IMG/VR virus record: IMGVR_UViG_3300032083_001808
Location: 1 to 29,615 of that record
Length of the DNA stretch: 29,615 bases
Strand: one strand, 5' to 3'
Origin: a virus
The position numbers were made by a program, and so were the translations under genes. Of this stretch, positions 1 to 29,615 are shown in pieces. Within the stretch, counting starts at the first letter, position 1. Each line of letters begins with the position of its first letter. The notes beneath the pieces are model-generated. The model saw only the letters and a program-made list of their open reading frames with translations, was not told the origin of the DNA and searched no databases.

Positions 1-33
1 TAGAATGGACAACTTTCTTACCCAAATAGCTTG

Positions 34-42
34 TGGTATAAT
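34..42 (+). promoter_or_regulatory. Extended -10 promoter directly before the first virion gene
   Basis: The bases TGGTATAAT form a perfect extended -10 element (TGn plus TATAAT at 37-42). Only five bases separate it from the ATG at 48, and no Shine-Dalgarno sequence is visible. A transcript starting about seven bases after the -10 would begin at or next to the ATG, so this would be a leaderless promoter. No good -35 lies at the normal distance. The end of an upstream gene probably overlaps this stretch: frame 2 ends with TAA at 44-46 and frame 3 with TAG at 27-29. Confidence 0.5.
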
Positions 43-47
43 TTAAC

Positions 48-2228
48 ATGCCTTTATCAAAAGTAAATATAGCACCAGGGTTCGATAAACAATCTACACC
101 AGCAGACGCAGAAGGTCGTTGGGTGGATGGTGACAATGTGCGTTTTAGATATGGTGAACCAGAAAAAATAGGGGGCTGGTCTGCTTTATGTAGTGACAAA
201 ATTGTTGGTGCTGCAAGACAACAACATGTTTGGGCTGATATTTCAGGAAAAAGATATGCAGCGATAGGTACAAATAAAGTTTTAACAATTTATTACGAAG
301 GTGTTCTTTACGATATAACACCTTTAGAAACAGATAATTTCTCTACAGGTGCAAACATAACAACGACTAATGCATCAGCTATAGTTACAATTACTACAAG
401 CTCTGCACACAATCTTGAAGTAGGAGAATTGACTACCTTCGCTAATGCAGGATCTTTTACTGCGGGACAAACAGGTTACACAGCGTCAGATTTTGATGAT
501 AAAGTTTTCGAAGTACAAACAACACCATCATTTACAACATTTACAATTTTAATGCCTTCAGTAGAATCAGGTTCAGGAACAACGAACAACGGAACATTAG
601 ATGTTAATCCTTACCAACCCGTAGGTCCTTTAAATCAAACTTATGGATATGGTTGGGGTACGTATTTATTTGGCGGAAGAACTATTGCGCAAAGTACAAC
701 AACAATGAATAACAGCGGTAACATGTTAGTAGGCGATACCAGTGTAGTTCTTACAGCTACATCTTCATTCCCAGCAACGGGTTCAATAAGAATTGGATCT
801 GAAGACATGTCTTACACTGCAAATGACACAGGTACAAATACACTTAGCGGAATTACAAGGGGTATTAATGGAACGACTGCAGTTGAACATACAAATGGAG
901 CAACAGTAACTGATATATCTAGCTACATAGGATGGGGTGACGCTTCATCTTCAAGCACAGTAACTATTGATCCTGCAATGTGGTCTTTAGAAAACTTTGG
1001 TGATATTTTAATAGCAACAATTCATAATGGAAAAACATTTACCTGGAACCCCTCAGCAGGTAACGCATTAAATACGAGAGCAACCATTGGCACAGGTATG
1101 CCAACAGCATCAGTAATGACTATAGTATCAGACAGAGACAGGCATTTATTTCATTTAGGTACAGAAACTACAATTGGAACTTCAACAACACAAGATAAAA
1201 TGTTTATAAGATTTTCTGATCAAGAAAGTTTGAGTGATTATCAACCAACTTCAACAAATACTGCTGGTACTTTTAGACTTGATGATGGCACAAGAATAAT
1301 AGGAGCCATAAAAGGTAAAGATTATATTTTAGTTCTTACCGACACAGCTGCATATGAAATGCAATTTGTTGGACCACCATTTACTTTTTCAATTAGGAAA
1401 GTTGGTTCTAACAACGGACTATTAGGGCAAAACGCAGGTGTGTTTGCAAACGGTGCGGTATATTGGATGGGTAAAACAGGAGGGTTCTATGTTTATGATG
1501 GTACTGTAAAATCACTACCTTGTTTAGTAGAAGACTTTGTTTTTACAACTGACGGTAATAATCCAGGTATAAATTATAATTCAGGGCAATTAGTTTTTGG
1601 AGGTATTAATGAACTATACTCAGAAATTAATTGGTTTTACCCTTCTGCTGGTTCTTTAGTTGTTGATAGGGTTGTAACTTATAATTTTGACGAACAAGTT
1701 TGGACGACAGGAACTCTAGATAGAACAACTTGGGTGGGTTCAACAGTTTACGAACAACCTTATGCTACAGATTACAATGCTTCAGACACACCAACTTTTC
1801 CAGTAGTAAATGGTGTTTCTAATGGGGCATCTATTTATTATGAACATGAAGTAGGTGTAAATCAATTAAATGGTGATGGATCTTCAACAGCAATTACATC
1901 TTTTATAAAATCAGGAGAGTTTGATTTAAATGGTAATGCAGGTGTTCCAGGAGATGGAGAATTTTTAATGAGTATTAAAAGGTTTTTACCAGACTTTAAA
2001 CGTATAAGTGGTAACGCAAAAGTAACTATATTTTTAAATGAGTTTCCTCAAGGAACAACTTCAACATCAAGTCCTTTAGGACCTTTTACAATAAACTCAA
2101 GCACATCTAAAGTTGATACAAGAGCAAGAGCAAGGTTAGCTGCTGTTCAAATTGAAAATGAAAATTTAGATGAGAGCTGGAGATACGGTACGTTTAGATT
2201 TGATGTTAGAGTGGATGGTAGAAGATAA
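48..2228 (+). CDS. Large virion protein, probable tail or head-completion (DNA-stabilisation) protein
   Basis: This 726-residue protein opens with a stretch (PGFDKQSTP, then GRWVDGDNVRFRYGEPEKIGGW) that I recognise from large structural proteins of marine podovirus-like phages. These are often annotated as packaged-DNA stabilisation or tail tubular-like proteins. It is rich in Thr, Ser, Gly and Asn with long beta-type segments and no signal peptide or membrane span, as expected for a virion protein. It heads a block of structural genes, and its stop overlaps the next start by one base (TAATG). The start is fixed by the ATG just after a TATAAT box; no Shine-Dalgarno is present. A virion role is strongly suggested by context and N-terminal signature. 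The exact place in the particle is not shown by the sequence. Confidence 0.75.
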   Translation: MPLSKVNIAPGFDKQSTPADAEGRWVDGDNVRFRYGEPEKIGGWSALCSDKIVGAARQQHVWADISGKRYAAIGTNKVLTIYYEGVLYDITPLETDNFSTGANITTTNASAIVTITTSSAHNLEVGELTTFANAGSFTAGQTGYTASDFDDKVFEVQTTPSFTTFTILMPSVESGSGTTNNGTLDVNPYQPVGPLNQTYGYGWGTYLFGGRTIAQSTTTMNNSGNMLVGDTSVVLTATSSFPATGSIRIGSEDMSYTANDTGTNTLSGITRGINGTTAVEHTNGATVTDISSYIGWGDASSSSTVTIDPAMWSLENFGDILIATIHNGKTFTWNPSAGNALNTRATIGTGMPTASVMTIVSDRDRHLFHLGTETTIGTSTTQDKMFIRFSDQESLSDYQPTSTNTAGTFRLDDGTRIIGAIKGKDYILVLTDTAAYEMQFVGPPFTFSIRKVGSNNGLLGQNAGVFANGAVYWMGKTGGFYVYDGTVKSLPCLVEDFVFTTDGNNPGINYNSGQLVFGGINELYSEINWFYPSAGSLVVDRVVTYNFDEQVWTTGTLDRTTWVGSTVYEQPYATDYNASDTPTFPVVNGVSNGASIYYEHEVGVNQLNGDGSSTAITSFIKSGEFDLNGNAGVPGDGEFLMSIKRFLPDFKRISGNAKVTIFLNEFPQGTTSTSSPLGPFTINSSTSKVDTRARARLAAVQIENENLDESWRYGTFRFDVRVDGRR

Positions 2229-2392
2229 TGGCAAAAATAACAATACAAATACCTGAACCTAAAACTGAATATTCTCAAGAAGATCAAAGACAAATACTTC
2301 AAGCCTTTAGAACTCTTCAGTCTCAGTTGAATTTTTCATATGAGAATGATATAAAAAACAAACAAGATGCATTTACTTATTTTTTATCATGA
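2228..2392 (+). CDS. Small conserved protein in structural operon (54 aa)
   Basis: An ATG overlaps the last base of the preceding stop (TAATG). The reading frame gives a 54-residue protein beginning MAKITIQIPEPKTEYS, with a central Gln-rich helical part (EDQRQILQAFRTLQSQL). It ends at a TGA that overlaps the next ATG in an ATGA. The tight coupling on both sides and its position between two virion genes argue that it is real. Small proteins of this type sit at the same place in related marine phages by my recollection. Its function is unknown; it may be a small virion or assembly protein. There is no membrane segment or catalytic motif. Confidence 0.7.
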   Translation: MAKITIQIPEPKTEYSQEDQRQILQAFRTLQSQLNFSYENDIKNKQDAFTYFLS

Positions 2393-2724
2393 CAATACAA
2401 TATAAAAGTACAACCTATAGTCTTACAACAACCAACTTAACAACTGTGTTGACTATATCAACTTCATCTTCAGCAATATGTAAAATGGTTCAAGGATCTC
2501 ATGCAACTGCAAGTAATGTTGATGTTGATCTTTATTTAAAAAAATCAGGAGGATCAGATGTTGAGATAGGTCATGCGGTTTTAAACAAGTCATCTGAAAA
2601 CCTTATAAAAGATACTTTAAATTTAGAAGGCGGCGACATATTAAAAATTCAAGCAGGTACAGCTAATGAAATTACAGGTGTTGTAAGTTATGCCCAATTA
2701 GACAGATCTCAAGAAAATGGCTAA
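2389..2724 (+). CDS. Small beta-rich structural protein (111 aa)
   Basis: The 111-residue product is Thr/Ser-rich and appears all-beta: an N-terminal run of alternating Thr and hydrophobic residues, then VDVDLYLKKSGG and GGDILKIQAGTANEITGVVSYAQL. This pattern fits a small phage decoration, head-fibre or tail-fibre accessory protein. It has no signal peptide or membrane segment. Its ATG overlaps the stop of the previous gene, and its own end overlaps the next start by eight bases, so it lies inside the virion operon. I cannot assign a named family, and the structural role is inferred from context and composition. Confidence 0.7.
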   Translation: MTIQYKSTTYSLTTTNLTTVLTISTSSSAICKMVQGSHATASNVDVDLYLKKSGGSDVEIGHAVLNKSSENLIKDTLNLEGGDILKIQAGTANEITGVVSYAQLDRSQENG

Positions 2725-2851
2725 AAAGAAAGCACTCTTTGGAGTTAATAATTATCATAAGCGAACTCCAAAAAAACGTCCTGGTCAACATGCCAAGAGT
2801 TATAGTAAAAAAATTCCTAGACGAAAGAAATATATTGGACAAGGGCGTTAA
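2717..2851 (+). CDS. Very basic 44-residue protein
   Basis: This 44-residue frame starts inside the end of the previous gene and encodes MAKKKALFG, then KRTPKKRPGQHAKSYSKK and RRKKYIGQGR. About one third of the residues are Lys or Arg. Tiny basic proteins with a KKRPGQH-like core are common in the structural operons of marine cyanophages and pelagiphages by my recollection, always without known function. The charge suggests binding to nucleic acid or to an acidic virion partner. It is followed by a 19-base gap containing a short inverted repeat (ATTGTA/TACAAT, 2855-2872) that overlaps the next start codon. Confidence 0.7.
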   Translation: MAKKKALFGVNNYHKRTPKKRPGQHAKSYSKKIPRRKKYIGQGR

Positions 2852-2870
2852 TATATTGTAATTAAATACA

Positions 2871-3044
2871 ATGACCGTATATCAAAAAGTTAAATGTAAA
2901 ACTAAAACTATCTATAGAAGTATTAAGACAGGTGAAAGATACGAGACAGAAGAAGCTTTTTTAGCTGAGCATCCTAAAGAAGATTTAGCTACTGACGTTG
3001 AAGTTCAAGTTCCTGATCTTCCTATATTTGGTAGCACACAATGA
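2871..3044 (+). CDS. Small conserved protein (57 aa), unknown function
   Basis: The 57-residue protein starts MTVYQKVKCKTKTIYRS and continues through an acidic middle (ETEEAFLAEHPKEDLATDVEV) to PDLPIFGSTQ. It has no membrane span or catalytic motif. Its TGA overlaps the ATG of the following glycosyltransferase by four bases (ATGA), so the two are probably translationally coupled. There is no clear Shine-Dalgarno, and the start codon sits in the right arm of a six-base inverted repeat (2855-2860 with 2867-2872). The function is unknown. Confidence 0.65.
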   Translation: MTVYQKVKCKTKTIYRSIKTGERYETEEAFLAEHPKEDLATDVEVQVPDLPIFGSTQ

Positions 3045-3976
3045 ATCCATTAGGTGGAACAGAACTACAGCTTGGTTTTTTGCAAAAGTATGTTTCCAAA
3101 GAATTACTAGACAAGTTTCAAATATGCACTTCAGTGCCACACAAAGTCCCTTTATCAAAAAATAAAATAAATATTCTTTGGCAAAAAATGGCTCCTGATC
3201 AACCTCATTTTCAAGAGTTCTTTAAAGATCCCGAGCAAATAAAACAATATGATTATTATGTTTTTAATAGCCATTGGAACTACGAACAGTTTAGAAAAAC
3301 TTTTTCATTACCTGAGCATTTATGTACGGTAATAAAAAACGGAATTCCTGATATTAAAAAAAGAGATCCTAAAATTAAAAAAGAAAAAATAAAATTAATA
3401 TATCAACCAACACCTTGGAGAGGCCTATCTGTCTTATTAGGTGCTATGCAGTTAGTAAATAATAAAAACATAACTTTGGATGTGTATAGTAGTACACAGG
3501 TTTATGGAGATGAATTTAAGGAAAAAAATGATCATTCATATCAAGACTTATATGATCAATGTGAAAAGTTACCTAATGTAAATTACATAGGATATAAACC
3601 TAATGACTATATTTTAGAAAACTTACATACCTACGATGCATTTGTTTATCCTAATATTTGGGAAGAGACTTCTTGTATATCAGCAATTGAAGCTTTAGCT
3701 TGTGGACTGTATGTAGCAACAACGGACAACGGAGCACTTTATGAAACTTGTTCTGAGTTTCCAATTTATATACCTATGGACAAAGACTGGAAAAATTTAG
3801 CTATGCAATTTGCAGCTGTAATAGATCAAATACCTGGACAATTGAATGAGGTTGGGTGTCATAATCATTTAGAGTTTCAACAAAAATTCTTTAATCATTT
3901 TTATAATTGGAAAGTTATTGCAGGACACTGGGATGGATTTCTAAGAGGAGTATTAGGAAATGCAAGATCCAAGTAA
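3041..3976 (+). CDS. GT-B fold glycosyltransferase, GT4-like
   Basis: This 311-residue protein should transfer a sugar from an activated donor to an unidentified acceptor. The N-terminal GGTELQ motif (residues 5-10) is the glycine-rich acceptor-side motif of GT4 enzymes. The C-terminal half carries LIYQPTPWRGLSVLL and the E-x7-E signature with E209 and E217 in EETSCISAIEALACG, which binds the nucleotide sugar. It is shorter at the N-terminus than most GT4 enzymes. An upstream extension is blocked by the overlapping small gene, so the ATG in the ATGA overlap is the best start. It overlaps a second glycosyltransferase by 17 bases. Possible targets are virion proteins or host surface glycans; DNA modification is less likely because no modified-base pathway is seen. 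Confidence 0.85.
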   Translation: MNPLGGTELQLGFLQKYVSKELLDKFQICTSVPHKVPLSKNKINILWQKMAPDQPHFQEFFKDPEQIKQYDYYVFNSHWNYEQFRKTFSLPEHLCTVIKNGIPDIKKRDPKIKKEKIKLIYQPTPWRGLSVLLGAMQLVNNKNITLDVYSSTQVYGDEFKEKNDHSYQDLYDQCEKLPNVNYIGYKPNDYILENLHTYDAFVYPNIWEETSCISAIEALACGLYVATTDNGALYETCSEFPIYIPMDKDWKNLAMQFAAVIDQIPGQLNEVGCHNHLEFQQKFFNHFYNWKVIAGHWDGFLRGVLGNARSK

Positions 3977-4781
3977 ACCAATTTGGTTTGGTAAAAACGA
4001 AAAAACAGAACCTAAAACAAAAAGTAAGTATAGATTTTTTGTAGGCACTCCTGTTCATAGCGATGTATCCATACATTATTTTCAAGCTTGTCTAGAGTTT
4101 CAAAAACAATGTATGAAGAAAGATGTATTAACTTGTTTTCAAGTAATGAAATCTTCTTTAGTTACTCAAGGTAGAAATTTATGTGTGTCTAGTTTTATGG
4201 AGACAGATAGTACACATTTATTATTTATTGATTCAGACATAGATTTTGATAGTGAATCTATATTTAAAATGGCAGACACAAACAAAGATGTCATATCAGT
4301 GCCTTACCCACTAAAGACTTTTAACTGGGAAAAAGGTTTTAATAAAGTCAAAACAGGTATAATTAAAAATGCTGAAGATCTTAAATATAAAGGCTTCTAT
4401 CAATATCCTATGAAAGTAAAAGACGAGCAGAATATAAAGATGGATAAAAATGGAGTTATTGAAGTTACTCATTCACCTACGGGATGTATGCTAATAAAAA
4501 GAGAAGTTATTGAAAAGATGATTAAAGCTTATCCTGAAAAAGAGATAATACAAAAAACTATTATTAACGGTAAAATGGAAACAAAACCATATTTATACAA
4601 TCTTTTTGACACTGATTTTGATCCTGAAACTAAAACTTATTTAGGAGAAGACTTTGCTTTTTGTAAGAGATGGAAAAATATAGGTGGTAAATGTCATGCT
4701 CTTATAACAGAGAAAATAAGTCATATAGGAGAACACCAATATAGAGGGTCTTTTTCCGATGAGTTGTCAAAGACCTCATAA
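3960..4781 (+). CDS. GT-A fold glycosyltransferase-like protein
   Basis: The 273-residue product has the layout of small viral GT-A glycosyltransferases. An N-terminal strand (RFFVGTPVHSDVS) precedes a DxD metal and nucleotide-sugar motif in LLFIDSDIDF (D91, D93, D95), and a late acidic motif in LGEDFAFCKRW (E230, D231) could supply the catalytic base. A His-containing segment (SHIGEHQYRG) near the end could complete the site. It overlaps the preceding GT4-like gene by 17 bases and the pair is surely co-translated, suggesting successive sugar additions. A weakly AT-rich 46-base gap separates it from the next structural gene. The enzyme class is well supported; donor and acceptor are unknown. 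Confidence 0.8.
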   Translation: MQDPSKPIWFGKNEKTEPKTKSKYRFFVGTPVHSDVSIHYFQACLEFQKQCMKKDVLTCFQVMKSSLVTQGRNLCVSSFMETDSTHLLFIDSDIDFDSESIFKMADTNKDVISVPYPLKTFNWEKGFNKVKTGIIKNAEDLKYKGFYQYPMKVKDEQNIKMDKNGVIEVTHSPTGCMLIKREVIEKMIKAYPEKEIIQKTIINGKMETKPYLYNLFDTDFDPETKTYLGEDFAFCKRWKNIGGKCHALITEKISHIGEHQYRGSFSDELSKTS

Positions 4782-4827
4782 AATGGTAATATTTCCTAAT
4801 TAGCTAATTTTAAGGAATACATAATAT

Positions 4828-5943
4828 ATGTTACAATTTTTACCCTATGCACTAGCCGCCTACGGAGGATACAAAGGTTATAAAGGATCTAAAGACGCTG
4901 GTGGATCAGGACTTCAAAGAATATTAGGCGGACTTACAGGAGCAGCAGCTGGATACTACGGTGGTAAAGGTGTCTTGGCTGGAGGTTCAGCAATGGGCGT
5001 ACCTGGTTTTTCTGCAGCGCAAACTGGATTTACACCCTTCACTCAATTAGGACCAATACAAGCTTTAGGTCAAACACAGGCTGGACAAATGATTGGTTTA
5101 AGTGGTGTAACAAATCCAGGAATGGTTACTGGTGGTGATCCTGGATATATGCAAGGATTAGTTGGTAACGAAGGTCAACTAGCAAATTTAGCAACAGGCT
5201 CAGCGGCAGCCAATGCAGCAGGCGGACCTGGAGGCACAAGAGCTGAACAAAACTTTTTACAAAAATTATTTACAAGACAAAGATTAACTAAAGCAGGCGA
5301 CTTCACAGGTGAATTACAAATTGATCCTATGAAAGCTGCATTAGCAGTAGGAGCAGGAACATATTTTGGAGGTGCTTTTGATCCTAAACCACAAGATGTT
5401 TTTACTCCAACTTATAATTTAGCAGTAGCAGATTTACAAAAAGCAAGAGGTGGTTTTAGATACATAGATCCTGAAACAGGTGTAGAGAAAACATTTGAAC
5501 AACCTTACATACCTGAAGCGGATCCTAAAAACCAAGGAGACTTTAGACAAGGTCCATATGCAATAGAGGCAGATAGATATAATAAAGGTGGTTTAGCAGA
5601 AATAAAAAAATTTAATGAAGGTGGTATTAATTACCTTCCAAGTAAAAGAACTCATGACGAAGATGATTCTGTAAATTATGTGAGAGCATCAGGATATGTC
5701 GAAGATGGGTCAGGCACAGGAGACAAAGACGAAGATACAATGTTAGCTCAATTAGCAGACGGAGAGTTTGTAACAAGAGCAGATGGAGTGTTAGGCGCTG
5801 GTATCATTGCTGGAGGAAACCCTAATAGCATGAAAGATATGAGAGAAAAAGGTGCAAAATACTTCTATGACCAACAAGCTCGATACAAACGAGTTTTTGA
5901 TTTATTACAGAAGGGCAAAAATGCACAAACAAAAGTTAGCTAA
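4828..5943 (+). CDS. Glycine/alanine-rich virion-associated protein with C-terminal GEFV-type domain
   Basis: The 371-residue protein begins with an Ala/Gly/Tyr-rich hydrophobic stretch (LPYALAAYGGYKGYKGS), followed by small-residue-rich segments and a hydrophobic patch near residues 168-182. The C-terminus contains LADGEFVTRADGVLGAG and a basic end (KGAKYFYDQQARYKRV). I recognise this pattern from the tail or internal virion proteins of marine podovirus-like phages. A weak Shine-Dalgarno (AAGGA at 4812-4816) lies 11 bases before the ATG. The next gene starts 23 bases before this one ends. A virion role is inferred from position and pattern; no enzymatic motif is seen. Confidence 0.65.
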   Translation: MLQFLPYALAAYGGYKGYKGSKDAGGSGLQRILGGLTGAAAGYYGGKGVLAGGSAMGVPGFSAAQTGFTPFTQLGPIQALGQTQAGQMIGLSGVTNPGMVTGGDPGYMQGLVGNEGQLANLATGSAAANAAGGPGGTRAEQNFLQKLFTRQRLTKAGDFTGELQIDPMKAALAVGAGTYFGGAFDPKPQDVFTPTYNLAVADLQKARGGFRYIDPETGVEKTFEQPYIPEADPKNQGDFRQGPYAIEADRYNKGGLAEIKKFNEGGINYLPSKRTHDEDDSVNYVRASGYVEDGSGTGDKDEDTMLAQLADGEFVTRADGVLGAGIIAGGNPNSMKDMREKGAKYFYDQQARYKRVFDLLQKGKNAQTKVS

Positions 5944-6376
5944 ACCAGATCTATCAGTTTTATCTGTAGAACCTAAATTCATTGATAAGTTTTGGCCGTT
6001 GTGTGATTTTATGGTAGCTGAAGCTTTAAATTATTCAGGTGGTTTTGCAAGTGCTAAGGACATTAAAGATTTACTTAAAAAAGACGAAGCTCAATTATTT
6101 TTGGTTTTTGGAAGTGATGAAGAAGAATTAAACCAAGTCTTTGGTTTATTTGTAACACGAATAGCAGCTTTACCTAACTACTCTCAACTTGAGGCAATTA
6201 TTTGTACAGGGAAGAAAAGACATTTATGGGAGGACAAGATAGTGAAAACAGTTACAAAATTTGCTAAACTAAATGGATGCAAAAAACTGAGCTTTTGGGT
6301 AAGACCAGGTTGGTCAAGAGTATCTAAAAAATGGGGTTGGAAAGCTAAACATATTCAAATGGAGAGAGAAGTTTAA
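5921..6376 (+). CDS. GNAT-fold internal virion protein, T7 gp13-like
   Basis: I place the start at the ATG at 5921, preceded by AAGGG at 5911-5915 with ideal spacing. A start at 5852 would need a 92-base overlap. The 151-residue product has a GNAT-like order: an N-terminal helix region (FWPLCDFMVAEAL), the strand LFLVFG then VFGLFVTRIA, a region EAIICTGKK, and a C-terminal helix-strand unit (FAKLNGCKKLSFWVRPGW). Proteins like this lie beside the internal-core genes in T7-like and marine podoviruses, where they resemble T7 gp13. They are thought to act in assembly rather than as proven acetyltransferases. The stop overlaps the next start by one base. Confidence 0.7.
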   Translation: MHKQKLAKPDLSVLSVEPKFIDKFWPLCDFMVAEALNYSGGFASAKDIKDLLKKDEAQLFLVFGSDEEELNQVFGLFVTRIAALPNYSQLEAIICTGKKRHLWEDKIVKTVTKFAKLNGCKKLSFWVRPGWSRVSKKWGWKAKHIQMEREV

Positions 6377-7248
6377 TGGGATCAATAGTAAGTAGTATAT
6401 TTGGCGGCGGAGGCGGCGGTGGATCTGCACCTGCACAACCTTCATCAAGTGGAACATCTTTTAATACATCAGTAATTAGAGAGGCACCAGGAGTTGAAGA
6501 ACGTAAAATAGAACTTATGGATCTAGCTAGAGGAATAGCTGGTCAACCTATTAATATTCCTGATATGCAAGTTGCTGGTCTTGGAGCTTTAGAGCAACAA
6601 GGTATAACAGCGGCAGGCCAAACAGGAGTTGGTGCTCCAACAGTAACATCGGGCATCGGACAATTACTTGCAGCACAAACTCCAAATATAAATCAATTTT
6701 TCAATCCTTATCAATCTTATGTTGTTGATGAAATAAATAGACAAGCAGCAATTGCACAAAATAAATTAGGTGCACAAGCTGTTATGTCAGGTGCTTTTGG
6801 TGGTGGAAGAGAAGGTGTTGCACAAGCAGAATTAGAAAGAGCACGATTAGGTAAAGTAGGTCTAGCACAACAACAAGGTTTTGGAACAGCCTTACAAGCT
6901 GCACAAAATCAACAACAAATGCAAGGCAACATAGGAAGCCAATTAGCTAATATAGGACAAGGCCAACAACAGATGGCACAAGCAGATATAAATCAATTAA
7001 TGCAAGCTGGTGGATTACAAAGACAACTTGCACAAGCAACAACAGATGCTGCTAGACAATCACAATTACAACAAGCTTACGAACCTTATCAAAGGGCAGA
7101 ATTCTTATCTAATATTTATGCAGCTGGACCTAAATCACAATCATCGATTGGTACAACTACAGCTCCTGTAACAAGTCCTTTAGCACAATCAGTAGGTACG
7201 GGTATAGGCGCATTCCAAGCATTTCAAGGTATGCAGGGAGGGAGATAA
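6376..7248 (+). CDS. Gln/Ala/Gly-rich internal virion or DNA-ejection protein
   Basis: The 290-residue protein starts MGSIVSSIF followed by a run of seven glycines. It then has a Gln/Ala-rich, probably long helical central part (LAQQQGFGTALQAAQNQQQMQ and similar, residues about 115-235) and a Gly-rich end. The motif FNPYQSYVVDEINRQ followed by SGAFGGGREGV is one I know from phage proteins located just before the large ejection proteins. Its place between the GNAT-fold protein and two very large virion proteins matches T7 gp14 by gene order. Start and stop overlap neighbours by one base. A function in genome ejection is inferred from synteny and composition, not from a catalytic motif. Confidence 0.65.
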   Translation: MGSIVSSIFGGGGGGGSAPAQPSSSGTSFNTSVIREAPGVEERKIELMDLARGIAGQPINIPDMQVAGLGALEQQGITAAGQTGVGAPTVTSGIGQLLAAQTPNINQFFNPYQSYVVDEINRQAAIAQNKLGAQAVMSGAFGGGREGVAQAELERARLGKVGLAQQQGFGTALQAAQNQQQMQGNIGSQLANIGQGQQQMAQADINQLMQAGGLQRQLAQATTDAARQSQLQQAYEPYQRAEFLSNIYAAGPKSQSSIGTTTAPVTSPLAQSVGTGIGAFQAFQGMQGGR

Positions 7249-9458
7249 TGTCCCTAGATAAAGTTTTAAACAGACCACTGTTTCGACAACAAGCTTTAAG
7301 AAAAGGTGCATTGAAACCTGTTAAAGCTAGAATAGGTCAAATGATAGGTGCACCAACTGTTAACACAACAGGACAGATGGCAAGAAATTTTCCTTTAACT
7401 GTAAACCAACAAGGATTTTTTGGAAGAAACGTTAGACCAGCCATGCAAAGAACTGGTCAATTTTTAAAAAATAATTTTGGTATACGTCCTTTAATAAGAG
7501 GTGCAATTCCAGCTACTGGAACTGCTATGTTATCTGATGACATATTAACAAAACTTGGTGTTACAGGACCTTTAAAATCAGGAATAAATCTTGCTGCTAG
7601 TTTTGCAGGATTAACGCCTCCTGGCAGAGTTATTGGTTATGGTTATGCAGGTTTAAAAGGTTTAAGTGCTTTAGCAGACAAGATTAGAAGAGATAATCCA
7701 AATTCTATGATTGGCCTTGATAAAAATGATCCTACTCAAAATACATTTGATCAAATTACTGGAGGAGTTTTAGCTGGTGAACCATTAGCAACTGGTGATA
7801 GAGCAATTAATCCTTTTAGAAAGTTAGATCCATCTAGACCTAGAGGTAGAGGTGCAATTAAAAAAGCACAAGAAGAAAAAATTAAGGTTGCACAAGCAGA
7901 AGGATCTGAATTAGGTATAGTACCTGATCAATTAACCGCTCCTCAAAACGAAATTAAAGTTGGCAGTGAAAATATTGCTGATCTAAATAAATTAGTAAAA
8001 AATAAACGTGGTGAGATTTTAAAAGAAACAATACAGCCACAAACCGTAGCAATGCAAACGGACAGCGGATCAACTATTGATGGGGGACTAGAGGGTCCTG
8101 TAGGTATTGAAGGACAAGATATTTCATCTAAACCACCTGCTCCAGTTAAAGAAACTCCAGAACAAGTAGCTCAAAAAACATTTAATGCTGCACAAGATGG
8201 TAAAGGAACAGAACAACCTATTGGTGGTAAAAGATACACAACTAACTTAATACAAAGAGCAAAAGAAATAAGAGCTGAAATGGGTATGGAGCCCCAAGGT
8301 GATGTAGCTAGGTCTATGTTTTTAAGTCAATTAGCAGCTGGATTGATGGCGGGAACTTCTAAACAAAGAGGTTTAGCAGGCGCTGTACAAATTTTTGGTC
8401 AAGCTTTAGGTCCAGCAGTAAGTAATTATGGAATTATGAAATTAAAACAAAATGAATTAGAAAATAAATCTATGGAAACTTATTTGAGTTTTGCTTTTGA
8501 TGAGATGAAATTATTTAATGATGCTGCAGCGGGAGAACCTTTTGGCGGTGAGTTAGGAATTATACAATTTATTGATGATAACGGTAATACAATTAATGTA
8601 AAAGGTAGACAAACTAAAGGTGGTACTATGGAATTTGCTACTGGACAAGTTGATCAAAGAGGAAATGAAATTTATGCAGCTGTAAGTAGCCAAGCAAATG
8701 TTCCAGGTTTTGGTCAAGTAAATCAATTCTTAGATAAGAAAACTGTAAATACAGAAACCATGAAGATTGGTGATACATTATCCAATAGATACAAAACATT
8801 TAAAATAACTAATGATGTATTAGACACGATCGCTGCTCAACCAGAATCAGTTGGACCAGCTGGTGCCATTAATTTGTTTAAAACAAGATTTGGATCAGCA
8901 TTATCTGATTTAGGTTTTTCTTTTGGAGGAGGTAAAAGCGAAGCTAGAGCTGCAGCAGCAGCATATAGAGCTCAAATAGAAGCTTCAGACCTAGACGAAA
9001 AAAGTAAAAAACAATTATTAAAAGATACTGACTTTAATAAACTTTATAAAGATGCTGAAAAGAGAATTAAAGCTAGAACACCTGGTAAGGTAGATGCTGA
9101 AACACTAGAGTCTTTAGCTGTGGCTGAAACAACATTGGTATATGCATTAGCTAACTCATTCAAAGACAAAGATAGATTGACTGCTAGAGACGTAGCTGCT
9201 GCAGAAAAACTTGTAAACTTGTTTACATTAACTAGAGGTTCTAAATCTGTAGAAGCATCAATCAAAGCAATAGGTCAACAGTTACAAGACGACATTACAA
9301 GATACGAAAACGATTACAGAAGAGTTGGTGGTCTTGAAAGAACTCTACAAAACATGAGAGTACAAAATCAATTCAGATTACAATCAGGTAAAACTGTAAC
9401 AGATCAATTTATAAAAAAATTAGATGATGCAGGACTATTAGAGGAGTTTGATAAATAA
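7248..9458 (+). CDS. Large internal virion protein, probable DNA-ejection protein
   Basis: The 736-residue protein has a basic N-terminus (residues 1-60), small hydrophobic Gly/Ala-rich stretches around residues 85-140, a charged linker with many Glu, Lys and Pro, and a long helical C-terminal half (for example RAAAAAYRAQIEASDLDEKSKKQ). Size, composition and position resemble the second member of the internal core/ejection set of podoviruses (the place of T7 gp15). No lytic transglycosylase or peptidase motif is visible. A Shine-Dalgarno-like GGGAGG (7240-7245) stands just before the ATG. Its stop overlaps the next ATG by one base. Confidence 0.65.
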   Translation: MSLDKVLNRPLFRQQALRKGALKPVKARIGQMIGAPTVNTTGQMARNFPLTVNQQGFFGRNVRPAMQRTGQFLKNNFGIRPLIRGAIPATGTAMLSDDILTKLGVTGPLKSGINLAASFAGLTPPGRVIGYGYAGLKGLSALADKIRRDNPNSMIGLDKNDPTQNTFDQITGGVLAGEPLATGDRAINPFRKLDPSRPRGRGAIKKAQEEKIKVAQAEGSELGIVPDQLTAPQNEIKVGSENIADLNKLVKNKRGEILKETIQPQTVAMQTDSGSTIDGGLEGPVGIEGQDISSKPPAPVKETPEQVAQKTFNAAQDGKGTEQPIGGKRYTTNLIQRAKEIRAEMGMEPQGDVARSMFLSQLAAGLMAGTSKQRGLAGAVQIFGQALGPAVSNYGIMKLKQNELENKSMETYLSFAFDEMKLFNDAAAGEPFGGELGIIQFIDDNGNTINVKGRQTKGGTMEFATGQVDQRGNEIYAAVSSQANVPGFGQVNQFLDKKTVNTETMKIGDTLSNRYKTFKITNDVLDTIAAQPESVGPAGAINLFKTRFGSALSDLGFSFGGGKSEARAAAAAYRAQIEASDLDEKSKKQLLKDTDFNKLYKDAEKRIKARTPGKVDAETLESLAVAETTLVYALANSFKDKDRLTARDVAAAEKLVNLFTLTRGSKSVEASIKAIGQQLQDDITRYENDYRRVGGLERTLQNMRVQNQFRLQSGKTVTDQFIKKLDDAGLLEEFDK

Positions 9459-12400
9459 TGGCTACAATAGAACAATTACAAGAGTCACTAGATAATAGAT
9501 CTTTAGATCCTAACACACTTAGTCCTAAGCAAAGAAAAATAATAGACGAACTTATTAGAAGAAAAAAACTTACGGGCCCAACTATGTCTGAACTATCATC
9601 TCAACGTGATACAGCAGCTAAAAAAATAGCATCAGAGCAAGAATATTATAAAGACCCTATAGCTACTGCTCTTGCAGCAGAAGATTCTTTTTTCAAAGGT
9701 AGACCAACAGCTGTATTTGCTGGTGATATTACAGGATCGATTGTGCCTTATATTACAATGAGAGAACAAATTTATGGAGCGGCTAAATCGGGTAATCTTT
9801 GGAAAAAAGGTCCAGGTAAAATGGCAAAAGTAGCTGATGCAGTTACTCAAAGACTTCCAGGAAGATTAAAACTTTTAGGTGGAGCTTTTAAATTGTTAGG
9901 AAGAGTAGCAGACTTACCTGCTAAAGTTGTTCAAAGTCCATTAGGTAGAGCAGAAATTTATTCAATACTTGGTGGTACGGCAGGTGCTGGTACAGGATCA
10001 GTGACTTACGATATGTTAAACGAACAAGCAGGAACTTTTATAGCTTCACAAATATCTGATCAATTTGCAGATTTACCTGACAAAGAAATTAATTCTGATA
10101 TGACTTTAAATGCATTAAACGAAATGAAAACTGCTGCTTATTGGAATACAGGTGCATCCTTACTTACTCCTTTTATAGCTGGACCATTAGGTAAATTAGG
10201 AAGTAAATTATTTGGAACAAAAGGTGCTAAACAAAAAGAACTAGCAGAGTATGCAAGAGATAAAGGTTTACCGATTCCGTTAATTCAAGCAATGGACAAC
10301 GGACCTTTTACGAGTATTGGTAAAGGATTTTTTAAAACAGTAGGTGTATTTCCATTCATTGGACCAATAGCTAATCAAGCTTTTCAAGGTGCAGAACAAA
10401 AAGCAGGAAGAATGTATCTTGATCAATTAGCTTCTTACGCACCGTTAATGAAAACAGGCGCTTTATCACATTCAATTTATAACCAAGCTGCAAAAGTATT
10501 TAATGATAATATGGATTTGATTGGTTCTAAGTATGATGCTTTTGAAAGATTAGCGGACACCGTAGGTAACCCAGCTATAATTAAATTAGATAAAACAGTA
10601 GCTAAAGCACAAGAACTTAAACAATCATTGACAGGTATGTTTCCTGATACACAAAGATCAATGATGGCAAAAAATATTGATGAAACTTTAAAACAAACGG
10701 GAGATCCAATAAATTTATTTTATGATGCGATGGATGCTATTGGAACTAACATGATTACTCCAAAACAATACAAAGGTGTAATTCAAATGTTAAATAATGC
10801 TATTCAAGGAACAGACTACAAAACACTTGGTAGACAAATGTTTATGATAAGAGAAGCTTTAGAAAATGATTTTAATGCATTTGGGGCAAACTTAACAAAA
10901 GGTGCTTTCTTACAAGATCAAGGTATCAAAGCTACCTTTGATGGATTAGCTAAACAAAGCCCCGAAAGAGCTGAAGCTTTTATACAAAGTAATATAAAAA
11001 ACGCAGAAAAATTAAGAGATAAACTATATGATGCTAACGCTACCTTCAACAAAGTTTTAAATATGTATACAACGCCAGCTGCAGCTAGATCATTGCAAAA
11101 GTTTGATAAACAATTATTTACAAATAAAGGTACGTTTGGAATTGTAGGAAGAGAGGCAATGCCTAGAGATTTATTATTTTCTACAATGGAAAGAGATGTA
11201 TTTCAATCTAACTCAGCTGAGGCTTTAAAAAGCTTTAAAACATTAATTGGTGCTGAAGGTAAATACGCAACTAAACAAGGTAAATTATTGTTTGATGCAG
11301 CCAAAGCGAGATACATGTTTAATGCTTTTTTAGATTCATTTGATTCCGCTACTGCTCCACAAGCAAAATCAGTATTTAGAGATACAATCGACATGGCTCC
11401 AGGTGTTAAAGCAGGTACAGAATATGCACAAGATGTTATGGAAAGATTAGGCACTGATTCTATAGAAGCAGCTAGAGGTTTTAAAATTACTGATGTACAA
11501 AAAGGTAATGGTATTTTTGATGTGACTGATATTAGATTCTCACCTGAAGACTTTGCTCAGTTTAATATTAATAAGTTTATGAATAAATTAGGAATAGGTA
11601 AAGCTACTGAAGATCTTGGTAGAGAAAAAATGATTCAAATGTTAGGCAAAGATGGTGCTAAAGACTTTTATGGATTTACAAACTACATGAAATCTATATC
11701 TGATATACCTGTATCAGATACATCTACATTCTTACAAAGAAGATTTACATTAGGATCATTAGGATCCGTAGCTGGTGGTATGTTTATTGGTGGTGCAGCT
11801 TTCGCTGTTAATCCATTTGCACCTGCAATATTTTTATTAATGGCTAGAAGAGCGGGTTTGATGCTTACAGATCCAACAGCTTTAAGATATATGAACGATG
11901 CATTATTACCTGAAGAACAAATAAAATTATTAAAAGGTAAATCAATTGGTGAAGTACAAAAAGGTTTATTTGGAACTTCAAGAAAGTTTACTGGAAGAAG
12001 TATCAATCCAAAATTAACTGCTGTAGGTTTAACTAGAAAAAGAGATGCCTTTGCAAGATTATATAATTACTTTGCAGATCAAGAACAAGATTTACCAAGA
12101 GTAGATCCTAGAACTGTAGATCCGAAAGAAATTCAAGAAAGACTATTAAATTTATCTTATCAAATACCTCAACCTCTTTATGATGATAAAAATTTACCAA
12201 AACAAGTTATTGAAACTATGTATGCAGGTGATTTACAAAAATCATCGGGTGATGTAAATACTGATAATGATATGGTAGCTTACTTAAATAGAACAGTTGA
12301 AGCAGATACAGAAACAGTTTTAGAACAAGCTAGAAGAGACGAAGAAGCAGACGATCCAAGAATTACTGATGATTTACAATTACAACCTGTTGTTCCACAA

Positions 12401-12520
12401 ACAGCAGAAGTTCCACAAACACCACAGGGTCAAGTATCTTCTCAACAAGTACAGCAATTGTACCCTTTTGATTCTACAGCAAATGCAATAGCACAAAGGA
12501 GAGAAAGTGGTCAAACGTAA
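9458..12520 (+). CDS. Very large internal virion protein, probable DNA-ejection protein
   Basis: This 1020-residue protein is the largest in the window. It has a charged helical N-terminus, two hydrophobic Gly/Ala segments (about residues 165-178 and 769-800, the latter GMFIGGAAFAVNPFAPAIFLLMA), long helical stretches between them, and a Gln/Pro-rich C-terminal tail. The order of three large co-translated genes with the biggest last matches podovirus gp14-gp15-gp16 organisation. By analogy it could help build the trans-envelope channel, the hydrophobic segment inserting in the membrane. I see no transglycosylase Glu motif of the kind in T7 gp16. The end overlaps the following GTG start by 14 bases. 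Confidence 0.65.
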   Translation: MATIEQLQESLDNRSLDPNTLSPKQRKIIDELIRRKKLTGPTMSELSSQRDTAAKKIASEQEYYKDPIATALAAEDSFFKGRPTAVFAGDITGSIVPYITMREQIYGAAKSGNLWKKGPGKMAKVADAVTQRLPGRLKLLGGAFKLLGRVADLPAKVVQSPLGRAEIYSILGGTAGAGTGSVTYDMLNEQAGTFIASQISDQFADLPDKEINSDMTLNALNEMKTAAYWNTGASLLTPFIAGPLGKLGSKLFGTKGAKQKELAEYARDKGLPIPLIQAMDNGPFTSIGKGFFKTVGVFPFIGPIANQAFQGAEQKAGRMYLDQLASYAPLMKTGALSHSIYNQAAKVFNDNMDLIGSKYDAFERLADTVGNPAIIKLDKTVAKAQELKQSLTGMFPDTQRSMMAKNIDETLKQTGDPINLFYDAMDAIGTNMITPKQYKGVIQMLNNAIQGTDYKTLGRQMFMIREALENDFNAFGANLTKGAFLQDQGIKATFDGLAKQSPERAEAFIQSNIKNAEKLRDKLYDANATFNKVLNMYTTPAAARSLQKFDKQLFTNKGTFGIVGREAMPRDLLFSTMERDVFQSNSAEALKSFKTLIGAEGKYATKQGKLLFDAAKARYMFNAFLDSFDSATAPQAKSVFRDTIDMAPGVKAGTEYAQDVMERLGTDSIEAARGFKITDVQKGNGIFDVTDIRFSPEDFAQFNINKFMNKLGIGKATEDLGREKMIQMLGKDGAKDFYGFTNYMKSISDIPVSDTSTFLQRRFTLGSLGSVAGGMFIGGAAFAVNPFAPAIFLLMARRAGLMLTDPTALRYMNDALLPEEQIKLLKGKSIGEVQKGLFGTSRKFTGRSINPKLTAVGLTRKRDAFARLYNYFADQEQDLPRVDPRTVDPKEIQERLLNLSYQIPQPLYDDKNLPKQVIETMYAGDLQKSSGDVNTDNDMVAYLNRTVEADTETVLEQARRDEEADDPRITDDLQLQPVVPQTAEVPQTPQGQVSSQQVQQLYPFDSTANAIAQRRESGQT

Positions 12521-12728
12521 GAAGTTTAATAACGAAGATGTGCTTGCACATCAACGGATAACGGATCACGAAAAGCTCTGTCATATTATGCAGAAAGAAA
12601 CCAACAAAAGAATTGAAGATTTACACAAAGATGTACATAGACTAGAGAAAATTATGATTAGTAGTACAGGGTTTTTAATGACTACAATGATTGGTTTAAT
12701 TGTTGCACTTGTAGTTAAAATATTCTAA
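12507..12728 (+). CDS. Small coiled-coil plus membrane protein, XhlA/holin-like
   Basis: A GTG start is supported by AAAGGAGAG at 12495-12503 five bases upstream. The 73-residue product has a charged helical N-terminal part (KLCHIMQKETNKRIEDLHKDVHRLEKIM) followed by one C-terminal transmembrane span (GFLMTTMIGLIVALVVKIF). This is the layout of the haemolysin XhlA family, small membrane proteins acting with or as holins in phage lysis. It closes the late gene block, a normal place for lysis genes. No endolysin is encoded beside it, so the lysis role is inferred from topology and position only. A membrane anchor for the ejection apparatus is an alternative. Confidence 0.6.
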   Translation: MVKRKKFNNEDVLAHQRITDHEKLCHIMQKETNKRIEDLHKDVHRLEKIMISSTGFLMTTMIGLIVALVVKIF

Positions 12729-12737
12729 AACTATAGA

Positions 12738-13403
12738 GTGAACATTCTTAAGAAATATCCTTACAAAAAACATAATCGATTTCAATCTACAACAGGTAGA
12801 AAATACTTAGTTGATGAGAATCCTGTACCTAGTGTTACAACCATACTTTCAGCGACAAAAGATAGTAAGTTTTTAGATGACTGGAGAAGAAGAGTAGGTA
12901 ATGAAGAAGCAGATAGAATAATGAAAAATGCATCAACAATAGGAACTGAAATGCACAGAGTCCTTGAGTATTATTATAATGGTGAAAAATATTACAACGA
13001 AACAGAACAGGGTATAAAGCCAAGAAAGATGGCAGAAGTTATAAAAGATAATCTAGGAGTTGAAGAGGTTTGGGGTAATGAAGTTTCTTTAGCATACAAC
13101 CAAGAATATGCAGGCACAACAGATCTTGTAGCTATGGCTTATGGAAAGCCATCAATTATTGATTTTAAACAAAGTAACCGCCCAAAACGAGAAGAGTGGA
13201 TAGATGATTATAAGTGTCAGCTAGGTGCCTATTATTTAGCCCATAAAACGCATTACGGCCCCATAGAGCAGGGTATCGTAGCAATATGTACCCGAGACCT
13301 CCTATATCAAGAATTTAAGCTCTCAGAGCCCGTATTAGAGGAATATTCAAATAAATTCCTAGAAAGATTAGAAACTTTTAAAAAAGCAATAAAGAAAGGT
13401 TAG
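12738..13403 (+). CDS. PD-(D/E)XK exonuclease, MGME1/RecB-like
   Basis: The 221-residue protein is a phage exonuclease of the PD-(D/E)XK superfamily, similar in pattern to mitochondrial genome maintenance exonuclease 1 and RecB-type nucleases. It has PSVTTIL (31-37), the helical GTEMHRVLE with H73, E115, AGTTDLVAM with D129, IIDFKQ with D142 and K144, and the QLGAYYLA helix with Q161. It probably trims single-stranded ends in recombination or replication and may help degrade host DNA. The start is GTG, nine bases after the preceding gene, with no good Shine-Dalgarno. Its stop overlaps the stop of the opposite-strand helicase gene by four bases (TTAG). Confidence 0.88.
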   Translation: MNILKKYPYKKHNRFQSTTGRKYLVDENPVPSVTTILSATKDSKFLDDWRRRVGNEEADRIMKNASTIGTEMHRVLEYYYNGEKYYNETEQGIKPRKMAEVIKDNLGVEEVWGNEVSLAYNQEYAGTTDLVAMAYGKPSIIDFKQSNRPKREEWIDDYKCQLGAYYLAHKTHYGPIEQGIVAICTRDLLYQEFKLSEPVLEEYSNKFLERLETFKKAIKKG

Positions 13404-14833
13404 ATAAGCCATTGTTTGGCTTTGTCTCCTAAAGTCTTAGCAGATAAATATTGTTTTTGTTTTAAGGCCTTAACGATTCTTTCATCAATTGTATCCTTAG
13501 CTATTATATCAATATAAACTACATTCTTTGTCTGACCTATTCTGTGTGCTCTATCTTCGGATTGTAAACGAACTTCAAGATTATAATTATTTGAATAGTA
13601 AACAACATATTTTGCTGCTGTTAAAGTTAGACCATAACCTCCTGTCGTAGGATTACCTACAAAGAATCTACACTCAGGATCATTTTGATAACGGTCAACG
13701 GCCACCATTCTATCTTGTTGTGATACTTCACCATATATAGATACGACAGATTTGCTTCCATATTTTTCACTCAAGGCACCAATTACTTCATGAATGTTAT
13801 GTACATATGTTGCCCATATGATCACCTTTTGATCTGTTTCTTCTAGTATCTCTAGAAGAGCTTTAAGTTTTTCATTTTTAAATTGTAATATTTCACCATC
13901 ATCGCTTTTTACATATCCATTAGCTACCTGATGTAATCTTAATATCTCTGTTAATTGATTATGAACTGATATTGTTTCATCTTCAAATTTAGCCAACGCT
14001 TCTATTTTAAGTCTTTGGTAAACTCTTCTTTGCTCTCCCTCTAATTCTATCTCTCTTTTTTGATATATTTTTTCAGGTATATCTAAACACTGATCTTTAG
14101 TTAATCTCAAAGAGAATGTTTTTAGTTTTTGTTCTAATTCATCTAAATTAGTAAAACCATCAGGTACTCTTATAGTTTCTCCTCTAGCCACATACACATC
14201 ATCAAAGGTACAATATCTATTTCTAAAGGCATAAAAGCTTTTAAAACCTAATAATGCTGGATCAAGGAAGGCACATTGTGTATAAAGATCTAATGGAGAT
14301 TTTGTTACTGGTGATCCTGTTAATATACGCCTTATACGGGCTCGCCATCTTAGCGCTAAAATGTTTTTTGTTCGTTTTGCTTTTGGGTTTTTTATGGTCG
14401 TGGATTCATCAATTACCATTATATTTTGTGGCTGGTTAATTAAAAACTTATTACATTCATCCAATCCCTTTTTTGTTGATAAAGCTTCTACATTGATAAG
14501 AAAAAACTTTAATTTATCTTTTTCTGTTATAAATTTTTTGTATTGTTTAGGTTTGTTTACTTTCCAAGCAAAAATAGATCTTGGTATTTCATCAGGTAAG
14601 TGTGCTTCTATTTCATTCTTCCATACAGTATACACAGATTTAGGTGCAACTATTAAGGCAGCATTTACGCGTTTCTTCAAATATAAATAACCAATATTAT
14701 CTATTGTCGTTTTTGTTTTACCCGTACCCATTTCCATAAAAAGAGCATAGGTTGTTTTATCAGCTGATTCGGCTAATGCTTTTCTTTGATGTTCATAAGG
14801 TTTGGTTTTATAGGGGTACTTAAAATCTGCCAT
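13400..14833 (-). CDS. SNF2-type superfamily 2 DNA helicase/translocase
   Basis: The 477-residue protein is a compact SNF2-like ATPase. Motif Q/I is YEHQRKAL then MEMGTGKT (G36-T40), motif Ia is LIVAPKSV, and motif II is VIDEST (D142, E143) in place of DEAH. Motif III is LTGSPV (171-176), motif IV is KVIIWATYVHNI, motif V is GYGLTLTAAKYVVYY, and motif VI is SEDRAHRIGQ with its arginine fingers. Phage members of this family act as replication or recombination helicases; some remodel forks. It is the only large gene on the minus strand and is convergent with the exonuclease and divergent from the replication operon. A TATAAA box at 14846-14851 (minus) lies 12 bases before the ATG, so its leader may also be very short. 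Confidence 0.9.
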   Translation of the reverse strand: MADFKYPYKTKPYEHQRKALAESADKTTYALFMEMGTGKTKTTIDNIGYLYLKKRVNAALIVAPKSVYTVWKNEIEAHLPDEIPRSIFAWKVNKPKQYKKFITEKDKLKFFLINVEALSTKKGLDECNKFLINQPQNIMVIDESTTIKNPKAKRTKNILALRWRARIRRILTGSPVTKSPLDLYTQCAFLDPALLGFKSFYAFRNRYCTFDDVYVARGETIRVPDGFTNLDELEQKLKTFSLRLTKDQCLDIPEKIYQKREIELEGEQRRVYQRLKIEALAKFEDETISVHNQLTEILRLHQVANGYVKSDDGEILQFKNEKLKALLEILEETDQKVIIWATYVHNIHEVIGALSEKYGSKSVVSIYGEVSQQDRMVAVDRYQNDPECRFFVGNPTTGGYGLTLTAAKYVVYYSNNYNLEVRLQSEDRAHRIGQTKNVVYIDIIAKDTIDERIVKALKQKQYLSAKTLGDKAKQWLI

Positions 14834-14860
14834 ATCCAGCTAATTTTTATATTTTTTTAT

Positions 14861-14888
14861 TTGACAACGCAAGAGAATAATTTATAAG
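14861..14888 (+). promoter_or_regulatory. Sigma70-like promoter of the replication operon
   Basis: A perfect -35 hexamer TTGACA (14861-14866) is followed after 16 bases by TATAAG (14883-14888), five of six to the -10 consensus. The predicted start lies about 14894-14896, only three to five bases before the ATG at 14899, and no Shine-Dalgarno fits. The 65-base gap between the divergent helicase gene and this operon is the control region for both. Confidence 0.75.
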
Positions 14889-14898
14889 CGGTTTAGAT

Positions 14899-15441
14899 AT
14901 GGATATCGAAAAATTTTCTAATTTAGAAGTTGATACTGCAAGCACGAAATCAATCTCGGATGCTTGTAATGAAATGAAAAAAATAGAAAAGGAAATCGAA
15001 CAAGCTGAGGAAATTCTTTCCGCAAAGAAAGCTAAATATAAAGATTATCAGGAACGTAAAATACCAGAGTTAATGCAAGAAGCTGGTGTTAACGCAATCA
15101 AGCTTGCGGACGGCACGCAAGTTGAAGTTAAGCCCTTTTATGGGGCTAGAATACCTGAGAGTCGTGTCGAAGAAGCTTTCAGTTGGCTTCGTGAAAAAGG
15201 GTTTGGTGACCTAATTAAAAATACGGTTACAACTACTTTCAATAGAGGACAAGACAATCAAGTTGCAGAATTAGTAAAGGTTTGCGAGAACTTTGGATTT
15301 AAATATTTGCAAAAGCAAAAAGTTGAACCAATGACTCTTAAAGCATTTGCTAAGGAACAAGTTGAAAAAGGAAAGGAACTCCCGTTTGATTTATTTGGTA
15401 TCTATATTGCAAATAAAGCTAAACTAAAAACGAAGGAGTAA
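14899..15441 (+). CDS. Coiled-coil replication-module protein, unknown function (180 aa)
   Basis: The first gene of the plus-strand replication operon encodes 180 residues. Residues about 20-60 form a likely coiled coil (EMKKIEKEIEQAEEILSAKK). A conserved core follows, with IKLADGTQVEVKPFYGARI and WLREKGFGDLIKN, and a VEPMTLKAFAKEQVEKGKEL segment lies near the end. I recognise this architecture from marine podovirus replication clusters, where it is annotated as hypothetical. The helical N-terminus gives a superficial resemblance to Gam-like DNA-end-protecting proteins, but I would not assign that. Its constant place beside the SSB-like gene and primase suggests a recombination or replication accessory role. 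The ATG is immediately downstream of a strong promoter with no Shine-Dalgarno. Confidence 0.75.
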   Translation: MDIEKFSNLEVDTASTKSISDACNEMKKIEKEIEQAEEILSAKKAKYKDYQERKIPELMQEAGVNAIKLADGTQVEVKPFYGARIPESRVEEAFSWLREKGFGDLIKNTVTTTFNRGQDNQVAELVKVCENFGFKYLQKQKVEPMTLKAFAKEQVEKGKELPFDLFGIYIANKAKLKTKE

Positions 15442-15443
15442 AC

Positions 15444-16223
15444 ATGTCTAACGACAAAGAAGTAGCTACAAAGAAGAAAAACGAAGTAGCAACAATCGAC
15501 ATCGAAAAGTTTGCTGATCAAGGTTTTGAAAACATTGACAGCAAATCACTGCAGTTACCATTTCTTAAAATTTTAGGACAGTTATCACCACAAGTGACAG
15601 CTGGGGATTCTAAGTATATTGAAGCTGCAAAACCAGGAATGATCTATAATACTGTTACAGATAAACTCTATGACGGTAATAAAGGTATGTTGGTAATACC
15701 TGCTTATTACAAATTTGAATATATTGAATGGGCAGATAGAGGACAAGAAGGTAGTAGTGCACCTAGAAATATTTATCCAGCCGATAGTGATGTCATGTCT
15801 AAAACAAATAGAGGTGATGATGGTAAGGATAGATTAGAATCAGGTAATTACATCGAAGAAACAGCATCACACTTTGTTGTGGTTGTTGAAGATCATATGG
15901 CAAGCGAAGCCTTAATCACAATGAAATCTACTCAAAGAAAGAAATCTAAAAAGTGGAATTCAATGATGAACATGATGCAAGTCCCTAAAAAAGATGGCAA
16001 AGGTTTTTTTAGACCTGCACCGTTCACTCAACAATACAGATTAAAAACCGTTTTGGAGAAAAACCAATTAGGTTCTTGGTATGGTTGGGAAATCACATCT
16101 GAAGGTTTGGTAAATGATGAAAGCTTAGTTAATAGAGCTTACAAATTTAGACAATCTTTAGCAACAGGTAGTGTTAAAGTAAAACACGGCCAAGAAGAAG
16201 AATCAGCTAAAACTCCATTTTAA
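15444..16223 (+). CDS. Probable single-stranded-DNA-binding-like replication protein
   Basis: This 259-residue protein starts two bases after the previous stop with AAGGAG at 15434-15439 as ribosome site. The N-terminus is charged and disordered-looking. The core contains LPFLKILGQLSPQV, PGMIYNTVTDKLYDG and GMLVIPAYYKFEYIEW, then a beta-rich part (SHFVVVVEDH; QYRLKTVLEKNQLGSWYGW). The C-terminus ends EEESAKTPF: an acidic tail with a terminal aromatic residue, like the partner-recruiting tips of bacterial SSB and T7 gp2.5. Combined with its place between replication genes, this suggests an SSB functional analogue. The core family is widespread in marine phages but has no assigned function that I can name, so the SSB role is inference. 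Confidence 0.6.
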   Translation: MSNDKEVATKKKNEVATIDIEKFADQGFENIDSKSLQLPFLKILGQLSPQVTAGDSKYIEAAKPGMIYNTVTDKLYDGNKGMLVIPAYYKFEYIEWADRGQEGSSAPRNIYPADSDVMSKTNRGDDGKDRLESGNYIEETASHFVVVVEDHMASEALITMKSTQRKKSKKWNSMMNMMQVPKKDGKGFFRPAPFTQQYRLKTVLEKNQLGSWYGWEITSEGLVNDESLVNRAYKFRQSLATGSVKVKHGQEEESAKTPF

Positions 16224-16225
16224 TT

Positions 16226-17797
16226 ATGGATTTTAATAAATCTCTGGAGCAGTTTAAAAAACTGTTCCAGGGGTCTGATACTTATCACGGGCAATCTAAA
16301 AAGTTAGGTAAGCAAAGATCTGACGGAAAAGATGAATGGCGTAGTTGGATAAATCCTATCCCTATGACGGATCAAAATTGGCTAGACCATTTAGATGGTA
16401 AAGATAGTTTTGGATCTGTTCCCATACGAGATGACTCTACTGCAAGTTGGGGAGTAATAGATGTGGATCGATATAACATTGATCATAAAAAATTTATTAA
16501 ATTAATTAGAGAACGAAAATATCCATTTGTCCCCTATAGATCTAAGTCAAATGGATTACATTTAATATTACATGTAGAAGAACCTGTAGCTGCATCAGCT
16601 ATGCGTAAAAAAATGATCTCAATTGCTTCTGATATAGGAGTCAATGATGCTAAAACAGATATTTTTCCAGCACAAGATAATGTAGATCTTACTCCTGAGA
16701 AATGGGATGACAAACAAAAAGGTCAATTTGTTAACCTGCCTTACCAAAATGCAAAGTTTCCAACACGATGTGCTATGGATGATGAGGCTAAAAGTTTATC
16801 GTTCGAACAATACTTAGAATATGTAAAGAAGTTTGTAATTACAAAAAAACAATTTGAAGAACTTAAAACTGCCAAAGATAGCGAAGACAAGCAATGGCCT
16901 AATTGCGTTAACAAGTTTATTAGAAATAAAATAAAAGAGGGCGAAGGCCGTAATGATGCTATGTTTAATGTTGGTGTTTTATGTAAAAAGATTAATGAAG
17001 ACAAGAACTATTGGGAAGAACATATTAGGGAACTTAACAAAGAGATATGCGTTCCACCGTTAAATCCAAGAGAAATTGCAAAAGTAATAGAACAAGTAGA
17101 TAAAAAAGATTATTCTTTTAAATGTGGTACATCGGTTGCAAGAATGTATTGTAATGGATCTACGCAATGTGCCAAACGAAAATACGGTATTGGATTAAAT
17201 GAAGCTATTCCTGAAGTAGGTAAGTTAGTAAAAGTAAATTCATATCCTGATCCTTATTGGCTTTTACCTATACAAGGTAAAGTCGTGAAATTAGATACAA
17301 AGCAATTGTATCAACAACAATTATTAGGCGAGAGATTACTAAATTATGATATTGTTTGGAGACCTTTGAAACCAAGCAAGAGAGATCCTGATCCTTACAG
17401 AGATTGGTTAGAAGAACTTATAAGTAACAAACAAGATATGGAAGGATTTGATGGAGACGAAGAACGAGCAGAAGTATTTAATACTAGAATTGTAAAATTC
17501 TTTGAGGATACTGATACGATTACTGAGTTTGATCAAATTGAACACGATAATATTTGGCAAGACAATACAGAAATAAGGTTTAAACTTGAGACCTTTAGAC
17601 AATTTATGAAGAAACAAGGATATAATTGGTCTGAAAAAGATTGTACAATGTTCCTACAAGGAGCAGGCTGTAAGAAAAGTGCAAAGTTTCAAGGAGTACA
17701 AGCTAGACATTGGGTTGCCACATTACCAAAACAAACAGAACACAAAAACAAAAATGTCAAATTCACTAAAGCAAAAACTCCATGGGAAGACCGTTAA
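16226..17797 (+). CDS. Archaeo-eukaryotic-type primase with PriCT and cysteine motif
   Basis: The 523-residue protein is a DNA primase of the AEP superfamily, not of the DnaG/T7 gp4 type. The catalytic core shows WGVIDVDRY (D79, D81; metal-binding motif I) and YRSKSNGLHLIL (S108, H112; motif II). These are followed by D145 in TDIFPAQ and the FVNLPYQ segment typical of TOTE/PriS-like primases. Residues 240-300 form a PriCT-1-like helical domain (GRNDAMFNVGV; CVPPLNPREIAKVIEQV). Cysteines C275, C300, C309 and C315 could form a zinc or iron-sulfur site (KCGTSVARMYCNGSTQC). No helicase domain is fused, so the separate UvrD gene that overlaps its end by 44 bases may be the partner. Confidence 0.85.
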   Translation: MDFNKSLEQFKKLFQGSDTYHGQSKKLGKQRSDGKDEWRSWINPIPMTDQNWLDHLDGKDSFGSVPIRDDSTASWGVIDVDRYNIDHKKFIKLIRERKYPFVPYRSKSNGLHLILHVEEPVAASAMRKKMISIASDIGVNDAKTDIFPAQDNVDLTPEKWDDKQKGQFVNLPYQNAKFPTRCAMDDEAKSLSFEQYLEYVKKFVITKKQFEELKTAKDSEDKQWPNCVNKFIRNKIKEGEGRNDAMFNVGVLCKKINEDKNYWEEHIRELNKEICVPPLNPREIAKVIEQVDKKDYSFKCGTSVARMYCNGSTQCAKRKYGIGLNEAIPEVGKLVKVNSYPDPYWLLPIQGKVVKLDTKQLYQQQLLGERLLNYDIVWRPLKPSKRDPDPYRDWLEELISNKQDMEGFDGDEERAEVFNTRIVKFFEDTDTITEFDQIEHDNIWQDNTEIRFKLETFRQFMKKQGYNWSEKDCTMFLQGAGCKKSAKFQGVQARHWVATLPKQTEHKNKNVKFTKAKTPWEDR

Positions 17798-19364
17798 ATT
17801 CTTTGGCCCACCAGGCACAGGTAAAACCCACAGACTTTTAGAAAGAGTTAAACGATTTCTAAAACGAGGCATATCTCCTGATGAGATCTGTTATATCTCA
17901 TTTACTAACAAAGCTATTGAAGAATGTTTAGATAGAGTAAGAAAAGATTTTAAAGGTTATGATCAAGATGACTTTAAATATTTTAGAACTTTACATTCAT
18001 TAGCTAGACAACAATTTGCTGACATTCCTGTATTAGATCCTAAAGTAGATATGCTTCAGTTTCATACGCAGTATGGAACGGTAAAGATTAATTACAAACC
18101 CACTTGGGATGATCAAAAAGTTTATAACAATTGGTCTTTACAAATATATGACAGAGCAAGAAATATGAAAGCAGATCCAATAGATATATACAAAAAAGAA
18201 CCTCGAAAGAAAGTAAGGCTACAACAGTTTAAATCTATTATAGCAGGATACGAACAATATAAAACTTACGAATCTAAACCTGGAGAGTTTAAAAATGATC
18301 GTTTAGATTTTACAGATATGGTGCAGAAGTATATAGACTCAGGTTTACCTATTCCTTTTAAAGTATTAATGGTTGATGAAGCTCAAGATCTAACACCTTT
18401 ACAATGGGATATGGTTGTTAAGTTAGCTAAACATTCTGACAAAGTTTATTTAGCAGGTGATGATGATCAGGCTATCTATGAATGGAACGGTGCAGAAGTT
18501 ACATTCTTTCAAACGTTTCCAGGTAAGGTAAAGATATTACAAAAATCTAGAAGACTTAATAAGAAAGTACATTTTTTTTCTAAGTGTTTATTAAATGGTA
18601 TGGAAGGCCACCGAATCGAAAAAGATTTTACATCTAACGATAAAGATGGTGAGATCTATAAATGGAGTACACTGAAAAAAGTACCTTGGGATATAGAAGG
18701 GACCTGGATGGTGCTTGCTAGAATAAACGATGTGAAGCGAGAGCTGCAAGACGAAGCAAAGAAGATGGGTCTTTATTATCAGGATATGCGAGGCAATAAA
18801 TCATTTGATGTAAATCAATGGAAAGCCATACAAGATTGGGACAAGATTGTTGAAGGTGGATCTATAACTAGAGAAGATGCCTGTAATATGTACAACTATT
18901 TATTAAACATAGATCACGGCTACCGATCAACGGACAGTAAGAAGTGGAGCTTTGCTCATCCTAATCAAGTATTTAACTTTGAACAACTTCATTTACAAGG
19001 TGGTATGGTAGAAGAAAAAAAACCTTGGGCAGATGCTTTTAAAAGAAAGTTTAAAGATAGTGAGAAAAGATACTTTAGAACGATTATAAACAAAGAAGTA
19101 GATCTAGATGCAAAAGCCCGAATCATTATTGATACCATACATCAAGTAAAAGGTGGTGAAGCAGATAACGTAGTAGTATCAGCTAAATGTAATTTCCCTT
19201 CTCATTTTGATCGTAAAAGTTTAGATGAAAGAATAAAAGAATTAAGGGTTTGGTACACAGGAGTTACTAGAACTATAAATACTTTACACTTATTAGGCAC
19301 ATATCATAGATATCATTTTCCCTTGTCTAAATATTATAAATTGTATAAAAGTAACTATGACTAA
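17754..19364 (+). CDS. UvrD/Rep-type superfamily 1 DNA helicase
   Basis: The best start is the ATG at 17754, giving 536 residues; an earlier start would extend the overlap with the primase to 119 bases. Superfamily 1A motifs are clear: FFGPPGTGKT (18-25, Walker A), YISFTNKAI (Ia), FRTLHSLA, VDEAQD (D208-D212, motif II), AGDDDQAIYEWNG (III), LQKSRR (IV), IDTIHQVKGGEADNV (V) and WYTGVTRT (VI). It is shorter than cellular UvrD or Rep because the 2B region is reduced. In this operon, without any DnaB-like helicase, it is a candidate for the replicative or fork-restart helicase working with the primase and polymerase. Confidence 0.9.
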   Translation: MSNSLKQKLHGKTVKFFGPPGTGKTHRLLERVKRFLKRGISPDEICYISFTNKAIEECLDRVRKDFKGYDQDDFKYFRTLHSLARQQFADIPVLDPKVDMLQFHTQYGTVKINYKPTWDDQKVYNNWSLQIYDRARNMKADPIDIYKKEPRKKVRLQQFKSIIAGYEQYKTYESKPGEFKNDRLDFTDMVQKYIDSGLPIPFKVLMVDEAQDLTPLQWDMVVKLAKHSDKVYLAGDDDQAIYEWNGAEVTFFQTFPGKVKILQKSRRLNKKVHFFSKCLLNGMEGHRIEKDFTSNDKDGEIYKWSTLKKVPWDIEGTWMVLARINDVKRELQDEAKKMGLYYQDMRGNKSFDVNQWKAIQDWDKIVEGGSITREDACNMYNYLLNIDHGYRSTDSKKWSFAHPNQVFNFEQLHLQGGMVEEKKPWADAFKRKFKDSEKRYFRTIINKEVDLDAKARIIIDTIHQVKGGEADNVVVSAKCNFPSHFDRKSLDERIKELRVWYTGVTRTINTLHLLGTYHRYHFPLSKYYKLYKSNYD

Positions 19365-19626
19365 GAAACAAATTGGTGGATCTCACTATAAATCTTTTGC
19401 AATCGAGCCTTGGACATTTGTTCAAGAAAATAACTTAAATCCTTTTCAAGCCAATGTAATAAGATATGCGTGCAGATACAAAAACAAAGGCGGAATACAA
19501 GATTTAGAAAAAATAATTCATTATTGTGAAATGGAAATAGATTTTATAAAAAAGAAAAACGATGATGTTACCCATGCAGAGGTAGAGGAGTTTGCGGCTG
19601 AAATAGCTCAGATGCAAGATTCATGA
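19357..19626 (+). CDS. DUF3310 protein (SaV-like)
   Basis: The 89-residue protein carries the full DUF3310 pattern: GGSHYKSFAIEPWTFVQEN, NVIRYACRYKNKGGIQDLEKIIHYCEMEI. The same domain occurs in the T7 gp1.7 nucleotide kinase and in many short phage proteins. Whether the isolated domain is enzymatic is unknown, but a link to nucleotide metabolism or DNA replication fits the location between the UvrD helicase and DNA polymerase. Start overlaps the helicase end by eight bases and the stop overlaps the polymerase start by four (ATGA). Confidence 0.88.
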   Translation: MTKKQIGGSHYKSFAIEPWTFVQENNLNPFQANVIRYACRYKNKGGIQDLEKIIHYCEMEIDFIKKKNDDVTHAEVEEFAAEIAQMQDS

Positions 19627-21494
19627 GTCATCAATTAAATTTTATTTATAATGATTCTGATTGGGTAGCTCCTTCAGAATATCCTGACTTAAGAGATGCT
19701 ACAGAGGTAGCAATAGATTTAGAAACAAAAGACCCTGAACTAAAAAGATTAGGATCAGGTTGGGCTACAGGTAAAGGCCATGTTGTTGGGTTTGCTGTTG
19801 CAGCTTTAGGTAAGCAATGGTATTTCCCGATTGCTCATGATGCTGGTGGTAACATGGATCTAGCTGTAACTACAGCTTGGATGGTAGATTTATTAAAAAG
19901 ACCTAGCACAAAAATATTTCATAATGCTTCATACGATGTTGGTTGGTTGATAGCTAATGGTTTTGAGATCAATGGTAAAATTGTAGATACCATGATAGCA
20001 GCAGCGTTAATTGACGAAAACAGATGGAGTTTCTCACTAAATGCTTGTGCTAAAGATTATTTAGGTGAAATTAAAAATGAGACTTTTTTAAATGAGAAAG
20101 CAAAAGAGTGGGGTATAGATCCAAAAGCAGATTTATGGAAAATGCCTGCGGGTTACGTAGGTTTTTATGCTGAACAAGATGCAGCTCTTACATTAAAACT
20201 TTGGCAGAGATTTAAAACAGAAATACAACAACAATCTATTAATGATGTTTGGGACATGGAAATGGAACTACTACCAACATTAATTAAAATGAGACAGATA
20301 GGTATAAGAGTTGATGAAGAAAAAGCTCACATATTGAAAAAAGAATTTAAGAAAAAAGAATTTGAAGTATTACGTAAGATAAAAAAAGAAACTACCTTAG
20401 ATGTAGATATTTGGGCTGCAAGAAGTGTAGCACAAGTATTTGATAGATTAGGTGTTGAGTATCCAAGAACTGCAAAATCTGACGAGCCGTCTTTTACAAC
20501 GAATTGGTTGATGAATTGTGAGCATCCAATAGCTGGCCTTGTAAGAGAGGCAAGAGAAATAAATAAGTTTCATTCCACATTTATAGATTCGATACAAAGG
20601 TACGTTCATAAGGGAAGAATACATGCAGAGATAAACCAACTAAGATCTGATCAAGGCGGAACTGTATCAGGAAGACTATCCTATGCTAATCCTAACCTTC
20701 AACAAATTCCCGCAAGAAATAAAGAGTTTGGTAGTAAAATAAGGTCTCTATTCCTTCCAGAGGAGGGCAGACAGTGGGGTTCGTTTGATTATTCACAGCA
20801 GGAGCCACGTTTAGTAGCACACTACTCAGCGTCCATCGGAGAGCGTTTAGATGGGTCTGAAGAGTTTATACAAGCTTACGCAGACGAATCAGCTGACTTT
20901 CATCAAATTGTAGCTGATATGGCAGGTATATCTAGAACACAAGCCAAGACGATCAATTTGGGTCTTTTTTATGGTATGGGTAAAGCAAAGTTATCTAAAG
21001 AACTTGGTATTGATAAGGACAAGGCAGAGATCCTTTTAAATAAATATAATTCAAGAGTGCCTTTTGTAAAAAAATTAGCTGGAGCTGTAACACAATCAGC
21101 GAGTAAGTTTGGTTTTATAAGAACTATAAAAGGTCGTAAGTGTAGATTTGATAAATGGGAGCCTGCAACATTTGGTATGAATCAAGCTATGAATTATAAT
21201 GAAGCTAAAGCTAATTATGGAAATAATATTAGAAGAGCCTTTACTTACAAAGCTTTAAACAGATTAATACAGGGTTCAGCTGCAGACCAAGCTAAACAAG
21301 CTATGATTAATTGTGCTAAAGCTGGTCATTTACCTTTGTTACAAATACATGATGAACTTTGTTTTAGTATAGGAACTGACAAAGATATTGAAGTTATAAA
21401 AGATAAAATGGAAAACGCGGTTGATAATTTAAAGGTTCCGTTCAAATGTGATGTTGCTTTAGGTAGAAGTTGGGGAGAAGCTAAAGATGAATAA
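19623..21494 (+). CDS. Family A DNA polymerase with 3'-5' exonuclease
   Basis: The 623-residue protein is a complete phage replicative DNA polymerase of the Pol I type without a 5' nuclease domain. Proofreading motifs are IDLET (D32, E34), FHNASYD (N101, D105) and YAEQD (Y182, D186). Polymerase motif A is FDYSQQEPR (D389, E394, R396), the O-helix motif B is RTQAKTINLGLFYG (R438, K442, L446, Y450) and motif C is IHDE (H576, D577, E578). The residue equivalent to E. coli Pol I Phe762 is Leu446. This position varies among Phe, Tyr and Leu in marine viral polymerases and affects nucleotide discrimination. The gene is coupled to DUF3310 upstream and overlaps the zinc-ribbon gene by eight bases. 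Confidence 0.95.
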   Translation: MSHQLNFIYNDSDWVAPSEYPDLRDATEVAIDLETKDPELKRLGSGWATGKGHVVGFAVAALGKQWYFPIAHDAGGNMDLAVTTAWMVDLLKRPSTKIFHNASYDVGWLIANGFEINGKIVDTMIAAALIDENRWSFSLNACAKDYLGEIKNETFLNEKAKEWGIDPKADLWKMPAGYVGFYAEQDAALTLKLWQRFKTEIQQQSINDVWDMEMELLPTLIKMRQIGIRVDEEKAHILKKEFKKKEFEVLRKIKKETTLDVDIWAARSVAQVFDRLGVEYPRTAKSDEPSFTTNWLMNCEHPIAGLVREAREINKFHSTFIDSIQRYVHKGRIHAEINQLRSDQGGTVSGRLSYANPNLQQIPARNKEFGSKIRSLFLPEEGRQWGSFDYSQQEPRLVAHYSASIGERLDGSEEFIQAYADESADFHQIVADMAGISRTQAKTINLGLFYGMGKAKLSKELGIDKDKAEILLNKYNSRVPFVKKLAGAVTQSASKFGFIRTIKGRKCRFDKWEPATFGMNQAMNYNEAKANYGNNIRRAFTYKALNRLIQGSAADQAKQAMINCAKAGHLPLLQIHDELCFSIGTDKDIEVIKDKMENAVDNLKVPFKCDVALGRSWGEAKDE

Positions 21495-21732
21495 TGATTA
21501 CAACAGTGGTGGTGCTTATAAAGCTATGTTAAAATTATTTAGGGAAGCTAAGATAGAAATGGAAAAAGAAAAATATATACCTAAACCTAAACATCAATGT
21601 CTTAGATGTCAGGATTTAAGAGAAATTTGGGTGTGGAAAGACACAAGTGAATCTGAAAAGATTAAGGTAGACTGCCCAATGTGTACCGTACAACGGCCAC
21701 CGCAAGAACTAAGAGATTTAGGTATTATTTAA
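21487..21732 (+). CDS. Small zinc-ribbon protein
   Basis: The 81-residue product has an N-terminal helix (AYKAMLKLFREAKIEMEKE) followed by two CxxC pairs, CLRCQDLREIWVW and CPMCTVQRPP, a typical zinc ribbon. It overlaps the polymerase gene by eight bases and ends the plus-strand replication operon; its stop overlaps the stop of a minus-strand gene by four bases. Such small ribbons in phage replication clusters can bind nucleic acid or polymerase, but the sequence does not identify a partner. Confidence 0.8.
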   Translation: MNNDYNSGGAYKAMLKLFREAKIEMEKEKYIPKPKHQCLRCQDLREIWVWKDTSESEKIKVDCPMCTVQRPPQELRDLGII

Positions 21733-21911
21733 TCTTCGGTTTTCTTTTGGGTAAGGTCGTTTGCTCTTTTATATTTTGACCACTTACAATTGTAGGTTTG
21801 GAGTCCTGTTTCAGTAAGAATTTTAATAATGTGGCCTCGTTCGGTTGATTCAACATAGTGCCGAATATAGTTAGGAATATCAGCATAAGAGTCTCCTTTT
21901 TTTTGAGGCAT
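21729..21911 (-). CDS. Small hypothetical protein (60 aa)
   Basis: A minus-strand gene of 60 residues (start MPQKKGDSYADIPNYIRH, then ERGHIIKILTETGLQTYNC). It is supported by a good ribosome site: the upstream minus-strand sequence contains AAGGGG five bases before the ATG. The protein has no membrane span or known motif; TGLQTYNCKW could be a small beta hairpin. It is convergent with the zinc-ribbon gene and the last of a short minus-strand cluster. Function unknown. Confidence 0.6.
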   Translation of the reverse strand: MPQKKGDSYADIPNYIRHYVESTERGHIIKILTETGLQTYNCKWSKYKRANDLTQKKTED

Positions 21912-21947
21912 AGATACCCCTTGGTATAAACGATTTTTGATTAGGTT

Positions 21948-21966
21948 GCTAGTCTTTTTTTCTAGC
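21948..21966 (-). other. Small hairpin at the end of a minus-strand gene
   Basis: GCTAG and CTAGC arms (21948-21952 and 21962-21966) flank a loop that is A-rich on the minus strand; the minus-strand stop codon TAG lies in one arm. The stem is only five base pairs, so it may be a weak terminator or chance. Confidence 0.25.
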
Positions 21967-22147
21967 TGTTATCTAAAAGACCTGCAGATGCATCAACAAC
22001 ACTTTGTTCGTTGATTCTTTTCTTTAGATCTTTAATTTTAATATCGATCCACTTCATGTCAGTCGTTACTCTACCCTGTGATAACGCTTGACCCGCCCAT
22101 TTGGACTCCAACTGAAGTTTTTCTGATATCAACTTCTGTAGTGCCAT
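21962..22147 (-). CDS. Small helical protein (61 aa), unknown function
   Basis: The 61-residue product is mostly helical: MALQKLISEKLQLESKW, an AGQALSQG turn, then MKWIDIKIKDLKKRINEQ. A strong Shine-Dalgarno (GAGGAG, seven bases before the ATG on the minus strand) supports the start, although it lies 77 bases inside the preceding 86-residue gene. The pattern is that of a small coiled-coil or adaptor protein; no family is recognised. It is transcribed with its upstream neighbour. Confidence 0.6.
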   Translation of the reverse strand: MALQKLISEKLQLESKWAGQALSQGRVTTDMKWIDIKIKDLKKRINEQSVVDASAGLLDNS

Positions 22148-22331
22148 CTTTTAGCTCCTCATATGAGATGAAAACTCTTTTCTTAGTATAAAGAGGTTCA
22201 TCCTGTGCTGTGATCTCACCATTGGTCAGCTTCAATTTAAACTGTTGCAAGGCCTCAGCATCATTGTTAGCTTTAATTATCCCATCATAATACTTTCCTT
22301 CTGATCGTATCTGAACGCGATAACTCTTCAT
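22071..22331 (-). CDS. Small hypothetical protein (86 aa)
   Basis: The 86-residue protein begins MKSYRVQIRSEGKYYDGI followed by IKANNDAEALQQFKLKL, an alpha-beta pattern often seen in small phage proteins, and ends in a Gly/Ser/Val-rich tail. A perfect TATAAT box stands five bases before its ATG and no Shine-Dalgarno is present, so the message is probably leaderless. The 3' part overlaps the next minus-strand gene by 77 bases. Function unknown. Confidence 0.55.
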   Translation of the reverse strand: MKSYRVQIRSEGKYYDGIIKANNDAEALQQFKLKLTNGEITAQDEPLYTKKRVFISYEELKDGTTEVDIRKTSVGVQMGGSSVITG

Positions 22332-22336
22332 AAGAT

Positions 22337-22366
22337 ATTATATAACAAATTATGACAAAAATACAA
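22337..22366 (-). promoter_or_regulatory. Minus-strand promoter with -10 box five bases from ATG
   Basis: On the minus strand TTGTAT (22361-22366) is followed after 18 bases by a perfect TATAAT (22337-22342), and the ATG of the 86-residue gene begins five bases later at 22331. The -35 is weak (three of six). The predicted transcription start coincides with the start codon. Confidence 0.55.
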
Positions 22367-22368
22367 CC

Positions 22369-22581
22369 CTATGCACCCAGGAGCTGTTGACAGGTATATT
22401 TAGTGGCTAATCTATTAGCTTCTACCATCTGTGGTGGTAAGGAGTTTAGAATAATTTGCGATTCTTGATGTGCAGCGGTAACACACTCTCTCCAAGTATC
22501 AAATTGCATAGGATAAGATACACCTGTAGCACAAGTAAAATCTATAAAGGAACAAACATATAGGGTTAAAATAAATTTCAT
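22369..22581 (-). CDS. Small exported protein (70 aa)
   Basis: I use the internal ATG at 22581 because GGGAG precedes it closely and the longer frame would run through the divergent gene. The 70-residue product starts MKFILTLYVCSFIDFTCATG, which looks like a short signal peptide or membrane anchor. A small domain follows (FDTWRECVTAAHQESQII) with Cys residues that could form a disulfide in the periplasm. Small secreted proteins of this kind are common in phage accessory regions; the function is unknown. It is divergent from the plus-strand gene at 22652. Confidence 0.55.
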   Translation of the reverse strand: MKFILTLYVCSFIDFTCATGVSYPMQFDTWRECVTAAHQESQIILNSLPPQMVEANRLATKYTCQQLLGA

Positions 22582-22598
22582 AATCTCCCATTTAATCC

Positions 22599-22626
22599 TT
22601 GCATTTAATATTAAAGTAAGTATAAA
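22599..22626 (+). promoter_or_regulatory. Possible plus-strand promoter in divergent gap
   Basis: TTGCAT (22599-22604) and TATAAA (22621-22626) are separated by 16 bases; the -10 matches five of six. It would serve the plus-strand cluster beginning at 22652. Unlike the leaderless cases, the gene here has a normal Shine-Dalgarno (AGGAG at 22641-22645). Confidence 0.4.
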
Positions 22627-22651
22627 TTTAAGGTAACAATAGGAGTATAAC

Positions 22652-22963
22652 ATGGATGACAATGATAAAAAACCTAGCTTAGTCAAAGATGTCATAGACA
22701 ATTTTGATGCAGCTACAACAAACGTAAAAGAGGTCAATTTTAAAAATGACCCAACGGATATCATACAGACTATAGGTGCAGAAACAGAAGCTGTACTTAT
22801 AACTTTTGATAAAAATCGTGGAGAAATTAAACTTTATCATAATGGTGTTGAATTAGATAAAGCTGTATTTGCTAAACAGTTTAGAGCAAATGTAAGTTTT
22901 TATTCTTTATTTGATATTATATTAGATAAGTTTGAAGATTGGAGGACAGCATGGATGAACTAA
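22652..22963 (+). CDS. Hypothetical acidic protein (103 aa)
   Basis: The 103-residue protein has an acidic N-terminus (MDDNDKKPSLVKDVIDNFD), a beta-rich centre (AVLITFDKNRGEIKLYHNG) and a helical end with aromatic residues (FYSLFDIILDKFEDW). A Shine-Dalgarno AGGAG lies seven bases before the ATG. It overlaps the next gene by 13 bases. No family is recognised; the small alpha-beta fold and acidic character could suit a host-protein inhibitor, but that is speculation. Confidence 0.65.
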   Translation: MDDNDKKPSLVKDVIDNFDAATTNVKEVNFKNDPTDIIQTIGAETEAVLITFDKNRGEIKLYHNGVELDKAVFAKQFRANVSFYSLFDIILDKFEDWRTAWMN

Positions 22964-23244
22964 AACTTAAATCAAGCTCACACCTCTTTAAAAAATGGGT
23001 TTTACAAATGGATGAAATCCTAAGCAAAACACATACACACGATCAAACAGGTGCAGTCACAAGTGATGACTCAGAACACTTTAAAGATCAAAGAGAACGA
23101 TTGGCATCAACAAAAGTAGATGTGTATGTTGCCCCTGTATATCCTGTCAATCAATGGTTAGCTACAGATCTAGTTAGAGATGAGATCGAATGTAGAACTT
23201 ATGAGCAGGATCTAGAGAAAGCATCGGGAGATAACCACCGATGA
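22951..23244 (+). CDS. Hypothetical protein (97 aa)
   Basis: I choose the ATG at 22951, preceded by GGAGG at 22941-22945 with five-base spacing. The 97-residue product is charged and His/Asp-rich in the middle (LSKTHTHDQTGAVTSDDSEH) with a later aromatic beta segment (DVYVAPVYPVNQWLATDLVRDE). No membrane span or catalytic motif is recognised. It overlaps both neighbours by a few bases, so it belongs to the small-gene operon. Function unknown. Confidence 0.6.
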   Translation: MDELKLKSSSHLFKKWVLQMDEILSKTHTHDQTGAVTSDDSEHFKDQRERLASTKVDVYVAPVYPVNQWLATDLVRDEIECRTYEQDLEKASGDNHR

Positions 23245-23348
23245 TGAAACAATTTGGTTATTTTGTATTAATGGGACTCTGTATAGCCTTACCACCAAAA
23301 ATATTTTTATTTTTGATTGGTTTATTGGTGTATGGAATTCTTTACTAG
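23241..23348 (+). CDS. Tiny membrane peptide (35 aa)
   Basis: An ATGATGA overlap with the previous stop begins a 35-residue, strongly hydrophobic peptide. It has two short apolar stretches (FGYFVLMGLCIALP and IFLFLIGLLVYGILY) separated by PPK, possibly a helical hairpin in the inner membrane. Its stop lies in the ribosome site of the lipoprotein gene that follows. The coupling on both sides supports it as real. The function is unknown; it could be an accessory lysis or superinfection-exclusion peptide. Confidence 0.5.
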   Translation: MMKQFGYFVLMGLCIALPPKIFLFLIGLLVYGILY

Positions 23349-23355
23349 GAGAAAA

Positions 23356-23520
23356 ATGAAAACAATAATGATAATATTTGTAGCAGCAATCTTAACAGGT
23401 TGTTCTACATATTCAGTTAAGTTAGGTAAAAAATGTACACCACATAGCACCGAGTGGTCTTATGTGTGGTTTATTGAAAAAGGGAGCGAAGACAATGTCA
23501 CAAAAGCAAACTGCAACTGA
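23356..23520 (+). CDS. Small lipoprotein (54 aa)
   Basis: AGGAG at 23347-23351 precedes the ATG at 23356. The 54-residue product has a lipoprotein signal MKTIMIIFVAAILTGC with lipobox LTGC and Cys16 as lipidation site, leaving a mature part of 39 residues with two more cysteines. A membrane-anchored phage lipoprotein may act in spanin-type lysis or in superinfection exclusion. A Rz1-like role would need a partner Rz; only the 35-residue membrane peptide is nearby, and the mature part is not Pro-rich. I therefore leave the role open. Confidence 0.65.
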   Translation: MKTIMIIFVAAILTGCSTYSVKLGKKCTPHSTEWSYVWFIEKGSEDNVTKANCN

Positions 23521-23686
23521 TTGGGTAAGTAGAAGAGTTAATGCGATGAATAGATTGCTCAATAGAAAAGGTAACCATAGATCTTTCCATGAGCATTTTA
23601 TTGATGAACATTGGAGACTCATGAACACTAATTGTAAAACAAAAAGGGAGTATAAAATATGGACACGAGCAAATGGAAAAGTGTAG
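23495..23686 (+). CDS. Small basic protein (63 aa)
   Basis: The start at 23495 is supported by GGGAG at 23482-23486. The 63-residue product is basic and helical (TDWVSRRVNAMNRLLNRKG, NHRSFHEHFIDEHWRLM, REYKIWTRANGKV). It overlaps the lipoprotein gene by 26 bases and the next gene by 28 bases. There is no known motif; Arg/Lys/His content suggests nucleic-acid contact. Function unknown. Confidence 0.55.
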   Translation: MSQKQTATDWVSRRVNAMNRLLNRKGNHRSFHEHFIDEHWRLMNTNCKTKREYKIWTRANGKV

Positions 23687-23874
23687 CTGTAGACATAGAT
23701 ACCTATAAGATAGTTACAGCTATGGGTGCAAAAGGTTTTAGAAGACCTGGGGCAATGATTGCAAAATTAGCAGACTCCGAACTTAAGATAATAGCTAAAA
23801 AGACTGGTAAATCAGTAGAAAAGCTTAAGGCTGAGCTGTTGGCCCAAGGCGAAAAAAAATTAAACGGCAAATAA
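23659..23874 (+). CDS. Small possible ribbon-helix-helix DNA-binding protein (71 aa)
   Basis: GGGAG at 23646-23650 precedes the ATG. The 71-residue protein starts with a short strand and helix, WKSVAVDIDTYKIVTAMGAKG, followed by RRPGAMIAKLADSELKIIAKK and a Lys-rich helical tail. The strand-helix-turn-helix order resembles ribbon-helix-helix regulators, in which the first strand contacts DNA. It is followed by a 163-base gap with a perfect 12-base inverted repeat that could be an operator or RNA hairpin. The regulator assignment is moderate inference from pattern only. Confidence 0.5.
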   Translation: MDTSKWKSVAVDIDTYKIVTAMGAKGFRRPGAMIAKLADSELKIIAKKTGKSVEKLKAELLAQGEKKLNGK

Positions 23875-23886
23875 CTACATATTGGG

Positions 23887-23924
23887 TGGTAGACACAAAT
23901 TAATACTTGATCTTGTGTCTACCA
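23887..23924 (+). repeat. Perfect 12-base inverted repeat (hairpin or operator)
   Basis: TGGTAGACACAA (23887-23898) is the exact reverse complement of TTGTGTCTACCA (23913-23924), with a 14-base loop. It lies 12 bases after a stop codon in a 163-base gap (23875-24037). It is not followed directly by a good T tract, although a run of seven T occurs at 24009-24015. It could be a terminator variant, an RNA-processing hairpin, or an operator for the regulator-like gene just upstream. Confidence 0.7.
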
Positions 23925-24037
23925 TTTGTTAAACAAAGATGTATTCCTCATAACCTAATGAAAAGTAGAGGTTTCTAACTACTTAAATTACCGAACAGCG
24001 AACAAACCTTTTTTTATTAATAATTAAGGAGATTGTT

Positions 24038-24286
24038 TTGGAAGAAATAAAGCGAAAACCATTAAGTGATGTGTTTGATCAGGGTTTAGAAAAATTAGTG
24101 ATGATAAGTCCTAACAAAAAAACCTATGATGAACTAACATCTATAATGTTTCAGCTTTACAATGGTAATGATTTTGGAATGGGGAACTTTAGTTTACAGT
24201 TTTTAGATAAAACTGACAGAGCTTGGCGACAAGGACGAAAACAAACTGCAAAAAGGTTGGGATTATCCTTAGTTAAGAATGTGTAG
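24038..24286 (+). CDS. Hypothetical protein (82 aa), TTG start
   Basis: A TTG start is supported by AAGGAG at 24026-24031, six bases upstream. The 82-residue product is helical and mixed-charge (RKPLSDVFDQGLEKLVMIS, KKTYDELTSIMFQLY, DRAWRQGRKQTAKRLGLSL) without membrane span. It lies alone between two inverted repeats. No family recognised; the basic C-terminus could bind nucleic acid. Confidence 0.6.
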   Translation: MEEIKRKPLSDVFDQGLEKLVMISPNKKTYDELTSIMFQLYNGNDFGMGNFSLQFLDKTDRAWRQGRKQTAKRLGLSLVKNV

Positions 24287-24331
24287 CCACCAGTTACTAT
24301 ATCCATATCATTGTCTTTCCAAAACTGGTGG
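24287..24331 (+). promoter_or_regulatory. Nine-base inverted repeat overlapping a ribosome site
   Basis: CCACCAGTT (24287-24295) pairs exactly with AACTGGTGG (24323-24331) around a 27-base loop. The right arm contains GGTGG, the only Shine-Dalgarno-like sequence for the ATG at 24340. The left arm starts directly after the previous stop codon. In RNA this could sequester the ribosome site and couple translation of the downstream gene, or end the upstream transcript. Confidence 0.6.
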
Positions 24332-24339
24332 TTATGCAG

Positions 24340-24528
24340 ATGAGTATATTTGATCGTGTAAGAGATGCTGGCTTACAAGATGTAAAAGACATGAGTGGAT
24401 TGGAACGCACTGCATTCATGAATGATATTTTCTTAGACTACCAAGCAAGTAAAGATCTCCGACAAAAGAAAATGGAGACTTTTTATCTTGAGTTACTCAA
24501 ACAACTTATTAAAGATTATGGGCACTAA
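24340..24528 (+). CDS. Small hypothetical protein (62 aa)
   Basis: The start at 24340 has GGTGG eight bases upstream; a GTG at 24328 and an ATG at 24334 in the same frame are less well spaced. The 62-residue product (MSIFDRVRDAGLQDVKDMS, then MNDIFLDYQASKDLRQKK and YLELLKQLIKDYGH) is helical and charged. Its ribosome site lies in the arm of an inverted repeat. It overlaps the next gene by 11 bases. Function unknown. Confidence 0.55.
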   Translation: MSIFDRVRDAGLQDVKDMSGLERTAFMNDIFLDYQASKDLRQKKMETFYLELLKQLIKDYGH

Positions 24529-24928
24529 TATTGCGACAGAAATATTAAAAACCCCTGATACATCACAGCATAGACTTTTCCAAGCTATAGTGATTCAAGC
24601 GTTTGAGGATTGCTTATACACTTTAGGTGGTAAGAACGAGGCTTATAATAAAAAAGATGCTCATGAGTGGTTTTTAAGTAATAGTAATGATTTTAAAACT
24701 ATATGTGATTTAGCCAATTTAGACGCTGACCATGTACATGAAAGATATAAATGGTGTTTAAAGAATAAGGTGATTGTTTTTACTGAAATTCAATGTTATT
24801 GGATTGAATATAAAAACGAATATAAAAAATATCGAGGAGTAGATACGAAAGAAGAAAGACGTACTATTAAGGAAAGAATCGATCAGATTCGTTATAAATT
24901 AAACTTAAAAGATAAGAAGAAGACATGA
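24518..24928 (+). CDS. Conserved hypothetical phage protein (136 aa)
   Basis: I choose the ATG at 24518 over a TTG at 24488. The 136-residue product contains RLFQAIVIQAFEDCLYTLGG, AHEWFLSNSNDFKTICDLANL and DADHVHERYKW, a pattern I have met in alphaproteobacterial phages as a protein of unknown function. The C-terminus is a charged helix (RRTIKERIDQIRYKLNLKD). It may bind nucleic acid, but no catalytic motif is visible. Start and stop overlap neighbours (ATGA with the next gene). Confidence 0.65.
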   Translation: MGTNIATEILKTPDTSQHRLFQAIVIQAFEDCLYTLGGKNEAYNKKDAHEWFLSNSNDFKTICDLANLDADHVHERYKWCLKNKVIVFTEIQCYWIEYKNEYKKYRGVDTKEERRTIKERIDQIRYKLNLKDKKKT

Positions 24929-25146
24929 AAGAAATAGTTATTAGTTTGTTGATTTTAGTATCTTCTAATAAGGTAGAAACTTATGACATAACTATTTACG
25001 AAAGCTGTTACACGTGGTATGAAAAGAATGTAAAAATGACTGTAAAAAAAACACCACTGTTTGGACAGAGATCTTTTCATTATTATGATAAAAAAAGAGT
25101 GGTAGGATTTATTTGTAATTATAAGGGACCTTTTGATGAGCATTAG
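24925..25146 (+). CDS. Small probably exported protein (73 aa)
   Basis: The 73-residue product has a hydrophobic N-terminus (MKEIVISLLILVSS) that may act as signal or anchor. Tyr-rich beta segments follow (YDITIYESCYTWYEK, RSFHYYDKKRVVGFICNYKG) with two Cys residues that could pair. It overlaps both neighbours and belongs to the small-gene operon. No family recognised; a periplasmic role is inferred from the N-terminus only. Confidence 0.55.
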   Translation: MKEIVISLLILVSSNKVETYDITIYESCYTWYEKNVKMTVKKTPLFGQRSFHYYDKKRVVGFICNYKGPFDEH

Positions 25147-25255
25147 AAAAGAAATTTGTACAATGTTTAGAATAAACTGGGCTAGAACCGTTTATTTTGC
25201 ATTATCCGTGGTTTGGGGATTTTTGTTATATGGCACGTACAGCACTTTCCTTTAA
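25136..25255 (+). CDS. Tiny single-span membrane peptide (39 aa)
   Basis: The ATG lies inside the end of the previous gene. The 39-residue peptide has a short basic N-terminus (MSIRKEICTMFRINWAR) and one transmembrane span (VYFALSVVWGFLLYGTY), positive-inside. It overlaps the following gene by 26 bases. Its reality rests on topology and tight packing. Function unknown. Confidence 0.4.
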   Translation: MSIRKEICTMFRINWARTVYFALSVVWGFLLYGTYSTFL

Positions 25256-25385
25256 AATAGATGAAGCTAGTAGGAGTTACTGGCGAACTAAAGATCCTAA
25301 ATTTAAGAAGGAATGGTATAGGTTAATTAATTTGTTTCATAAAATTAGCCGAAAAAAACCCAGCCCCATAAAGCTACACAGCTAA
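25230..25385 (+). CDS. Small basic protein (51 aa)
   Basis: The start is placed at the ATG at 25230; the frame also opens at a TTG at 25197 that would overlap the membrane peptide more. The 51-residue product (MARTALSFKIDEASRSYWR, FKKEWYRLINLFHKISRKK) is basic and helical. No strong Shine-Dalgarno is present, so confidence is limited. It is the last gene before the 548-base non-coding region. Confidence 0.45.
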   Translation: MARTALSFKIDEASRSYWRTKDPKFKKEWYRLINLFHKISRKKPSPIKLHS

Positions 25386-25428
25386 AAAACATCAATAAGA
25401 AAAATTTTGTATCAGACATAATTTGTAA

Positions 25429-25481
25429 GGGGTTACCTAGCTTAAAACAACTCTGGGAAAAAATGCCAAAAGGGTAACCCC
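25429..25481 (+). repeat. Inverted repeat GGGGTTACC / GGTAACCCC
   Basis: GGGGTTACC (25429-25437) and GGTAACCCC (25473-25481) are exact reverse complements separated by 35 bases. It lies 44 bases after the last small gene. It may be a terminator-like stem with a long loop or a pair of protein-binding half sites. Confidence 0.6.
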
Positions 25482-25507
25482 ATAGGTGTTATGTATATAG
25501 TATAAAT

Positions 25508-25523
25508 GGATAACGGACAACGG
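25508..25523 (+). repeat. 16-base element GGATAACGGACAACGG, copy 1
   Basis: This 16-mer consists of two heptads of the form GGAYAAC plus GG. An exact reverse-complement copy occurs at 28126-28141, and shorter relatives occur at 12555 and 3724. It stands just before a GC-rich hairpin. Confidence 0.55.
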
Positions 25524-25526
25524 AAA

Positions 25527-25556
25527 AAGGCCGCTTCAGTCTCCCTACACGGCCTT
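25527..25556 (+). repeat. GC-rich hairpin AAGGCCG / CGGCCTT
   Basis: Seven-base perfect arms (25527-25533 and 25550-25556) enclose a 16-base loop in otherwise AT-rich sequence. The downstream bases are AT-rich but not a T run, so it is not a standard terminator. Confidence 0.55.
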
Positions 25557-25673
25557 GAGATATTATATATAAACACCAGAATTATATCATTGTCTGGTTG
25601 AAAATCAAACAAATGCGGGTATTAGATTATTAGGGGGTAATGCATAATGCGTAAATAATACAACCTAGATGTG

Positions 25674-25727
25674 TAGGGGTTTAATTTTCTACTATATAGA
25701 TTATCTAGACCCCTATGCACTTTTTTT
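25674..25727 (+). terminator. Stem followed by T run, possible terminator
   Basis: TAGGGGT (25674-25680) pairs with ACCCCTA (25709-25715) across a 28-base loop, and TTTTTTT follows at 25721-25727. The loop is long and the stem short, so termination is possible but not certain. Confidence 0.35.
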
Positions 25728-25743
25728 AATCACGACCCTAAAG

Positions 25744-25849
25744 TGGTGTATCTGGTGTATCTGATGATTATTATTGTTGTATATCAACACTTCTAGACGA
25801 TTTAGTGGTGTATCTGATGGTGTATCCGTGGTGTATCTAGATACACCAC
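25744..25849 (+). repeat. Iteron-like array of TGGTGTATC with terminal palindrome
   Basis: TGGTGTATC occurs exactly five times in direct orientation: 25744-25752, 25753-25761 (immediately adjacent), 25806-25814, 25818-25826 and 25829-25837. One inverted copy, GATACACCA, lies at 25840-25848. The last direct copy and the inverted copy form a perfect 22-base palindrome (25828-25849: arms GTGGTGTATC and GATACACCAC around TA). Such arrays are typical of initiator or repressor binding sites. The region lies 85 bases before the next gene. Confidence 0.85.
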
Positions 25850-25920
25850 AATATCAATATTTCCTTGCGTAGTGTAAAAATGTTGATTTGGGTATAGTAG
25901 TCGGGGGTTAAAATAATCTA

Positions 25921-25926
25921 TATAAT
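25921..25926 (+). promoter_or_regulatory. TATAAT box seven bases before an operon start
   Basis: A perfect TATAAT stands seven bases before the ATG at 25934, with no Shine-Dalgarno between them and no clear -35 at the usual distance. It would drive the 25934-28338 operon, and the message would start at or next to the ATG. The iteron-like array ends 71 bases upstream and could supply an activator or repressor site. Confidence 0.5.
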
Positions 25927-25933
25927 AGAATTT

Positions 25934-26293
25934 ATGGTCGCAAGAACACTCATAAAAGCTGGCATAGCTTATGGTAAGAAAAAAGCCCGTGAAAGAGCTG
26001 CAAGAAAAACAACTAAAAGCTTGGATAAGTACAATATTCACGCTGGTGGTAAAAGCTCTAAAGGCCCAGTACCTATAAAAAATCAATCCCTTCAAAAAAG
26101 CACATTGAGTGGTAGGACTTATTCTATTAGTAATAGTAATCTATCTTCAAAAACTATGATATCATTGGGTGGCCCATATGGGCAAAGCACTACAGCAAGA
26201 TTTCAAGACAGTGTGAAAGACTTGATTGGTTTAGATAGTGTAAGTATAAGAAAAGCACAGAAAAAATTATTTAAAAGAAAGAAAAAGAAATGA
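25934..26293 (+). CDS. Basic hypothetical protein (119 aa)
   Basis: The 119-residue protein is strongly basic at both ends (AYGKKKARERAARKTTKS near the start; KAQKKLFKRKKKK at the end). A Ser/Gly/Asn-rich middle (RTYSISNSNLSSKTMISLGG) lies between. No membrane span or known domain. It opens an operon leading to the small terminase gene. The charge suggests DNA or RNA binding, possibly a packaged or packaging-associated protein. The start follows a TATAAT box by seven bases. Confidence 0.65.
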   Translation: MVARTLIKAGIAYGKKKARERAARKTTKSLDKYNIHAGGKSSKGPVPIKNQSLQKSTLSGRTYSISNSNLSSKTMISLGGPYGQSTTARFQDSVKDLIGLDSVSIRKAQKKLFKRKKKK

Positions 26294-26568
26294 ATAAAAA
26301 ACCTGTAAAAAAACTATTAGGTGGATTACTTACAGCTGGTATCAAATATGCTACTAAAAAATATATGAAAGAAAGTGGTAGATCTATTTCTAAACTAACA
26401 AAATTACAACCTAAACTTTCTAAAAATAAAAGAGCTGGTGCTAAACTAGATATGGCTACTGCTATTCAAACACAAGGCCAAAAGGGTATAATTAATCCTA
26501 AAGGTTTGACTATGAATGACATAAATAAATTACAAACTTATAAAAACAAACTACCAAGGACATATTAA
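26290..26568 (+). CDS. Basic hypothetical protein (92 aa)
   Basis: Starting in an ATGA overlap, the 92-residue protein begins MNKKPVKKLLGGLLTAGIKYATKKYMKE, an amphipathic basic helix, and continues Lys-rich through LTKLQPKLSKNKRAGAKL. It shares the Lys-rich, Gly-turn style of its two neighbours, and the three may derive from one ancestral gene. No family is recognised. The stop overlaps the next ATG by one base. Confidence 0.65.
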   Translation: MNKKPVKKLLGGLLTAGIKYATKKYMKESGRSISKLTKLQPKLSKNKRAGAKLDMATAIQTQGQKGIINPKGLTMNDINKLQTYKNKLPRTY

Positions 26569-26954
26569 TGAAATCAGGTAAATATTTAGCAGGCGGGTTA
26601 ATTAGAGGCACTGGTGGTAAAGCTGTAAAATCTTTTATGAAATCAGATATTTATAAAAAACTTAAGGGCGACATGATGAGTAAAATTAATAAAATGTATA
26701 GCTCAGGCCCAGGAAATACTCCAAGTAATAAAACTTTTTTAAAAGGTTTAAAGAAGTTAGATGTTAAAAACCAAAAAGCACAAATGATTGGTAAGGCCTT
26801 AAGTCATGTTGGAGACAGCACTAGAAAATTACCTAGAAATATTCAAGCATCATTAAAAAGAGGTGCTAGAAACATTAAGAAGTACCAAACTAAAATAGAA
26901 GATACAGCTGGTGCTTATTTGAAAAAAAGATTTAGCAAAGCAAGGGATAACTAA
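26568..26954 (+). CDS. Basic hypothetical protein (128 aa)
   Basis: The 128-residue product begins MKSGKYLAGGLIRGTGGKAV and stays basic to the end (SLKRGARNIKKYQTKIED, KKRFSKARDN). Like the two preceding proteins it has an amphipathic N-terminal helix with Gly-Gly and many Lys. It ends in a TAATG overlap with the small terminase gene, so expression is coupled to packaging genes. Function unknown; nucleic-acid binding is inferred from charge. Confidence 0.65.
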   Translation: MKSGKYLAGGLIRGTGGKAVKSFMKSDIYKKLKGDMMSKINKMYSSGPGNTPSNKTFLKGLKKLDVKNQKAQMIGKALSHVGDSTRKLPRNIQASLKRGARNIKKYQTKIEDTAGAYLKKRFSKARDN

Positions 26955-27475
26955 TGGCTCTTAAAGCAAAAGCATTAAGAACAATAGACGATCTGACTCC
27001 AAAGCAAAGGAAGTTTGTAGACATACTTGTAGCTAATTGGGGCGAGATTACAAAAGCCGAAGCTTGTAAAAGAGCTGGATATGAAGCAAAGAATGATAAG
27101 AACTTTTCTGACATAGGTAGTAGATTAACTTTAAGACGACACAATCCACACGTAGTTAAATATTTGGATCAACAGCTTGAAAAAGCTAGAGCTAAATATG
27201 AGAAGGATAGACTACGTAGATACAAAAGATTAGAAAAATATGCTGACAATGCATTTGCAGATAAGCAATATGCATCAGCTATTAATGCAGAGTTTAGATC
27301 AGGCCAACTAGCTGGTTTATATGTAGATAAGAAAGAAGTAAAAGTATCAGGATTGGAGGGTATGTCACGTGCAGAGCTTGAAAAGAAACTCACAGAGCTT
27401 TCAAACAAGATCGATGGATTTAACGCCAAAACGATCGAAGTTAAGCCAGAGACAAAAGAACTACCTGAAAAGTAA
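26954..27475 (+). CDS. terS: Terminase small subunit
   Basis: The 173-residue protein has the typical small-terminase N-terminal domain: LTPKQRKFVDILVANWG, then ITKAEACKRAGYEAK (helix-turn-helix), a serine/Arg turn and NPHVVKYLDQQLEKARAKY. A long helical oligomerisation region follows. It should recognise the packaging site on phage DNA and load the large subunit. An AGGGAT ribosome site lies before the start, which overlaps the previous stop (TAATG). The large terminase is not in the window. Because packaging sites often lie in or near terS, the repeat-rich sequence downstream is of interest. Confidence 0.85.
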   Translation: MALKAKALRTIDDLTPKQRKFVDILVANWGEITKAEACKRAGYEAKNDKNFSDIGSRLTLRRHNPHVVKYLDQQLEKARAKYEKDRLRRYKRLEKYADNAFADKQYASAINAEFRSGQLAGLYVDKKEVKVSGLEGMSRAELEKKLTELSNKIDGFNAKTIEVKPETKELPEK

Positions 27476-27572
27476 TAATTGGACATCTTTCATTACAGTA
27501 TTCAATGAGGTGCACAACACAGATATCAATATTAATTTAGGTAAAATCAATGTTAAGACGGAAGAAAAGTAA
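27414..27572 (+). CDS. Small overlapping protein (52 aa)
   Basis: The frame overlapping the end of terS encodes a plausible protein, YLKSNNWTSFITVFNEVHN then ININLGKINVKTEEK, that extends 97 bases past the terS stop and overlaps the next gene by 23 bases. Start choice is uncertain: ATG at 27414 (52 residues) is used, GTG at 27369 would give 67. The segment between terS and the next gene has no other explanation, which supports it. Function unknown. Confidence 0.5.
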   Translation: MDLTPKRSKLSQRQKNYLKSNNWTSFITVFNEVHNTDININLGKINVKTEEK

Positions 27573-27846
27573 ATATAAACAAGCTGTCGTTGGTGATAAG
27601 AAATATTATTACTACAGAATATATTGGCTTGACCCTTGCGGAGATGCTGGGCATGCAGAAGCCAGTGAAGTTAAAAAACTTAAGCCTGCAAAGATGATAA
27701 CTTATGCATTTATCTTTGATAAAAACAATAAATATCTTTGGACATTTGCGTCTTATGATGAAGAATCGGCTGTGTTCTCCGACAGGAATGTACTACTTAG
27801 ATCTAGCGTAACAAAGATGGAAAGAGTGTTAAACCGATCTGAATAA
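27550..27846 (+). CDS. Conserved small marine-phage protein (98 aa)
   Basis: The 98-residue protein has a basic N-terminus (MLRRKKSKYKQ), then YYYYRIYWLDPCGDAGHA, PAKMITYAFIFDKNNKYLWTF and ASYDEESAVFSDRNVL. This beta-rich arrangement, with the DPCGDAGHA and FSDRNV motifs, is one I recognise from many marine phages without known function. It lies between the small terminase and nuclease genes, so a packaging or DNA-processing link is possible. The start overlaps the previous frame by 23 bases. Confidence 0.75.
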   Translation: MLRRKKSKYKQAVVGDKKYYYYRIYWLDPCGDAGHAEASEVKKLKPAKMITYAFIFDKNNKYLWTFASYDEESAVFSDRNVLLRSSVTKMERVLNRSE

Positions 27847-27849
27847 TTT

Positions 27850-28338
27850 ATGAAAAAGCGTGAGTCTAAGCTCTGGCAAAGAATTAAAAAACACATCACA
27901 AAACCTCATTTTATTCGTGTAGAATCTAATACTATCAATGGTATTCCTGATATTAACGGATGTTGGAGTGGTAAAGAGTTTTGGGTGGAACTTAAATCGG
28001 ACAGAGTTGGATATCCGAAGCTATCTAAATGGCAAATTAGTTGGATAAACAAACGAATCAAACACGGTGGTATAGTTATTATCTGCAATGAGACCCTCTT
28101 GGAGAAGAGTTTGAAACTGTACAGACCGTTGTCCGTTATCCGTGACCCTCGTTTACTGAAACCTCGTGCCTCGTTCTCGTTTCCCGTACAATGGCCACTG
28201 GTCCAGGATGCCATCTGGCAGCTCATGCAGCTGGATCCTGAAGCTCGTTCTCGTTCTTGTGACGAAGAACAACGGATACAGGAAGAACTAATACAGGGCT
28301 CAGGCAGCGTAACGTCAGAGGACTTTAAAGAACTCTGA
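27850..28338 (+). CDS. VRR-NUC family nuclease
   Basis: The 162-residue protein has the VRR-NUC fold of PD-(D/E)XK nucleases: VES with E25, NGIPDING with D34, FWVELKS with E47 and K49, then KLSKWQISW with Q62 and a GGIVIIC strand. Phage members are structure-specific nucleases thought to resolve branched DNA before packaging. The N-terminal domain (to about residue 80) is coded by AT-rich sequence like its neighbours. The C-terminal part, from about base 28090, is GC-rich and contains two copies of the CTCGTTCTCG repeat, encoding ASFSF and ARSRS. This suggests a chimeric 3' end. Confidence 0.85.
   Translation: MKKRESKLWQRIKKHITKPHFIRVESNTINGIPDINGCWSGKEFWVELKSDRVGYPKLSKWQISWINKRIKHGGIVIICNETLLEKSLKLYRPLSVIRDPRLLKPRASFSFPVQWPLVQDAIWQLMQLDPEARSRSCDEEQRIQEELIQGSGSVTSEDFKEL
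28126..28141 (-). repeat. 16-base element GGATAACGGACAACGG, copy 2 (inverted)
   Basis: The minus strand at 28126-28141 is identical to 25508-25523 on the plus strand. Here it lies inside the VRR-NUC coding sequence at the left border of the GC-rich island. Confidence 0.55.
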
Positions 28339-28525
28339 TTCTCGTGTATCCTCGTTCTCGGGGGCCAACTTTTATATCATTGTTTTCCGTTGAGCCCCCT
28401 TCAGGATCTCCTGGCAGCGTACTCTCGTTCAGGAATCCTCGTTCTCGTTCAACGGATCGGTAATGAATACCCCCCTGCAGCACAAGCATCTGGATCTGGT
28501 CAGAGCTGGTAGCTCGTTCTCGTTT
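28170..28525 (+). repeat. Dispersed CTCGTTCTCG repeats
   Basis: Exact CTCGTTCTCG occurs at 28170, 28244, 28351, 28438 and 28513, and once more at 29229. Four of them continue as CTCGTTCTCGTT. Partial copies CTCGTTC occur at 28424 and 29013. All share one orientation (reverse complement: two hexads of AACGAG type). They cross from coding sequence into non-coding sequence, so they are not explained by protein repeats. Confidence 0.85.
28360..28399 (+). other. Strong GC-rich hairpin after the nuclease gene
   Basis: GGGGGCCAAC (28360-28369) pairs with GTTG and GCCCCC (28389-28399) with a single bulged A; the loop is 19 bases. It begins 21 bases after the nuclease stop codon and directly after a CTCGTTCTCG copy. 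There is no T tract after it, so it may stabilise the transcript end or be a processing or protein-binding structure. Confidence 0.6.
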
Positions 28526-28589
28526 GAGGAAAGGAGTATGGTAATGAAGTAATACCATTAGCAGCCATCAGGAGCTGGCAGCCAGAGCT

Positions 28590-28618
28590 TTCGGTACGAA
28601 TGTGTACCTGAACTTTTT
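28590..28618 (+). terminator. Rho-independent terminator-like element
   Basis: TTC-GGTAC (28590-28597) pairs with GTACC-GAA (28604-28612, one bulged T) around GAATGT, followed by TTTTT at 28614-28618. A promoter begins three bases later, so this looks like a transcription-unit boundary. Confidence 0.5.
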
Positions 28619-28620
28619 GC

Positions 28621-28649
28621 TTGACTTATATCCCATCTGGTCTTATATA
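28621..28649 (+). promoter_or_regulatory. Sigma70-like promoter for the right-end unit
   Basis: TTGACT (28621-28626, five of six) and TATATA (28644-28649, four of six) are separated by exactly 17 bases. The predicted start, seven bases after the -10, is G at 28656, the first base of the following hairpin. The sequence TTGACTTAT recurs at 29328-29336 before the next gene. Confidence 0.6.
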
Positions 28650-28655
28650 CATTCA

Positions 28656-28704
28656 GGGCCGCATGTTAGGAGGTAGGTGCAAACCGTAAACTTCAGTGCG
28701 GTCC
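28656..28704 (+). ncRNA. Candidate structured leader or small RNA
   Basis: GGGCCGCA (28656-28663) pairs with TGCGGTCC (28697-28704), eight pairs with one G-U, at the predicted transcription start. The 33-base loop contains a strong AGGAGG ribosome-binding sequence and a GTG at 28677. The transcript would continue to the DUF3846 gene at 28811, making a leader of about 155 bases, far longer than others in this genome. It could be a regulatory leader, an anti-decay 5' stem or a small RNA. I see no match to a known riboswitch. Confidence 0.45.
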
Positions 28705-28810
28705 GTGGTCAAGTCAGTGGACGAGACATACAATAGTATTAAATGCACAGGTATGGTCTGGGCATCACCCTCTGAACTTGGCCTATTAACAACGAACTAA
28801 AGGATAAACA

Positions 28811-29128
28811 ATGAAGACACATGTGATAAAGGACGACGGCACGGTAACCGTGATAGAAGGAAGAATAAAAGAACTGAAAGAAATGCAAGCGCTCGTTAAG
28901 GGACCGATAGAGATTGTAAACGCAGCCATGCCTGCAGCATCGCCTGCGCTGCCTGGTGGGGAGAAGCTCAAGGAAATGATATGCAATGAAGAAGGATTAT
29001 TTAACAGCTCGTTCAAGACTAACGAGAAAGCACGCCAGTTAATAGCTGAAGGATTACACACGCAGCTGGAAAACATACAGGACATTCGCGGTGATGTTTT
29101 CGTCACTGACGGATGGAGGATCGCGTGA
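28811..29128 (+). CDS. DUF3846-like protein
   Basis: The 105-residue protein begins MKTHVIKDDGTVTVIEGR and contains LVKGPIEIVNAAM, then MICNEEGLFNSSFKTNEKARQLI and DIRGDVFVTDGW. This matches the DUF3846 pattern (N-E-E-G-L, N-x-x-A, G-D-V). Members are common in phages and plasmids and of unknown function. An AAAGGA ribosome site precedes the start, within a 13-base leader word shared with the gene at 29387. Its end overlaps the next gene as GTGA. The coding sequence is much more GC-rich (62% in its middle) than most of the window. Confidence 0.75.
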   Translation: MKTHVIKDDGTVTVIEGRIKELKEMQALVKGPIEIVNAAMPAASPALPGGEKLKEMICNEEGLFNSSFKTNEKARQLIAEGLHTQLENIQDIRGDVFVTDGWRIA

Positions 29129-29220
29129 TTGCGTTCCTCGTGCTCCTCGTAGTAATGTGGCCTAATCTCATGCTGCCCCTGCTGGGGATACTGGCACTGG
29201 CAGCCACAGGAGTTCTGTGA
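29125..29220 (+). CDS. Hydrophobic membrane peptide (31 aa)
   Basis: A GTG start in a GTGA overlap, with GGAGGA at 29115-29120 four bases upstream, begins a 31-residue peptide that is almost wholly apolar (AFLVLLVVMW, LMLPLLGILALAATGVL). It should lie in the inner membrane with one long or two short spans around the Pro-Asn. Good ribosome site and coupling to DUF3846 support it. Its coding sequence is 58% GC. Function unknown. Confidence 0.55.
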   Translation: MIAFLVLLVVMWPNLMLPLLGILALAATGVL

Positions 29221-29280
29221 AGCTCTCGCTCGTTCTCGTGAGGAAAAGACTTGTTTAGAATCATTCTAAAGTACACAGGA

Positions 29281-29327
29281 GCTGGCACCAGATGCTTTTG
29301 CTGGTAAAAGTTCTAGGGTTTTTTTAT
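29281..29327 (+). terminator. Possible weak terminator before last gene
   Basis: CTTTT-GCTGGT-AAAAG (29295-29310) forms a short stem and the run of T at 29319-29325 follows after a few bases. The stem is AT-rich, so termination is uncertain. It mirrors the terminator-then-TTGACTTAT arrangement at 28590-28629. Confidence 0.25.
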
Positions 29328-29386
29328 TTGACTTATCGGTGGGATATGATAAGACATTAGGATTAACAACGAACAAAGGAAAGACA

Positions 29387-29615
29387 ATGGGACTAGACCA
29401 ATATGCACATATAAGAGATAAGCAAAGTGGACAGATGAAACAACCTGACTTTGACAAAGTCTATTCAGATAAGTACGAGCCAACTGTTCACGGTTTCGTT
29501 TGGAGAAAGCACTCTCGACTTCAGCAGTTTATGCAAAACATTTGGGACGAGCAAAACCCTGACAGCGCAGAAGCTATGAATGGAGATGATGAGTTGATAT
29601 TAGATAAAGACATCA
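29387..29615 (+). CDS. Conserved MGLDxYA phage protein, 3' end outside window
   Basis: An ATG at 29387 with AAAGGA at 29375-29380 opens a frame that runs off the window after 76 codons. The product begins MGLDQYAHIRDKQSG, then GFVWRKHSRLQQFMQ and DELILDKDI. Proteins starting MGLDxYA with a WRKH motif are widespread in marine phages and are of uncertain function. The leader shares ATTAACAACGAAC with the DUF3846 gene, suggesting common control. Confidence 0.7.
   Translation, partial: MGLDQYAHIRDKQSGQMKQPDFDKVYSDKYEPTVHGFVWRKHSRLQQFMQNIWDEQNPDSAEAMNGDDELILDKDI

What the first reader, a model, noticed from the sequence alone, without database searches (positions are those of the whole stretch)
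25744..25849. Iteron-like TGGTGTATC array with a 22-base perfect palindrome
Five direct and one inverted exact copies of a nonamer lie within 106 bases of non-coding sequence, two copies immediately adjacent. No gene explains them. They resemble iterons of an origin or a cooperative repressor/activator site controlling the TATAAT box at 25921. The binding protein is unidentified.
Basis: seen in the sequence. Interest (0 to 1): 0.75.

Follow-up and report, generated by a model that had tools for sequence, protein, structure and literature searches.

The report
Probable phage DNA-packaging start site
Six copies of one short DNA word beside the small-terminase gene of an ocean (SAR11-type) virus look like the landing pad where its packaging protein marks viral DNA for loading into the shell; related viruses keep the layout but change the word in nearly all copies together, which makes an old question (how this protein reads DNA) testable.

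Summary
No Markov-simulated window held more than 3 copies in such a span. The window is a fragment of an HTVC023P-type pelagiphage. The array is conserved: 51 public viral contigs hold the palindrome, and the 8-nt core GGTGTATC is invariant in all copies of 38 haplotypes. In the long relatives it clusters only here, upstream of terS. Diverged relatives keep the geometry but change the core nearly in concert: GGTGGGTC, CTAGGAAA (including isolate HTVC023P), GTGACA. A clustered array lies upstream of 165 of 169 testable terS loci (not all independent) and in 0 of 216 control stretches. TerS is SPP1/SF6-like (Terminase_2; DNA-binding-domain model matches 2CMP, Z 8.9). The segment covering its recognition helix tracks core type best of all windows tested, though this is confounded with phylogeny. 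Best reading: a pac-like packaging-initiation site bound by TerS, overlapping the terS-operon promoter. The iteron-origin reading is not supported; a promoter-control role remains possible. Binding and cleavage are inferred, not shown. New variant of a known kind.

The parts
25524..25554 (-). Terminator-like hairpin for leftward transcription: stem GGCCG/CGGCC (25529-25554), then a T-run on the - strand (25528-25524)
   Evidence: Sequence; stem varies on both sides in relatives (GGCCG/CGGCC, GGGCG/CGCCC, GGGGGC/GCCCCC) with a constant GGGAGACTGAA loop; absent or different in others
25686..25712 (-). Left outer box, outward-facing, promoter-like (GGGGTCTAGATAATCTATATAGTAGAA on the - strand)
   Evidence: 85% match to the right box; mean identity 0.92 in 38 haplotypes against 0.52 just left of it
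25744..25752 (+). Array copy 1, TGGTGTATC
   Evidence: Exact; invariant in 38 haplotypes
25753..25761 (+). Array copy 2, TGGTGTATC
   Evidence: Exact; invariant
25763..25805 (.). AT-rich conserved spacer with TATATCAACACTTCTAGA (25780-25797); possible bend or cleavage segment
   Evidence: Mean identity 0.89; a similar motif recurs in the spacers of several other core families
25806..25814 (+). Array copy 3, TGGTGTATC (8-nt core invariant, first letter variable)
25818..25826 (+). Array copy 4, TGGTGTATC (8-nt core invariant, first letter variable)
25829..25837 (+). Array copy 5, left half of the palindrome
25840..25848 (-). Array copy 6, inverted; with copy 5 it forms the palindrome 25828-25849
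25864..25874 (+). CTTGCGTAGTG, near-invariant motif right of the array; role unknown
   Evidence: Mean identity 0.99; CTTGCGG or CTTACGG at a similar place under cores II and IV
25904..25930 (+). Right outer box with TATAAT (25921-25926): probable promoter of the terS operon
   Evidence: Mean identity 0.97; start codons 5-8 nt after the box in many relatives, terS itself first in some
25934..26954 (+). Three small basic ORFs (25934-26293, 26290-26568, 26568-26954): variable cargo between element and terS
   Evidence: No Pfam or PHROG match; absent or different in relatives with the same array
26954..27475 (+). terS, small terminase subunit, the proposed binder; recognition helix about residues 48-58 (nt 27095-27127)
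   Evidence: Pfam Terminase_2 26.6 bits, cut-off 26.1; PHROG terminase small subunit; DNA-binding-domain model matches 2cmp, Z 8.9, rmsd 1.6 over 56 residues

Best explanation
The element 25686-25930 is the packaging-initiation (pac-like) site of this pelagiphage and overlaps the promoter of the terS operon. The phage's own small terminase TerS, probably a ring displaying several helix-turn-helix motifs as in its SF6/SPP1 relatives, binds the GGTGTATC octamers. The copies lie roughly on one face of the helix in two clusters, so a TerS assembly can engage both and fold or wrap the AT-rich spacer between them. TerS then places TerL to make the first cut, probably in or near the element, and headful packaging starts. 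Binding upstream of the terS promoter would also let TerS tune its own operon. Shown: exact array, conservation, near-concerted core changes on a constant geometry, constant link to terS, SF6-type TerS DNA-binding domain. Inferred: TerS binding, cleavage, wrapping, headful mode, autoregulation.
For: Clustered array upstream of 165 of 169 terS loci with enough upstream DNA (three of them just beyond the 1.4-kb cut), 0 of 216 control stretches. The cluster occurs at this one locus only. Nearly all copies change together between lineages: GGTGTATC, GGTGGGTC, CTAGGAAA, GTGACA. Copy geometry kept, spacer length differing by about one helical turn, starts in helical phase. terS is the constant downstream gene while 0-1.3 kb of cargo varies. 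TerS DNA-binding domain matches the SF6/SPP1 small terminase. Residues 49-60, the recognition helix (residues 48-58 in the model), best separate same-core from different-core TerS pairs. SPP1 pac likewise has repeats overlapping the terS promoter, with TerS bound on both sides of the cut (PMC4737164, PMC6316719). Published HTVC023P-type genomes circularise, compatible with permuted headful DNA (PMC9599517).
Against: No binding, footprint or virion-end data. Core type follows TerS phylogeny, so the helix-3 signal is confounded; window 85-96 scores nearly as high, and two lineages with TAGGAAA-type arrays (L254, L262) have a different helix-3 start. Some core-II arrays are mixed. SF6 TerS DNA-binding domain bound pac DNA with little specificity (PMC4737164), unlike what is proposed here. 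The paired outer boxes, which also change together, are not explained by packaging. HTVC027P and 023Pt_psg01, in the same group, show no obvious array, nor does one lineage, L289-L292.
Confidence: 0.68

Rival explanations
1. Transcription-control region: the outer boxes are divergent promoters (right: terS operon; left: a short RNA ending at the 25554-25524 terminator), and the array is a cooperative operator or upstream activating array for a phage regulator that need not be TerS.
For: Promoter-like boxes on both sides, alike within each lineage; start codons directly after the right box; a leftward terminator hairpin with two-sided stem changes in many relatives.
Against: The octamer clusters at one locus only, so it is no regulon site; copies lie about 70 nt or more upstream of the right TATAAT and about 50 nt from the left box; the constant gene is terS. 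Not exclusive of the best explanation.
Confidence: 0.2
2. Lambda-type cosB: TerS sites beside a fixed cohesive-end site, with a bending protein in the spacer.
For: Lambda cosB has three TerS sites split by an IHF bend site (PMC4856287); here two clusters are split by a conserved spacer.
Against: No IHF consensus above background in the element; dozens of contigs run straight through the element and near-complete contigs end at varied distances from terS; published genomes circularise (PMC9599517); the TerS DNA-binding domain is SF6/SPP1-like.
Confidence: 0.07
3. Iteron-type replication origin bound by a phage initiator.
For: Direct repeats plus an inverted pair in AT-rich non-coding DNA.
Against: No initiator-like gene recognised among the window genes scanned; irregular spacing; no GC-skew switch in HTVC023P; the array stays upstream of terS, not of replication genes.
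Confidence: 0.05

Closest known systems
SPP1 / SF6 pac site with gp1 (G1P) TerS
   Same: TerS with the same DNA-binding-domain fold; repeats around the promoter and start of terS; two site regions (pacL, pacR) around a central segment
   Different: Here one exact octamer in six phased copies, with near-concerted switching between lineages; SPP1 boxes A-C differ from each other and SF6 DNA-binding domain showed little specificity for them; 0-1.3 kb of cargo genes may separate the site from terS
Lambda cosB (R3-I1-R2-R1)
   Same: Repeated TerS sites split by a spacer that is bent in lambda
   Different: No IHF match here, no evidence of fixed cohesive ends, different TerS family (winged HTH in lambda)
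Iteron plasmid or phage origins
   Same: Short direct repeats plus an inverted pair in non-coding AT-rich DNA
   Different: No initiator gene recognised, irregular spacing, linked to terS, no skew switch

Membership tests
SPP1-type pac site | Partner TerS of the SPP1/SF6 (Terminase_2) family | tested here: met
   Pfam PF03592 26.6 bits, cut-off 26.1; 2cmp, 4zc3 and 3zqq at Z 8.2-8.9
SPP1-type pac site | Repeats at the promoter / upstream of terS | tested here: met
   165 of 169 loci, 0 of 216 controls; right box 5 nt before the terS start in L064
SPP1-type pac site | TerS binds the repeats | not testable with these tools
   Only indirect: recognition-helix tracking, confounded with phylogeny
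SPP1-type pac site | TerL makes the first cut at or in the site; series of virion ends starts there | not testable with these tools
   No virion read data
SPP1-type pac site | Headful packaging, circularly permuted virion DNA | tested here: inconclusive
   Published genomes circularise (PMC9599517); contigs end at varied places; both fit but do not prove it
Lambda-type cosB | IHF site between TerS sites | tested here: not met
   Best consensus matches 12 of 13, no more than expected from the window background
Lambda-type cosB | Fixed cohesive ends beside the site | tested here: inconclusive
   Many contigs run through the element
Iteron replication origin | Initiator gene encoded by the element | tested here: inconclusive
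   None recognised among the window genes scanned, but the window is half a genome and many genes have no match
Iteron replication origin | Regularly spaced tandem iterons | tested here: not met
   Spacings 9, 53, 12, 11
Iteron replication origin | GC-skew switch at the locus | tested here: not met
   Monotonic cumulative skew through the locus in HTVC023P; a weak criterion for a phage with nearly all genes on one strand
Regulon operator | Same array at several promoters of the genome | tested here: not met
   In four long relatives the cluster occurs only at this locus, with at most two isolated single copies elsewhere; same in the window

The most novel reading that the evidence does not exclude
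HTVC023P-type pelagiphages carry a modular, sequence-specific pac code: a constant, helically phased six-site scaffold whose octamer switches almost as a set together with the recognition helix of an SPP1-type TerS. That would make TerS of a headful packager a sequence reader, and the natural core and TerS pairs would be a ready-made test of how TerS rings recognise DNA.
Probability: 0.45. Interest if true: 0.75.

Novelty: new variant of a known kind. Interest (0 to 1): 0.6.

Why it matters
How TerS of headful packagers recognises its pac site is described as unresolved in a recent review (PMC9611059), partly because model TerS proteins bind pac weakly and without specificity. This locus offers many natural TerS and array pairs in four or more core classes, with a cultured member (HTVC023P), so specificity can be tested by swapping arrays or recognition helices in vitro. 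[quoted passage not shown]

Tried and rejected
IHF site in the spacer: first suspected from TATCAACACTT, rejected because consensus scores are no better than background. Known RNA family: no Rfam match in the window or locally. Replication origin by GC skew: no switch. Whole-TerS fold search: no useful match (pTM 0.50); the DNA-binding domain alone worked on the second look, while plain Foldseek ranked it poorly. PDB sequence search gave only a weak 2cmp hit, E 0.37. DNA search of annotated phages with the element: chance hits only. Array upstream of TerS in HTVC027P and 023Pt_psg01: not seen by eye; in Phage DSL-LC04 the outer inverted boxes are seen but no clear array. Contig breakpoints near the array as a terminus signal: not used, because a conserved element in variable surroundings breaks assemblies by itself. 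Cargo ORFs as the binder: disfavoured, as relatives with the same array lack them next to it.

Full report
OBSERVATION. The array is real and exact. TGGTGTATC occurs at 25744, 25753, 25806, 25818 and 25829 on the + strand and at 25840-25848 on the - strand, and nowhere else exactly in the window. The last two copies form a 22-nt palindrome, 25828-25849. In 200 first-order Markov simulations of the window no 9-mer reached more than 3 copies in 106 nt; the palindrome alone would be less remarkable. TATAAT stands at 25921-25926.

WHERE IT IS. The window is a fragment of a phage related to Pelagibacter phage HTVC023P (DNA polymerase 62% identical; TerS 53%; the assembly is a linear virus record). 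The array lies in a gap of about 550 nt without recognised genes, upstream of three small ORFs and terS (26954-27475; Pfam Terminase_2).

CONSERVATION. A collection scan for TGGTGTATCNNGATACACCA found 51 viral contigs. An alignment of 38 distinct haplotypes shows that the conserved unit is about 245 bp, 25686-25930. Mean identity to the window is 0.52 left of it, 0.92 in the left box, 0.99 over copies 1-2, 0.94 over copies 3-6, 0.97 in the right box and 0.54 at the gene start beyond. The octamer GGTGTATC is invariant in every copy of every haplotype, while the letter before copies 3 and 4 varies; copies 5-6 were part of the selection, copies 1-4 were not. In four long relatives the octamer cluster and the outer boxes occur once.

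THE KEY RESULT. Relatives with more distant TerS keep the layout and change the word. Contigs with TerS 70-80% identical keep both outer boxes but read GGTGGGTC/GACCCACC, in L085 at all six copies; some members mix GGTGGGTC, ATGGGTC and GGTGTCCC. HTVC023P itself and about 60 relatives carry CTAGGAAA, with sublineages in which nearly all copies read CTAAGAAA (L191) or CTGGGAAA-like (L198). A fourth group carries GTGACA-type words. Copy starts relative to the first are: I 0,9,62,74,85,95(-); II (L085) 0,9,73,85,96,107(-); III (L126) 0,8,52,63,84 plus an inverted copy near 72; IV (L258) 0,9,60(-),83,93,102, with a further copy at 18. The spacer between clusters changes by about one helical turn, and the starts cluster on one helical face (p about 0.01-0.05 each; not independent). 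A spacer motif like TATATCAACACTTCTAGA recurs under different cores. Of 169 terS loci with enough upstream DNA, 165 have a clustered array (162 within 1.4 kb plus three just beyond) and the four without form one distant lineage; 0 of 216 control stretches downstream of terS have one (some loci are overlapping or near-identical contigs).

WHO BINDS. Dispersed 8-nt copies changing nearly together, while the letters around them do not, is what one trans-acting protein would leave. TerS is the candidate: the stretch between the right box and terS ranges from nothing (start codon 5 nt after AATCTATATAATA) to 1.3 kb of differing small ORFs, so terS is the constant partner. The DNA-binding-domain model of TerS (pLDDT 90) matches the SF6 small-terminase DNA-binding domain 2cmp with Z 8.9, rmsd 1.6 over 56 residues; other TerS structures follow and unrelated folds fall to Z about 3. 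In a sliding-window comparison the 12 residues that best separate same-core from different-core pairs, after correcting for the rest of the protein, are 49-60, which covers helix 3, residues 48-58 in the full-length model. This is suggestive only: core type and phylogeny are confounded, another window (85-96) is close behind, and two lineages with TAGGAAA-type arrays have a different helix-3 start.

HOW IT PROBABLY WORKS. In SPP1 the pac sequence contains direct repeats, overlaps the terS promoters and gene start, and is bound by TerS on both sides of the segment that TerL cuts (PMC4737164, PMC6316719). The pelagiphage element has the same parts: an SPP1-type TerS, two site clusters around an AT-rich conserved spacer, and the promoter of the terS operon at its edge. 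I therefore propose that a TerS oligomer docks on the phased octamers, bends or wraps the spacer, and positions TerL for the first cut, after which headful packaging runs. Published HTVC023P-type genomes circularise (PMC9599517), which fits permuted DNA. Binding, cutting and direction of packaging are inferred.

OUTER BOXES AND LEFT SIDE. The element is bounded by two outward-facing boxes that resemble each other within each lineage but differ between lineages. The right one looks like a promoter whose transcripts would be leaderless. The left one faces a hypervariable stretch followed, in many core-I relatives, by a terminator-like hairpin with two-sided stem changes and a constant loop, so a short leftward RNA is possible. 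Why both boxes change together is not explained by the packaging model.

KNOWN OR NEW. It works like a pac site and probably is one; membership cannot be settled without TerS binding and virion-end data. It differs from the studied SPP1 site in having one exact, swappable word. No paper in the library searched describes it, though many subscription papers are not held there. I rate it a new variant of a known kind.

Noticed in passing
window 25524-25687 (- strand) and left flanks of relatives: Possible leftward short RNA: promoter-like left box, hypervariable body, terminator hairpin with two-sided stem changes and a constant GGGAGACTGAA loop in many core-I relatives; core-II relatives have other strong leftward terminators.
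   Followed up: partly
window 37-50, 4358-4371, 25921-25936: TATAAT lies 5-7 nt before an ATG in several places; with the start codons directly after the right box in relatives this hints at leaderless mRNAs in this phage.
   Followed up: partly
window 25934-26954: Three small basic ORFs between the element and terS begin with similar K/G-rich starts and look like diverged copies of one another; relatives carry other sets or none.
   Followed up: partly
L294 (Phage DSL-LC04), - strand about 2270-2040: A gammaproteobacterial phage with TerS 33% identical has a pair of outward-facing inverted boxes (GAGAGTGTATCTATAGGAA-like) upstream of its TerS operon, without a clear array.
   Followed up: partly
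window 25864-25874: CTTGCGTAGTG is almost invariant just right of the array, with CTTGCGG/CTTACGG at a similar place under cores II and IV; role unknown, a cleavage or TerL contact site is possible.
   Followed up: no

Follow-up and report, generated by a model that had tools for sequence, protein, structure and literature searches.

In many marine phages akin to HTVC023P, an abundant phage of SAR11 that gives its name to a large group, a cluster of short direct repeats, all facing one way, is a real and strongly conserved feature that adjoins a presumed early promoter. The reading that we prefer, with a probability of roughly 45%, is that the array consists of iteron-like protein-binding sites that control early transcription. 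The putative sites are polar; their unit, CTCGTT, mostly occurs in pairs with a pitch of 6 bp, giving CTCGTTCTCG, in groups approximately 75-110 bp apart. The putative binder would be a sequence-specific protein, most likely phage-encoded, several copies of which would occupy the sites upstream of a predicted promoter, P1, and the distal site upstream of a second promoter-like block, P2. The resulting nucleoprotein complex would switch the early promoters on or off, or insulate them from the terS transcript. The proposed cis-acting module, which lies between terS and terL, would comprise the 3' end of a VRR-nuclease gene, the direct-repeat array and P1.

The window analyzed is a whole IMG/VR record of 29,615 bases, which is only a fragment of a phage genome. 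Its polA is 62% identical to polA of Pelagibacter phage HTVC023P, and by sequence the window is a piece of an HTVC023P-type marine phage. The region contains the following features:

26954-27475, plus strand: terS, small terminase, Terminase_2 family (PF03592, 26.6 bits against a cut-off of 26.1; phrog_51, E 1.8e-8)
27332-27380, plus strand: synonymously constrained block within terS, near its 3' end (six-codon windows)
27550-27846, plus strand: small conserved ORF in the gap between terS and the VRR gene (conservation)
27850-28338, plus strand: VRR-NUC-like nuclease gene (phrog_2165, E 6e-15; PF08774, 18 bits, below the cut-off of 23.8)
28078-28135, plus strand: synonymously constrained block with partial dyads, in the VRR gene upstream of the array (codon alignment)
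28148-28153, plus strand: single CTCGTT hexamer (word count)
28170-28179, plus strand: CTCGTTCTCG copy 1, in the VRR gene (exact match)
28244-28253, plus strand: CTCGTTCTCG copy 2, in the VRR gene in the other frame (exact match)
28351-28360, plus strand: CTCGTTCTCG copy 3, abutting the stem-loop (exact match)
28360-28399, plus strand: stem-loop GGGGGCCAAC...GTTGAGCCCCC, directly past the VRR stop (fold z -2.87)
28424-28429, plus strand: single CTCGTT hexamer (word count)
28438-28447, plus strand: CTCGTTCTCG copy 4 (exact match)
28513-28522, plus strand: CTCGTTCTCG copy 5, 108 bp ahead of the P1 -35 (exact match)
28621-28649, plus strand: P1, predicted promoter (TTGACT, 17 bp, TATATA; from conservation, the spacer with TCCCATCTGGTCT being conserved)
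28811-29128, plus strand: DUF3846 (PF12957), early-type gene past P1 (30 bits against a cut-off of 27.5; phrog_3777)
29125-29220, plus strand: 31-codon hydrophobic reading frame with a GTG start (read from the sequence; region aligned in relatives)
29229-29238, plus strand: CTCGTTCTCG copy 6, distal, 99 bp ahead of the P2 TTGACT (exact match)
29254-29270, plus strand: operator-like dyad TTTAGAATCATTCTAAA (pattern in representatives)
29328-29356, plus strand: P2, TTGACTTATCGGTGGGATATGATAAGACA, conserved promoter-like block in which the -10 is not clear (conservation)

The 31-codon frame overlaps the end of the DUF3846 gene and possibly encodes a membrane peptide.

Counting over all 29,615 bases recovered the six exact copies of CTCGTTCTCG reported in the preliminary description, at 28170, 28244, 28351, 28438, 28513 and 29229, and their single orientation (six on the plus strand, none on the minus strand). 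The decamer is the most frequent 10-mer of the window and was found in none of 100 dinucleotide shuffles. As terS ends at 27475, the array starts 695 bases past it, in agreement with the distance of about 700 bases given earlier, and the GC-rich island said to surround it is also evident (GC of 0.47 in 28001-29000 vs 0.30-0.39 in the rest of the window). The copies do ignore gene borders: the first two sit in the 3' end of the VRR-NUC-like gene, where they are read in two different reading frames, and copies 3-6 lie outside that ORF. The hexamer CTCGTT occurs 15 times on the plus strand of the window, 14 of these between 28148 and 29229, and six times on the minus strand.

The array is conserved across the clade and strand-polar. 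A search with the VRR protein identified 105 stretches that encode a relative, and each of the 80 contigs retained carries at least one exact decamer on the VRR coding strand, down to 57% protein identity; one stray reverse decamer was present among them (in L023). Searching with the protein encoded by 28811-29128 yielded 33 further loci, some on contigs already found, three of which lacked the decamer (L096, L098 and L118). A blind scan at the DNA level for pairs of decamers separated by 10-40 bp returned at least 120 stretches and 118 new loci; among the matches listed, 95 of the 118 encode relatives of terS, VRR or both, with the motif on the same strand. The remaining 23 listed loci have neither gene, and the 20 with a GC content of at least 0.50 look like unrelated repeats, the other three lying at 0.40-0.44. 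The possibility that the motif is equally frequent elsewhere in the genome did not hold: all 16 long records have the decamer in a single place and a single orientation, and a reversed-word control gave no match in them. A scan of cellular genomes for motif pairs gave at least 120 matches but pointed to neither a cellular counterpart nor a host: among the 80 loci listed (L250-L329), none codes for a protein related to any of the 12 proteins of the window that were compared, and 33 contain runs of four or more perfect tandem hexamers. Searches of the open-licence PubMed Central literature (covering the decamer, HTVC023P, and pelagiphage packaging, terminase and repeats) showed no paper with a title or summary that describes the array. 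The letters of the decamer occur in 86 papers, and the 15 of these listed by title and abstract deal with unrelated subjects. In a report on HTVC023P-type genomes, the words ‘promoter’ and ‘noncoding’ are absent from the main text, and the uses of ‘repeat’ examined there concern curli proteins (PMC9599517).

The level at which selection acts was examined using a codon alignment of 77 representatives of <90% identity, drawn from 137 distinct genes (136 from the loci and that of the window). Mean synonymous identity was 0.89 for the eight motif codons vs 0.64 for the 150 others, and the motif codons had synonymous identities of 0.77-1.00 in the subset of 43 representatives to which only the protein searches had led. 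The synonymous conservation in two frames, the confinement to one cluster and the clade-wide strand polarity indicate that selection acts on DNA or RNA, as had been supposed, and not on protein; a protein-level account of the in-gene copies was rejected in view of the two frames and the synonymous freezing. The block at 27332-27380, among the top six-codon windows of terS (+0.22 to +0.33 above the amino-acid mean), may be a second DNA-level element, and the block at 28078-28135 in the VRR gene is possibly a cut site or an operator. The partial dyads of the latter take forms such as GAGACCCTCTTGCAGAGG in some relatives, and sister loci (L370-L381) carry TGCGAGAG..CTCTCGCA at the place matching it.

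At the level of sequence, the working unit is the hexamer CTCGTT. In 145 kb of array regions from the 77 representatives, 1,040 copies of it run in sense and 21 in antisense, as compared with 12 and 43, respectively, in 203 kb of upstream DNA; absolute densities are inflated because 34 of the 77 were found via the motif itself, which accounts for neither the polarity nor the exactness of the motif. The sense strand holds 323 exact decamers vs 124 one-mismatch forms, the antisense strand none and two. Pairs of CTCGTT have a pitch of 6 bp in 323 cases, 7 bp in 72 and 8 bp in 17. Groups of sites have a median spacing of 88 bp (interquartile range 78-107), with a median of three groups per genome near the VRR end.

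The position of the sites relative to the promoters argues for a regulatory function. P1 has the appearance of a strong sigma70-like promoter. The closest CTCGTT lies 74-165 bp upstream of the -35 element (TTGAC) for P1 in 55 of 62 cases and for P2 in 31 of 38, vs 22% of random positions, and none of the 62 or the 38 has a CTCGTT within 73 bp upstream, where 22% would be expected; the representatives counted are kin, hence non-independent, and the P1 and P2 patterns were derived from the same loci. In loci with a duplicated or displaced P1 (L111, L114, L115, L116 and L117), a CTCGTT stands 81-157 bp ahead of every copy. There is therefore a preferred distance between site and promoter, as for promoter-linked operators, to which isolated copies in distant subclades are exceptions. 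Many isolated clusters in those subclades lie inside apparent coding DNA with no promoter near, a TTGAC at a distance of 60-125 bp accompanies only 17 of the 41 clusters that stand isolated downstream, and two of the six window copies fall within the gene upstream of P1, as much as 450 bp away from the promoter. The dyad at 29254-29270, TTTAGAAtcaTTCTAAA, is <200 bp ahead of P2 in 32 of the 38 representatives that have P2, mostly 10-27 bp past a CTCGTT. Sense-biased, GC-rich words, e.g., CAGGAGCTG (70 sense, 7 antisense), are found in 28560-29310 of the window, and such words fill the variable DNA that separates the motif from the promoters. A conserved control block, with exact, frozen putative sites beside a presumed early promoter, would offer a concrete experimental handle.

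The same arrangement might act in RNA, with CUCGUU repeats bound by an RNA-binding protein, or serving in termination or processing, in the 3' part of one transcript and ahead of the next. The motif is always in sense and lies towards the ends of presumed transcription units, and there are some stem-loops near it. The GGGGGCCAAC...GTTGAGCCCCC stem-loop is kept in aligned relatives and matched by a loose pattern in 28 of the 77 representatives; no T run follows it. However, shuffling the flanks makes the motif only slightly less unpaired, and the antisense strand is about equal in this respect. Nor was there a systematic terminator signal ahead of P1 or P2 (mean z of -0.87 and -0.45), or any Rfam match at the gathering score in the window. 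An RNA-level role is accordingly considered improbable.

In the sister clade, other repeats occupy the same slot. The decamer is present in none of the 80 loci around HTVC023P-type terS (71-99% identical to that of HTVC023P), all 80 being included in the decamer search and 76 in the word counts. Tandem Repeats Finder was applied to 40 representatives of 61 sister loci, and a different array was found right past the VRR stop in 24 of the 40, vs 4 of 40 control stretches, no array being detected in the other 16. The sister arrays have periods of 30-130, mostly 56-66 (i.e., units of approximately 58 bp). A P1-like match, TTGAC..TCCCAT, follows at 240-383 bp in 24 of the 40 representatives and is wholly absent in 14. 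HTVC023P itself has three 58-bp copies directly past its VRR gene. HTVC027P has GCTTG heptamers past a VRR-like frame and, on the other strand, CAAGCTT-type repeats that abut the TTGAC of gp33 and gp34; the portion of PMC12753301 consulted describes these two genes as highly expressed, early to middle. In 023Pt_psg01, a VRR-like frame that is not annotated (MW574966, approximately 15020-15395) carries GCTCGCTTG-type repeats in its 3' end, and five GGGCCCACCC copies are found in the same island. In the freshwater relative DSL-LC04 (OR003939, 9547-9833), a GC-rich island next to terL contains heptamer repeats of the CACGGCC type.

As judged by these comparisons, the place of the repeat is conserved and its word is not. 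Since the corresponding spot holds other repeats in the sister phages, the array is probably a fast-changing control or packaging switch. A more speculative proposal, which we consider rather unlikely but worth stating, is that the fixed slot from the VRR gene through the array to P1 is a hypervariable address block, in which the word is swapped as a whole between lineages (CTCGTT, units of approximately 58 bp, GCTTG heptamers or GCTCGCTTG runs) and a rapidly diversifying protein-DNA recognition pair sets lineage identity. Such a block could decide whose early genes or genomes are recognized in a co-infected cell, and the natural series of swapped words would make recognition specificity testable by comparison.

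The sister arrays also bear on the suggestion, made in the preliminary description, that the copies are remnants of a selfish repeat. The array is short, GC-rich and repetitive, and pure CTCGTT runs exist in cellular genomes, as would suit a functionless remnant of a selfish or slippage-grown repeat. However, the copies are 75-110 bp apart with variable sequence between them, not head-to-tail, and they share one orientation, one locus, a frozen decamer, synonymous constraint and a conserved place at which sisters carry unrelated arrays. Such an origin is very improbable.

Packaging is the principal alternative, a possible though on balance less probable function of the array. In this scheme the small terminase would bind the polar hexamers and the terminase would cut nearby, perhaps at the dyad block of the VRR gene. 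The array occurs once per genome, is polar and starts 0.7 kb past terS, and the constrained block with partial dyads is just upstream of it. TerS belongs to the Terminase_2 family, presumably that of SPP1 G1P, and direct repeats near such a terS are a mark of SPP1-type pac sites. In addition, the records of three relatives open with unrelated genes of the replication side, as expected if the genomes were circularly permuted. However, the TerS recognition helix, as presumed from the family, varies among motif-bearing phages, whereas the decamer does not. The 3' ends of contigs show no accumulation at the array, albeit in a coarse comparison as contigs are fragments, and packaging predicts neither the promoter-linked spacing nor the HTVC027P repeats upstream of early genes. 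As described in the available part of PMC4737164, the pac of SPP1 contains direct repeats and extends over promoters as well as the beginning of terS, no boxA repeats like those of SPP1 are found in the related phage SF6, and the SF6 DNA-binding domain has little preference for the repeats. The preliminary description left regulator and packaging sites side by side; regulation is now favored because of the promoter association, and packaging was shown by none of the tests run. For the partition-like role also proposed there, no partition gene came to light incidentally. If packaging nevertheless proved correct, the array would be a candidate pac site for the HTVC023P-type group.

Direct repeats beside a promoter also resemble iteron origins, and the array could by analogy be a replication origin primed from P1. 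Several direct repeats in one orientation, lineage-specific and at a fixed place, fit this idea. Against it, GC skew does not change across the array in six long pieces, so that the switch in strand composition expected of an origin was not seen; the polymerase gene lies approximately 7 kb away from the array, and the genes for helicase and primase 9-10 kb away; and no initiator gene was recognized among the neighbors scanned, several of which are ORFs without a family. We regard an origin as about as improbable as the RNA-level role.

Under the preferred reading, i.e., protein-binding sites that control early transcription, a binder would most likely be expected among the phage proteins. Two small genes lie ahead of terL, at L245:8854-9180 (p108) and L245:9104-9415. 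Among the 119 motif loci in which terL is within reach, 115 have the former, and neither gene was found in the 80 sister loci (43 with terL in reach). p108 was not named as the binder, as its model is poor (pLDDT 71, five sequences) and one clade difference can explain the pattern. The protein encoded by 24488-24928 gave a good all-helical predicted model (pLDDT 92), with no PDB match at E 0.001 or better and one viral match at that level; it was likewise not named.

Several known systems resemble the array in part. The stoperators of cluster A mycobacteriophages are short and asymmetric and face one way with respect to transcription, as here, but are distributed genome-wide, whereas the present sites occupy one locus and no repressor or integrase was recognized in the proteins tested. 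Iteron arrays of plasmid and phage origins consist of several direct repeats that adjoin a promoter and all point the same way, with lineage-specific sequence; the array shares these properties but has an irregular spacing of 75-110 bp, no recognized initiator gene and no skew change. The pac sites of SPP1 and SF6, as far as the available part of PMC4737164 describes them, likewise have direct repeats with a terS of the Terminase_2 family and promoters close by, the repeats differing between related phages. Here, by contrast, the array is downstream of terS, in and past the VRR gene, and one exact decamer is kept clade-wide. The pac of phage P1 has hexanucleotide repeats in a small region partly inside a gene. 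We know of no methylation signal for the present array, unlike that pac. Both have hexamers in a small region partly within a gene, but those described here are spread over approximately 1 kb and lie upstream of an early-type promoter.
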